Origin: Mesoplasma seiffertii ATCC 49495 | Lineage (GTDB): Bacteria; Bacillota_I; Bacilli_A; Mycoplasmatales; Mycoplasmataceae | Assembly (NCBI RefSeq): GCF_000518725.1 | Contig: NZ_KI912486.1 | Location: 64,916 to 128,915 of the forward strand | DNA length: 64,000 nt | Direction of reading: 5' to 3' | Shown here: piece by piece, positions 1 through 64,000 of the stretch | How positions within the stretch are numbered: the first letter of the stretch is position 1 | Layout: every line of letters begins with the position of its first letter | The notes under the pieces: generated by a model | The model's database searches: none | What the model was told of the DNA's origin: nothing | The model's input: the letters and a program-made list of their open reading frames with translations, nothing else | Position numbers and translations under genes: made by a program

Positions 1-702
1 TCCATACTTTGCGGCAGTTTTATTAACTCGACTAGCTAAGTTATACTTCAAACTTCTGTCGGCCAAATTTGAAATATTTTTACCATTAATTAACGTCGCA
101 ACGCTTCCCATAATCGGACTAATAGCAACAAATGAAAAGAGAACAGTTCCAAATACACCCATCAAAACTGAACTTTTTAAAGTCACAATTAGCAATAAAA
201 CTGAAGTTAAAAACATATCGAACAATAGAACAAAAAATAAACCTGCTGTTGATTTTATGGCAATTAGTTTACTAGACTCATACGGTGAAATAATATGAAT
301 CAAAAAGAATAGTAGAATAAAAATTACGATTGCGATAAGTGAAAATGCCTTATTTGCTAAAAGACGTTCATAAAAAAGTCTTGATTTGGAAATTCCACTA
401 CGAATCTCTAAATTCATAACTCCGTTTCGCATTTCTTTGGCAAATGACGAAGAAATATAATGAATTTCAAAATATGCTAAATAGAAAACCATAATTGCGA
501 TTGGTAAGAATACGGCCGCTGTTTTGCTTGGATTTGCAGCCTTAACAAAAACAAATGCCGATCCAATATTGATCATTAATATTGCTACAAAACATAAAGT
601 AGTCATTATAATTCAAGTTTTTGATGTTAAAAAACTTTTGACAATTCGTTTAAAAATGGGGAAATTTATTGTTGTTTCAAAATTATTCACTTGTTTTTGC
701 AT
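1..702 (-). CDS. ABC transporter permease (partial, 3' end beyond window)
   Basis: This is the membrane-spanning partner of the ATPase encoded just upstream. The ATG at 702 lies inside the last codons of the ATPase gene, a 20-base overlap that indicates translational coupling. The visible 234 residues start with a short cytoplasmic stretch and then show hydrophobic segments rich in I, L, V and F, with charged turns such as AKEMRNG between them. This arrangement resembles ABC-2 type permeases. The reading frame needs TGA as Trp (for example in KTW near residue 30). The gene continues past the left edge, so its C-terminus is unseen. The substrate cannot be told from the sequence. Confidence 0.75.
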
Positions 703-1495
703 TTTTCTTAGTCTCGCTTTCTTCTTTAACTATCGATTTAATTTTTTCATAATTAATCGTTGTTTCTTTGTCACCAATTGCTTTCATGTAGACATCTCGT
801 AAATTTTCTTTAGTTTTGTCAAAGTCATTTTCGTAAATGATCTCACCACGGTTTACTAAAACAACTTTATCAATTAATAAATTTAGTTCATCAATATTAT
901 GACTGGTAATCATAATTGTTTTGCCATACTCACGAGCTAAAAATCGTAAAACTTCCATAAACTCTAAACGTGACTTAACATCTAAATTAGCTGTTGGTTC
1001 ATCAAGAATAATCATTTCCGGATCTGTCACTAATGTTGCAAGTAACAATGCTCGCTTTTGCATTCCAGCTGATAATTCATCAAAACGGCTTTTGCGAAAT
1101 TTTTCTAAACTTAAGGCTTCTAAAAAACGGTCAAAATATTGATCAACATATTCTTTCGTAATACCTTTTAAACTAGCACAATAATAAGCATATTCCTTAA
1201 TTTTATATTGATGTGGGTAATTATTTTGGTCTGGGAAAAAGGCAATCTTAATAAGCGCTTCACGTTGCTCAGTAGAGACTCCCTTTAAGAATACCTCTCC
1301 GGTATCTTTTTTATGTTCTCCAAAAATAAGCTTAATAGTTGTTGTCTTCCCAGCACCATTGTCTCCAATGAATCCAACAATTTGTCCTTTATTAATTGTA
1401 AAACTTTCGTTTTTTACTCCTGCTCCAGTTTTAAAGATTTTTGTTAAATTTTTGACTTCAAAATACGGAATTTGCTGATTTTTTACTTGTTTCAT
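683..1495 (-). CDS. ABC transporter ATP-binding protein
   Basis: This 270-residue ATPase energises the permease that follows. Walker A is GDNGAGKT at residues 44-51, the signature is LSAGM at 141-145, Walker B with the catalytic Glu is MIILDEP at 161-167, and the H-loop His is at 199. The single-domain size and the pairing with one hydrophobic partner fit ABC-2 type exporters of the multidrug or antibiotic class. A ribosome-binding site (AAGGAG) lies just upstream of the ATG. The last 30 residues are charged and not part of the core fold. The exported substrate is unknown. Confidence 0.88.
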   Translation of the reverse strand: MKQVKNQQIPYFEVKNLTKIFKTGAGVKNESFTINKGQIVGFIGDNGAGKTTTIKLIFGEHKKDTGEVFLKGVSTEQREALIKIAFFPDQNNYPHQYKIKEYAYYCASLKGITKEYVDQYFDRFLEALSLEKFRKSRFDELSAGMQKRALLLATLVTDPEMIILDEPTANLDVKSRLEFMEVLRFLAREYGKTIMITSHNIDELNLLIDKVVLVNRGEIIYENDFDKTKENLRDVYMKAIGDKETTINYEKIKSIVKEESETKKNAKTSE

Positions 1496-1533
1496 GAAGA
1501 CTCCTTATTTGCGATATATGTCTCAATTGTATA

Positions 1534-1560
1534 TAAAAAAAGAGAACCAAGTTCTCTTTT
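1534..1560 (-). terminator. Rho-independent terminator of the arginine deiminase operon
   Basis: An inverted repeat (AAAAGAGAAC / GTTCTCTTTT) with a 3-base loop is followed on the minus strand by a run of T. It lies just downstream of arcC and upstream of the ABC ATPase gene. Confidence 0.8.
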
Positions 1561-1586
1561 CCCAAACAATATTTATTTTTTATCAT

Positions 1587-2519
1587 TTATAAAACAAATT
1601 TGGTTCCTGACTTACCATCTAAAACTGCTTCAACTTTTTCCAGTGACCCTACATAAGCTGGCTTACCATTTGTCATTTCGACAAATGATAGTGCTGCTTC
1701 AACTTTTGGTAACATTGAACCTGGAGCAAATTGTTTTTCACCAATATATTGCTGTGCCATGGCTTTAGTCATAACTTCTATTTCAGTTTGATCTGGTTTC
1801 AGATAATTGATAGCCACCCGGTCAATTGCCGTTAAAATTACTAATGCATCGGCATTTGTGATTTCTGCTACTTTAGCTGCCGCAAAATCTTTGTCAACAA
1901 CAGCTGCAATTCCTTCATAAATTCCTTGTTTTTTAATAACTGGAATTCCACCTCCGCCAGTTGAAATTGTAATATATCCACTATTAACTAAAGTATTAAT
2001 CATTTCCCTTTCAACAATATCAATTGGCTTTGGCGAAGCAACAACTCGTCTTCAACCTCTTCCGGCATCTTCTTTAACACTTCAATTATTATCGTTTGCC
2101 AATTGTTTTGCTTCTTGTTCTGTCATAAAATCCCCAATTGGCTTTGAAGGATTTTTAAACGCTTGGTCATTAATATCAACTACTGTTTGAGTGATTAGAG
2201 TTGCTACTGACTTATCAATATTACGACTTTGAAGTTCATTGGTTATTGCTTGTTGCAAATGATAACCAATATAACCTTGACTCATTGCTCCGCATTCAGG
2301 AAAATCAACAAGCGGTGATTTAGGATTATGTTTATGCGCAATATCAAATCCATTATTAATCATTCCAACTTGAGGTCCATTTCCATGAACAATGATCATT
2401 TCATTACCTTTAATAATAAAATCTACTAAATGCTTGGCAGTTTTTTTAACAATTTCTTTTTGTTCTTCAGGACTATTTCCCAAAGCATTTCCACCAACTG
2501 CCACAACAACTTTTGCCAT
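1587..2519 (-). CDS. arcC: Carbamate kinase
   Basis: Carbamate kinase catalyses the last step of the arginine deiminase pathway: carbamoyl phosphate plus ADP gives ATP, CO2 and ammonia. The 310-residue product starts with the family's [10 protein letters not shown] and carries HGNGPQVG and STGGGGIPV, all hallmarks of the amino-acid-kinase fold in carbamate kinases. TGA codons near 2053 and 2079 are read as Trp, which keeps one frame from 2519 to 1587. It is the last gene of the arcA-arcB-exchanger-arcC operon and is followed by a terminator. The start has an AGAGGA ribosome-binding site. Length is normal for the family. Confidence 0.95.
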
Positions 2520-2572
2520 ATTGTGTCCTCTATTCTAAATAATTATTAAATTATTAATTAACTATTTGGTAA

Positions 2573-4243
2573 TTAAGCAATTGACCCACCAATTGCTCCA
2601 CCAATTGATAACATTACGATTGAAAGAACTACTGCTCCTAAAACTACTGGTCAAATTCCTTTTAAGAATCGGTCATAGCCAACTCTTGAAATGGCAACAG
2701 CTCCCATTACCACTCCTGATGTTGGAGTAAATAAGTTTAAGATTCCGTTTGCCAATGAGAATGCCATTACTGATCCAGACGCAGCTGCTCCTTGGAAGGC
2801 AAATTCTGGACTACCAATTGCCCCTGTTGATACTGTTGAAACTAACAGTGGGAAAATGGCTGCAGCGAATCCTGATGATGACGGAATTAAGAATGATAGT
2901 GGTAAAAATAGAATAAATAATACTAAAATTTTTCCAACTTCGCTTTGAATTCCTCCAACACTTTTTCCTAAAGCATTAACAAATAATTCTTGCATATGAG
3001 TGCTTTGCAAAATAACCCCAACTCCAGCTGCAGTTGCAATTACTAAACAAACGCTTAAAATGTCTGATGTTCCAGTCATAAATTCTTTTAAGAATCCTTG
3101 TTCTCCTAAATTTAAAACTAGCGCTAACGAAATTGATGAAATTAAGAAGAATGCTGCAATAACATCTAATCCTCCTTGACCTCAACCTGGAATTAATGAT
3201 GTTAAGTATGGTAGATTTTGATTAACTCAATCACCAGTTCTCTCCATGAAGTTTGTTCCAGTAATTGAATCTCAATTTACCAAATACATAATCATCACTA
3301 AGAAAGTGATACCAAAAATTGCTAATGTAGTTTTACGTCTTCAATTCATGTCAATTTTTTCAGTAGTTTCTGACAAGAAAAACTCACGATCTCCTTGTGA
3401 AGTTGAAAATGTGACTGATTTTGATGGGTTCATTTTAACCTTACGTGCATAGTACATTACATAAGCAATTGCAGCAGTCGTAATTACAATTCATGTTACA
3501 AATCTTCATACTAGTCCATCTCCAGCACTCAATTGTTGCGCTGAATCAGTAATTCCACTATTTAGTCCATTTAAAGCTATGGTAATTACAAATGGGTTAA
3601 CTGTTGAAGCCATAACTCCAGCTCCAGCTCCTACTAAGACAATCATTAGTCCTGTAAATGTATCAAATCCTGCTGCAATCATTAAGGGAATACAAATCAT
3701 GTAAAATCCTAATGATTCTTCAGCCATTCCCTCAGCTGTTCCACAAATTGAAAAGAACAACATTAGAGGAATAATTGCAAAAATTTCACGACCTTTTAAT
3801 TTAGCAATAATTCCTTGTGAAAATCCTTCTAATGATTTAGAAGCTACCACTATTTGGATGAACGCTCCTAAAATTAGGATAAAGACAATTACATCGCTTT
3901 TACCTAAAAATCCTTTAATTGGAGCATAAAAGATATCGATAATTCCCGCTGCTCCAATTCCAACAATTTCTTTTTCTGTTTTACCTGGAACTGGTTTCCC
4001 GGTTGTCGGATCTCATTCTACAATTTTGTCTATTTCAGTAGTTACTCCTGATCATTTTAAAATTCATGATAACAAGACTAAAACTGCAATAATTAATAGC
4101 AAAATGGTAAATGCTGAAAACATTTTGAAGTGACGCTTACGTTTAGGGTCTTTTGGTTTTAACTTTTCAAATTCAGCATTACTTAGTTCTTTATTCTCAA
4201 CAACATTTTGAGATTCTTTTGTCGTATTTTTCTCAGTTGTCAT
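2573..4243 (-). CDS. YfcC-family transporter, probable arginine/ornithine exchanger
   Basis: This is a 556-residue polytopic membrane protein of the YfcC / C4-dicarboxylate anaerobic carrier type. It has a charged cytoplasmic N-terminus of about 45 residues and then roughly a dozen hydrophobic segments. Small-residue-rich stretches (GAGAGVMASTVNPF, LIPSSSGFAAAIFP, LFTPTSGVVMGAV) are typical of the family's two re-entrant loops. It sits between arcB and arcC with short gaps, and YfcC-type proteins serve as arginine:ornithine antiporters in some streptococcal arc operons. The same role is inferred here from context. The start has a strong AAAGGAGG site. TGA is used as Trp. Confidence 0.85.
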
Positions 4244-4293
4244 AGTGCCTCCTTTTCTTTTTTAATATTGGCTACATAAAAATAATTATATAT

Positions 4294-5289
4294 TTATTTA
4301 CCAACTGTTGCCACCATGACTGCTTTAATAGTATGCAATCTATTTTCTGCTTCTTCAAAAACAACAGAATGTTTAGACTCGAAAATTTCATCAGTAACTT
4401 CCATTGCTGTTAGTCCAAATTTTTGATAAATATCTTGGGCAACTTCAGTATTTAAATCATGGAACGCTGGTAAACAGTGCATAAACAAAAAGTCAGGTTT
4501 AGCATTTTTTACATTCTCTGCATTAACTTGAAATGGTTTAAGTTGTTTAATACGTTGTTCTCATACTTCTGGTGCTTCTCCCATTGATACTCAAACATCA
4601 GTATAAATTACATCAGCATCAGTTGCAGCTTGTTGAAGATTTTCTGAAAGTTCAATTACAGCTCCTGTTTCTTTAGCAATTTCCTGACATTGACTAATTA
4701 AATCTTGGTCCGGTCACAATTCTTTAGGTGCCGCTGCTACAAAATGCATTCCCATTTTTGCTGCTCCAACCATTAACGAATTTCCCATGTTATTACGAGC
4801 ATCACCAGCAAACACAAATTTTAATCCTTTTAGACTGCCTTTATATTCTTCAATTGTTAAGAAGTCAGCTAAAATTTGGGTTGGGTGTCATTGATCAGTT
4901 AGTCCATTAAATACGGGAACTCCTGAATGTTTAGCTAATTCTTCAACATCACTTTGTTTATATCCTCTAAACTGAATTCCATCATACATTCTTCCTAAAA
5001 CTCTTGCTGAGTCAGCAACTGATTCTTTTTTACCAAATTGTGAACCTGATGGTCCCAAATAAGTAACATGAGCTCCTTGATCTAAAGCCCCAACTTCAAA
5101 GGCACAACGAGTTCTAGTTGAATCCTTTTGAAAAAGTAACACAATGTTTTTGCCTTCCATCATTTTCTGTTCAGTTCCAGCATATTTAGCACGTTTTAAA
5201 TCACGTGATAAGTCTAATAAATATCTAATTTCTCTTGGTGTGAAGTCTAATAGTTTCAAAAAACTTCTACCTTTTAAATTTACTGCCAT
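4294..5289 (-). CDS. arcB: Ornithine carbamoyltransferase (catabolic)
   Basis: In the arginine deiminase pathway this enzyme splits citrulline with phosphate into ornithine and carbamoyl phosphate. The carbamoyl-phosphate motif STRTR is at residues 57-61 and the ornithine-site motif HCLP at 271-274. Length is 331 residues, normal for the family. I chose the ATG at 5289 because it has a strong AAAAGGAG site and matches the family's usual N-terminus; a longer reading to 5355 would overlap arcA. It begins 30 bases after the arcA stop codon, so the two are co-transcribed. Confidence 0.95.
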
Positions 5290-5318
5290 GTTTGGTTCTC
5301 CTTTTAATTTCAATATTT

Positions 5319-6500
5319 TTAAATGTCTTCTCTTCACAACGGCATTGTCATACATCTTGGACCACCGCGACCACGTGATAATTCTGAAGATGGAGTTGTG
5401 ATAACTTCGACACCAGCTTTTCTTAATAAATCAATTGTTACTCAATTTCTTTCATACGCAATTACTTTTCCTGGTTCAATTGTAATAACATTAGTTCCGT
5501 CATTTCATTGCTCACGGCCCGCTGCAATTACGTCATCGCCTCCACAGCGAATAATTTTAACTTCACGACCTGTTAGTTCATTTAAGACTTCTACTAAAGG
5601 TTTGAATATTTCTTGTGTTCCTTTAGGAGTAATTTCAAAAATTTTGAATTCATTAACATTGTCAAAAATTAATGGGTGGGCAATAAACTTGTCATAGTCA
5701 ACATTTGTAAAGACTGTGTCAAGATGCATAAAGGCACGAGATTTTGGTAAATCTAAGGCAATAATACGTTTATAGCTACCTTCTTCAAATAGTTTTTGAG
5801 CAACTTGTTCAATTGCTTTCATAGTAGTACGTTGAGAAACTCCAATAATTAAAGTTTCTTTATTCAATACTAAAATATCTCCCCCCTCAATTGGGTCGGG
5901 TAAATTACGTTCATAAAAGTATGGAACTTGTCCCGCAAATCTTTCATGATTTTTAAACATGAAATCAGGGAATAAAGTTTCACGATTTCTAGTAGTTGAT
6001 CACATACGATGTAGGGTAATTCCATTTCCAACAGACGCAAATGGGTCTCTTTGAAATAAGACATTTGGTAATGGGTCAGCTATAAATGGGTAGTTATCTT
6101 CATCAACAATTCCCATTTCAAGTTTTTTAGTTCCCGCAATCATTTTTTTAACCATTTCTAAGTTACTCATATTTAATAAAAATTCTTTGAACTGCGCTTG
6201 GTATTTGGGGTCATTAAGTCCTTCTTCAATGAACTTATCAACAAATTGCTCACGAAGATCAGGGTTTTGATCTAATGCTTCAGCTGTAAGCTCTTCAATA
6301 TATAGAACTTCAGTTCCATTTTGACGCATCAATTCCACGAATTTATCATGTTCTTCAACTGCTACTTTTTTAAAAGGAATGTCATCAAATAACAACCTTT
6401 CTAATAAATCAGGAACTAAGTTTTCAACTTCATCTCCTGGTCTATGTACTAATACAGATTTCAACTTTCCAATTTCTGAAAATACATTAATTTTTTTCAT
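5319..6500 (-). CDS. arcA: Arginine deiminase
   Basis: This enzyme hydrolyses arginine to citrulline and ammonia, the first step of ATP generation from arginine. The 393-residue protein has the expected active-site segments: [19 protein letters not shown] and the C-terminal nucleophile in GGPRCMTMP (Cys 383). Length is slightly below the 400-410 common in the family, but no motif is missing. TGA encodes Trp at several points, for example [11 protein letters not shown] and the WRE near the end. It is the first gene of the operon. A GAAAGGAT site precedes the ATG. Confidence 0.96.
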
Positions 6501-6571
6501 AAGTCACTAATCCTTTCATTAAATATTCAGTTATAAATCATAAGTATCTGGCTGTAATACCCTTCATAGTT

Positions 6572-6601
6572 ATTACAATTTAATTAAAGCACTTTAATCA
6601 A
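6572..6601 (-). promoter_or_regulatory. Candidate promoter of the arc operon
   Basis: On the minus strand TTGATT (6596-6601) and TGTAAT (6572-6577) are separated by 18 bases, about 70 bases upstream of the arcA start. The match to a sigma-A promoter is imperfect, and in AT-rich DNA such matches arise by chance. Confidence 0.35.
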
Positions 6602-6611
6602 TGTTTTTACA

Positions 6612-6646
6612 TTTTTTCCAAAAAAATTGAACCTTTTTGGAAAAAA
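6612..6646. repeat. Inverted repeat upstream of the arc operon
   Basis: TTTTTTCCAAAAA and TTTTTGGAAAAAA face each other across about 9 bases, just upstream of the candidate arc promoter. It could be an operator or a weak terminator for the gene upstream. Nothing in the sequence decides between these. Confidence 0.4.
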
Positions 6647-6660
6647 ATCTATTTTGAAAT

Positions 6661-6687
6661 AAAAAAATAAAGCCTTCGCTTTACTTT
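6661..6687 (-). terminator. Terminator of the YgjP-type metallopeptidase gene
   Basis: On the minus strand AGTAAAGC-GAAG-GCTTTATT is followed by a T-rich run, immediately after the stop codon at 6690. Confidence 0.7.
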
Positions 6688-6689
6688 GT

Positions 6690-7376
6690 TTATAACCCTG
6701 CTCCATTAAGTTCACTCTGCAATTCTCGATAATTTGGCAAATATTGTTCTACAAATCTTCAAAAATCTTTTGAATGATTATGGTGACGTAAATGCGCCAG
6801 TTCGTGAACAATTACATAGTCAATAATTTCTGGTCTAAAGTGTAATAGTTTAGTATTAAAAATAATTTTTTGTTGAACCGGATAACAAACCCCTCATTTT
6901 AGATTCATTATTCTGACACTTAAATTTTTAAACTGCACATTCATTTTAATTGCTCATTGAGAAGAACGATTAATAAACCAATTTTTATAATGATTAGCTA
7001 AAAAAGCATACAGCTTTGTTAACTGCAGTTCTAAATCATGATAATCTTTCATCATAATACCATCGCTAGTTTGTTTAGCATGAACATTTTGATCAATTAA
7101 AGTGACATTTACAGTATTGTCAAAAAGTTTGATTCAAGGTTGTGTGCCATAAAAGTCATGCTTTGAGCGAACCTCATAATTTGTTTGAACTTTAATTATT
7201 TTAGATAAGTTTTTATAGATAAGTTTTTCCACTTCTCAATCAGGAGAGTTATATGGTGCTGAAACATAAATTGTTCCTTCTCTAACTCTTAAGATAATAT
7301 TTTTTTGATTTCCATAGCGAATATAATAGTTAATTTTATTGCCATTGGATGTTAGCGTTTTTTTAATTTCTGCCAT
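6690..7376 (-). CDS. YgjP/SprT-type M48-like metallopeptidase
   Basis: This 228-residue soluble protein belongs to the YgjP family (DUF45). The zinc-binding motif HELAH is at residues 191-195, followed by HHNHSKDFW, whose Glu/His-rich context matches the family. An upstream IMNLKWGVC segment corresponds to the family's conserved R-x-x-KWG block. Several TGA codons (Trp) interrupt naive readings, so the gene is open only in code 4. It has an AAAGGA ribosome-binding site and its own terminator, so it is probably a single unit. The family's substrate is not firmly established. Confidence 0.85.
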
Positions 7377-7437
7377 TATATCCTTTCTTTATTGTGCAAT
7401 TATTATTATATAAAAAATAAACCTTATTGGTCTATTT

Positions 7438-8532
7438 TTAATTATTAAATTTAAAGAAGCAAACATCTCCATCTTGCATAATGTATTGTTTACCTTCTAA
7501 ACGCATTTTTCCTGATTCTTTAACTGCCTTTTCAGTTCCGCATTCTAATAAATCATTAATGTGATAAATGTCTGCTTTAATAAATCCTTTTTCAAAATCA
7601 GTATGAATGATTCCAGCACATTGTGGAGCTGTTGCTCCTTTAGGAAATTGTCAAGAACGAGCTTCTTGAGGACCCGCTGTGAAATATGTTTGTAAACCTA
7701 GTGTTGCATATGCTGCTTGAATTAATGAGTCTAAACCTGACTGTGAAGCTCCTAAATCTGCTAAAAATTCACTTTTTTCTTCAGCCGATGCTTCTGATAA
7801 GTCTTCTTCAATCTTGGCACAAATTTTAACTACCTGAGAATTTGATTTTTTAGCAAACTCTTTAACTTGTTGAACGTATTGATTATCTTCTTGTAGCTCG
7901 TCATCATTGACGTTACATACATAAATAAATTTCTTTGAAGTCAATAATTGAAAACCTTTTAAAATTTTAGTTTCCTCGTCATTTAACTCTAAAGTATTTA
8001 ATAACTCTCCAGCAGCTAAACATGCCTGCAGTTTTTGTAAAACTTCATTTTCAAATAAGTGAGCTTTGTCACCGCTTTTTACTTTTGGAGCAATACGTTC
8101 AATACGTTTTTTAATTGTTGCTTCATCTGCAAGCATTAATTCTAAATTAATTATTTCAATATCACGAATTGGATCAACACTTCCTTCAACATGGGTAATA
8201 TCTTTATTATCAAAACATCTTACCACTTCACAAATTGCGTCAGTTTCACGAATATTTGCTAAAAAAGCATTCCCCAATCCTTCTCCTTTAGAAGCTCCTG
8301 CAATCAAACCAGCAATATCTACGAACTCAATTGTTGTTGCAATTTTCTTTTTTGATTCAAAAATTCTTGCTAATTCATCAAGTCTTTTGTCTGGTACTTC
8401 AACTACTCCAACATTTGGCTCAATAGTTGCAAATGGATAATTTGCTGCTTCAACTTTTGAATTTGTAATAGCATTAAACAATGTTGACTTTCCAACATTG
8501 GGCAAACCAACGATTCCTGCTTTAAATGACAT
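7438..8532 (-). CDS. ychF: Redox-regulated ATPase YchF (Obg-family)
   Basis: YchF is a universally conserved P-loop NTPase that binds ribosomes and prefers ATP over GTP. The G1 loop GLPNVGKST is at residues 9-17, followed by the switch segment DIAGLIAGASKGEGLGN. A coiled-coil insert follows, and a C-terminal TGS domain begins around YFTAGPQEARSW. Length is 364 residues, normal for the family. TGA at about 7650 is Trp. It lies in a minus-strand cluster with DUF951 and rsmG, an association also seen in Firmicutes. Confidence 0.95.
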
Positions 8533-8535
8533 ATT

Positions 8536-8736
8536 TTATTCCTCTTTCTTTTTTATAATTTTTTTAAGTTGTTTATTAATCGTTTCACGTTTTAACTCGA
8601 TAAACAAATCAAAAATTTTTGTGCTACGAAATTTATATTTAGCACCAATTCTAATTAATTCTCACGTAACTGTTTGACTTGGATGTGGCTTGTTAAATTC
8701 GACTACATCACCAATTTCAAGTTCTTCTCAAGCCAT
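8536..8736 (-). CDS. DUF951 family protein
   Basis: This is a 66-residue soluble protein. The N-terminus IGDVVEFNKPHPSQ followed by WELIRIGAKYKFRS matches the DUF951 family, which lies beside ychF in Firmicutes. Its function is unknown. The ATG overlaps the rsmG stop codon (TAATG), so it is translated by coupling, and ychF begins 4 bases after its stop. Many copies in the family carry a pair of Cys residues; this one has none. Confidence 0.85.
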
Positions 8737-9434
8737 TATTGAGACTCCTTTTTAATTTGCGAATACTTACGAGGATACATTGAATTTGTTGATCCTGTTT
8801 TTAGATAAAATAAGTTAACTCTAGTTCCAAAACCAACATCTTCTAAAACTTGTTTATCTACAAGTTTCAATTTCATACGTTCATCTTTGCCCTTTAAGTC
8901 TTTAATCTCGTCTTCAGCACGAGGACCTTTTAAGGCAATAAAATGACCATTAACTTTAACCATTTGTACGCCAATTTCTAACAAGATATCTAAATAAGCA
9001 ACTGCTCGAGAAATTACTAAATCGTATTCTTCATGATGGTTTATTGAAAACTCTTCTGCTCGTTGATTAGAAACTTCAATTCCTGTCAAACCTAATTCCT
9101 TAATTAGTTGATTTAAAAAATTTACCTTTTTATTGTTAGATTCAATTAAAGTTACCTGAGTTTCTGGAAAAAATATCTTAAGCACCACTCCCGGAAACCC
9201 TGGACCTGTCCCAATATCGGCAATCTTTTGATCAACGATTGAATAGTTTTCTGTAAACAACAATGAATCTAAAAAGTGTTTTTCAAAAACTTCATCGATG
9301 TTTGTAATTCTTGTTAGGTTGTACTTTGCATTTTCACTAACTAAAAATTCATAGTACTTCATTAATTGTTCCTTAACAATTGGTGTTAAAGAAATATTAC
9401 GATAGTTGTCAAATATTTTTCAATTTGTAAACAT
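8736..9434 (-). CDS. rsmG: 16S rRNA (guanine(527)-N(7))-methyltransferase
   Basis: RsmG methylates G527 of 16S rRNA using S-adenosylmethionine. The 232-residue protein carries the SAM-binding motif DIGTGPGFPG at about residues 73-82 and the family's upstream N-L-T-R-I motif. I chose ATG 9434 over ATG 9362 because it has an AAAGGGA ribosome-binding site and restores the family's N-terminal helix. That reading passes a TGA (Trp) at codon 5. Its stop codon overlaps the start of the DUF951 gene. Confidence 0.92.
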
Positions 9435-9447
9435 AATGTCCCTTTCT

Positions 9448-9467
9448 AAAAAGAGACCTGCTCTTTT
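9448..9467 (-). terminator. Hairpin with short T-tract between pgsA and rsmG
   Basis: AAAAGAG and CTCTTTT pair across a 5-base loop, followed on the minus strand by a short T-rich end. It could terminate pgsA, but it sits only 14 bases upstream of rsmG, so it may be leaky. Confidence 0.5.
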
Positions 9468-9469
9468 AA

Positions 9470-10129
9470 TTAAAATAAATTTTTGCGAGCATTGCAAAAG
9501 TAAAGCGTTCCGCTATAAATACTAAAGAATGTTGCAATATACATTGGAATCATAATTAATTGGTTAATTCAGCCATATTCTCCCGTAGCCTGTACTTCAC
9601 TTCCAAAGAATTTAAAGTTAACGAAGAAAAGTAATGACAACCCAATCATTTGGAAAGTTGTCTTTAATTTTCCTCCCATTCCTGCTGCCAGGGTAATTTG
9701 CTTTGAAGATAAAATCATACGGATAAAGTCAACAATTGTATCTCGTAAAATTAAAACTAATACCATTCATAAAGGAATCATTCCAGTAACTGCTAATAAT
9801 ATTAACGCTGAGTTAACTAACAACTTATCAGCAATTGGATCAAAAAACTTCCCAAAATCTGTAACTTGATTGTTTCTGCGAGCCAAATACCCATCCAGAA
9901 AATCAGTCAATGAGGCTAAAATAAAGACTATTCCTGCAACCATTCACAAAATTGGTAAGCGATATTGATATTTACCAAAACTCCCAATTGCTCATTGTCA
10001 GTCAGGAATCTTAATATCTTTCATTTCAATGTAATAACTCGCTAATATTAAACTTATTACAACTGGTACCAGTAATAGACGAATTAGTGTCAAAATGTTG
10101 GGCACATTTAATGTTGTTTTTTTCTCCAT
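9470..10129 (-). CDS. pgsA: CDP-diacylglycerol--glycerol-3-phosphate 3-phosphatidyltransferase
   Basis: This enzyme makes phosphatidylglycerol phosphate, the committed step to phosphatidylglycerol and cardiolipin. The 219-residue membrane protein carries the full CDP-alcohol phosphotransferase motif D-x2-DG-x2-AR-x8-G-x3-D-x3-D between residues 76 and 101 ([10 protein letters not shown] then [11 protein letters not shown]). About five hydrophobic segments surround it. TGA is Trp in several places. It is the only phospholipid enzyme in the window. Confidence 0.93.
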
Positions 10130-10164
10130 AATTTACCTCATTATCATTAATAATTTTATCACAA

Positions 10165-10192
10165 ATAAAAAATCCATTAGAAATGGATTTTA
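10165..10192 (-). terminator. Terminator of the amino-acid permease gene
   Basis: AAAATCCATT and AATGGATTTT pair across a 3-base loop. On the minus strand the stem is followed by a TTTTTTATTT tail. Confidence 0.82.
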
Positions 10193-10219
10193 AGTATCTA
10201 AGGAAGTTTTTCTACTATC

Positions 10220-11839
10220 TTATCGTTTCAAAACTTTATTAACAGATGTTTTAATAATTTCAGAGGCTTTTCTTTTAGCAATAACTTCTTCAGGTTGAAT
10301 TTCACCCTCAAATCCATTAACAAATGGATCTTTTTTGAATTTGTATTCTTGAATGAAATATAGTACTGCAATTGCACTAATTCCAGCTATTAGTAATAAT
10401 AAGAAAATAAATCCTGATGATTCAATTCATTTTGTTTTGACATAGATATCATCAACTTTAACACCTTTATATACATCAATTGGCACTAAGAATGTATAAA
10501 TTCCTAAAATAACAAACAACGCTAGTAGAATTCCTGAAACTCAAGCAACTGGTAAAAATCCCTTGATTTTTTCGACTTCCACTTTGTTTGTCATACGGTT
10601 TTTAATTGATGCAAATATTAATACTGTAATAAACGAAAATCCAAAACATGCAGCAGTTGAAGACATAATTCCTACATATTTAGCAGCATTTCCAAATACT
10701 AGTCCTTGATAAATATTATCTCCGTCAGCATTGACAATATTTGTGCTTGTTCCAAACCCTTGTCAATCTCCAGATGATAGTCCAAATCCTAATGTTAAAA
10801 ATAAGGTAAAAATGATAATTGAAGCAACCATTTGAATGTATCCGGCTTTAATATAATCGATATTTCTTCCTTTTGAATAAACAACACGAGATTGAGCATC
10901 AGATTGCATTCCAACAACTCCGATGTAAGAGAAAATATTAATTCCCATGAAACAGATTACAATTGATACCAAGTTAGTGATTAAAGTCCCTGCTCCTTTA
11001 CCACCAAATACTTGAACAAGTACATTTTCGATTGTTCCATCTGGTGATCCTAAGAATAATGAAATTGCCATTAATACATAGAAAATTGCTACGAAGATCA
11101 TCCCAAATAATAACGCTTTGGGAACAACTTCTTTATGTTTAGCTGTTTTTTGGGCATTGGCAATATAAATGAATCCATCAAATGAGAATAAAATTCCTCC
11201 AAACCCACGAATAAATAGTCCTGGATCAAAATCAGAAGTTGATCATGATTGATCTCCAAATCCACCATTACTCATTGCTCCATTTGTTCCTGCTAAAATA
11301 AATCCAGCAAATAACGCAATAATCAACGGGATGAATTTAAAGAATGTTCCAAAAAGTAAGATTTTTTTTGAAGCATTAAATGGTGAATACATATTAATGA
11401 ATAAGAAAATCACAATCATTGAAATTCCTATAAATAAATATAGTGAAAACATTGCTCCTGGTGGCAAGACCACATTGAAAATTTTAAATATATAAGTTAC
11501 GAATAATACTGTAAAAATTCCTTGACAACTTGGTACATAAATAATTAGATACATCATGCTACATAGTGATGCCGCTTTACGACCCACAAATAGTTTAGTT
11601 CAGTTTCCAATTGTTCCATTTCCAAATTTTCTTGTAGCTGAAGAAATTTCAATAAAGACATAAACTATCCCCACACATACCATTCCTACAACAAATCACA
11701 AAATAATCGCAATAATGGGATTACCTGTTTCAACTAATAACTCGTTATTTTTGACATAAATACCAGTACCAACAACAGTACCAATAACCATCGTAAATAA
11801 AGTTAATAGTTCAAAAAGCTTAGCTTTATTTTTTATCAT
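10220..11839 (-). CDS. APC-family amino-acid permease
   Basis: This is a 539-residue transporter with about 12 predicted membrane segments. The first contains TMVIGTVVGTGIYVKN, whose Gly-rich unwound turn is the substrate-contact motif of APC-superfamily transporters. Soluble tails are short at the N-terminus and charged at the C-terminus (EVIAKRKASEIIK). I chose the ATG at 11839 because it is preceded by AAAGGAAA at good spacing. TGA encodes Trp in several membrane segments. It is related in layout to the permease at 49158-50603. The substrate is not evident from the sequence. Confidence 0.88.
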
Positions 11840-11925
11840 ATAACATTTCCTTTCAACACAATTTCTATAAGTTTATAACATTACGTTGAAAAAGTAAAAC
11901 ACTTTCTTTTTGACACCTTGAAATT

Positions 11926-14598
11926 TTATAGTCAAGCTTTAAAAACTCGCTTATACCCTGCTTTAAACAGCTCACCCAAAGCCCATGCAAGTGCTAAAAG
12001 ACCTACCAAAACTACATATCATCAATTTAAATTAATGCCTTGATGAGTTCCCGTCATAATTTTAAATCCCAAATTATTTAAATAATTATCAATTCCAATA
12101 AATAAAAATGGAATTGTTGCAAATCCTAATAGTCCATAAACAAGTTTTTTAGATGGTTGTGATTTAACAAACGAAATTTGTTCTGTTCGATATACAAAAA
12201 TAATCACAATATGTGTCAAAATTGACTCTAAAAAGAATGCCGTTTGAAATTGTTGCTGATCTAATGCTTCATGAGCTGCAACTCCATTAGTTAATAAACC
12301 AAACACAAATCCTAAAATTACAAAGTTTAGAATACTAATAATTGTTAATACCATTCCATTTCAAAGACCAAAGGGAATAATTGATTTTGCATTTCACTTT
12401 TGTGGGTGACGAATACTACTGTCGTCAACAGAATCAAAGACAAAAATTAAGTTAGCAAAATCAAAAATTAAATTTTGTAGCAGTAATTGAATTGGTGACA
12501 TTGATGGAAACTCAAGTCACAATGCTGAGATTAATAAGGTTAAAAGCATTCCAAAATTGGCAGCTACAGTGATTTTGATATATTTAATCGCATTAGCAAA
12601 AATTTCTCGGCCCTTGACAAAAGCATTTTCCAATACTCGTAAGTCTTTTTCCAATAAAATTACGTCTGCTGCCGCTTTTGCTAATGGTGTTCCATTATTT
12701 ACTGAAATTCCTACATCCGCTGTTTTTAAAGCACCTGCATCATTAACTCCATCTCCTAAAAATGCAACTACATTATTATTTTTTAGAATTTCAATGATTT
12801 TTGTTTTATCACTTGGGGAAAGCTTTGCTAAAACATTAGCATCCTGCAAAACATTTTCTAATTCTACAGTTGATAGTGTTTCTAATTCTTCACCCTTTAA
12901 CGCAACTGGTAATTTTAAGTTAATTTGTTGTGCAATATTAAGAGCAATATCTTGAGCATCACCAGTTAAAATTTTTAAATCAATGTTGTATTTTTCAATA
13001 ACTTTCAACGTTTCTTTAACATCTGCTTTTAAGACATCTTCAAAAAAGGCCATTCCTTCTAAAACTAATTCCGCATCTTTAAAAGTTTTTGTTAAGGCAC
13101 TTGCTACTAAAATACTTCTAAATCCTTGTTTAGTCCAACTATCAACTGTTTGTTTAACCATATTAGTTAGTTCTTCTGACAATTCAATAACTTTTTTATT
13201 GATTCTTATAAAATTTGCTCGACTAAGAATTTCATCAACTGATCCTTTGGAAATTTGTAAGTATTCTTTTTTATCTTTAACTAAAACTGAGGCAATTCGC
13301 GTTTCATGACTGAATGCTTGTTCTTCAATAAATTTAACATCACTTAAATCAATTTGAGAACCTAGTAAATCAACAATGGCTTGATCAATTTTATTGCCCA
13401 AGTTTTGTTGATAATTAGCATTTAAAAGCAATAGTCTTAATAAATAAGGGTCTTTTTGATTATTAAAATTTTGACAGCTATTTAGCTCAACTTTATCTAA
13501 AGTTAGCGTTCCAGTTTTATCAGTTGCCAAAATATTAACACTTCCCATATTTTGAACAACACTAAGCTTTTTAATTACAACTTTTTCTTTGGCAAGTTTT
13601 TTGCTTCCCAACTTTAAGTTAGAGGAAATAATTGCTGGCAATGCTTCTGGAGTTAGGGCAACCGCAATTGATAACGCAAAAACTAGTGCAGATACTCAAT
13701 CTTGGGTTGTCCCTCCGCTTCGTAATCCGGCTGCAATCATAATAATTGGAACCATCACTAAAATAGAGGCAACTAAGATACGAGTAATTTTAGTTAATCC
13801 TTTTTCATAGTCGCTCGGTTCGTCATCATCAACCATTTCTAGAATTGCTGAGGCGTAGTTTTTTGTTCCCACATTAATGATTACAGCTATACAAGTTCCT
13901 GTAGTAATTGTTGTTTGAGCAAATAAAATATTTTCTAATTCAATTAAGCGTTGTTTAGAATTGGTTACGTATTTCTGAATCGCTTGTGATTCACCTGTTA
14001 AAGATGACTGATCAACTGCTAAATTATTGATTCACAAAATTCTTGCATCGGCAGGAACAATATCGCCTTGATGTAAAACTATTACATCCCCATAAAGCAA
14101 ATGTGACTGATCACAGTTAATTAAATTATTTTTGATATTTAAAAAGTTAAGATTTTTAAAGTCTGTTAGCGAAGAATTTAAAACTAGAAAATTGTTTTCA
14201 ATAATTTTATTTAATTCAATATTTGTTTTATAGGCTTTATACTCTTGAATATAATCAATTATTCCGGCTAGAAAAATCATGAAAAAAACAATTAACGACG
14301 AAATTAAATTGATCAAATCATGCTTACCATTTTCAGTAACAAAGATATAAACCAATAACTCTCCAATTGCAATTAATCACAATAATAAATTAAATGGTTC
14401 AGTGATAGCTTCTAAAAACTTTTTAATATGAGGAAACTTGGCAACTACAATTTCGTTATTCCCATACTTATTTTGTTGATCAAAGCGCATATTTTCATTA
14501 ACTCCGATGCCTGTTTTTAGTAATGACGAAAGCTCATTAATTTCTGTATTAGCAATTTCAATTACTTTAGAAGTTTCAGAATAGTCAAATTGTTTCAT
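11926..14598 (-). CDS. mgtA: Magnesium-transporting P-type ATPase (MgtA-like)
   Basis: This 890-residue P-type ATPase probably imports Mg2+. The phosphorylated Asp is D360 in DKTGTLT, the actuator motif is TGES, the hinge motif GDGVND is near residue 615, and membrane helix 4 reads ALTPEALPAIISSN as in the P3B (MgtA/MgtB) group. The final helices follow a conserved W-N-A-K-S-I-I-P-F-G block. The gene is open across many TGA codons (Trp). Length matches MgtA. A GGAGGC ribosome-binding site precedes the ATG. I see no Mg-sensing leader in the short upstream region. Confidence 0.88.
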
Positions 14599-14626
14599 AA
14601 GATTTTGCCTCCAACTTATTAAAATA

Positions 14627-14656
14627 ATTTTAACACTTAGGATAAAATCAGAACAA
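14627..14656 (-). promoter_or_regulatory. Candidate promoter of the MgtA-like gene
   Basis: On the minus strand TTGTTC (14651-14656) and TAAAAT (14627-14632) are 18 bases apart, about 30 bases upstream of the start codon. Confidence 0.35.
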
Positions 14657-14740
14657 AATAAACTGTATTTATGTGTAAATGTCTTTATATAACAACTTTT
14701 GTTCTATACTCACGCTTCATAAAGAACCATTATTATTAGT

Positions 14741-14773
14741 AAAAAAATCTAGTTTGTATCAACTAGATTTTTT
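14741..14773. terminator. Bidirectional terminator hairpin
   Basis: A long stem (AAAAAATCTAGTT / AACTAGATTTTTT) with a 6-base loop lies just after the lipoprotein gene on the minus strand. Confidence 0.82.
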
Positions 14774-14780
14774 GTTCAAT

Positions 14781-15542
14781 TTATACGATAAATTCCATTT
14801 GTAAATTTACTTTTCCTACAATATTAGTTAAACCTTCTTTAGCTATAATATTAACATTTTTCAATATGTCATTATTATTGCTATCTTGGGCAAACTTTGA
14901 AAGAGATGGAGTTAAAACTTCAACAGTATACAAATCTTCTAATTTTTTGTACATATAGTTAATAAATCTAGTCGCAGCAGTTTTATAATCAACATTTTCT
15001 TCTGCTCGACAATAGCAACATTTTACATTTCTGTAAACTAAATTGTTTTCAATAATATCACTAATTTGCATTGGTTCTGTAGCTTGTTTTATATCATATT
15101 TAACTTCAACACTTCCTGAAAAGTAACCACCATTAAATTTTTTATCTCCTGCAATTATTAAAGCTGAATTTTCAGTTATATTAGTCACTTTTATATTTTC
15201 TCGAACTACTTTTTGACCATATCTACGAGTAAAAAACGATCTCTTTGATTCCTTTTCGGGTCACAAAGGTTCTCCTGTTACGGGGTCTTTTATCCATTCT
15301 TGTGCCGCCATATATTTATGAAGACGATATATTCGATTTCATATTTCGGCTTCAGATGGTAACCTTCTTTTTTCTTCAATTTTCTTTGGATAATAAAAAG
15401 TTCCCAACTCCCTCTTACCTATAACATTTTCCATTTTTGGAATTGGATATTTTCTTCTTATAAATCAAAAACATGAAACAGTACTTGAAGTCATAATTGC
15501 AGATAAAGAAATAGCTCCTAGTATATTTAAAAATTTCTTCAT
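14781..15542 (-). CDS. Putative lipoprotein, function unknown
   Basis: A 253-residue surface protein is predicted. The first 24 residues form a lipoprotein signal: a KK start, a hydrophobic core, then a TVSC lipobox with Cys 24 as the acylated residue. The mature part is charged, with a CCYC cluster at roughly residues 175-180. The sequence belongs to no family I recognise. It starts 24 bases after the stop of the cysteine-peptidase-like gene, so the two are likely one transcript. A GGAGAT site precedes the ATG. TGA is Trp after the lipobox (FWF). Confidence 0.75.
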
Positions 15543-15565
15543 ACATCTCCTTTATTAAAAAATGA

Positions 15566-16453
15566 TTATTCGTGAATTCCGTATCAATATCCGAGACTAA
15601 GCAAACTAAATAGTTTTAAAGCAGGTATGGTTTTCATATGCTTATCTTCTCATCCCAAATGGACAGCATATTTATTGCTGACTTTATCATAACCATAAAT
15701 TAAAAAACTGTGTTCATAGTTTCCAGAAACTACAATTACAGGCACCTTATATTTTTCAATTCATTGTTCAGGTCTTGAAGTATGCATTCATGAAACACTA
15801 TAATCATCTTTTACTCAGTTACCAACGAAATTTCTAGTGGTTCTTCGCAAATCACTTCCGTATCATAAATTAAATCTTCGATTATTGGCAACTCAAAGAT
15901 CATAAGCTGTGCTTATCACTTCACCATTCTCCATTCTTGTTGGTTCTACATGTTCAAAATTATCTTGATCCAGTTTTCCATTTCTAAAGTATTTTTTTAT
16001 TTGTTGCTGTGTAAAGTAATTGTTTTTACCATATATGTGAAAATACTTATACAACATCACTAATGAAACATACTCGCATAATCCTCCATCATCGGGACCT
16101 ATGTGATACTTGCTTTTGTTTTCGTCGCTAACAATATCGCTAGCATTAGATTCTTTGGAAAATAACACATCTCCAATGGCGTAATAACCTATTTTGTTTT
16201 TGCTATCTAACTTTGTAAAAAATTGTCAGTTATTTGGTAACAATGAAAACTTACTGATTTGTTCTTCAGAAATATTTTCTGTATCAACATTAATCATGTC
16301 TCCATAATCCTTGCTATAACTTACTTTTTCATTTTCAATTTAGCTATTTATTTTTAAGGTTTCTTGTTGTGGGATTTTTAGTGCCTTAGTTGTTGTACTA
16401 AAAGGTGCTGTTATAAAAACTGATAAGGCTAACAATGATAAATATTTAATCAT
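15566..16453 (-). pseudogene. Secreted putative cysteine peptidase, interrupted by an in-frame stop
   Basis: Read from ATG 16453, the first 37 codons encode a typical signal peptide (hydrophobic core, then TTTKA). An in-frame TAA at 16340-16342 ends this piece. The same frame then stays open for 257 codons (TGA as Trp) to the stop at 15566. That downstream part has a candidate nucleophile segment GGLCEYVSLVMLYKY and, further on, EHSFLIYGYD followed by YAVHLGW. This order resembles papain-like C39/C10-type peptidases and the mollicute 'putative cysteine peptidase' family. A shorter product could begin at ATG 16297 but would lack the export signal. I call it a pseudogene, with recoding or a sequencing error as alternatives. 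Confidence 0.65.
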
Positions 16454-16495
16454 AATAGATTATCTCCCTTCTTTTATACTTTAATTTTATTCTCA

Positions 16496-16524
16496 ATTTT
16501 AGTAATCACTAAGGAAGCAAACAA
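16496..16524 (-). promoter_or_regulatory. Candidate promoter of the cysteine-peptidase/lipoprotein unit
   Basis: On the minus strand TTGTTT (16519-16524) and TAAAAT (16496-16501) are separated by 17 bases, about 40 bases upstream of the ATG at 16453. Confidence 0.42.
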
Positions 16525-16594
16525 CAAACTAATAATTGATTTAGGGTTAATACATCTTAAAAACTAAGCTATAAAAGTATAAAATTTTATAAGA

Positions 16595-16632
16595 AGCAAA
16601 AAACGCATTGATTTTCATCTTTGCGTTTTTTA
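16595..16632 (-). terminator. Terminator after the small membrane-protein gene
   Basis: AAAAAACGCA and TGCGTTTTTT pair across a loop of about 14 bases, directly downstream of the stop codon at 16634. Confidence 0.7.
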
Positions 16633-16633
16633 T

Positions 16634-16948
16634 TTATTTTTTTGATTTGGTTCATCAACCAACAACAAAGTACCCAATACAAAATAATAGATTTACTCCT
16701 AACAAGATCGCTGGAGTCAACACTACAACTCCTCAAGAAGTTTTTAAAATTGTTAAACTAATAATCAAAAACACTAATAGTGCAATTGATCCTACTAATA
16801 AACCACTCAATAAACCTATTTTAAGTCTTTTTTGGTGTTCTTTGAGTGGAATTATCTTAATCAATCAATAAATACTTAAACCTATTCCAAATAAGGCACA
16901 AACACCATTAAGAATTAAATGCCCAATTTCAATTGTTGACAATTGCAT
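16634..16948 (-). CDS. Small membrane protein, function unknown
   Basis: A 104-residue protein is encoded with three to four hydrophobic segments and a short basic tail (WWTKSKK). The reading is open only with TGA as Trp. Its ATG overlaps the stop codon of the polysaccharide deacetylase gene (TAATG), so the two are translationally coupled and may act together at the membrane. I recognise no family. Confidence 0.7.
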
Positions 16949-17703
16949 TAAAACACCAACTTTCCATAATTTTTATAAGAATCAGTTTGTCCAGCGTCAT
17001 CTCTAAATGCGGCAAATTTATAATCTTTTTGTTTTAGTTTTTGAATAAGTTCAGGTAACCAAACTTTAGCATAGCTTCGAGTATGACAAACGAAAATTTT
17101 TCCTTTTGACAAATGTGACATATATTGATGTATTATTTTATCTTTTCCTGTTTGTGCTTCATTATAATCAGTTCCCAAGTACCCTCTTACTAAGTACTTA
17201 ATTCCAACTTGCTTTTGAACATAGTCTATTCCTTTAAAATACTGCAAGTATGCTAAACGTACAGGAATATCTTGTTCTGCAATTGTAACTCCATTTTGAG
17301 CATAAACATGTTTAATTAACTGATTAGTTTCTTGCAGTTCTTTAACTAACTTTTTTTGATCATGAAGATACTCATCATGAGTGTAAGTATGATTTCCAAT
17401 TGTATGTCCTTCATTAATAATTCTATCAACAACTTTTTTTGTATCTTCATTAGTTTCGTATTTCACAAGATTAATTCCGGTCATAAAAAATGTTGCATGA
17501 ATATTTTCAGTTTTTAAAATATCAAGAATTGCTAAATCATCAGTTGTTGGTCCATCATCAAATGTCAACATTACAACTTTTTGATTAGTCTTAATACGAT
17601 TAACTTCATACCCATGCTTAATTGTCACAATATTAAAAATACTTGTAACCAAAGCCATAAGCAAAAAACTTATCGCAATAATTTTCATAACTTTTGCTTT
17701 CAT
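16948..17703 (-). CDS. Polysaccharide deacetylase (NodB-type) family protein
   Basis: This is a 251-residue protein with an N-terminal membrane anchor or signal segment (residues 5-25) and a NodB homology domain. Motif 1 is TFDDGPT, with the catalytic base and metal Asp, and motif 2 is GHTIGNHTYTH, with the two metal-binding His residues. Later motifs are less typical: a VRLAY segment stands where RxPY is usual, and KIFVCHTR stands for the final His motif. Known family members remove acetyl groups from N-acetylated sugars in chitin, peptidoglycan or exopolysaccharide. This organism should have no peptidoglycan, so the substrate is an open question. Confidence 0.85.
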   Translation of the reverse strand: MKAKVMKIIAISFLLMALVTSIFNIVTIKHGYEVNRIKTNQKVVMLTFDDGPTTDDLAILDILKTENIHATFFMTGINLVKYETNEDTKKVVDRIINEGHTIGNHTYTHDEYLHDQKKLVKELQETNQLIKHVYAQNGVTIAEQDIPVRLAYLQYFKGIDYVQKQVGIKYLVRGYLGTDYNEAQTGKDKIIHQYMSHLSKGKIFVCHTRSYAKVWLPELIQKLKQKDYKFAAFRDDAGQTDSYKNYGKLVF

Positions 17704-17842
17704 AAATCTCCTATAATTTATTATTCTATCTTAAAATATATTAAACAAAAAAATACTTAAATATCCCACAATAACAAAAATTTTTTTATTTTGCTAAATT
17801 GGATTTTAAGTATTTTAGTTTTGAATCAACGAAAAAGTATTT

Positions 17843-18865
17843 CTATTTCATTTTTTCTTTTAAAGTTTTTGACGGTTTAAATTTAACTCCAGTTTGTGCA
17901 GGAATATTAATTGATTCACCAGTCAATGGATTACGTGACACTTTTGATGGTTTTGCAATTGTTACTAATTTTCCAAATCCAGAAATTGTTACTTCTTCAG
18001 ATTCTTCTAATCTTCTTTGCATTGTCGCAAACACATCATCAACCACAGCCTTAACACTTTTTTTAGTCATATCTGGGTTGTTTGCAATAAGCTCTTCTAA
18101 AATCATTTTTTTAGAAACTTGTTCACGCTTAATTCGTGGTGCTCTTGGAGCTTTAGTTTTAACTGGTTCTTCAGTTAAAACTTCTTCACTAACTAAAGCT
18201 TCTTCCACTACAACTGGGGTTTCAGCTTTTTTGCTAGCTACTTTTCTTTGCGGTTTTTGTGCTTTTTCTTCAACTTTTTGTTCAATCACTTCTTCGCTAT
18301 CCACAACTTCAATGATCGCTTCATCTTTCTGAACTTCTTCAACGACAACTTCCTCAACTACTTCTTCTACAACAGGTTCTTCAACAACTTCTTGAGTTGC
18401 TGTTATTTCATTGCTATTACTAAGTGGTGTTTCTTCGTGTTTCCCACAAACACAATTAATATTAAAAATTGGTGAAAAATCTTTAAATTCACATTTTGAG
18501 TCCTCAGCAATTGCTTCATCACTTTGTTCAATTACGATTTCATCATTAGCTGTATAAATTGCAACAATTGATAAAATGATTCATAATAAAAATGTAGATG
18601 GTGCTACGATTAATAAAAAGATATTCGCAATTAAATCCACTCTAAACGCGATTCCGTTATTTCAGTATTCTAAGCTAAAGTTAATTACTCCTGCTGGTCC
18701 AAAGAAAAAGTCTTTTGTAAGTCCTTCTTCTTGGTTAAATACTGGGTTTAAAACTTTAATCAACATTGCTACAGCAAATGTTGTCAAGAAAAGAGTTAAA
18801 AAGAAAACCAATCAATAATTGATCGCTCTTCTATTACCCTTTTTTTCTACTACAGTTATTTCCAT
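17843..18865 (-). CDS. Membrane-anchored HU-family DNA-binding protein
   Basis: The 340-residue protein is a fusion. Residues 1-13 are basic and two membrane helices follow (about 16-38 and 78-104), with an outside loop between them. Residues 105-240 form a hydrophilic, acidic linker full of EE and VV, with C125, C138, C140 and H143 clustered. Residues 245-340 are a complete HU/IHF domain with the DNA-arm motif RNPLTGESINIPA. The positive-inside rule places N-terminus, linker and HU domain in the cytoplasm, so the protein could tether DNA to the membrane. The full frame needs TGA as Trp at four codons. A GTG at 18304 would give only the linker end and HU domain, but the ATG at 18865 has a GGAGGC ribosome-binding site. 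A decayed paralogue lies at 45370-46241. Confidence 0.88.
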
Positions 18866-18923
18866 AATGCCTCCATATAATAATTAATTATATTTCTAAA
18901 AACATTAAAAGTCATTATAATCT

Positions 18924-20216
18924 TTAAAATATTTTTTTAAATATCTTTTTTGTTTGACGCATAAAAAATTCATTGTCAAACAAAAGGGCTAATTCTGACT
19001 CAGAAATATAGTCAACGATTTTGCTTTTTAAGATCGTTGTTTTAAAATCAGCATGATCTCGTAGGCATTCTAAAGTTGCTTCTTGAATAATGTCGTAGAC
19101 TGTTTCACGAGTAACTTCTTTATTAAACATTAAGACATATGTCAGTACTCTTTGAGAAAAGTAAATATTTTTAGCATCAGCAATATGTTGATTTATTACA
19201 TCATAATTAATAACTAAATTTTCTAAGGTATCTTTCATTCGACGAACTGCATAAACTAAAACATTATAAATATCAGGAAAAATAATTCGTTCATTTGAAG
19301 AATGCGAAATATCCCGCTCATGTCATAAGTTATTATTCTCTAATCCTACAATAACTTGTGCACGAATATAACGGGCTAAACCAGAAATATTTTCACTTGA
19401 AATCGGATTTTTTTTATGTGGCATTGATGAAGAACCTTTTTGATTTTTGGCAAAACCTTCTGCCATTTCATTAACATCAGATCTTTGAAATAAGCGAATT
19501 TCTGTAGCAACTTTTTCTAAAGTTGAAGCAATATTTGCAAATACTTCAATTAAGAAAGCATGACGGTCACGTTGGGTAACTTGGGTTGATAAACTGTCAA
19601 TTCCAAGTTCTAGTTTATCAGCTACATAATCTTCAATTTCTAACTCTAAGTTAGCATAATTACCCATAGAACCTGATATTTTAGCAACTTCAATATGAGA
19701 TGCTGCTAATTCAAAACGCTCAATTTGACGCATAAATTCTTCATATCATAAGGCAAATTTTAAGCCCAAAGATGTTGGCTCTCCATACATTCCATGAGTA
19801 CGGCCCATAATTAAAACTTCTTCGTTTGCAATGGCCATTTTTTTCAAAACTTCAGTAATTTGATACAACTCTTTGAACAAAATTTGATTAGATTCTTTAA
19901 TCATATAATTTTGGGCAGTATCAACAATATCAGTTGAAGTAATTCCTAAGTGAATTCATTTGCTTTCTAGTCCCAATTGTTCAGAAAGCATTCTTGTAAA
20001 TGCCACAACATCATGCTTAGTAACTTCTTCAATTATTGCCATGCGTTTTAAATCAACATGAGTTTTTTGATTAATTAACTCAATATCTTTATTGGGTATC
20101 ACGCCAATTTTAGCTCAAGCTTCACACACTAATTGTTCAACTTTTAATCAAATATTATATTTGTTTTCATCATTTCAAATATTTTCAATATCTGCAACCG
20201 TATATCTATTAATCAT
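18924..20216 (-). CDS. purB: Adenylosuccinate lyase
   Basis: PurB converts adenylosuccinate to AMP plus fumarate. The 430-residue protein carries the fumarase/aspartase superfamily signature in [11 protein letters not shown] and the upstream segment [13 protein letters not shown] with the catalytic His. The start overlaps the purA end by 8 bases, and its ribosome-binding site (AAAAGGAG) is inside purA, so the two enzymes that make AMP from IMP are translated together. Both lie under the adenine-type riboswitch upstream of purA. TGA codons are Trp. Confidence 0.95.
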
Positions 20217-21507
20217 CAAATTCTCCTTTTAGCATGATTGTTTGTGTACGGTCTGGACCAACTGAAAATCCTAAAAATTTAGCTCCTGTTATTTCCGAAA
20301 TTTTGGCCATATAATTTTTAGCATTTTGCGGTAGTTCTTCATAACTACGTACTTTAGTAATATCTGTTTGTCATCCTGGCATTTCAATATAAATTGGTTG
20401 GCATCTTAATAAATCATTATCATTGGCTGGCATAGTTTGAATTTGTTTTCCATCAAGTTCATAAGCAACACATATCTTAACAACTTTTTCAGTATCAAGA
20501 ACATCAAATAAAGTTAAGAATAGTTCATCAACTCCACCAACTCTAACGGCATACTTCATTGCTACAGCATCAAATCACCCAATACGTCTTGGTCTTCCTG
20601 AATTTGAACCATATTCGTTTCCACGTTCACGAATTCTTAAACAAGTCTCATCGGTAATTTCTGTAGGCATTCCTCCTGCTCCAACACGAGTGTTATAAGC
20701 TTTTGCAACTCCAACAACTTTTTGAACATGTTTGGCATGAATTCCTGTTCCAATTGACGCATTGTTAGCTGAACATGATGAAGATGTTACAAACGGGTAA
20801 GTTCCATGATCAATATCTAATAAAACTCCTTGAGCCCCTTCAAATAAAACAAAACTATTGTTTTCAATTGCTTTAGAAACAATGTCTCCTGAATCAACAA
20901 TTTTGTCAGCAATAAAGTTGTAATATTGCATTAACTTTTCATAAACATCAGTAAATGAATACGGAGTTCCTTGATAAATTTTTGTGATGATTTCATTATG
21001 GTATTCTAAGTTTTCTTGTAAAACAGTTTTAAAGTTTGGTTGTTTAATATCACAAATTCTTATTCCATAACGTGAAGCTTTATCAGCATAAGTTGGACCA
21101 ATTCCACGTTTTGTAGTTCCAATTTTTTGAGCTTTACGAGCTTCTTCTTGCAACTCATCAATTTGACAATGTCAATCAAAAATTAGATGTGCTCGATCTG
21201 AAACAAATAAATTGTCAGTATTAACTCCCGATGCTTGTAAGCGTTGCATTTCCAAAACTAATTTTTCTAAATTAACTACTGCTCCGTTACCAATAACATT
21301 TAAAACTTTTGGGTTAAAAATTCCTGATGGAACAATAGTAACTTTATGACGTTTATTGTTAAATTCAATCATATGTCCAGCATTATCTCCACCAGCAAAC
21401 CTTACAACCATTTCTGCTTTTTGGGCAAAATAGTCAGTAATTTTTCCTTTACCTTCATCTCCCCATTGAGTTCCAACCACAACTAATGATTTGTATTTTC
21501 TTTCCAT
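20209..21507 (-). CDS. purA: Adenylosuccinate synthetase
   Basis: PurA joins IMP and aspartate, using GTP, to give adenylosuccinate. The 432-residue protein has the GTP-binding loop [14 protein letters not shown] near the N-terminus and the IMP-contact block [18 protein letters not shown] reads as Trp near 21174 and 20572. No de novo IMP genes are visible in the window, so IMP probably comes from salvage or lies elsewhere. The gene follows a riboswitch with an intrinsic terminator. Its own ribosome-binding site is AAGGAGG. Confidence 0.95.
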
Positions 21508-21519
21508 ATTTCCTCCTTG

Positions 21520-21579
21520 AAAACAAACAAAAAACCAGCAAAAAAAGATTACGAAAACCCATAGCTTTTTTTGCTAGTT
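21520..21579 (-). terminator. Intrinsic terminator in the purA leader (riboswitch expression platform)
   Basis: On the minus strand AACTAGCAAAAAAAG pairs with CTTTTTTTGCTGGTT across a 17-base loop and is followed by a T-rich tail. It sits between the aptamer and the purA ribosome-binding site, so it can decide whether transcription reaches purA. Confidence 0.82.
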
Positions 21580-21584
21580 CTAAT

Positions 21585-21648
21585 AACTCATAATCTTACA
21601 TCGGTGTAAGGTAGAGACTCCTGCCCAATATGCAGGATTATATAAGTT
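21585..21648 (-). promoter_or_regulatory. Purine riboswitch aptamer, adenine type, controlling purA-purB
   Basis: On the minus strand the purine aptamer core is plain. The J1/2 strand is TATAATC, P2 is CCTGC/GCAGG, J2/3 is GTCTCTACC, P3 is CTTACA/TGTAAG, and the J3/1 strand GATTATG has T where guanine riboswitches have C. That base pairs with the ligand and predicts adenine. P1 pairs AACTTA with TGAGTT. L3 is only CCGA, shorter than the usual seven bases, though its CC and the GG of L2 remain. A TATAAT at 21672-21677 would start the transcript just upstream. A terminator follows, so adenine binding probably switches the operon off; I do not see an obvious competing anti-terminator. Confidence 0.88.
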
Positions 21649-21722
21649 TTCTATATTAAATTACATAATCAATTATACTCTATATCTTTTAAATAACTTT
21701 AAGAAATGTTTTCAAAAGCAGG

Positions 21723-22256
21723 TTATTTTGTAGAAATTCAGTAGCGATTAAACATAACTTTTTGTTTTGGTTCATATCGTTGGTCTTCTAAAATTCCTTG
21801 ATTATTTTTGATCACTTTGATTGATCCAATATTGTCGGCTTTACAAGTAACTAAAACTGAGCTCAAGTCATGTTTAGCAGCTTCTTGTAATGCTAGTTGT
21901 AAAATTTTTGTACCATAGCCTTTTTGGCGATGATGGGGACTAACTGAATAACCAATATGACCACCATAGTTTAGTAAATAATCATTTAAAGACAATCTGA
22001 TATTAACCATTCCTACTAATTGATTCGTAGTGCTATCAACGGCCAAAAATTGTAATGATCGAACTCAGCCACTTGGTAAATTTACTCCAGCTTTTTGGTT
22101 TTCTAAATAATCTAGTCATTCTTCAACGCTGGGTATCAGAAAAAGTTGTGAACTACCTTCAATTACTTGATGGTCAAAATCTTTACGATATTGTTCAATT
22201 GCTGTTTTATATGCTATAGTTGGAATAACTAAATTTATCTCGTTTACCTTACCCAT
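21723..22256 (-). CDS. GNAT-family N-acetyltransferase
   Basis: This is a 177-residue protein. The acetyl-CoA motif A is GYSVSPHHRQKGYGTKIL (R/Q-x-x-G-x-G/A pattern), preceded by the beta strand LVGMVNIRL and followed by LVTCKADNIGSIKVI. This is the layout of small-molecule or peptide GNATs such as YjcF-like enzymes. The acceptor is unknown. The ATG at 22256 has a TAGGAG site; longer readings toward 22370 lack one. It is divergent from nox, with about 200 bases between them that hold no further gene. Confidence 0.85.
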
Positions 22257-22453
22257 AAAACTCCTAAAAAACACACTATAAAAATAATTATACTCTTTTT
22301 TTGAAATCTTTTGTGGAAATTTTTCCATTTTGGTTGGCAATTCACAAAATGTTTTCCGAATTATATTCATTATATTTACCGTTTCTCCTTATTATAAGAA
22401 ATAAAATTATAGGTGGAGAGATACTCCAAAAAAAATAGGAGGAATTACAAATA

Positions 22454-23818
22454 ATGAAAGTAATTGTAATCGGAACGAATCATGCAGGAACAACTGCTGT
22501 CCGCACATTAAAACGTTTAGACCCAAGCATTACTGTAACAACTTATGATAGAAATGATAATATTTCTTTTTTAGGTTGTGGTATTGCTTTATGAGTTAAA
22601 GATGAAGTTAAGGACCCTCAAGGGTTATTTTATGCTTCACCCGAAACTTTAGCAGCTGAAGGCATTGAAGTTCATATGCAACATGAATGAGTCGGAATTA
22701 ATCCTGACACAAAAACTGTTCTAATCAAAGATCTTAAAACAGAAAAAACTTTTGAAGATAGCTATGACAAGTTAATCGTAGCTACTGGTTCTTGACCAGT
22801 TCAACCACCAATTCCAGGAATTAATTTAGATGGTGTACAAATTTGTAAAAATTACCACCATGGAAAAATTTTAAAAGGAATCAATAACGATAAAGATATT
22901 AAAAACATCACTATTGTTGGAGCAGGTTACATTGGAGTTGAACTAGTTGAAGCCTTCCATGAAGCTGGTAAGAAAGTAACCTTAATTGATGTTGCTGACC
23001 GAATCATGCCTAACTATTACGGAGAAAACTTTACTTCTTTAATTGAAAAACGCATGACTGATGCTGGAGTAAAATTAGTTCTTGGTGAAAAAGTTGTTGA
23101 ATTTGTTGGTCAAACAAATAAAGTAGTTCAAGTAGTCACTGAAAACAGTGTCATCGATACAGACTACGTAGTGTTCTGTCTAGGAATCAAACCTCAAACT
23201 GGAATGCTACAAGGAATTGTAGACTTAGCAAGCAATGGCAGCATTAAAGTTAATCGCTACATGCAAACTTCTAACGAAGACATTTATGCTATTGGAGATT
23301 GTATTGAAGTTTATGACAATGCTACTGAAAGAAACCATCCAATTGCATTAGCAACAACTTCAGTTCGTACAGGAATTTTGGCAGCAATGAATATTATTAA
23401 ACCAAATTCATTGCCATCACCAGGATTTTGTGGATCAAATGCAATTGATGTTTTTGGAATGAAAATGGCATCAGTTGGAATTACAGAAAAAGTTGCTCAA
23501 TCATTAAATATTGACTACGATAAAATTTTCTTTACTGACAACGACCGTCCAGAATTTATGTCAACAACTAAACCTGTTTATTTAGAAATTATTTGAGACA
23601 AAGCAACAAGAAAAATTATTGGTGCACAAGTGGCTGGGGAAAATAACCACACAGAGATTATTCATATGTTTTCATTAGGAATTTGAAAAGGACTTACAAT
23701 TGACGAATTACCATTAGTTGATATGTTCTTTTTACCACACTTTAATAAACCTTATAACTTCGTAACTTTAGCAGGATTAGAAGTTTTAGGATTAAATTAC
23801 TTTAAAAAAGATAAGTAA
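22454..23818 (+). CDS. nox: H2O-forming NADH oxidase (CoA-disulfide reductase family)
   Basis: Nox re-oxidises NADH with oxygen, giving water, and so supports the pyruvate dehydrogenase cluster that follows. The 454-residue flavoprotein begins with the FAD fold [12 protein letters not shown] and has the redox Cys in SFLGCG (residue 42). A second nucleotide fold follows ([12 protein letters not shown]), then YAIGDC for FAD. The gene is open only with TGA as Trp. The ATG has an AGGAGGA site. lplA starts 6 bases after its stop codon, so it leads a long forward operon. Confidence 0.94.
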
Positions 23819-23824
23819 AAAATT

Positions 23825-24820
23825 ATGATTAATTTAGTTGTATCTAAGCACACAAACCCTTATTGAAATCTTGCATGTGAGGAGTATTTGACTTATAACA
23901 AAAATATAAAAACCCCAATTTTCTTTTTGTGACAAAACCAAAATACAATTGTTGTTGGGCGTAACCAAAATGCTTATTCAGAAATTAATATTGAAAAAGC
24001 AAACGCCAATAATGTGACTATCGTTCGTAGAAATACCGGTGGAGGAACCGTTTATCAAGATTTAGGAAATATTTGTTTTTCTTTGATTGTTGAAAATGAT
24101 CAAAAAAGCATCAATGAAAATTTTCAAAGAACTCTAAGTCCGATTGTTGAATTTTTAAGAAGTAAAAATTTAAACGCTAACTTTTCTGGACGTAACGATA
24201 TCGAAATTGATGGTTTTAAAGTTTCTGGTAACGCTCAATTAAAAACAAATGATCGAGTATTGCAACATGGAACACTATTATATGATGTTGATTTAAGCAA
24301 AATTAATGATTATTTAATTGTTGATCGTACTAAAATGGAATCAAAAAAAATTGCTTCTGTTAGTTCACGAGTAGCTAATATTTCAGCATTATTAGAAGAA
24401 CCAAAAGATTTAGAAAAGTTTATTAGCGAACTTAAAGACTATTATTTAAAAAATCAAGATATTCAAGAAATTGAATTAACCCCTGAAGAAGTTGCAATTA
24501 TAGATAAACTTGCAGAAGAAAAGTATGCAACCTGAGAATGAACTTTTGGAAAAAATACGACTTTTGCCAAAACAGCAAAAGTTTATCTTCCTAATAAAGG
24601 TTTATTAGAAATCAGATTTACCACTTCTGAAGGTTACATTACTGAAATTAAATTTTATGGAGATTTTTTAGGATATTTAGGAACTGAAAACTTAGAAAAA
24701 ATTCTTGTTGGTCAAAAATATGAAAAAGCAACAATTACCAATGTAATACGCCATCTTAATATCGCTGAAATATTTGGAGATACATTTGAGATTGATGATA
24801 TTACTAACTTATTATTTTAA
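23825..24820 (+). CDS. lplA: Lipoate--protein ligase
   Basis: LplA attaches lipoate, via lipoyl-AMP, to the lipoyl lysine of the dehydrogenase E2 subunit encoded downstream. The 331-residue protein has the family's RRNTGGGTVYQDLGN loop and a later K-V-S-G-N-A-Q segment with the catalytic Lys. A C-terminal accessory domain of about 90 residues follows. Its position between nox and pdhA fits a role in activating PdhC. TGA codons are Trp. Confidence 0.93.
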
Positions 24821-24841
24821 TCAAATTTAAAAGGAGGATAT

Positions 24842-25951
24842 ATGAAATATATTGGCAAATTTGATGTAACAAAAGACGAAATTATTCGTGTAATGGATAG
24901 CACTGGAAAAATCATTAATAAAGATTTAATGCCAGAAATTAGCTTGGAAGAAGTTTTAGAAGCTTATAAAATTATGAACCTTTCAAGAAGACAAGATATT
25001 TTCCAAAATCTTGTTCAAAGACAAGGGCGTTTACTATCATTTTTAAGTTCAACAGGGCAAGAAGCTTGTGAAGTTGCTTATTCTTTAAACTTAATTAAAG
25101 GTAAAGATTGATTTGTATCTGGATATAGAAATAACGCTGCTTGAATTACATGTGGTGTACCAATCAAAAATGTAATGCTTTACTGAGCTGGAAACGAATA
25201 CGGAGCAAAATCACCTGATGGAGTTAACGTTTTACCACCAAACATTGTAATTGGTAGTCAATACAGCCATGCAACAGGAATTGCCTTTGCTGAAAAATAC
25301 AAAGGATCTGACGGAATTGCTTTAACTACTACTGGTGACGGTGGAATGAGTGAGGGTGAAGTTTTCGAAGCGATGAACTTTGCTAAAATTCATGAAGTTC
25401 CAGTGATCTTTGTTTGTGAAAATAACCAATGAGCCATTTCGACACCAAGAGGTGAACAAACAAAATCATTAAACTTTGCAATCAAGGGTATTGCTGCTGG
25501 AGTTCCTTCATTAAAAGTTGACGGAAATGACTTCTTGGCTTGTTATGGAGTCTTTAAAGAAATTGCTCAATGAGTACGTGAAGGTAACGGACCATTCCTA
25601 GTAGAATGTGAAACTTACCGTTTAGGACCTCACTCAAGTGCTGATAATCCTGATGTTTATCGTGATCCTAAGGAATTTGAGGATGCTAAAACTCGTGACC
25701 CATTAGTAAGATTAAAAGCTTACTTAATTAAAAACAAAGTTTGAAGTGATGAACAACAAGAAGCATTAGATAATGAACATGATCAATATGTTAAAGAACA
25801 ATTTGATTGAATGGAACAAAATAAAGCTTATCCACTTGAAGATATCTTTGATTACACATTCGCTGAAAAAAATGATCAGCTTGAAGAACAATATCTTGAA
25901 GCAAAAAGATTTTATGAAAAATATCCTAATTCAGTTAAGGGAGGACACTAA
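24842..25951 (+). CDS. pdhA: Pyruvate dehydrogenase E1 component, alpha subunit
   Basis: E1-alpha binds thiamine diphosphate and, with PdhB, decarboxylates pyruvate and passes the acetyl group to lipoate. The 369-residue protein has the ThDP-binding motif GDGGMSEGE...ENN near residues 165-195 and the phosphorylation-loop region YRLGPHSSADNP. Several TGA codons are Trp. A strong AAGGAGG site precedes the ATG. pdhB starts 2 bases after the stop codon. Thiamine supply may come through the ECF component at 51970-52860. Confidence 0.95.
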
Positions 25952-25953
25952 TC

Positions 25954-26937
25954 ATGCCACTAATTAATAATATTAAAGCCGTTAATCAAGCGCTTGATGT
26001 TGCAATGGAAAGAAATAAAAATGTTGTAACTTACGGAGAAGATGTTGGGTTTGAAGGAGGAGTTTTTAGAGCTACTGAAGGACTTCAACAAAAATATGGT
26101 GTACACAGATCTTTTAATGCACCAATTTCTGAAAACTTATTTGTTGGAGCAGCTATTGGAATGGCAATCAACGGTTTAACACCAGTTGTTGAATTACAGT
26201 TTGAAGGTCTTGGACGTTCAGCTTTACAAAACATTACAACTCATTTAGGAAAAATGCGTAATAGAACTCGTGGAAAATACACATGTCCAATGGTAATTAG
26301 AACTCCAATGGGTGGAGGAATTAGTGCTCTTGAACACCACTCTGAATCATTTGAAGCGCTTTATGCTCATACAGCTGGTTTAGTAGTAATTATTCCATCA
26401 ACACCTTATGATACAAAAGGTCTACTTTTAGCAGCAATTGACTCACCAGATCCAGTAATCTTTTTAGAGCCAACTAAACTGTACCGTGCTTTCAAACAAG
26501 AAGTTCCTGAAGGATACTATACTGTACCAATTGGAGTTGGTTATAAAATTCAAGAAGGAAACGATTTAACAATTGTTACTTATGGAGCACCAACTGTTGA
26601 TTGTCAAAAAGCTTTAGAGCTATTGAAAGAAACTCATCCTGAAGTGACTGTAGATTTAATTGATTTAAGAACAATCAACCCATGAGATCGCGAAATGGTT
26701 TTTGAATCTGTTAGAAAAACTGGAAGACTATTAATTGTTAATGAAGCTGTGAAATCATTTGGAGTTGCCAGTGAAATTATTGCTTCTGTTAATGAAAATT
26801 GCTTTGACTATTTAAAAGCACCATTAACACGTTGTACAGGATACGATGTAAATATTCCGTTTGTTCAAGGAGAACGTTGATTCAATATTAATCCTCATAA
26901 AATTTTAGATAAAATTCATGAAGTTTTAGAATATTAG
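25954..26937 (+). CDS. pdhB: Pyruvate dehydrogenase E1 component, beta subunit
   Basis: PdhB completes the E1 active site with PdhA. The 327-residue protein carries the N-terminal YGEDVGFEGGVFRAT block, the E-L-Q-F cofactor-contact Glu and the C-terminal transketolase domain ending in FGVASEI...AP. Two TGA codons (Trp) near 26684 and 26878 lie inside the gene. The ribosome-binding site (GGGAGG) is within the end of pdhA. Confidence 0.95.
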
Positions 26938-26958
26938 AACTATAGAAAGAAGAAAAAT

Positions 26959-29753
<2,795 letters not shown>

Positions 29754-29762
29754 GAGAACCAT

Positions 29763-30734
29763 ATGTATACAATTGAAGAAATTAAACAATTTATTAAAAA
29801 ATCAAAAACTAAAAAAAGAATTGTTTTACCAGAAGGTAATGAACCTTCAATAATTGAAACTGCAAATTACTTAATTGAAAATGATCTGGCAATTCCAATT
29901 GTGATTTTTGAGACTAGTGCAAGTGTTTCTCCAAACCTGAGTTCTCAGGCTCAGACAATTATTTTGGATTCTTATGATTCAAGTGAGTTAAGCCAAGCTT
30001 TTTTAAACATTAGAAAAGACAAAGCAACAGTTGAGATGGCCAACGCAATTGTAAAACAACCTAATTATGTTGGAACATTGTTAGTTGAATTAGGCCATGC
30101 TGATTGTATGCTATTAGGTCTTACTTATACTACAGCCGATTCTTTAAGACCAGCTCTACAAATAATTAAAACTGCTCCCGGTTACAGCTTAGCTAGTTCA
30201 GTTTTAATTATGCAAAAAAATGGTCAAAGTCTATTATTTACAGACTGTGGGTTTAATATTAAACCAGACGCTAACCAGCTTGTCGATATCACTAAAATGA
30301 CAGTAGAGTTTGCTCGTTCAATGAACGTGCTAAATCCTGAAGTTGCATTATTAAGTTACTCAACAAATGGTTCAGGTAAGGGCGAAGATGTTACAAAAGT
30401 ACAAACTGCTGTAGCTACTTTGGATACTCAAAAAGTTGACTTTAATTACGTTGGAGAAATTCAATTTGATGCTGCTTTTGATAAAACAGTTCGTATGAAA
30501 AAAATTCCTTCAAATACATTAACTAAAGAAATCCCGGATGTATTCGTTTTTCCTGACATTAATGCTGGAAACATTGGTTATAAAATCGCTCAAAGGATGG
30601 GAAATTGAAATGCAATTGGACCCTTCATTTTGGGACTTAACAAACCAGTTAACGATTTAAGTCGTGGTGCTTCTTTAGAAGACATAATTACAACTGCAAT
30701 TATTACAATTTTCCAAGCAAGTGAGGTGGCTTAA
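29763..30734 (+). CDS. pta: Phosphate acetyltransferase
   Basis: Pta converts acetyl-CoA and phosphate to acetyl phosphate, which AckA then uses to make ATP. The 323-residue protein carries the family blocks RIVLPEGNEPS at the N-terminus and VFPDINAGNIGYKIAQR toward the end. TGA at about 30606 is Trp. Its stop codon overlaps the ackA start (TAATG), so the two steps are translated in step. It begins 9 bases after pdhD. Confidence 0.95.
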
Positions 30735-31918
30735 TGGTTTTAGTTATTAACTCAGGAAGTAGCTCAATAAAGTTTAAACTATATAGCAAACAACCTTCAC
30801 AACATGAACAAGTAATTCTGGAAGGATTAGCCGAAAGAATTACTCTTGATGGTGTTTTGACAATTAAATACAAAAGCGAAAAGACAACCTGACATATGGA
30901 TTTTCAAAATCATGAAAAAGCTGTTAAAGGAATATTAAGTAAATTTCAGGAATTAGGAGTTATTAAGACAATTGATGAAATTGTTGCTGTTGGATTCCGC
31001 GTTGTTAATGGTGGTTTAATTACAGAACCAACAGTCATTAACGAAGTAGTCTATAAAGCAATCTTTGATAATATTGAATTTGCCCCACTTCACAATCCAG
31101 GTGCATTGGTAGCAATTGATGCTTTTAAAAAGGTTACTCCTAATGCAGTGCTTGTTGGAAATTTTGATAATGCTTTTCACCATACAATCCCAAAAGATAA
31201 CTTTTTATATCCTTTACCTATTGAATGATATCAAAAATATAATGTTAGAAAATTTGGGTTTCATGGATTAAGTTATCAATATATTGTTGAAAAGTTTGCT
31301 GAATTGTCTAAACTAAACAAAGAAAATCTTAATTTAGTTGTTTGTCATTTAGGAAGTGGTTCCAGTATGGCTTGCATCAAAAATGGTGAGTCATTGGACA
31401 CAACAATGGGATTTACACCTTTAGGTGGTCTGATGATGGGAACCCGTTCAGGAGATATTGATCCTTCAATTCTAGAATTTATGACCAAAAAACTATCAAT
31501 GACAATTTCGGAAGTAACTGAACTTTTAAATAAGAAATCAGGATTGTTAGGATTAAGTGGTATTTCTGCTGATATGCGTGATCTAACTATTGCTAGTGCC
31601 AAAGGCGACGAGCAAGCTAGTTTAGCTGTTAATAAATATGAACAACTTGTGGCTGACCATATTGTAAAGTTTATTAACAAACTACCCTATGTTGACGCAA
31701 TTATCTTCACAGCTGGAATTGGAGAAAATTCTTCAGAAAATCGTCAGGGAATAATTGATAAAATTAAAATTTTAAATATTAACCTTGATCAAACCGCTAA
31801 TAATGAAAAAATCGAAAATTTTAACCTTATTAGTGCCGAAAATTCAGCAATTCCAGTTTATGTTATTAAAACAGACGAAGAGAGCATGATTTATCAAAAT
31901 ACATTAAAGTTTTTATAA
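30734..31918 (+). CDS. ackA: Acetate kinase
   Basis: AckA makes ATP and acetate from acetyl phosphate, closing the pyruvate-to-acetate route. The 394-residue protein starts with INSGSSSIKFK and keeps the family's FDNAFHHTIP, GFHGLSY, HLGSGSS, GTRSGDIDP and the C-terminal Glu (DEES). The usual GHRxVHGG block reads GFRVVNGG, so both of its His residues are replaced while the Arg stays. TGA codons are Trp. A strong bidirectional terminator follows. Confidence 0.94.
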
Positions 31919-31923
31919 TAAAT

Positions 31924-31951
31924 AAAAAGTCGCAAGAAATTGCGACTTTTT
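31924..31951. terminator. Bidirectional terminator after ackA
   Basis: AAAAGTCGCA and TTGCGACTTTT pair across a short loop, with T-rich ends on both strands. It separates ackA from the convergent secreted-protein gene. Confidence 0.88.
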
Positions 31952-31962
31952 TAATTAAATAT

Positions 31963-32997
31963 TTATTTTTTCACCATTTCAGTAAACAAAGACACTTCCA
32001 TATCTGATGACTTAAAAAATAATTGCGGATATTCTCCATCACTTCAAAGACCTGTTATTGCACGAATTCTTGAATCTTCTGGGAAAATAAAAGAATTAAA
32101 CGCTAAATATGCTGTTCCATCTTCATTTTTCTGTATCATTAATGCAATGTAAGTATCTCTATACGGTATCCCAAAATACTCTTTTTCCCTAATGTCTTCC
32201 GCATCTAGATAGTATTCACGGTTGTTATCAAAATCTTTAATAATAAAATAGACTGTATCAATTCTATTAAAGTCCTCTTCGTTATTTACAAAATGATCTT
32301 GAAATTCATTTGCCAAATCGCTAAATAATGAATCAGTATTATTTTCCCAAGTCCCATCATAATCTTCAATATCGACTGACCATTTTTCACCATGAACAAC
32401 TTCATAAGTATCAAAAAGTTCAAAAAATACTGTAATACTAAAGTTTGACAAGATTTGTCATGAAGTAAAGTATTGTCTTTCATTATATCCTGATAAAGAA
32501 ACATTTGAGTATTCTTTGCCATCGATTATAAAATCACCAACAATTCCAATTGTATATTGAGATTGTTCCTTATCGTATATGTGAAACTGTAAGTTCAAAA
32601 CTTCAACATTATTGGATCTCAATAAATTCTTGTAAAACATTTTATCAACGTCATTACCAGAACTATTTAGGGCATCAAATTTAGTTTCAATTTTGTCATA
32701 GTTAAATTTATGAATTGAATTAGTTTTCTTATAATCTTGTCATTCTTTTAATAAACTTTGCATTTCTGCTGTTTTATCATATGCCCGATTCGGCACTATT
32801 TCATTATTATCATCCACCTCAAAATTTTCAGTTAACAAAGACAATTTAAAAGTATCCGTTGCTTCTTTTTCCATTTTTCTATTTGATAAAAATGTCGGAT
32901 TTTCAATTTTACTATTTTTAATTGTGCTAATAGTTGCTTGTGCTAAACTTGTTGAAATTAAAGAAACTGCTCCCAGACTTATTAATAGTTTTTTCAT
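31963..32997 (-). CDS. Secreted protein, function unknown
   Basis: A 344-residue protein is predicted with a signal peptide: M-KK, a hydrophobic core with LGAVSLIS, then a cleavage region SLAQA. There is no lipobox Cys, so it is likely released or held by other means. The mature part is acidic and rich in D, E, N, F and Y, with no motif I recognise. TGA is Trp at four or more positions. A GAAAGGA site precedes the ATG. It is convergent with ackA. Confidence 0.75.
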
Positions 32998-33102
32998 AGT
33001 TGTTCTTTCCTTTGCTTTTATATACAAACGACTACCATAATTGATAATCACCTCAATTATAAGTTTATTTTTAAAGCATTTTCCAATAACAACTACTATT
33101 TA

Positions 33103-34992
33103 TTAAATATCTCTATTATTCGGATAGACTGATTTTAAATAAAATAATAACATTTGAATATCAGCTGGATTGACTCCAGTAATTCTTGAAGCTTGACCAA
33201 TGTTTAAAGGACGAACTTTGATTAACTTTTGACGGGCCTCAGTTGCCAAATTCTCAACTTTGTTATAATCAATATCTTGAGGAATTTGTTTACGTTCTAA
33301 TTTAACCAATTTTTCAACTTGTTGACGTTCTTTTTTTACATAGCCTTCAAATCGAGTTTCAATAGTTATTGACTGCAACTGATTTACTTTTAAGCCTTGC
33401 AATGACTTAACATATGGTACTAATTCATTGATATCTACAGTCGGAATTTTAATAATTTCCAATCCACTATAACCGTGAGTCAAGTCTGCTTGACCTTTTT
33501 CTTTTAAAGTAATTGCCAACTCTGATTTAGGAGTAAAACGAATCATTTTAAGCTCTTCAACAGCATTTTCCATTTCCTGTACATATTGTTGATACTCGGC
33601 TCATTCTTGGTCACTAATTAACCCTATTTGATACCCGTACTCTTTAAGTCTTAATTCAGCATTATCGTTTCTTAATAACAAGCGATGTTCTGCTCTTGAA
33701 GTTAATAAGCGATATGGTTCTCAAACTCCTTTGTTAATTAAATCATCTACTAACACTCCTAAATAAGCTTCATCACGACGTAAAATTAATGGTGGTTGAT
33801 TATCAATCTTTCTAACTGCGTTAATTCCTGCTAATAGCCCTTGTCCAGCTGCTTCTTCATATCCACTAGTTCCGTTAATTTGTCCAGCTGTAAATAAGTT
33901 TTTTACTGTTTTTAACTCCAAGCTAGGATTTAGTTGCATTGGATCTAGACAATCATATTCAATTGCGTAAGCTCATGATTTTACCCGCATATTTTCAAAA
34001 CCCGGTAAAGATTTCAACATTTGCTCTTGTACTTCAATTGGCATTGAAGTAGAAAACCCTTGAATATATCAAGCGTCATCACTTAGTGATTCTGGTTCGA
34101 TGAAAATTTGGTGAGTTTCCTTATTTCCAAAACGAACAATTTTGTCTTCAAAACTTGGGCAATATCTTGGTCCAACTGATTCAACAGTTCCTGAATACAT
34201 TGCTGATTTTTCTAAGTTATCTTCAATAATTTTTTTAGTTTCTGGTGTAGTATGAATTAAATAACATAATTCTTGTTCAGCTAAAGGCGTAAATTTAGTT
34301 GTTGAAAAACTAAATGCCAGCGGAGCATCTGTTCCTGGTTCTTTTATTGCTTTGCTTAAGTCAACAGAATTTTGGTAAACACGAGCAGGAGTTCCGGTTT
34401 TGAAACGAAGCAACTTCAAACCTAACTCTTGTAATGACTGACTAATTCCTGTGGTTGTTCGTTCTTGGTTAGGACCTGATTCAAAACGTTCAACTCCTTT
34501 AAGAATTTCTGACTTTAAATATGTCCCTGTGGTCAAAATAACTGCCTTAGCATGCAATTCTGTACCGTCTTCTAGTTCAACTCCATAAACCTCTTTTGCA
34601 GCATTAAATAGCAGTTTTTGAACTGCTTTTGCAATCAAGTCAAGATTTTCTTGCTCTTTAACTTTTCGCTGCATATACTTTGAATATTCAATTTTATCGG
34701 ATTGAACACGAAGTGCTCAAACTCCTGGTCCTCTTGATGAGTTTAATAGTTTTGTTTGTAGTGCAGTTGCATCGGCTGCTTTTGCCATTTCGCCACCCAA
34801 GGCATCAATTTCCCTAACAACAATTCCTTTAGCAGGCCCTCCAACACTTGGATTACATGGCATTGCTGCAATTTTATCTTCATAAAGATTTATTAAAGCT
34901 GTTTTTTTGCCCATTCGCGCAGCAGCCAAAGCCGCTTCGACTCCAGCATGTCCACCACCAACAACTAAAACATCATAGTTTTTATTTTTCAT
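33103..34992 (-). CDS. mnmG: tRNA uridine-5-carboxymethylaminomethyl(34) synthesis enzyme MnmG
   Basis: MnmG works with MnmE (encoded at 59151-60509) to modify the wobble uridine of several tRNAs. The 629-residue flavoprotein has the FAD fold [12 protein letters not shown] near residue 10, the [13 protein letters not shown] block, and the C-terminal GidA-associated helical domain ending in [18 protein letters not shown] codons at about 33718 and 34711 are Trp. It stands alone on the minus strand, divergent from pncA. Confidence 0.96.
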
Positions 34993-35065
34993 AATATAGT
35001 AATCTTCTTTCTGTAGATTTGTTATATCTTTGACATATAAACAATAAAGTTTAGTTATTAATCCT

Positions 35066-35093
35066 TTGACAATTATTAACTAAAATATATTAT
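35066..35093 (+). promoter_or_regulatory. Promoter of pncA
   Basis: A perfect TTGACA (35066-35071) and TATTAT (35088-35093) are 16 bases apart, about 35 bases upstream of the pncA start. Confidence 0.65.
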
Positions 35094-35127
35094 AGAATAA
35101 TATTAGTTAATTTAAAAGGAGAATAAG

Positions 35128-35628
35128 ATGAAACACGCTTTATTAATTGTCGACTATCAATATGATTTTGTTAGTCCCGAAGGTAATTTATATGTTCCCG
35201 GGGCAGAAACAAAACTTGAACATATAACAGGTTTAATATCTAAGTTTAAGCAAGAAAACAATTTGGTAATTGCTTCTAAGGATTGACATCCGGCAGATCA
35301 TTATTCTTTTGCTGAATGAGGTAATCATTGTGAGCAAAACAAACAAGGTGCAAGTTTAATGATTAATGAAACTGATGTTGATCACATAATACTAAAGGGG
35401 CAAAATAAAAATATTGAAAGTTATAGCGCTTTTTTTGATGAAAAAGGTAATTCTAATGGTTTAGATGAATTACTAAAAAAACTAAATGTTAACGAGCTAA
35501 CAATTGTTGGTGTTGCTACTGATATTTGTGTTGCTAACACTGTTTCTAGTGCAATAAAGGCAGGATACATTGTGCATTTGGATTTAGACGGTTGTGCTGG
35601 ATTTTCAAATAGCATAACTTTTCAATAA
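35128..35628 (+). CDS. pncA: Nicotinamidase (isochorismatase-like fold)
   Basis: The enzyme hydrolyses nicotinamide to nicotinate for NAD salvage. The 166-residue protein has the catalytic triad of the family: Asp 9 in LIVDYQ, Lys 90 in IILKG, and Cys 134 in GVATDICVANT. The metal site is in SKDWHPADHYSF, and the substrate segment reads WGNHCEQNKQGA. TGA is Trp at three positions. It stands alone with a good promoter and an AAAAGGAG site. It is slightly short at the C-terminus but no motif is lost. Confidence 0.9.
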
Positions 35629-35679
35629 AAAGTACTATTATTTCTTACAAAGCAAGTTGACAACATTGCAAACAAGACG

Positions 35680-35730
35680 AAAAAAAGGTCTCATAAACTG
35701 TTCACTAATAGTTTATGAGACCTTTTTTTT
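35680..35730. terminator. Bidirectional terminator between pncA and the frameshifted lipoprotein gene
   Basis: AAAAAAGGTCTCATAAACT and AGTTTATGAGACCTTTTTT form a long stem with T runs on both strands. Confidence 0.9.
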
Positions 35731-35812
35731 ATATCCATTATAGTTTAAAATTCGTAAAGCGATAAGCTATTTGACATACTTAAAAACAAAATATTTTTTA
35801 GTTTAATAGTAT

Positions 35813-36675
35813 CTAATTTGCATCCGGCACATTTATAACATCAATTTCAATTTGTTTTTTAAATTTTTTATTTTCTACAGTTACATCATTAGCAAAAACA
35901 TACTTTGGTTTAAGTGTAACTGTAATAGAAATTTTCGCTTTCTGCGAAGCAAATGAATCACTTGCCTCATTTTCTGGAACATTTGCTTCAACTTCAGTTC
36001 CTTCTAGACTTCAATTTTCATTAATATCTCCAATAGCGTTAGGGACATCATCATAAACTTGATCTGTAATTTTTTTTATTTCATCATCTAGCTGTTTTTG
36101 TGTTATTTCTACTTCTTGCAATTCTGGAATTTCGATTTCTTTAGTCCCATTAATTATTTTTGATTGCTCGCTTGCAGAAATAATAATATTCCCTTTGCTT
36201 TGTAAAGTCGCCTTTGTAACTTTAATATCAAAGTCTTCTAATGTTACATCACTCAAACCTTCAACTTCATGCAATGCTCTTAAAACATCTTCTTTTACAG
36301 TATTATTTGTTGCAGTAAAATTTTTTAAAGTAATTGTATTTAAATCAATTAATTCTTTTTGTTTTTCAAATTTGACCACTAAATTCTCAGGAGTTAAATA
36401 TCCCTTTTTAGCAATAAATGCTATTTGAATTTGATCATTATCTAATATCGATACTTCTATCTTTTCAATTCCTTCAGGCAATTTATCAATATCTTCAATC
36501 GCTATTTTTGCCTGCTCAATTGTCTCATGTGCTCCTTGTGCTTGCTTATTCACAAGAGCCTCAAATTCAGATATATCAATTGCTTTATCCTTACTTGGAT
36601 TCCCACATGCAACTGCTGTTGCTCCAATAGATACAGTTAATCCAACCGCACCTAGTAATGCTAATAGTTTCTCAT
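35813..36675 (-). pseudogene. Lipoprotein with a one-base frameshift at its third codon
   Basis: A complete lipoprotein leader is visible (KLLALLGAVGLT, then ATAVAC as lipobox), followed by about 250 hydrophilic residues with repeated K-x-V/I and D-I/V-T segments. It is not in frame with any start codon. A ribosome-binding site (AAAGGAAG) and ATG at 36675 are correctly placed, but the start reads ATG AGA AAC TAT TAG. One extra A would give M-R-K-L-L in frame, and the span 35813-36675 is one base short of a whole number of codons. A GTG at 36553 could start a leaderless product. TGA near 36008 is Trp. Phase variation or a sequencing error are alternatives to decay. Confidence 0.7.
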
Positions 36676-36752
36676 TTTCTTCCTTTTCATTTTATTTTAC
36701 TTATATACTTTATTTACTCATATTTGCTTAGAAAAAACATACACAAAGTAAA

Positions 36753-38279
36753 TTATTTAAGTCTTTGAAACAAAATTTTCTTAGATCCCAGTTTTTTAAA
36801 CTCAAGATTTGTGAATGTTTTTAAACTTTCAAAACTCAACTCAACATTTTCCAATCCACATTGTTCAATCATATCTTCATAGTTTTCAACTAAGACTGGT
36901 TTCAATAAGTATGAAATGATTGAAATACAACGTTGCAATGTCATAAGAACTGTTGTTAATTCCTTAGTATTTCCTTCTTTATCTAAATTTCATGGAGTAG
37001 TTTCTTCAATGTATTTATTACATGCAGCACTTAAATCTAATACGACTCTCATTGCAGCACTTATTTTATATTGATCCATTAATGTTTGATATTGATTAAT
37101 TGATTCATTAGCTAAATTAATCATTGTTAGATCAACATCATTAATATTTCCCTCAATATAACCTTGGAAATATTTAGTAATCATATTATTTGTTCGGGAA
37201 ATTAAATTTCCCACATTATTTGCCAAATGAGCATTATATGATTCCTTAAATAAATCAATTGTGAAGTTTCCGTCTTTTTCAGTCGGAAGTTCATAGGAAA
37301 TGTAGAAACGTAACCCATCAGCTCCGAATTCATCAATTACTTCAAGAGGGTCAATTACATTACCCAATGATTTTGACATTTTTGTACTATTGCTTAAAAT
37401 TCATCCGTGTCCTAATAAATGAGATGGTTGACGTAAGTTTAAGGCTTCTAAAATTATTGGTCAATAAATTGCGTGAAAACGAATGATTTCTTTTCCTGCA
37501 AGCTGTAAAATCTCTGTTTCAGGATCAGCTCAAAATTTGATAAATAGTTCGTCATCTTCTTGCAGGTAACCTAAAGCAGTAATATAGTTTGTCAAAGCGT
37601 CTAATCACACATAAACAACATGCTTGGGATCTTCGTTAATTGGAATTCCTCATTTGAAAGATATTCTTGTGACCGAAAGGTCTTTAAGCCCCGGATCAAC
37701 AAAGTTTTTTAACATTTCTGTGCGACGATAATCGGGAATTAAAAATTCACTTTCTAAAATAGTTTCAATAAAAGTTTGAAACTGAGATGTCTTTAAAAAA
37801 TAAGTATCTTCTTTAATTAATTCTGGTTTATTATTTGATATTTTGCAATTTCCTTGCTCATCGATTTGATCTGTGTTTAAAAACTCTTCACATGAAATAC
37901 AATAAAGACCCTCATAAGCTCCCTTATAAATTAAACCTTTTTCAAATAAAAATGAGAAAATTTTTTTTACAGTTTGTTCATGATAATGATCTGTTGTTCT
38001 AATAAACTTAGAATAATCAATACGCAACTTAGTTCATAAATTTTTAAAGTTCTCAATTTTGTCTTCTAAATAGGCCATTGGTTCTAAGCCCGCTTCTTTA
38101 GCTTTTGTTTCAATTTTTTGGCCATGTTCATCTGAACCAGTTAAAAAAAATGTCTCATAACCTTGCATATCTTTATAACGTTTAAGGACGTCTGCCAATG
38201 TTGTTGTATATGCATGACCTAAATGTAATTTACCACTTGGGTAATAAATTGGTGTTGTTACATAAAATTTTTTGGGCAT
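36753..38279 (-). CDS. metG: Methionine--tRNA ligase
   Basis: This class I synthetase charges methionine. The 508-residue protein has HLGH at 19-22, the zinc-knuckle region CISC (only one Cys pair), and KMSKSLGN. The anticodon-binding domain follows, and there is no C-terminal tRNA-binding extension of the EMAP type. TGA reads as Trp at several sites, including the WKLN-like segments before the final domain. It has its own upstream terminator from the neighbouring gene at 38324. Confidence 0.95.
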
Positions 38280-38323
38280 ATATGATACCCCCTTCTACAT
38301 TAAAAATATTTTACCATTTAAAA

Positions 38324-38346
38324 TAAAAAAAGACCTAAGTCTTTTA
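38324..38346 (-). terminator. Terminator overlapping the end of the small membrane-protein gene
   Basis: AAAAGAC and GTCTTTT pair across a 5-base loop and are followed on the minus strand by seven T. Confidence 0.72.
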
Positions 38347-38580
38347 CTTACTAGTAATTTTTTTGAGTCAATCCAAAAATATTGGGCTTACAATTCCAGT
38401 AGATTGTAGAATCGCTCAAACTGATAAGGCAAGAACTAACAAAATCACAACTGCTGACAAACCTGACAGAATAAACTTGACAAATGGTATTCTTTTAAAC
38501 ATATACATAAGCAAGAAAGAAGCGCCTAAAATCAAACCGACAATTCCTGCAACAAGTAGTATTTTTTCTTCATAGTTCAT
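38344..38580 (-). CDS. Small two-helix membrane protein, function unknown
   Basis: A 78-residue protein has two hydrophobic helices (about residues 7-27 and 34-58) joined by a basic turn (MFKRIPFVK), and a basic tail DWLKKITSK. TGA is Trp in VWAIL and DWL. A GGAGGA site precedes the ATG. I recognise no family. Confidence 0.65.
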
Positions 38581-38642
38581 GTTTTTATCCTCCTAAAATA
38601 GATTATATTTTAAAAAAATGTATTTAATTAAGAAAAATAAAC

Positions 38643-38667
38643 AAAAAAAGATGGATAAACCATCTTT
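38643..38667 (-). terminator. Terminator after pth
   Basis: AAAGATGG and CCATCTTT pair across 5 bases and are followed on the minus strand by seven T. It lies 13 bases after the pth stop. Confidence 0.8.
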
Positions 38668-38679
38668 AGTGAATTTTAC

Positions 38680-39252
38680 TTATTTATACAGTGAATTGTA
38701 CTTAGTCATTACCGTCTTGAAGTCTTGCTCATTATGTCATTCTAGAATAAATTCTAAGCTTTTAGAAATACTTAACTTAATATCTTCTAATTCTTGTTCA
38801 TTAAATTTTGACAAAACTCAATCAACAATTTGTCATCCTGGCTCAGGATTTCCAACACCAATTCGAAAACGTTTAAAATTTTCTCCATTTAAATATTGAA
38901 TAATTGACTTTATACCATTATGTCCGGCAGCAGAACCTTGAATTTTAAATTGATTCTTAGCAACAGGGAAGTCCTTTTCATCATGAAAAATAATTACATC
39001 ATCTTTTGATATTTTGTAATAATCCATCAACTCTCTTACGGCTATTCCTGACTTATTCATATAAGTTTGTGGTTTAGCAAATAAAACTTTCTCTCCCTTA
39101 ATAGTCGAAAAGAATACTTCAGCATGATGCTCATTTTTTTGAGTTGTAAATCCATATTTTTCTAAAAACAAATCAATCGCAATTCAACCAGCATTGTGGC
39201 GTGTTTTGACGTATTCTTTGCCTGGATTACCTAATCCCACAACCAATTTCAT
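38680..39252 (-). CDS. pth: Peptidyl-tRNA hydrolase
   Basis: Pth frees tRNAs from stalled peptidyl-tRNA. The 190-residue protein starts with the family's VVGLGNPGKEY, has the catalytic His in TRHNAGW, and keeps FAKPQTYMNKSG and GSAAGHNGIKSI. TGA is Trp at several sites near the C-terminus. It starts 2 bases after the prs stop codon, so the two form an operon. Confidence 0.95.
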
Positions 39253-39254
39253 AA

Positions 39255-40289
39255 TTAGTTATTTCTCACGTATTCTTCGGTTTTATCTAGAATCGCTTGT
39301 TTCTTTTGATTATAGACATTAGTTAATGACTCATGATTTACTGAAGCTTGAATCATATCAGCAATTAAATGAGCTACAGAAATAATTTTTAGCCCTTTAA
39401 ATTTTCGGTCTTCAGGAATATTTATTGTATTTGTAACCACAACTTGATCTACATAACCCGCAGCAATTGCTTCTTCCATACGATTTTTAGCTGGTCCATT
39501 AAATAGACCATGACAAGCAAAAATATAAACTTTTTTGGCTCCATTTTCTTTCAAAGCCTTTGCAGCATTAATAATTGTTCCACCAGTATCGATCATATCG
39601 TCAACAATAAAACATGTTTTGCCTTCGATATCTCCTAAAACAAATTCAACTTCAGCCTTATTTGGTTCAGGACGACGTTTTGCAATAACAGCAATTCCGT
39701 TAGTCATTGCTCCTGTGTAAGAATCAACTTTATGAACACGAGTTAATCCCCCATGATCTGGTGAAACTAAAATACATTCGTTTCTATCAAATTTATTAGC
39801 AATAATTGTATCGATAATTTCATTTGCCAAAATTTGTGATGTTTGAAAGTTATCCATAGGAATGTCGAAAAATCCCATTGACTGTTGAGAATGAATATCC
39901 ACTGTAATTACTCGATCTGCTCCTGCTTTTGTTAACAAATCAGCGACTAATTTAGCAGTGATTGGTTGACGTCCTTTCGCTTTACGATCTTGTCTTGCAT
40001 ATCCAAAATAAGGAATAACCACGTTAATTTTTTCAGCACTTCCACGTTTAAATGCATCAATTGCAATTAAAAGCTCCATAATATTGTCATTAACTGGTGT
40101 TGATGTTGATTGAATTACATAAATTTCTTTTCCACGAACTGAATCTAAAGCTTCTACAAGCATCTCCCCATCTGCAAATGTTACTGTTTGTACTCTTTGT
40201 TGTTGAATCCCTAAAGCCTCACATACCTCATTTGTCAAACGTTGATTTGAACTTAACCCAAAAATACTTATTTCATTTTTACTATTCAT
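39255..40289 (-). CDS. prs: Ribose-phosphate pyrophosphokinase
   Basis: Prs makes PRPP from ribose 5-phosphate and ATP for nucleotide and NAD salvage. The 344-residue protein has the catalytic loop DRKAKGRQPITAK and the PRPP-binding motif FIVDDMIDTGGTI. I start it at ATG 40289, which follows an AAAGGGG site; an upstream start at 40325 has none. Length and motifs are normal. It is co-transcribed with pth. Confidence 0.95.
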   Translation of the reverse strand: MNSKNEISIFGLSSNQRLTNEVCEALGIQQQRVQTVTFADGEMLVEALDSVRGKEIYVIQSTSTPVNDNIMELLIAIDAFKRGSAEKINVVIPYFGYARQDRKAKGRQPITAKLVADLLTKAGADRVITVDIHSQQSMGFFDIPMDNFQTSQILANEIIDTIIANKFDRNECILVSPDHGGLTRVHKVDSYTGAMTNGIAVIAKRRPEPNKAEVEFVLGDIEGKTCFIVDDMIDTGGTIINAAKALKENGAKKVYIFACHGLFNGPAKNRMEEAIAAGYVDQVVVTNTINIPEDRKFKGLKIISVAHLIADMIQASVNHESLTNVYNQKKQAILDKTEEYVRNN

Positions 40290-40339
40290 TTTAAACCCCT
40301 TTAAATAAATAATAACATTAAACAAAATATACTTTATAT

Positions 40340-40386
40340 AAAAAAATCTATAAAGCCCTTATAAATAAAGAAACTTTTATAGATTT
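40340..40386 (-). terminator. Terminator after the 158-residue unknown gene
   Basis: On the minus strand AAATCTATAAAAG and CTTTATAGATTT pair across a long loop and are followed by seven T. Confidence 0.65.
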
Positions 40387-40418
40387 GTACTTTTACTTTT
40401 TAAATTTAAATTAATGTC

Positions 40419-40895
40419 TTAAATTTGACTTTCGGTTTTTTGTCTTTCAATTTCATTTTTTTTAGTTTTATCAATGTATTTTTTGAAATGAAGTGCGCTA
40501 GTGGGATCCGCAGTTTCTAAAAAAACTGTTTTTCATCAAGACAATTTAATTTTGATATAAATTCGTGATTTTAACTTTAAGTCTTGTTTTAAATTAATAT
40601 ATTTAAAATTGCTAAAATCAAAATTTCGATTATGTAATCTACGTTCTCCTGTTGAAATAGCCATGTGAATCTTATCTTCAGTTGCAACTAATAAAAAGTA
40701 TTTCGGAGTTAGCGATGAAGCAAATGATTTTGCCATTAAGGCTGTCTTACACTTTTCATCCTCAGGAACCAATTTTGATGCTAGCTCTCAGTAACGTTTA
40801 ATTGACAATGGCGACAAAGTATCATTACTTCATTTTGCTATTCTCAATTCCGTGATAACTCGCTTTGATCTTTTATATTTTATATCTTGTGCCAT
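40419..40895 (-). CDS. Conserved-looking soluble protein, function unknown
   Basis: A 158-residue basic protein is encoded, with no membrane segment or signal. The centre alternates short hydrophobic and charged stretches (SLTPKYFLLVATEDKIHMAI, then SRIYIKIKLSWWKTVFLE) that would form beta strands, and the end is a helix (SALHFKKYIDKTKK). The outline resembles a PH-like barrel, but I cannot name a family. TGA encodes Trp in the SWWK segment. A GGAAAC site precedes the ATG. Confidence 0.65.
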
Positions 40896-40929
40896 AGGTT
40901 TCCTTTTATTTTAATATTTATGCTTTGTC

Positions 40930-42825
40930 TTATTTTACACTTTGAGATTCTAAATACAAAGCATATGCAGCTTTAATATTTTCACTATCGTCTTTTGTGA
41001 CTAATTTTCCGTTAATTTTTGTGCGTTTATAAAATACATACAATAGCGGCGCAATTAAGACTGCAACAACTAAATCTGTTAGTCCCGAAAAGAAGAAAAA
41101 TCAAAACGCATCATTAGTTGCTTTTGAAACTGCAAAACCAATTCCGATCATTGGCAACAATATAGTCATCGTTCTTAGTGAAGTACATCAAGTAGCAACT
41201 TTACTACGTTTTGTCCCTTGAAATAACCCTAAAGAAATATAAGTTAGACAAGCAAGTGGATAAGTCATAAAGTTTACAAATTGGTATCAATAAAATGTTG
41301 TTCCATATCCAACGTGTTCAGATGGGAAGGCAAACATTGTTAACATTCATGGTCCTGCAATAATAATTAGTACAAAGATGAACATAAATCATCCAAACAT
41401 TAATCATGAAGATTTTTTTAGAATATCTAAAATTCGCTTATTATTTCCAGCTCCATAATTGAAAGCAATAATTGTTCTAACCCCTTGGTTTAATCCAATT
41501 ACTGCTGACAAAATAAATTCATTTCATGGTGTCATTGAAGAAATCAATTGTTGAACTATAGAAGTTCCCCCACTATCTTCGATACTTGGATAGCCTTCGG
41601 GAATTGGTAATTGAACAACAAGTGAAGTCGCCACATAGGCGTTTACGAAAACTGCAAAATAGATTACAAAGTTGGGGACTCCAGCTTTAATTGTTTCAGT
41701 GAAATTTCGGGGATTTAGAATATATAAGTCTCTAAACTTAAAATTTGAATATGTCACTTTTGAAAAGAACATCACGATTAAGCAATAAACAAGTTGATAA
41801 AAGTATGCCATAACTGTTCCCAATTGAGCTCCAGTTAACTCTCATCCTAAAACATCCATTGAAAAAATTGACACAGCACATTTAACTCCTAATGAACTAA
41901 TGGTCATGATCATGATGTGAATCATTTTTCCTTCGCTACGGACCATGTTCATACAAAAGTTAGCCATGAATAAAATTCAAATTCCATAAATTAATGGTTC
42001 AACATCTCTTCAAGCCAATTCTTCAATAACTAAATTTTTATGATCTCCCATTTGTGAACTAATTAATGCTTGACCTCAAGGGCGAAATGACACTGAAAAA
42101 AGTAGTGCTCCTACAAATAGTGAAACTAAGAAACTATAAGTTAGACCATTTCCTGAGATTTTTCCAAGTTGAGTTTTATTGCCACGCCCAAATTCAATAG
42201 CAAAAACCATTCCTGCTCCAATTGCCATAATTTGATTAAATGAATAAGCTAAGTTGTAAGTTTGAGCAGTATATTGGGTAGTAATATTGATATATTTTTT
42301 CATTAAATCTTCATTAATAGTTAAACTAGTAACTTCTTTAAGCTGGTCAAGTGTTGTTTGAGCTTGATCAGGTTTAAAATTTGAAATAATTTGTAAAACT
42401 TTATTATAATCTGCAGCATTTAACACACCAAACAGCTCTTTAACTGCTTGTTCTGGAGTATTCCCAATTTGTAAGAAATCTGCCAAAATACTATGATTTC
42501 CTTGGCCATCACCAATAATCATTAATTCGATATATTTTCAATTTTTAATTGCATGTGGTGTCGCAAATTGTAATGCTAATGATTTATCTAAAATATTATA
42601 AAGCCCTTGAACAAGCATTAAAATAACTGTTGGTAAGCAAAAGAAAATGATTGCTTTTCAAACGCTCGAATAACGTAACATAACTTCACGTTTAGTCATT
42701 GGTTCTATTAACTTTTGTTGCTTGTTTTCTAAAGAATCCTCAAGGTAATTCTTATCAGTAGAAGGTTTAGTAGAAGGTTTTTTAACTTCGAATAGTCAAT
42801 TTCAAAATTTATTGTTTACATTCAT
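40930..42825 (-). CDS. MATE-family efflux transporter
   Basis: A 631-residue membrane protein of the multidrug and toxic compound extrusion type. The membrane domain starts after a 50-residue charged cytoplasmic tail. The first helix (IIFFCLPTVILMLVQGLYNILDK) carries the family's P-x-x-x-x-x-x-x-Y-N-I-x-D pattern. The second half begins near PWNEFILSAVIGLNQGVRTIIAFNYGAGN, also typical. A hydrophilic insert of about 95 residues (about 95-190) separates helices 1 and 2, where ordinary MATE proteins have about 15 residues. TGA is Trp throughout. The substrate is unknown. Confidence 0.85.
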
Positions 42826-42866
42826 ACTATTTTTACCCCTAAACTCTATTATTTTATTATATACTT

Positions 42867-42894
42867 TTGAATATTCAAAAGAAAAATATATAAT
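42867..42894 (+). promoter_or_regulatory. Promoter of the ABC-F gene
   Basis: TTGAAT (42867-42872) and TATAAT (42889-42894) are 16 bases apart, about 60 bases upstream of the ABC-F start. Confidence 0.5.
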
Positions 42895-42954
42895 TAATAT
42901 TATGGAAAAATTTATTCTTATAAAAGAAAAATAATTTAGAAAGGAACCCAAATT

Positions 42955-44490
42955 ATGAGTATTGTTTTAATTGAAGGACTAACACACCAAAATGGTGGGA
43001 AAAAGTTATATCAAGATTCATCAATGCGAATTAACAAAGGCGAACATATTGCCTTATTAGGAGCAAATGGAACTGGAAAAACAACATTATTAAATATCAT
43101 TGCTGGAAAAATTGTTCCTGATCATGGAACTGTTGAACTACACCCTCGCTCAAAAATGGGTTATCTTGATCAACACCAGGATGTCGATATGACAATTATT
43201 GTTGAAGACTATCTAAAAGACACTTATAAAGAACTTTATGAAATTGAAGCCAAAATTCATAAAATTTATGAAGATATGGCAATCGAATACAACGAAGAGG
43301 ACCTTGTTAAAGCTTTAGCGATGCAAGAAGACTTAAGTTTACGTGGATTCGATACTATTGAAAAAGAAATTGGGAATTTAGTTTCAGGTTTGGGAATTAA
43401 CGCCGAAAACCTTAAAAAACAGTTAGGCCAATTGTCTGGAGGACAACGTGGAAAAGTCTTATTAGCAAAATTGCTTTTAAAACAAGATGATTTCATCTTA
43501 TTAGACGAGCCCACAAACTTTTTAGATATTGAACAAGTAGAATGACTAGCAAAGTTTTTACAACAATATGAAAATGCTTTTTTACTTGTATCTCACGACG
43601 AAGATTTTATTAACAAAACAGTCGATGTAATTTATGCAATTGAAAATATGGAAATTAACCGTTACGTTGGAAACTACGAAAAATACGTCGAACTTTCTGC
43701 TCAACGCGCCGAACAATATGATCGTGCTCGTGAATCTCAACAACAACAAATGGCTAAGCTGAAAGAATACGTGGCCAAAAATGCCGCTCGTGCTTCAACA
43801 GCTCGAAGTGCTCAATCTCGTCAAAAGCAACTTGATAAAATGGATGTTTTGGACGAGCGTCGTAAATTGGCAAAGCCCAAAATGTCTTTTAAATATAAAC
43901 GCCCAAATTCAGCAGTGATTGTTAAAGCTGAAAATTTGGAAATCGGTTATGGTTTTGCTTTAACCGAGCCATTAACATTTGAACTTCGTGAAGGACAAAA
44001 ATGTATTGTTAAAGGATATAACGGAATTGGGAAAACGACTTTCTTAAAAACTGTTGCTGGAGAAACACCAAAAGTTAGTGGAACTGTAATGGTTGGAAAT
44101 GGTGTGGAAACTGCTTTTTTCCATCAAGTTGAAGATAACAATGAAATGACTCCAATTGCTTATTTAATGAATCTTTATCCTCAAATGTTAGAAGGAGAAG
44201 TTCGTGCCACAATTGGAAAGTTTGGTGTTAAATCAGAATTAATGATGAACCCTATGAAATTACTTTCTGGGGGAGAGCAAACTAAAGTTAGACTAGCTGC
44301 ATTAAGTTTAGTACCTGCAAGTTTGTTAATCTTAGATGAGCCAACTAACCATATTGATGTCCTTGCAAAAGAAGCACTGTTAGAAGCAATTCAAGCTTTT
44401 GAAGGCACAGTTTTAATCACAACTCATGATATTAACTTTGAAACTAACTGAGCTGATAAAGTGTTAAATTTTGAAGATTTAGTAGAATAA
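42955..44490 (+). CDS. ABC-F family ATP-binding protein
   Basis: A 511-residue protein with two ABC ATPase domains and no membrane segment, so it belongs to the ABC-F class that acts on ribosomes (translation factors and antibiotic-protection proteins). Walker A sites are GANGTGKTT (36-44) and GYNGIGKTT, signatures LSGGQ and LSGGEQ, Walker B sites FILLDEPTN and LLILDEPTN. The linker between domains is rich in Q, R and K (SQRQKQLDKMD-like) and would form the two-helix P-site tRNA-interaction motif. TGA is Trp at three sites. An AAGGAAC site precedes the ATG. Confidence 0.9.
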
Positions 44491-44511
44491 TTGGTAAATA
44501 TAAAGATAAAG

Positions 44512-44550
44512 CAAGACAAATTTCTCATTTTGAGATAGTTTGTCTTGTTT
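44512..44550 (+). terminator. Terminator of the ABC-F gene
   Basis: CAAGACAAA and TTTGTCTTG form the outer stem and TCTCA/TGAGA the inner one, followed by a T-rich end, 22 bases after the stop codon. Confidence 0.78.
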
Positions 44551-45220
44551 TCACTTTGATGAAACCAAGTATCTTCTCGAAGAGAATTCCGCAGAGACAA
44601 TTTTGGAAATGTCAGAAGAAGATATTCTTCAAAAAATTGCAGAAAAAGTTTCTGGAATTGATATAAATGATTTGGAAACAGACCTTATGAGCAACAATTC
44701 AGCTAAGATTATTGCAAAAACTGATTCAGAAAAATACAAAAATACTGTGAATGTAATCTTCACAATAAAGGCAGAACTTAATAGCATTATTTCTAATGAA
44801 GATCGTTACTTAGGAATTTATGATCAAAATCCTACCGAAGAAGATATTAAAAAATACTTAATTAATAACGGTTATGATTTTATATGAAACGATGTAGAAA
44901 TTACTTTTAATAGCGATTCTCAAACAGCAACTGTAAAAGCAAAAGATAAAAGTATTTTATATTATGGATCTGTTGATTTTTCATACTTTGTACGTAAGGA
45001 TCTACAAGAAGTTATCACTTCAACAAATCTCGAAATTAGTGGTCCCCTGACAATAAATTCCTATTTAGAAGTTCTAAAAGAGCAAAATCCAGAACTTGAT
45101 ATAAACTCAATGACAATTATTGATATAACTCGTGATTATTCTCAAAAAGAAAGCCCTTATCGATATTCAGCTACAGTTGTGCCTACAAATAATAATGTTT
45201 ATTATGGAGCAAAAAAATAA
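44540..45220 (+). pseudogene. Surface-protein remnant lacking its 5' end
   Basis: About 226 codons are open (TGA as Trp) but have no ATG, ribosome-binding site or signal peptide, and the frame starts inside the preceding gene's terminator. The translation is hydrophilic and repetitive, with two units of the pattern 'leucine-rich helix, then a beta strand of the type V-N-V-I-F-T-I-K or V-E-I-T-F-N', as in mollicute lipoprotein repeats. It ends YYGAKK. A C-terminal membrane anchor from the same former gene may survive at 45280-45360 in another frame. Confidence 0.55.
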
Positions 45221-45279
45221 CCCTATTAACTAATGAAAAAAATAAATAACTTTCATAGCAAGACAAGAATAGCTTAGTA

Positions 45280-45360
45280 ATGATTAGTTTATCAATTTTA
45301 GCAGGAATCACAGTTGCAGGAATCACAATTGGTTTGGTATTTTTAAAGAAAAGAAAGTAG
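45280..45360 (+). pseudogene. Detached C-terminal membrane-anchor piece
   Basis: Twenty-six codons encode one hydrophobic helix followed by LKKRK, the usual shape of a C-terminal surface-protein anchor. It lies 60 bases after the surface-protein remnant, in a different frame. An extra A in the A7 run at about 45212-45218 would bring the two into one frame, still with stops between them. It is unlikely to be a gene on its own. Confidence 0.4.
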
Positions 45361-45369
45361 TGGAATAGT

Positions 45370-45699
45370 ATGAAAATAAATTTTAATAAAAAATATCGAA
45401 TTTGACTTTTGCCAATACTTTTTGCTCTTACAATTTTGTTAATTGTTATTTTAAAATTACTTAACCAATATTATTATGGAACTTCAAAATGATTTCTTTT
45501 AGTTGAAGATTATATAACAAGCGATCTACAGGAACAGTGATTCACTGGCCAAAACATCATTCAAACTTTCTTATTAGGACCAATAGGATTAAAATCAATA
45601 ATTTATTTTAATCTATAGCAAAATGAACTATTTATGATGCCCGTTTTTTGGGACTTTTTAATTAACTGATTATTGATTTTCGCATTACTATTTTTTTAA
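45370..45699 (+). pseudogene. Membrane half of a decayed membrane-anchored HU gene
   Basis: From ATG 45370 the frame encodes a basic start, a membrane helix, then a loop with LLGPIG, until a TAG at 45616. The same frame continues as Q-N-E-L-F-M-M-P and a second helix, and stops at TAA 45697 in a run of seven T. With one more T the frame would run straight into the HU-domain gene at 45807. The layout (helix, loop with G-P-x-G, helix, linker, HU) matches the intact protein at 17843-18865 (GPAG there). I read it as the 5' half of a broken paralogue. Confidence 0.65.
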
Positions 45700-45806
45700 T
45701 TATTACTATCAAAATACTAGTTTTCAATAGACTTTACAAAAGTCAGATAAAAGTTTCCAAATCTTATGTTCCTTTAAAATTAGTTGTAAATAATTTAAAT
45801 GAAGAA

Positions 45807-46241
45807 ATGGATAATCAAATAACCAATATTAGATATCGAAAAGAAACAAAAGTTGAACATAAAGTTATTAACAAAAAACATTATCAAAAAATAACAAAGC
45901 AAAATCTGCTGAAACACTTACATGAATCTTTTCCAAATGAAACTAAAAAATCTCTTAAATTGACATTTGAAAAAGTCTTTTCAATTTTTGAAGAAAAATT
46001 AAGCAAAAGAGAAGAAATTACAATTGCTAATTTCGGAAAACTAATGCTAATTAGAACAGATCCTCATGAAAAAATTAATCCTTTAACAGGAGAACCAGTT
46101 TTTGTTCCTGCGCAAAATACTATTAAGTTTAAAACATCAAAGTATTTGCGTGAAAAAATGACAAATACTAAATGAACTGGAAAGTATAAAGCCAAGCGTA
46201 AGGTTTTTAAAACTATAACAATTGAAGAAAAAGTCAAATAA
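45807..46241 (+). CDS. HU-family DNA-binding protein (C-terminal half of a broken paralogue)
   Basis: From ATG 45807 the gene encodes 144 residues: a basic lead of about 25, then an HU domain (about 26-123) with INPLTGEPVFVPAQ at the DNA-binding arm, then a 20-residue basic tail rich in K. The upstream frame is open back to 45666 without a start codon or good ribosome-binding site, and encodes a hydrophobic helix end that fits the membrane half at 45370-45699. Usual HU arms begin R-N-P; here the Arg is Ile. TGA at 46173 is Trp. It may still yield a soluble basic HU protein, but weakly. Confidence 0.6.
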
Positions 46242-46251
46242 ATACTTTAGA

Positions 46252-46294
46252 AAATGGGGAACCAAAAATGGTTCCCCATTTTTTTTTTTTTTTT
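46252..46294 (+). terminator. Strong terminator after the HU-domain gene
   Basis: AAATGGGGAACCA and TGGTTCCCCATTT pair across a 4-base loop, followed by a run of 16 T. Confidence 0.92.
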
Positions 46295-46387
46295 GGACCA
46301 AAGGAAAAAAATAAATTGATTCTACAGTTTAAAAGTTCAATTATTAAGGTGTAAAAAGAAGCGATCAAAAAAAGAAAGTGTAAAGAT

Positions 46388-47629
46388 ATGAAACCTAAAA
46401 TTACAAAATCAGAGTTTGAATCTACTTACAACAAAATTAGTAAGTTTATTAACGTTACTCCAACAATATACGCTGTTAATTTAAGTGGAATTACTCAAAA
46501 TGAAGTTTATGTAAAATTAGAAAATTTACAAAAAGCGGGCTCTTTTAAACTTCGTGGAGCCTTATCAAAAATTCTTTCAATTGACGAAAAAGACTTAGCC
46601 AAAGGAATTGTCGCAGCTTCTGCTGGAAATCATTCACAAGGAGTTGCCTATGCTGCTAAGATGCTTGGAATTGAAAAAGAAACGATTATTGTTATGCCAG
46701 AAAATGCTCCTAATGCAAAAATAAAAGCAACTAAAAGTTATGGAGTTGAAGTTGTTTTACATGGAAAGTTTTTTGATGATGCAAACAATAAAGCATTAGA
46801 AATTGTAAAGGAAACTGGAAAAACTTTAGTACATGCGTTTAATGATCTTGACATTATTAAAGGTCAAGGAACTATTGGAATTGAAATTTTGGACGCTGTT
46901 AAAGATTTGGAATATATTTTTATTCCTGTTGGTGGTGGTGGTATTTGTTCAGGAATTGGGCAATACGTTAAATTAGTGAACCCTAATTGTAAAATTATTG
47001 GAGTTGAAAGTGCTAATGTTCCATCATACTTTGAAGCCCGAAACTTAAAGCATCCAACTTTAGTTAAAGGCAAAACATCAATTGCTGATGGAATTGCTGT
47101 TAAGGAAACAGGTAACGTCACTTTTGAAATTCTTCAAGACGTAGTTGACGATGTTGTTCTTGTTTCTGAAGAAGAAATCGCGCAAGCTATTCTATTACTT
47201 TTCGAACACTGCAAAATTGTTGCTGAAGGTGCAGGAGCTACTGCTGTTGCTGCTGTTCTATTTAACAAGTTAAATTTAAAGAACAAAAAAATTATGTGTA
47301 TTTTATCTGGAGGAAATATTGATGTTACTTCATTTTTAAACATTACCAATCGTGCTCTAATTGATTTACACCGTCGTGTAGTTTTACAAATAAAAGGTAA
47401 CATTGATAAAAGTAACTTAGCTAAAATTACTACAATTATTTCTAATAATAAAGTTCAAATTCATTCAATATATCAATCACAACAAGAAAACTATTTAAAA
47501 ATAAATGAAGAAACATATCATGTATGCATTGATATTAATGACCCTCAAGAATTATTTACAATTATTGAGCAAATTAAAGAGAAAGGATTTGTTTTAAATA
47601 ACGAAGATTATTTAAAAACAATTTTATAA
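46388..47629 (+). CDS. ilvA: Threonine ammonia-lyase (threonine/serine dehydratase)
   Basis: The enzyme deaminates threonine to 2-oxobutanoate, and usually serine to pyruvate, using pyridoxal phosphate. The 413-residue protein carries the PLP-Lys segment GSFKLRGA (Lys 54), the phosphate-binding GGGGICSGI, and a C-terminal ACT-like regulatory domain from about residue 330. No isoleucine biosynthesis genes are seen, so a catabolic role is likely. It is followed after 3 bases by ridA, then ald and a permease. It starts a unit after a terminator. Confidence 0.93.
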   Translation: MKPKITKSEFESTYNKISKFINVTPTIYAVNLSGITQNEVYVKLENLQKAGSFKLRGALSKILSIDEKDLAKGIVAASAGNHSQGVAYAAKMLGIEKETIIVMPENAPNAKIKATKSYGVEVVLHGKFFDDANNKALEIVKETGKTLVHAFNDLDIIKGQGTIGIEILDAVKDLEYIFIPVGGGGICSGIGQYVKLVNPNCKIIGVESANVPSYFEARNLKHPTLVKGKTSIADGIAVKETGNVTFEILQDVVDDVVLVSEEEIAQAILLLFEHCKIVAEGAGATAVAAVLFNKLNLKNKKIMCILSGGNIDVTSFLNITNRALIDLHRRVVLQIKGNIDKSNLAKITTIISNNKVQIHSIYQSQQENYLKINEETYHVCIDINDPQELFTIIEQIKEKGFVLNNEDYLKTIL

Positions 47630-47632
47630 ATT

Positions 47633-48007
47633 ATGAAAATGTTTAATACAAAAAATGCCCCTGCTGCGGTTGGGCCATATTCGCAAGCTGTTATCTTAGA
47701 CGATAAAAAAATCTTTGTTTCAGGACAGTTAGGTTTTGATTTAAAAACTATGACTTTACCAGAACATATTGAACAGCAAACACTAAATATATTGGAAAAC
47801 ATTGACAACATATTAAATGATGCTGGTTATACTAAACGAGATATTTTTAAAACCACAATTATGTTGAAAAATATCGATGACTTCTTAATTGTTAATGAAA
47901 TCTACAGCAATTTTTTTGAAGATCACAAACCAGCTCGTAGTTGTTTTGAAGTAAGCAACTTACCAAAAGAAGCTTTAATTGAAATTGAAGTTATCGCTCA
48001 ATACTAA
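47633..48007 (+). CDS. ridA: RidA-family enamine/imine deaminase
   Basis: RidA speeds hydrolysis of the reactive 2-aminoacrylate or 2-aminocrotonate made by PLP-dependent dehydratases such as IlvA, and so protects PLP enzymes. The 124-residue protein keeps the signature around Arg 102 ([19 protein letters not shown]) and the N-terminal GPYSQA. It lies 3 bases after ilvA, which provides its substrate. Length is normal. Confidence 0.93.
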
Positions 48008-48023
48008 AATAAAGGAGAAATTT

Positions 48024-49133
48024 ATGATAATTGGAATACCAAAAGAAATTAAAAATAATGAAAATAGAGTCGCCATTGTCCCTGCCGGAGTTCGTACATT
48101 AGTCCAAGGCGGACATACAGTTTTTGTACAAACTGAAGCTGGACTTGGTTCAGGAATCACTGATGCCGAGTATGCTGAAGCTGGAGCTGAAATTGTTTCG
48201 CTTGCTAAAGTATGAGATGCTCAGATGATTATGAAGGTTAAAGAGCCTTTAGAACAAGAATTTAAATATATTAAGAAGGATCAAATAATTTTTACATATT
48301 TACACTTGGCTGCTAATAAAAAGTTAACTGAGTTTTTGAAAAAATCAGGAGCAATTGGAGTTGCCTATGAAACTATGGTTGGTCCTAAAAATGATCTTCC
48401 TTTATTAACTCCAATGTCTGAAGTAGCCGGACGTATGTCAATTCAAATTGGTGCGCACTTCTTAGAAAAAAATAATGGTGGTAGCGGAGTTCTTTTAGGC
48501 GGAGTTCCAGGAGTTGCTCCCGGTAAAGTAACAGTTATTGGTGGTGGTATTGTTGGTTATAGTGCAGCAAAAACTGCCGTTGGACTGGGTGCGGAAGTAA
48601 CACTTTTAGATATTAATCCTAACCGTTTAAGAGAACTGGACAATATTTTCAATGGTCGTGTAAAACTATTAATTTCTAACTCAACTAATATTTCTGAGGC
48701 AGTTGCTAGTGCTGATTTAGTTGTTGGAGCTGTTTTGATTCCTGGAGATGTTGCCCCAAAAATTGTCAAAGAAACAGATATTAAAAAAATGCGACCAGGA
48801 TCAGTAGTTATCGATATTCCTATTGATCAAGGAGGAATCTTTGAGACATCTGAAAAAATTACTAGTCATGAAAATCCTATTTTTATTAAACATAACGTAA
48901 TTCATTATACTGTTCCTAATATGCCTGGAGCTGTTGCAAAAAGTTCAACTTTTGCGTTGACAAATTCAACTATTCCTTATGCTTTAGAAATTGCTAACAA
49001 AGGAATTATTGCAGCCGCTTTAGAAAACAAAACTATTAAAACTGGAATTAACATTTTCAAAAATGCAATTACTTTTGAAGCTGTTGCTAAAGCCTTCAAT
49101 GAAGACTTTATAGATTTCATGAGTCTTATTTAG
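48024..49133 (+). CDS. ald: Alanine dehydrogenase
   Basis: Ald interconverts alanine and pyruvate with NAD(H) and ammonia. The 369-residue protein begins [15 protein letters not shown], has [11 protein letters not shown] with the catalytic His, and the NAD-binding [13 protein letters not shown]. It ends like the family ([18 protein letters not shown]). TGA at about 48213 is Trp. An AAAGGAG site precedes the ATG. Together with IlvA it would feed pyruvate from serine and alanine into the dehydrogenase pathway encoded earlier in the window. Confidence 0.94.
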
Positions 49134-49157
49134 TATCCATAGAAAGGAAACATACAT

Positions 49158-50603
49158 ATGCAAAAAAAGACAAAAAAAATTAATAAAGCATATGAATTTA
49201 TGACTCTGATTACAATGGTAATGGGAATGATGATTGGATCGGGAATTTACATTAAAAATCACTCAGGTGTTGGGGGAATTTTAGGTAATGCCGGTAACAA
49301 TCCTTGAATTGCTATTATGATGTGATCAATATTTGGGGTAATCGCGACAATGATTATTTTAGTCTTTATTGAGGTTGCTTCTTCTACAAAAAATAAAGGT
49401 CATTCAACTTTACAAAACTGAGGTTCAAAATTTCTTGGACGAAAAGCTGGATCATTCTTTTCATTATTTTTAGTAATATTTTTTACTCCTGTTTTAACAT
49501 GCGTTGGAGCGTTTTTATCAGTAAAAGTTGTATTTGATGGAATTGACGCTCTTTATGGTAAAGAATGGGCCGGTGAAACTTTACGTTTGACACTAAGAAC
49601 ACTATTTACTTTAATAGTTTTGTTAGGCTTCATGGTTATGAATATTTTTACAACAAAGCCTGGAGTAATTGTTCAAACTGTAACAGCTTTACTTAAATTT
49701 GTTCCCTTAATTTTGGTAATAATTGGCGGGATAATCTTACGTTCTCAAGGAAACGAAAATGCTTTTACTAATTCAAGCGGTAAATGAGAAATAAGTCATA
49801 TTATTTTGACAATTACTCCAATAATGTTTTCATTTATGGGCTTTATTGAATCTGCTAGTTTACAAAAGGATATTAAAAATAAAGAAGTTGTTGCTCCTGC
49901 CCTATTTTGTGGAGTAATTGGAGTTTCTCTATTTTACGTGTTAATTTCTATAGCTATTTTCTTTGGAAGTAAAAATGGAAATGTATTTACATTATTTGAT
50001 AACTTATTTGAAAAAGCCCCTGGATGAGCAATGTTTTTTAAAGTTATTGTAGCGATTACTGCAACAAGTGTTGTTAACGGCTACGCCATAACTGGAACAA
50101 AAGGAATTCTTTCTAGCTTTGAAGATGATTTATTTTATGCAAAACAAGGCTTTAAAGTTTCGCTTGTAAAAGCTGGAATTTTACAATCTGCTATTACTTT
50201 ATTTCATGCAATAATTTACATAATCTTGGGTTGAATTTTTTACAAAGACATTATTCAAGTTGTGGATTTAATATCTAATACTGTTGCAATTGCAACGTTC
50301 ACAATTTACTTGCTCATTATTTTTGGAGTAATCAGGAATCGTTTTACAAACAAAGTACAAGTGGACAAAGTCAAATATCTATTTGGTATCGCTGCATTCC
50401 CTTCAATCGCTCTTTCCCTATCACTTGTATATATTTATTACGATCTATTTTCAAAATTAGGTGATGCTAAAGGGTTCATTGAACCAGTCATCTTTATTGT
50501 AACTATGATTGCTCTAATAGGTCTATTTTTCTACAATGAACTTAAAATTAAACAAATCGGCACATTAAATTTCCCTGTGCTTACTCAATCAATTTCAAAA
50601 TAA
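49158..50603 (+). CDS. APC-family amino-acid permease
   Basis: A 481-residue membrane protein of the APC superfamily with about 12 hydrophobic segments. The first carries MVMGMMIGSGIYIKN, the Gly-rich substrate-site turn. TGA is Trp in several places. It begins 24 bases after ald, with an AAAGGAAA site, so it belongs to the ilvA-ridA-ald unit. From this I infer that it imports serine, threonine or alanine. It is shorter than the permease at 10220-11839, mainly at the C-terminus. Confidence 0.87.
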
Positions 50604-50605
50604 TA

Positions 50606-50635
50606 AAAAACTTAGAGATTTTCTCTAAGTTTTTA
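50606..50635. terminator. Bidirectional terminator
   Basis: AAAACTTAGAGA and TCTCTAAGTTTT pair across 4 bases. It separates the ilvA unit from the convergent nuclease-like gene. Confidence 0.85.
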
Positions 50636-51289
50636 GTTTTTGAATAACTCACTAAATTCTGACTCATTCATAATTTTTGCTTTCTCAAACTCTGCTTGTT
50701 TTTGCAAGTCATCATCAAAAGTGTAATGTTCTTGATTTTTAGAATTATAAATTTCATAATAATCAATTTCAGGAATATCTTCAAAAATATCGGTAATTAG
50801 CTGTTCATAGAATTTAAGTTGCAAAATTTCTTTCGCTTTATTTAATCGTGCAGTAGTTTTAAAATCAACTAAATGTCATTTATTATTATGGTCTAAATAC
50901 AGCAAATCAAAGGTTCCATTATATCGACCATTTGACAGTGATACTTCACTATAAATTTCTTGGCAAGAAACATTTGCTAATTGTTCTTTAATTCATAAAT
51001 ATTCTTTAGTATGAGTTTGAATCGGTCATCCATTATAGGTATGTTGACACTTGCTGTCATCTTTTGCTTTAATATATTCACTCAGGCGATTGTGAACACA
51101 TACTCCTTTTTCAATTCCTGCTTTTAAAGCATCAGCAGGTATGTCTTTAATCTTGAAAGGATAAATCACTTCAATTAGTTTGGTGATACTTGGTCCTTGT
51201 ATGATTTCATTAGTTGCTGTTCAATAATATTCATGTGTTGCCTCATTAAGCTTAACAAGCGGATTTGCGTAATAGTCTTTAATTTTCAT
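50633..51289 (-). CDS. PD-(D/E)XK nuclease-superfamily protein
   Basis: A 218-residue soluble protein. The core fits a RecB/Cas4-like nuclease: H66 in KGVCVHNRLSEYI, G125-x-x-D128 in GTFDLLYL, then D142-F-K144 in HLVDFKTT, and Q157-x-x-x-Y161 in QLKFYEQL. These match the H, D, (D/E)-x-K and Q-x-x-x-Y positions of that family. There is no Cys cluster for an iron-sulphur site, and no CRISPR or recombination gene nearby. The biological target is unknown. TGA is Trp at several codons. A GATGAGGT site precedes the ATG. Confidence 0.75.
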
Positions 51290-51335
51290 TGTTACCTCAT
51301 CTTTATTCTAATTTTATCTTAAAAGGGCAAAAAAC

Positions 51336-51362
51336 CATAAAAAAACGCCAAATACGGCGTTT
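51336..51362 (-). terminator. Terminator after the RGG-repeat gene
   Basis: On the minus strand AAACGCC and GGCGTTT pair across 6 bases and are followed by a T run. Confidence 0.8.
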
Positions 51363-51366
51363 CTAA

Positions 51367-51810
51367 TTATTCAGAAACTTCTGTTTCTCCTTTAATGATT
51401 GCCATTAACTCAGCTACTTGTTTTTCCAAAGCTTCAATTCTTTCTCCAAAGCTTGGTCCTTCTCTTCTTGGACCACGGTCTCCACCAAAACTTCTTCCGC
51501 CGCGATTTCCACCACGATCTCCACCAAAGCTTCTTCCACCACCGCGATTTCCGCCACGGTCTCCACCATAACTTCTTCCGCCGCGATCTCCGCCACGATC
51601 TCTATCTCTGTCTCCACCGAAGTTTCTTCCACCACGGTCTCCACCATAGTTTCTTGGACCACGGTCTCTATCTCCGCCACGGTCTCCGCCATAGCTTCTT
51701 TCTCCACGGTCTCTATCTCCACCGCGATCTCTATCTCTTCTATCTTCACGGTCACGTGAAAATTCTCTATCAGAATTTCTTTCTGATGAATTTCTATCTC
51801 TTTTTTCCAT
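51367..51810 (-). CDS. RGG/RG-repeat protein with C-terminal coiled coil, function unknown
   Basis: A 147-residue protein. Residues 1-30 are rich in R, D, S and E. About 30-120 are a low-complexity region of RGG, DRGG, GGRSYGGD and GGRSFGGD repeats. The last 25 residues form an amphipathic helix (IEALEKQVAELMAII) with heptad spacing. RGG boxes bind RNA or drive condensation in other proteins, and the helix could oligomerise it; both roles are inference. The coding DNA is much richer in G and C than its surroundings. I chose ATG 51810, preceded by AAAGGA; a TTG at 51837 would add nine residues. Confidence 0.8.
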   Translation of the reverse strand: MEKRDRNSSERNSDREFSRDREDRRDRDRGGDRDRGERSYGGDRGGDRDRGPRNYGGDRGGRNFGGDRDRDRGGDRGGRSYGGDRGGNRGGGRSFGGDRGGNRGGRSFGGDRGPRREGPSFGERIEALEKQVAELMAIIKGETEVSE

Positions 51811-51969
51811 TTTTCCTTTACGACCTCTTACGTCCAACTTCTGGTACTGGATCTCTTTTCAAGACCTTACAACATAATAACTTTTGGCAACTTATTCACG
51901 TTTTAATATCTCATATGTAATTGTATATGGTTATTTATGAAAAAGATAATTTATTTATAGATTATTAGT

Positions 51970-52860
51970 CTAGCGATTTTGTTTTAGACGATTAACAATA
52001 TAGTTTAATGTTTTACACATTGACGGAACTGCTACTAAAAATAAAACGTAATCGACAGTTGTGTTTATAGCATTTAACGCCAATGAATATACTCAAATGC
52101 TATAGTTTTCTCAAGCGTAAGCAGCGTAAAATAAAACTCCTGCAATTACACGTGATAAATAAATAATAATTGTCGGAACAGTTACAAAAATAAATCAACT
52201 TGTAACATTAACCATTTTTGAATTAGTCTTAATTGGTCTAATAAAGCAACAGATTGAAATTGTAACGATTGGTAAGAAGTAGTCAAACATAAATGCTCCT
52301 GGCATTCCTGCGTCTAAATTACCTGGCATGAATCATGAAACAACTCCACAAATTGCACAAACGATAAACGTTTTAACGAAATCTGCAGCATAAGCCATAA
52401 AAAATAACGGTAAGAATTTTAATGATAGCGAAGTATATGCTGGAAGTTGTACAAATCCCATTACATAATCCAAAATTATAAACAAAGCAACGATCATCCC
52501 CATAAAGGTAATATCAAGAACTTTGAATTTTTCAATTCTAAGTTTTTTTCACTTTCATTTAATATGCATACTATTTCAAATTACTGATACTAAATTTAAG
52601 GTTACAATTGATAAAATTAAAAATTGCTTTGCATTTGCAGTCTCAATTTCTGAATCTTCAAAAAATGAAAATCCTAATAGGACTTGAACTGCAACGATAA
52701 TTATATTTAATACAACCATCGCAAAAGTTAAAATAATTAAATTACCTGAAGAATCATTAACTGATCTTTCCTTGATATAAATTGTTGTTAAAGCTACAAA
52801 TGCACTTACAAATAGAATACTATATAGTACACTTGCTCAAAAAAATATTTTTTTTTGCAT
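51970..52860 (-). CDS. ECF transporter S component, probable thiamine transporter (ThiT-like)
   Basis: A 296-residue membrane protein with about eight to nine helices. The C-terminal 180 residues look like a ThiT-type S component: SLSLKFLPLFFMAYAADFVK, then VSWFMPGN and AFMFDYFLPIV. The first 110 residues add about three further helices that ordinary S components (about 190 residues) lack. A TPP riboswitch lies directly upstream, which supports a thiamine role. No energising module is in the window. TGA is Trp at several sites. Confidence 0.8.
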
Positions 52861-52899
52861 AATTTATCCTCTCGAAAAGACAGAATATATAAATAATAA

Positions 52900-52978
52900 G
52901 GACTTCCTACGCTAGTATTAACTAGATCAGGTTCTAAGAGTATTTCTCAAACTTTTCAGTTACCTCTGCCTTTTCCCT
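52900..52978 (-). promoter_or_regulatory. TPP riboswitch (THI element)
   Basis: On the minus strand the conserved TPP aptamer blocks occur in order: TTTGAGAAATACTCT for P2/P3, then GAACCTGATCTAG, TTAATACTAGCGTAGGAAG for P4/P5. The usual CTGAGA reads TTGAGA. It lies 40 bases upstream of the ThiT-like start. No terminator lies between them, and a TCCT near the aptamer's 3' end could pair with the AGGA of the ribosome-binding site, so control at translation is likely. Confidence 0.92.
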
Positions 52979-53002
52979 TTCATTATAACCTATGAAAACA
53001 AA

Positions 53003-53026
53003 TAAAAAAACATCCAAAGATGTTTA
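53003..53026 (-). terminator. Terminator overlapping the end of the first TatD gene
   Basis: On the minus strand AAACATC and GATGTTT pair across 4 bases, followed by a T-rich run. Confidence 0.72.
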
Positions 53027-53833
53027 TTCTAACACTAATTTAGTTTTAATTTTAAACAATTCTTGAGCATTGTCGCGAGTTGCTGCAGCAATTTCCGTAC
53101 TTGTTGTCCCACGAATTTCCGCAATTTTTTGAACTGTTAATGGCAAGTATTTAGAATGATTGATACGTTTGTCAAATGGTACTGGTGCTGAATACGGTGC
53201 ATCAGATTCCACCATTAAATAATTTAAAGAAATATTTTTGGCAATTCTTTGAACCTCAGCAATTTTAGTAACTTCTCCATTAAGTGAAATTGAAATTCCT
53301 TGATTAATAAATTTTTGAGCAATTTCTCAGGTTCCTTCAAATGAATGAACAACTCCAGAAGTAACTTTATGTTGTTTTAAAATTTCCAATGCATCATCAT
53401 AAGCATTAGTTGAACCCTTTACATCACGAATGTGTAACATAATTGGTAAATTTAGTTCTTGGGCAATTTTAATTTGATTAATAAATGATTCTTTTTGTTG
53501 TTTGATATATTTAGTTGATCGATTATAATCCAAACCTGTTTCCCCAATGGCAACAACTTTATCAGCATGAGCCAAATCTTTTAAAAATTCATAGGCCTCT
53601 TCTGTAAATAAATGAGCTTCATTGGGATGAATTCCTACGACTGCAAAGACATTCTTATTTTTTTCCGCTTGAATGATAGCAACTTTAGAAGATTTAATGT
53701 CAAAACCAATGTTATTAATAAGATCTACTCCAACCCTATTTGCTTCCTTAACAATTTCTGACGATGTGATTTCCATTTCTGCATATGCACTATCATTTAG
53801 ATGACAGTGAATATCATAAATTCCTGATGGCAT
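53024..53833 (-). CDS. TatD-family metal-dependent hydrolase
   Basis: A 269-residue TIM-barrel hydrolase of the TatD DNase type. Metal ligands fall in the expected order: H-x-H in DIHCHLN, Glu in GETGLDY, His in MLHIRD, His in VVHSFEG and Asp in VESDAPY. Known members are 3'-5' exonucleases or tRNA-surveillance deacylases. A paralogue lies at 56896-57693, on the other side of the P-type ATPase gene. TGA at about 53326 is Trp. Confidence 0.9.
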
Positions 53834-53881
53834 AAGTAGTCCCCTTTTCCTATTAAGTTAATTATAAGTCTTAATTTTATT

Positions 53882-53914
53882 AAAAAAAATAGAAACCTTA
53901 AAGATTTCTATTTT
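53882..53914 (-). terminator. Terminator of the Ca-type P-type ATPase gene
   Basis: AAAATAGAAA and TTTCTATTTT form a stem directly after the stop codon, followed on the minus strand by eight T. Confidence 0.82.
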
Positions 53915-53915
53915 C

Positions 53916-56825
53916 TTAAGATTTTCGTAACTCCTCGCTTAGTTTTGCAATCTTTGATTTAATTTTTTGCTTACGGATTTGAGTACGGGCCTTCTTGGCT
54001 GCTCGTGCTTTTTTCTTTTCATCACGAAGCTGTTTTTTTCTAAAATTGAAACTAGCCAATGTTAATTCATCGCGATGAATATGTTGATATATTTTACGGA
54101 AACAATAGTTTTCTAATCATTTTAATAAGAAAGTTGCAAAAGCTAAACTAAATGAAACAACTCATATTCAAGCTGGCATACTTGCTATTTTAAATCCAGA
54201 ACTGATTCCGGGAACTACAAGTGTTCCAATATTTAAAATAAGTGCAAACATTATTGCAGCAATCATTCACTCGTTAATACGTAGTTTCTCGGCTTTTTCA
54301 CGAGCAACTTTAACAGTGTAGTTACGTGTTTGAGTTGTTCAAACATAAAACACTGGAGCAAAAATAATTACTACATAAGCCGCAGTTGAACCTGCTTGGG
54401 CATTATCTGTTGCTACAGCTGCAATAAAGAAAGCCATTACCGCACAAACTGTATTAATCAGAGCCATTGATAAAATTTCTCATGAAATTCATTTAAAAAC
54501 AGATTCCTTAGAACTTCGTGGTTGGTATGCCATCAAAGTTTCTTTAGAATGGGCCATTCCAATAGGAATTGCTAAAATTGTTTCTACAGCAAGAATATGT
54601 CATAAAACATTGATGTCTCCCAATGCTTTAATAATTCCGTCTGGAGTTCCATATTTTTCTCCGCTAATTGCAGTTATTGCTAAAACAATTAAAATTGTCA
54701 AAATTTGTGATAAGTTTGCTCCTAATAAGAAGGCAATTGAACGTTTAATTTTTTCATAAACGTTACGTCCTTCACGAACTCCTGAAATTATTGTTGCAAA
54801 GTTATCATCAGCTAATATTACTTTTGCAGATTCTTTAGCAACATCAGTTCCAGTAATTCCCATTGCAATTCCCACATCTGCTTTTGCAAGAGAAGGAGAA
54901 TCATTTACTCCGTCTCCTGTCATTGCCACAATTTTTCCTTGAGCTTGTAATGCTTCAACAATACGAGTTTTATGCTCCGGATTTACACGAGCAAAAACAT
55001 TCGTTGTCTTTAACTTTTCATTAAATTCTTCATCATTTAATTGATCAATTTCTTCACCAGTTAAACCTTCATAAAATTTTGAGTTTGATATTCCTAAACG
55101 TTTAGCAATTTCTAACGCAGTTATTTTGTGATCTCCTGTAATCATAATTACGCGAATTCCTGAATCATTTGCTCTCTTAATCGCACTTTTGGCTTCATTT
55201 CTCGGAGGATCCATCATTGCAACACATCCCAAGAAGATTTCATCTTGATCATATTCTTCAATTTTTTGATTTTGTTCTACATAAGCAAAACCTAAAACAC
55301 GCAAAGCTTCTTTTAGCAATGGAGTACATTTTTCTTGAATTTCCATTTTCATAGTTTCAGTTAAAGGAACAATTTTTCCATCTACATAGGTTTTAGAACA
55401 ACGTTTCAACAATTGATCTAACGCCCCTTTTGTGTAAACAACACGTTTTCCGTCAACTTCATTAACAGTTGTCATTAATTTTTTGTCACTATTAAAAGGA
55501 ATTTCGTCCAATCTCGGATACATTTCACGATATTTTAGTTCATTTAGTTTTAGTAGTTGAGTTCAATTTGTTAAGGCTAATTCTGTTGGGTCTCCAATTT
55601 GGACTCCACCTTCACTTATTGAATCACTACATAACATTAAGGCATTTATAAAATGGAATGACTCTGGATCATTTTTATTATAGCGATAGATACGTTGATC
55701 TTGAATTTCGTTGTTGGTAAATACTTTTAAAATAGTCATCTTATTTTGAGTAAGTGTTCCTGTTTTATCAGAACAAATTACATTAACAGCTCCTAAGGTT
55801 TCAATCGCATTAAATGTTTTAACAATAACTTTACGATCAGCCATTTTACGGGCACTAATTGATAAAGTAATCGTAACAATAATCATAATTGATTCTGGAA
55901 TTAGCGAAATTGCTGCAGAAATTGAAAAAATTAAGGCATCAACTAAATTTTCTGAAGTACGATTACTTTCTAAAAACATAATCGTAAAAATTAAACTACC
56001 TAATAAAACAGCAAAAATTGAAACTCACAATGTTAATTGACTCAATTTATTTTGCAAAGGTGATTTCTTTTGTTTTGTATTAGCAATACTTGACGCAATT
56101 TGACCAACAGCTGAATATTTACCAGTTGCAAAAACAACTCCTACTGCTCTTCCATCAGTAATAAATGTTGACATAAATCCTAAATTGATTTGGTCACCCA
56201 AAACCATCTCTTTATTCATTAAAGATTTAGTAACTTTTTCAACAGGTAAAGATTCTCCAGTCAATGCTGATTCATCAACTCTTAGCTTCGGTGATTCAAT
56301 AATACGAATATCCGCTGGAATAAATTTCCCAGTTTCAATACATACAATATCCCCTCTAACAATATTTTCTACAGCTATTTCAACTTGTTTTCCATCCCGA
56401 ATCACAATTGTTTTAGGCTCAGCCAATGATTTTAATGCATTCAATGATTTATGAGCTTTAATTTCTTGAATTGAAGCAATTAGCGAGTTAACCAATACAA
56501 CTCCAAAAATTACACAAATACCAGCAATATTTTCACCTTTGAAAGAAATTTTTAAAGATAACGGCAAAATTATCGATAAAATTCCTGCCAAGATCATAAG
56601 CATTGCTAACGGGTCTAAAAAGGTTTTAAAGAAAATAACCAAATTCGAAGTTTGTTTGGCTTCTTCGAGTTTATTTGGTCCTTCTAACTCTAAACGACGT
56701 TTGGCTTCTTCTGAAGAAAGTCCAACACTTGGGTCAACATCAAATTTACTACAAATTTCCTTATTCGACATTGCATATCAACGTTTCAAATCTTTTTTCG
56801 ATTTGACACTATTATTTACACTCAT
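53916..56825 (-). CDS. Cation-translocating P-type ATPase (Ca-type, P2)
   Basis: A 969-residue P-type ATPase. The phosphorylated Asp is D353 in DKTGTLTQNK, the actuator motif TGES, the nucleotide-site KGA in YTKGALDQ, and the hinge TGDGVNDSPSL. Helix 4 has IPES (the family's PEG/PES). Helix 6 is unusual: the common N-L-x-T-D-x-x-P-A-L-A-L-G reads HILAVETILAIPIGM, replacing Asn with His and Asp with Glu. The C-terminal 40 residues are basic (KKKARAAKKAR). I start it at ATG 56825, with GGAGG upstream; TGA codon 16 is Trp. The ion is most likely Ca2+, but the helix 6 change makes this uncertain. Confidence 0.87.
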
Positions 56826-56895
56826 GACATAAACCTCCTGAGTTTCAAATTTTCTTAATTATAGCACTCTAAAATTTAGACTACTTGTCTTTTTG

Positions 56896-57693
56896 TTATA
56901 TTTTGAAAAGCTTTTTAGCATTTTTTGTTGTTGATTCAATAACTTTTTCAACATTAATATTTTTTAGTTCAGCAATTTTTTGAGCAGTCAAAAAAATATA
57001 TTTTGGATAATTGGTTTTCCCTCTATGAGGATGCGGTGTCAAATACGGAGCATCAGTTTCTAACAAAAGTTTATCTAACGGAATATACTGAGCAGCTGCT
57101 TGTAAATCTTTAGCATTTTTGAAAGTTACTGCTCCACCAATATTGATATAAGCTCCAATTTCTAAAAACTTTTGAGCATACTCAATGTTTGCTGAAAAAC
57201 AATGAACAATCATTTTTTTAGGTTGATATTTTTTTAAAATCTCTAAAGTGTCATCATACGCCTGATACTGATCTTTTTCATCGCGAATATGCATTTGTAA
57301 TACCAAATCATTTTCAATTGCGATTTCTATATGTTTAATGAATCACTCTTTTTGCAGTTCAATATCTTCTTTTGTATAAAAGTAGTCCAGTCCAGTTTCT
57401 CCAATTGCGATCACTTTTGTTTCAGTTGCTAATTGCTTTAATTGCTCATGTTCTCTTGTAGATTGATTGCTTACTTCATTAGGATGAATTGCAATTGCTG
57501 CATAAATATCGTCATATTTGGCAGCATAACTAATTGCTTTCAAAGATGACGGAATATCAAACGAAGCGCAAAGCCATGCGCCAACATTATTTTCATAACC
57601 TTCTTGTAATAAATCTCCAATCATCTCATCATTAAAAAAAGTTTCATCATTAAAATGAATATGAGCATCAAAAATTTTTTTATCATCAATCAT
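56896..57693 (-). CDS. TatD-family metal-dependent hydrolase (second copy)
   Basis: A 265-residue TatD-type hydrolase. Its metal ligands are H-x-H in DAHIHFN, Glu in GETGLDY, His in QMHIRD, His in IVHCFSA and Asp in LETDAPY, followed by LTPHPHRGK as in canonical TatD. The match to classical TatD at this last block is better than in the copy at 53024-53833. It ends 70 bases before the P-type ATPase gene start. TGA at about 57341 is Trp. Confidence 0.9.
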
Positions 57694-57776
57694 GTTACAC
57701 CATCCTTTATTAAGGTATATCTTATCAAAAATAAAGTTATAATAGTTATATATACAACTACAGGAGGTATATTATT

Positions 57777-58379
57777 ATGAGTAATAAAATATTAGTTATT
57801 TCAGGTTCTGTTAGTCCAGTTGAGACTTCATACTCTGCTGAATTAACAAAAAAGTTTATTGAAGAATATAGAAAAACAAATCCAAATGATACTTTTGAGT
57901 ATTTAGATTTGAATGAAGTCGCTATGGCTTCAAAGACTTTGACAAGAGCAACTATGGGAAATTATTTTAATGAAGAAGATTCAATAAAATATATTAAGCA
58001 GTTAAAAAGTGTTGATAAAGTTATTATGGTAAGTCCAATGCATAACTTTAATGTTACTGCGCTAGTAAAGAACTATTTAGACCACGTGCTTTTAGCAAAT
58101 GAAACTTTTTCATATAAGTATTCAAAAAAAGGTGATGCAATTGGTTTATTGGAACATTTAAAAGTTCAAATCTTAACTACTCAAGGAGCTCCATATGGTT
58201 GATACTTATGAGGAAACCATACTGAATATTTAAAAGGAACTTGAGAGTTTGTTGCCGCTAAAGTTAACACACCAGTATTGCTGGCAGGAACAAAAACTGA
58301 ACCACTAAGCAAATTAAGTCCAACAGAAGCTGTAAAAACTATTGAAAAAGAAATAATTGCTGCTGCTCAAACATTCTAA
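57777..58379 (+). CDS. azoR: FMN-dependent NADH-azoreductase
   Basis: A 200-residue flavodoxin-fold protein of the AzoR/AcpD family. It has VISGSVSPVETSYS at the FMN phosphate loop, MVSPMHNFNVTALVKNYLDH as the family signature, and LTTQGAPYGW before the final strands. These enzymes reduce quinones and azo compounds with NADH. TGA codons near 58201 and 58243 are Trp. It has an AGGAGGT site and a possible -10 element TATAAT at 57738-57743. A strong terminator follows. Confidence 0.9.
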
Positions 58380-58412
58380 AAAAGTAAGTAACTTAGTTAC
58401 TTACTTTTTTTC
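58378..58412. terminator. Bidirectional terminator after azoR
   Basis: AAAAAGTAAGTAACT and a matching TTACTTACTTTTT arm pair across a 3-base loop. It also covers the end of the convergent membrane-protein gene. Confidence 0.87.
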
Positions 58413-59149
58413 TCTGTTTTCAGGTGGTTTTTTCAATATTGTGAAATGCAATTACCAGTATACACATAAAATATAAATATTCCCATATGCCCAAAAAGTA
58501 AGATTATTGCAATTGCAAAAAATCCCGGTCAAGATAAAACATCAGGTGACAAGAATCAATACGGAAATAGTTCACGTTTTTCTTCTAAAGAGTTTCCTGC
58601 AATTCCGCTACTTTTCAACCATAGAAATCTATACAAAGCGAATAACATATAAATTCCAATATAAAACATAATTTTTCATGCATCTTTTCGCATTACTTCT
58701 TTAAGATTGCGTGGCTCATTAGCATATAAAAAGAAATGTAACAATAATATTGCCGGAATTACTAAGTGTCCCAAAATTGCTTTAGCGGTTTTATCTCAAG
58801 TATCTAAGGCATTTGCTGCATTCGATTTAGGAGCAATTATATTAGTAAACAACCCTGCAAAATATAAAATTCCAATAACTGTGTTAATTGAAACTACAAA
58901 AACTTCAAAGCAACTCAGTGAGCTATTTGGAGTTTTGTTAATTGCATTACAGAACGTAAAAATTGCATATACTAAAGTAACTGTTAAAGTTCAGTTACTA
59001 TAATATTTCATTTGGTCGAAAAAAGACTTATTAAAATCAATATCGGTTTGTCTTGCCAAATCGGCAATATTAGTAATTGTAAAAGTCGCAATTGCCAAAA
59101 TTATTAATACTGTCGCAAAGATATATTCGCTTCATAGTTGTTTTTTCAT
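58397..59149 (-). CDS. Pr6Pr-like multi-pass membrane protein
   Basis: A 250-residue membrane protein with about six helices. Conserved-looking spots are GHLVIPAILLLHFFLY, then YMLFALYRF, and PYWFLSP near the last helix. This follows the Pr6Pr (FAR-17a/AIG1-like) pattern found in mollicutes and actinobacteria, whose function is not established. Its ATG sits one base after the mnmE stop codon, so it is in the same transcript as mnmE. TGA is Trp at many positions. Confidence 0.6.
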
Positions 59150-59150
59150 A

Positions 59151-60509
59151 CTATTTACCTAAGCAATATTTTCGGAAAATGTTGTCAATAATTTCTTCGT
59201 CATATTGTTCCCCTATTAATTCATTTAAAAAATTTCAAGCTTCATATAGATCAACATTAACAATATCAATTGGCATAAAATTTTGAATCGCCTGAAGCGA
59301 TTGTTGAATCTTTTCTTGAACTTTTTCAATTAAGGCAATTTGATTAATATTAATTAAAATTAATTCATTGGAAGCTAAAATTTCTTCATTGATGTACATA
59401 TTTTGAATTTTTAAAATCAGTTCATCGATCTGATAATTAATAGCACTAGTAAAAATTGCTTCTGGGTATTTTGAAATAATCATTTTCAACTCTTCTTTAC
59501 TTAAAAGTTCAGATTTGTTAACAATTAAAATATGTGGTTTATGACTTAATAATTTAAATATCTCAGTATTTTCTTCGTCATTAAGATTATCTTTTGTAAC
59601 AACAAAAAGTACCAAATCTGCTTTATTGATAAGACTTTTTGACTTTTGAATTCCTAGCGATTCTACAACATCATCAGTTTGACGAATTCCCGCAGTATCG
59701 ACTAAGTTTAAAGTTACATTTCCCAAACTAATTTGACCTTCAACGATATCTCTGGTTGTTCCTGGGATATCAGTGACTATTGCCTTATCCTCATTCAATA
59801 ATGTATTTAAGATCGAAGACTTTCCGACATTAGTTTGACCAACAATTGCAGTTTTAATTCCTTCAACAGATTTATTAGCCATTTTTGAGCGAATCACCAG
59901 TTTCGTAACTTGTTGTTCGATCAAAACTAATAACTTTGTTAAATCACTAATGCTAGATCCCTCAATATCGTCGTAATCGGGATAATCAATAGAAACTTGG
60001 ATTCGTGAAATAATATCCATTAAATTTGCTTTCAATTCAACAATTGCTTGATTATTGGCTCCGCTCATATTATCAATTCCAATTTTTAAAGCTAAATCAT
60101 TAGTGGCATGAATCAAATCATTAATTCCTTCAGCTTGAATTAAATCAATTTTTCCATTCAAAAACGAACGTTGTGAAAATTCACCCTTCATTGCCATTCG
60201 AGCTCCCTGGTTTAAAATTAATTTAATGATTCGGTTAGTATTTAAAATTCCTCCATGACAAGCAATTTCAACAACATTTTCTCCCGTAAAAGATTGAGGA
60301 TTTACGAAAGTTGTTAAAACGACCTCATCAACAAGGGCATTATTATCATAAAGTTTACGAACAAAAACCCCTTTTGTTAAAGGAACTGGTTTTTTTAATA
60401 ACTGATTAGTAATTGCAAATGCATCATCACCACTTATACGAATTAAGGCAATAGCCTGGGTTGCAATGTTGGTTGCTGGCGCAACAATAGTGTCATTTAA
60501 ATTAGCCAT
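59151..60509 (-). CDS. mnmE: tRNA uridine-5-carboxymethylaminomethyl(34) synthesis GTPase MnmE
   Basis: MnmE is the GTPase partner of MnmG (33103-34992) in wobble-uridine modification. The 452-residue protein has an N-terminal tetrahydrofolate-binding domain, a GTPase domain with [13 protein letters not shown] and NKSE motifs, and the C-terminal CLGK, whose Cys is family-conserved. TGA at about 59233 is Trp. It is followed by the Pr6Pr-like gene after one base. Confidence 0.96.
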
Positions 60510-60536
60510 TCTATACCTCGCTCAAAACTATTATAT

Positions 60537-60556
60537 AAAAAATAAGACATAAAGTC

Positions 60557-60562
<6 letters not shown>
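60537..60562 (-). terminator. Terminator after serS
   Basis: AATAAGAC and GTCTTATT pair across 5 bases and overlap the serS stop codon. On the minus strand a T-rich run follows. Confidence 0.75.
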
Positions 60563-61822
<1,260 letters not shown>

Positions 61823-61906
61823 AAAATACCTCTTTTGTTAATTTAATTATATACTCTATCACCTATTTAAAAGATAAAAACTTTTCTACTTTGTGCCTTT
61901 TTGTCC

Positions 61907-62113
61907 TTAAATGTTAACAGCAATACAAAGTCCTAATAAAATAATTCCCGCAGCAACAAAAATTAACCAAATAGAATCTTTAAATCAAAAAGCAAGCGAT
62001 GGTTTTCGAACATTAAGTTTTTTGTTTTTTGTCTTATTATATTTAAAATAAATAGTTGCACCAATTCCAATTAATAAAACTCCAAAAACACTTAGTACAA
62101 TGATCGCAATCAC
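61907..62113 (-). CDS. Small two-helix membrane protein at the end of the PTS/phosphatase operon
   Basis: A 68-residue protein starting at GTG 62113, one base after the stop codon of the MreB-like gene. It has a first helix (IAIIVLSVFGVLLIGIGATIY), a basic cytoplasmic turn (KYNKTKNKK) and a second helix (LIFVAAGIILLGLCIAV). TGA is Trp in FWF. Coupling to the upstream genes suggests it could anchor them at the membrane, which is inference. I recognise no family. Confidence 0.6.
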
Positions 62114-62114
62114 T

Positions 62115-62870
62115 TTACTGTCTCTTAATAATTCTTAAAAAATCGGCATTTCCATCAACTGCTTTTGTTGTTGTGATTTTTTCTATATCTTTTTGCAGTT
62201 TTTCAATTGGCTTCATTAACTCAGAGTTTTTTCAAATTTTGACTTTAAATGGCTCTCCTGTTCCAAATTCTCTTAGTTCAAATTTGGTCATTTCAAAATC
62301 TTTTTTGCAAATAGTATCTAATAATAAAATAGTTTTCTTGGTATTTAAAAGACCTTTAAAATTTGTATAAATATATTTATGCAAATCTTTTTGTATTTTT
62401 AAAAGACCATAATCAAGTTTAAAAATTTTGCCGTAACTTTTTTCGTAGATTCATGTAGAATGATATTCTAAATCAACATAAAATTCTGCACTTTTATCAA
62501 GGACATTTTTATAAAACTTTCGTTGCGTTATAAATTGAGCTTTGGGGAATTCCATTTTACAAAGCTCTTGCAAAAATTTACTCATTTTAACAAATGTGAT
62601 TTCTTCATTTTTATTTAAAGTTCCACTGCTTTTTAAATATCTCAGATAAAATATAAAACTTTCAATGTTAATCATCTTATCGTTTTCAAAAAAACGCGTT
62701 GATAAAAAATTCCCTTTTTCACGAATTTTATCTTCAGCAAAGTTTCCAGCTCCAACTAGCTTTAAAGTTTTTAAGTCATAAGCAACTAAATTTGACTCAC
62801 GAAAAATACATTTATTGTTTTGAAAAATTTCAACAAAGTAATTTCCAAATTTAATGATTTTATTATCCAT
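62115..62870 (-). CDS. Degenerate MreB/actin-like protein lacking nucleotide-binding motifs
   Basis: A 251-residue soluble protein. Residues 8-49 parallel the start of MreB: FGNYFVEIF, then an E-S-N-L-V-A-Y-D-x-K-T-x-K-L-V-G-A-G-N block, like MreB's EPSVVAYD...VAVGNEA. Residues 129-170 parallel the phosphate-2 region and following helix (FYVDLEYHSTWIYEKSYGKIF for VVDIGGGTTD...), and 196-230 parallel the domain IIB strand and helix. The phosphate-1 D-x-G, the phosphate-2 GGGT and the final G-G-G adenosine loop are absent, and the protein ends early; MreB is about 340 residues. It should not bind ATP in the usual way. It is coupled (TAATG) to the phosphatase gene. The assignment is mine and uncertain. 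Confidence 0.55.
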
Positions 62871-63364
62871 TAGAATTTACCTCATTCTAATTTAGCTTTT
62901 TTAGCAATATCTACAAACGGAAAGTGAGTTTTTAAAAAATCGAAAACTCCTTGATTTAATTTCATATATGGGTAAAAGTTATCAATAAATTCAACAATTG
63001 CATCGGAAAAGTTATCAGCCTTAATAAACTTTTGAGTGACTAAGTAAATAAAAACTAACGACGGACTTCTGCTTACCCCCAACTGACAATGAACATAAAT
63101 GTCACTTTCCTCATTTTCAATTAGAAATTTTAGACCTGCAACAAACGGTCTTTCTGATAAATAGTTAACATCATGAATATCTACGATGTTTAATATAATT
63201 TTGTCTGGTAGCAACAGAAAATCTTTATCACGAATAATAATATCTTTATTTTTTGAAAAAATGTTATAGTATATATCACTGATTTTTACTTCTTTTACAG
63301 TACTGTTCGGAGCCGAAAATTGGTCTCCCAGTATTAAATTATTTACAATTAATTTACGTGTCAT
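62870..63364 (-). CDS. Dual-specificity-type protein phosphatase
   Basis: A 164-residue protein with the Cys-phosphatase loop HCQLGVSRS (Cys 93, Arg 99), which follows the dual-specificity consensus H-C-x-x-G-x-x-R-S. A possible general-acid Asp lies at 62-65 (VDIHD). A two-codon reading through TGA (Trp) gives the C-terminus KLEWGKF. Such enzymes remove phosphate from Tyr, Ser or Thr, and sometimes from other substrates. Its ATG overlaps the PTS stop and its stop overlaps the MreB-like start (TAATG both times). The substrate is unknown. Confidence 0.85.
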
Positions 63365-64000
63365 TATTCCTCCATTTTCAAGTATTTTTTTAATTCAGTA
63401 GCAATATTAATTACCTTGGGACCATAAATTACTTGATATTTATTGCCCATTTTTTTAATTCCAAAGTTTCCAGTTGAGTTCAAAATATCTTCATTAACTA
63501 ATGTTTCATCAGCAACCGTTACTCGTAAACGCGAAACACAGTTAGTTAAGATTGCAATATTTTCTTGCCCTCCAAAACCTTCAATAATTGTTTTTGTTAA
63601 ACTTAATTGCTCACTTTCTTTGTCGGTCACATTTATGGGCTCAAGATTAATTTTTTCTCTAAACTCTTTTTTTGAATGTAATTTAATCTCAGTTCCATTA
63701 GCACCAGGTGTTTTTAACTTCAGTTTTTTAATAAGAACAACAAATGTTGTTGTATAAACTGTAAACATAATTGGACCTATTACAAAGATTCCTCATGCAC
63801 GTTCTATATTTTTAAAATTAATTCCATTAACGATTATTCATGTTATTAGACCTGATCCTCTTGTCGAAACTTGGGCAAAATTCCCTAAGTACATAAACAT
63901 ATAAGTAAATCCTGTAAAAATTACATGAAATACATATAAAATTGGTGCTGAAAATAAAAATGTAAATTCAATCGGTTCAGTAATCCCTGATAAAAATGAG
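63364..64000 (-). CDS. PTS sugar transporter subunit EIICB (partial, 5' end beyond window)
   Basis: The visible 211 residues are the end of a glucose/N-acetylglucosamine-type permease. The last EIIC helices contain [16 protein letters not shown], which includes the family's G-I-T-E-P substrate motif. A linker of about 35 residues follows, then an EIIB domain with the phosphorylated Cys in [11 protein letters not shown] and [14 protein letters not shown]. No EIIA domain is attached at this end. The sugar cannot be fixed. TGA is Trp in the membrane part. It leads the operon with the phosphatase and the MreB-like gene. Confidence 0.88.

Follow-up and report, generated by a model that had tools for sequence, protein, structure and literature searches.

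What is a DNA-binding HU domain doing at the end of a membrane protein in a wall-less bacterium? The question is raised by a gene in a 64,000-nucleotide stretch of the Mesoplasma seiffertii ATCC 49495 genome, referred to here as the window (Table 1). Its 340-amino-acid product begins with two predicted membrane helices and ends in a complete HU domain, with a disordered linker between them.

Reading frame and domain architecture

The minus-strand frame comprises 340 codons, from an ATG at position 18865 to a stop codon ending at 17843, and it is open only if TGA is read as tryptophan, at W18, W68, and W95. The motif GGAGG, located 4 nt before this ATG, was also found just 5' of the homologue starts in three other species of the window genus; no GGAGG-type ribosome-binding site precedes the internal GTG at 18304. 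The initial annotation had described a single fused frame and had named two ways in which the fusion could be illusory, namely, that HU is made alone from GTG 18304 or that two separate genes were joined by a sequencing error. Both are refuted by conserved full-length homologues: the same fusion with the same GGAGG-preceded start recurs in independent genomes, and the N-terminal part is under selection. The 340-codon frame is genuine, and the probability of an artefact is practically nil. A scan for promoters and terminators returned sites that were no more numerous than expected by chance.

Table 1. Coordinates of the membrane-HU gene, its parts, and a second copy, in window positions
Feature	Position	Strand	Remarks
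Gene for predicted membrane-anchored HU protein	17843..18865	minus	340 aa, genetic code 4
Ribosome-binding site GGAGG	18870..18874	minus	4 nt before the ATG of the membrane-HU gene
Predicted transmembrane helix 1 (residues 12-39)	18749..18832	minus	Hydropathy and AlphaFold2 helix
Predicted outside loop (residues 40-71), conserved GPxG motif	18653..18748	minus	K/R-poor in 26 homologues
Predicted transmembrane helix 2 (residues 72-106), motif D-x-x-A-N-I-x-L-L	18548..18652	minus	Hydropathy, AlphaFold2
Low-complexity, mostly acidic linker (residues 107-245)	18131..18547	minus	Predicted disordered at 109-241; pN/pS 0.56
Cys/His cluster C125, C138, C140, H143, next to the membrane	18437..18493	minus	Genus specific, pattern not conserved
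HU DNA-binding domain (residues 251-340)	17846..18115	minus	PF00216, fold match 5l8z
RNPLTGE arm tip (residues 311-317), DNA-intercalating proline P313	17915..17935	minus	Sequence, alignment A1
Second, broken membrane-HU paralogue	45370..46241	plus	In-frame TAG at 45616, frame change near 45697

The arrangement of two N-terminal helices and a complete C-terminal HU domain, as first annotated, was borne out by hydropathy, by AlphaFold2, and by the Pfam HU family PF00216. Hydropathy placed the membrane helices at residues 18-36 and 82-100, and AlphaFold2 modeled helices at residues 12-39 and 72-106, disorder at residues 109-241 (pLDDT, ~30), and a confident HU fold (pLDDT, ~90); the input alignment was shallow (4 rows) and the pTM was 0.29, so the model speaks to the individual parts and not to the domain arrangement or dimer state. 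Conservation at the membrane extends beyond the loop motif to K37 and N40, where helix 1 ends. In 26 homologous proteins, the K/R fraction fell from 0.30 in the N-terminal tail to 0.06 in the loop and rose again to 0.21 after helix 2, and because of this bias the HU domain is predicted to be cytoplasmic, in support of the topology originally proposed. The window genus has no K/R enrichment in the segment that follows helix 2, and there the N-tail is the only source of the topology signal. As originally supposed, the N-terminal part belongs to no known family: neither Pfam nor NCBIfam contains a curated family for the membrane module or for the fusion, and the AmaP-type two-helix anchor NF033218 scored ~10 to 12 bits against a cutoff of 55. 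The linker, of about 135 residues, had been called acidic, and this holds for its net charge (37 D/E versus 13 K/R over residues 103-240) but not for the stretch just before the HU domain, which is slightly basic.

The HU domain matched PF00216 over residues 251-339 (E value of 1e-24; 86.9 bits versus a cutoff of 22.4), and its best Foldseek match in the PDB was 5l8z, the HU of Spiroplasma melliferum (E value of 6e-8). The domain has a net charge of +6 and has kept the arm tip, in which N312 and P313 are invariant in alignment A1. The complete fold and arm tip are common to the window protein and ordinary HU, but ordinary HU is a small soluble chain of ~90 residues, whereas the window protein adds a two-helix module and a long linker and falls in a separate HU clade. 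At 340 residues, with two predicted membrane helices, it is therefore an HU-domain protein and not an ordinary HU.

Family extent, paralogues, and selection

On sequence evidence, the putative membrane-anchored HU proteins are a real, conserved family with several paralogues per genome, which the initial annotation had not recognized. Each of the four window-genus genomes contains the complete fusion, with homologues in G003, Mesoplasma photuris ATCC 49581, and Acholeplasma (now Tullyiplasma) multilocale ATCC 49900; the identities of these three other full-length proteins to the window protein were 75%, 43%, and 36% (alignment A1). The same helix-loop-helix-linker-HU order was found in all seven genomes of the genus to which Mesoplasma grammopterae belongs, and a third genus contributed one more genome. 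In total, 12 genomes contained 26 intact copies. In a class-wide sample of 395 genomes, full-length fusions occurred only in g1, g2, and g5 among the matches listed, from which rare fusions may be missing. The search for matching fusions in mollicutes thus succeeded with the full-length protein, in three genera, whereas a contig scan with the N-terminal part alone found no relatives; unlike that scan, whole-protein alignment brought up the named relatives. The second HU genes of eight Spiroplasma-type genomes (g8 and g11) encode no membrane helices. Separately, two neighboring longer HU-domain proteins of g10 (L044 and L045, in G012 and G019) are also without membrane helices, unlike the membrane-HU clade.

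In M. photuris, Mesoplasma, and G004, mnmG is followed directly by one membrane-HU copy. The two genes are separated by a short gene and purA-purB in A. multilocale, and in the window the membrane-HU gene comes directly after purB. Given these mnmG/purB neighborhoods, the copies in the three genera were taken as positional orthologues. Profile comparison linked the window membrane module to that of the Mesoplasma b-type paralogues (probability of 95%; E value of 2e-8) and the mnmG-type module to the d-type module (E value of 1e-24), with a weak link between these two sets. In a tree of HU domains, all fusions and one soluble paralogue formed a single, moderately supported clade (94/78) that excluded ordinary HU, and ordinary soluble HU has also been kept in all 12 fusion-bearing genomes.

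The window contains a second membrane-HU copy that is broken (Table 1), although its HU part is still open (45807-46241); its relative in G003 is intact and encodes 308 amino acids (L049). The plus-strand gene just before it (44540-45345) also looks broken; its product resembles a repeat protein that faces outward and has a helix at its C terminus, and in Mesoplasma the d-type membrane-HU gene comes directly after a gene for such a surface protein (L036 and L055). Some proteins carry the membrane module but no HU, as in the genes upstream of argS in M. photuris, A. multilocale, and G022, and a small domain, DGS...MTK(K/R)E(L/I), accompanies the membrane module alone, HU alone, or both. Such sharing of parts among these proteins suggests that HU and the membrane module are functionally linked. 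The small domain was seen in 18 of 60 family genomes, once in the window's own (G000:C1:60046); examples are at L154:291-1094, L043:455-1873, L050:892-1539, and L031:634-1455. Two further HU-type proteins were observed: one in G007 (L158:562-1602), with a diverged HU-like domain at the N terminus followed by one membrane helix and an outside part, and a soluble 184-amino-acid coiled-coil paralogue (G000:C1:246132-246503; L048:956-1510), with an HU domain 72% identical to that of the window protein, which is a possible dimer partner.

Purifying selection acts on both the membrane module and the HU domain, and the linker is evolving fast: the pN/pS values between the window gene and its G003 homologue were 0.20, 0.13, and 0.56, respectively. 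Low values at the ends and a higher value between them are as expected for two functional ends joined by a spacer.

Proposed tethering and alternative roles

Since an HU domain is joined to a membrane anchor, the protein probably fastens the chromosome to the membrane. The favored reading, to which we assign a probability of about 0.7 from sequence features, is that the integral membrane HU serves as a flexible tether between the membrane and nucleoid DNA. HU works as a dimer and binds and bends DNA with little sequence preference. We infer membrane insertion, dimerization, DNA binding, and tethering along the following lines: the two-helix hairpin would anchor the protein in the membrane with its N and C termini both on the cytoplasmic side, the long disordered linker would let the HU domain reach into the nucleoid, and the domain would dimerize and act on DNA as HU does. 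Many copies would then provide flexible chromosome-membrane ties beside ordinary soluble HU. Two observations count against the tether: the b-type paralogues of Mesoplasma have diverged strongly and no longer have the proline at the arm tip, and PMC8637272 cites a mycoplasma HU homologue that does not bind DNA non-specifically.

Two other functions can be imagined for the same architecture. The anchored HU might pair with soluble HU-type partners, such as the 184-residue coiled-coil paralogue, and remove them from the nucleoid. The dimeric habit of HU and the existence of that paralogue, which has no membrane helix, fit this idea, but the paralogue was seen in G000 only and the conserved DNA-contacting arm favors DNA binding, which makes such a trap improbable. 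Alternatively, the outside loop or the Cys/His cluster might detect a signal and alter DNA binding, and the conserved GPxG motif of the loop would agree with this. So would the cysteines, at least three of which are found close to the membrane in each of the four window-genus species, compared with a cysteine background of 0.87% in ten long window proteins. The cluster had initially been read as a possible metal or redox site; its residues are indeed present, but that role is doubtful, as the cysteine spacing differs between species of the genus, G003, the nearest relative, has Asn in place of H143, and no Cys lies beside the membrane in the 22 remaining homologues. The cluster would be a genus-level feature at most, and with a loop that is short and contains no recognized ligand-binding domain, a sensor is very improbable.

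A more specific proposal starts from the tether and holds that membrane HU retains the origin region at the membrane, substituting in part for the lost ParA-ParB system; this is possible but unlikely. ParB_N was found in none of the 18 genomes of g1-g5 and in all 42 genomes of g6-g12, and a chromosomal ParA gene adjoining ParB showed the same split, a few weaker or unpaired ParA-type matches remaining in g1-g5. All 12 fusion genomes fall in g1-g5 and are without ParB, and the fusion was not found in any of the 42 ParB genomes. SMC has been kept (14 of 14 genomes tested), and the mnmG-linked copy lies ~14 to 20 kb from dnaA in Mesoplasma, ~19 kb in G004, and, for three of the window-genus genomes, 48 to 79 kb. 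However, mnmG is often near the origin, so the proximity to dnaA may simply follow from that of mnmG, and we know of no origin specificity of HU; position lends weak support to origin-specific tethering. The clades are nested, with effectively one loss and one gain, and the overlap of ParB loss and fusion is a single clade-level coincidence, so a partition role can be put forward only hypothetically. Moreover, the six genomes of g3 and g4 have neither ParB nor the fusion, so ParB loss does not require the fusion, and JCVI-Syn3A is also without ParABS (PMC13142093). It is similarly speculative that the family arose after the loss of ParABS from interchangeable modules (the two-helix membrane module, the HU domain, and the small DGS...MTKKEL domain) as a non-specific chromosome-membrane anchor helping to place and segregate the chromosome in a wall-less cell. 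Any partition role is an extension clearly less certain than the simple tether.

Relation to known systems and significance

Membrane-linked proteins of the HU superfamily were reportedly predicted in Bacteroidetes by Burroughs et al. in 2017, among them CCDC81-like HU proteins with membrane and SPOR parts that were predicted to act in chromosome partition. The likeness lies in an HU-superfamily domain tied to the membrane and a proposed role at the chromosome-membrane interface, but the window protein belongs to another HU clade and phylum, has a different membrane part, and carries a canonical DNA-binding arm. It scored 13.3 bits against a cutoff of 35 for PF18175, the profile of the prokaryotic CCDC81-like HU domains, and no SPOR or similar envelope domain was found by Pfam in the window protein. 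The HU-HIG profile PF18291 did pass its cutoff (31.2 versus 26.2 bits), but PF00216 fits far better (86.9 bits), and none of the HU-HIG partner domains (wHTH, Ig, or Gly-rich motif) was found by Pfam in the window protein. Noc, SlmA, RacA, and the Streptomyces protein SepG are membrane-bound nucleoid organizers, most of which act at specific sites; they link DNA to the membrane or division site in an analogous way, but they are unrelated to the window protein, and HU binding has little specificity. What is new here is thus the membrane module and its fusion to HU, both without a curated family, membrane-linked HU as such having reportedly been predicted already in Bacteroidetes.

A search of open-licence papers, in which short terms such as HU search badly, found nothing relevant on membrane-anchored HU. 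The main texts of the Mesoplasma florum essentiality and proteome studies (PMC5893858 and PMC7745072) contain no mention of HU or DNA-binding proteins. DNA-membrane association in a mycoplasma was described by Quinlan and Maniloff in 1972, as cited in PMC8637272.

How the chromosome is held and separated in wall-less bacteria without ParABS is an open question, and a conserved family of putative membrane-bound HU proteins is a concrete candidate for the link between DNA and membrane. The fusion clade includes Mesoplasma, a genus with laboratory tools. The membrane-HU family would widen the known range of HU protein functions.
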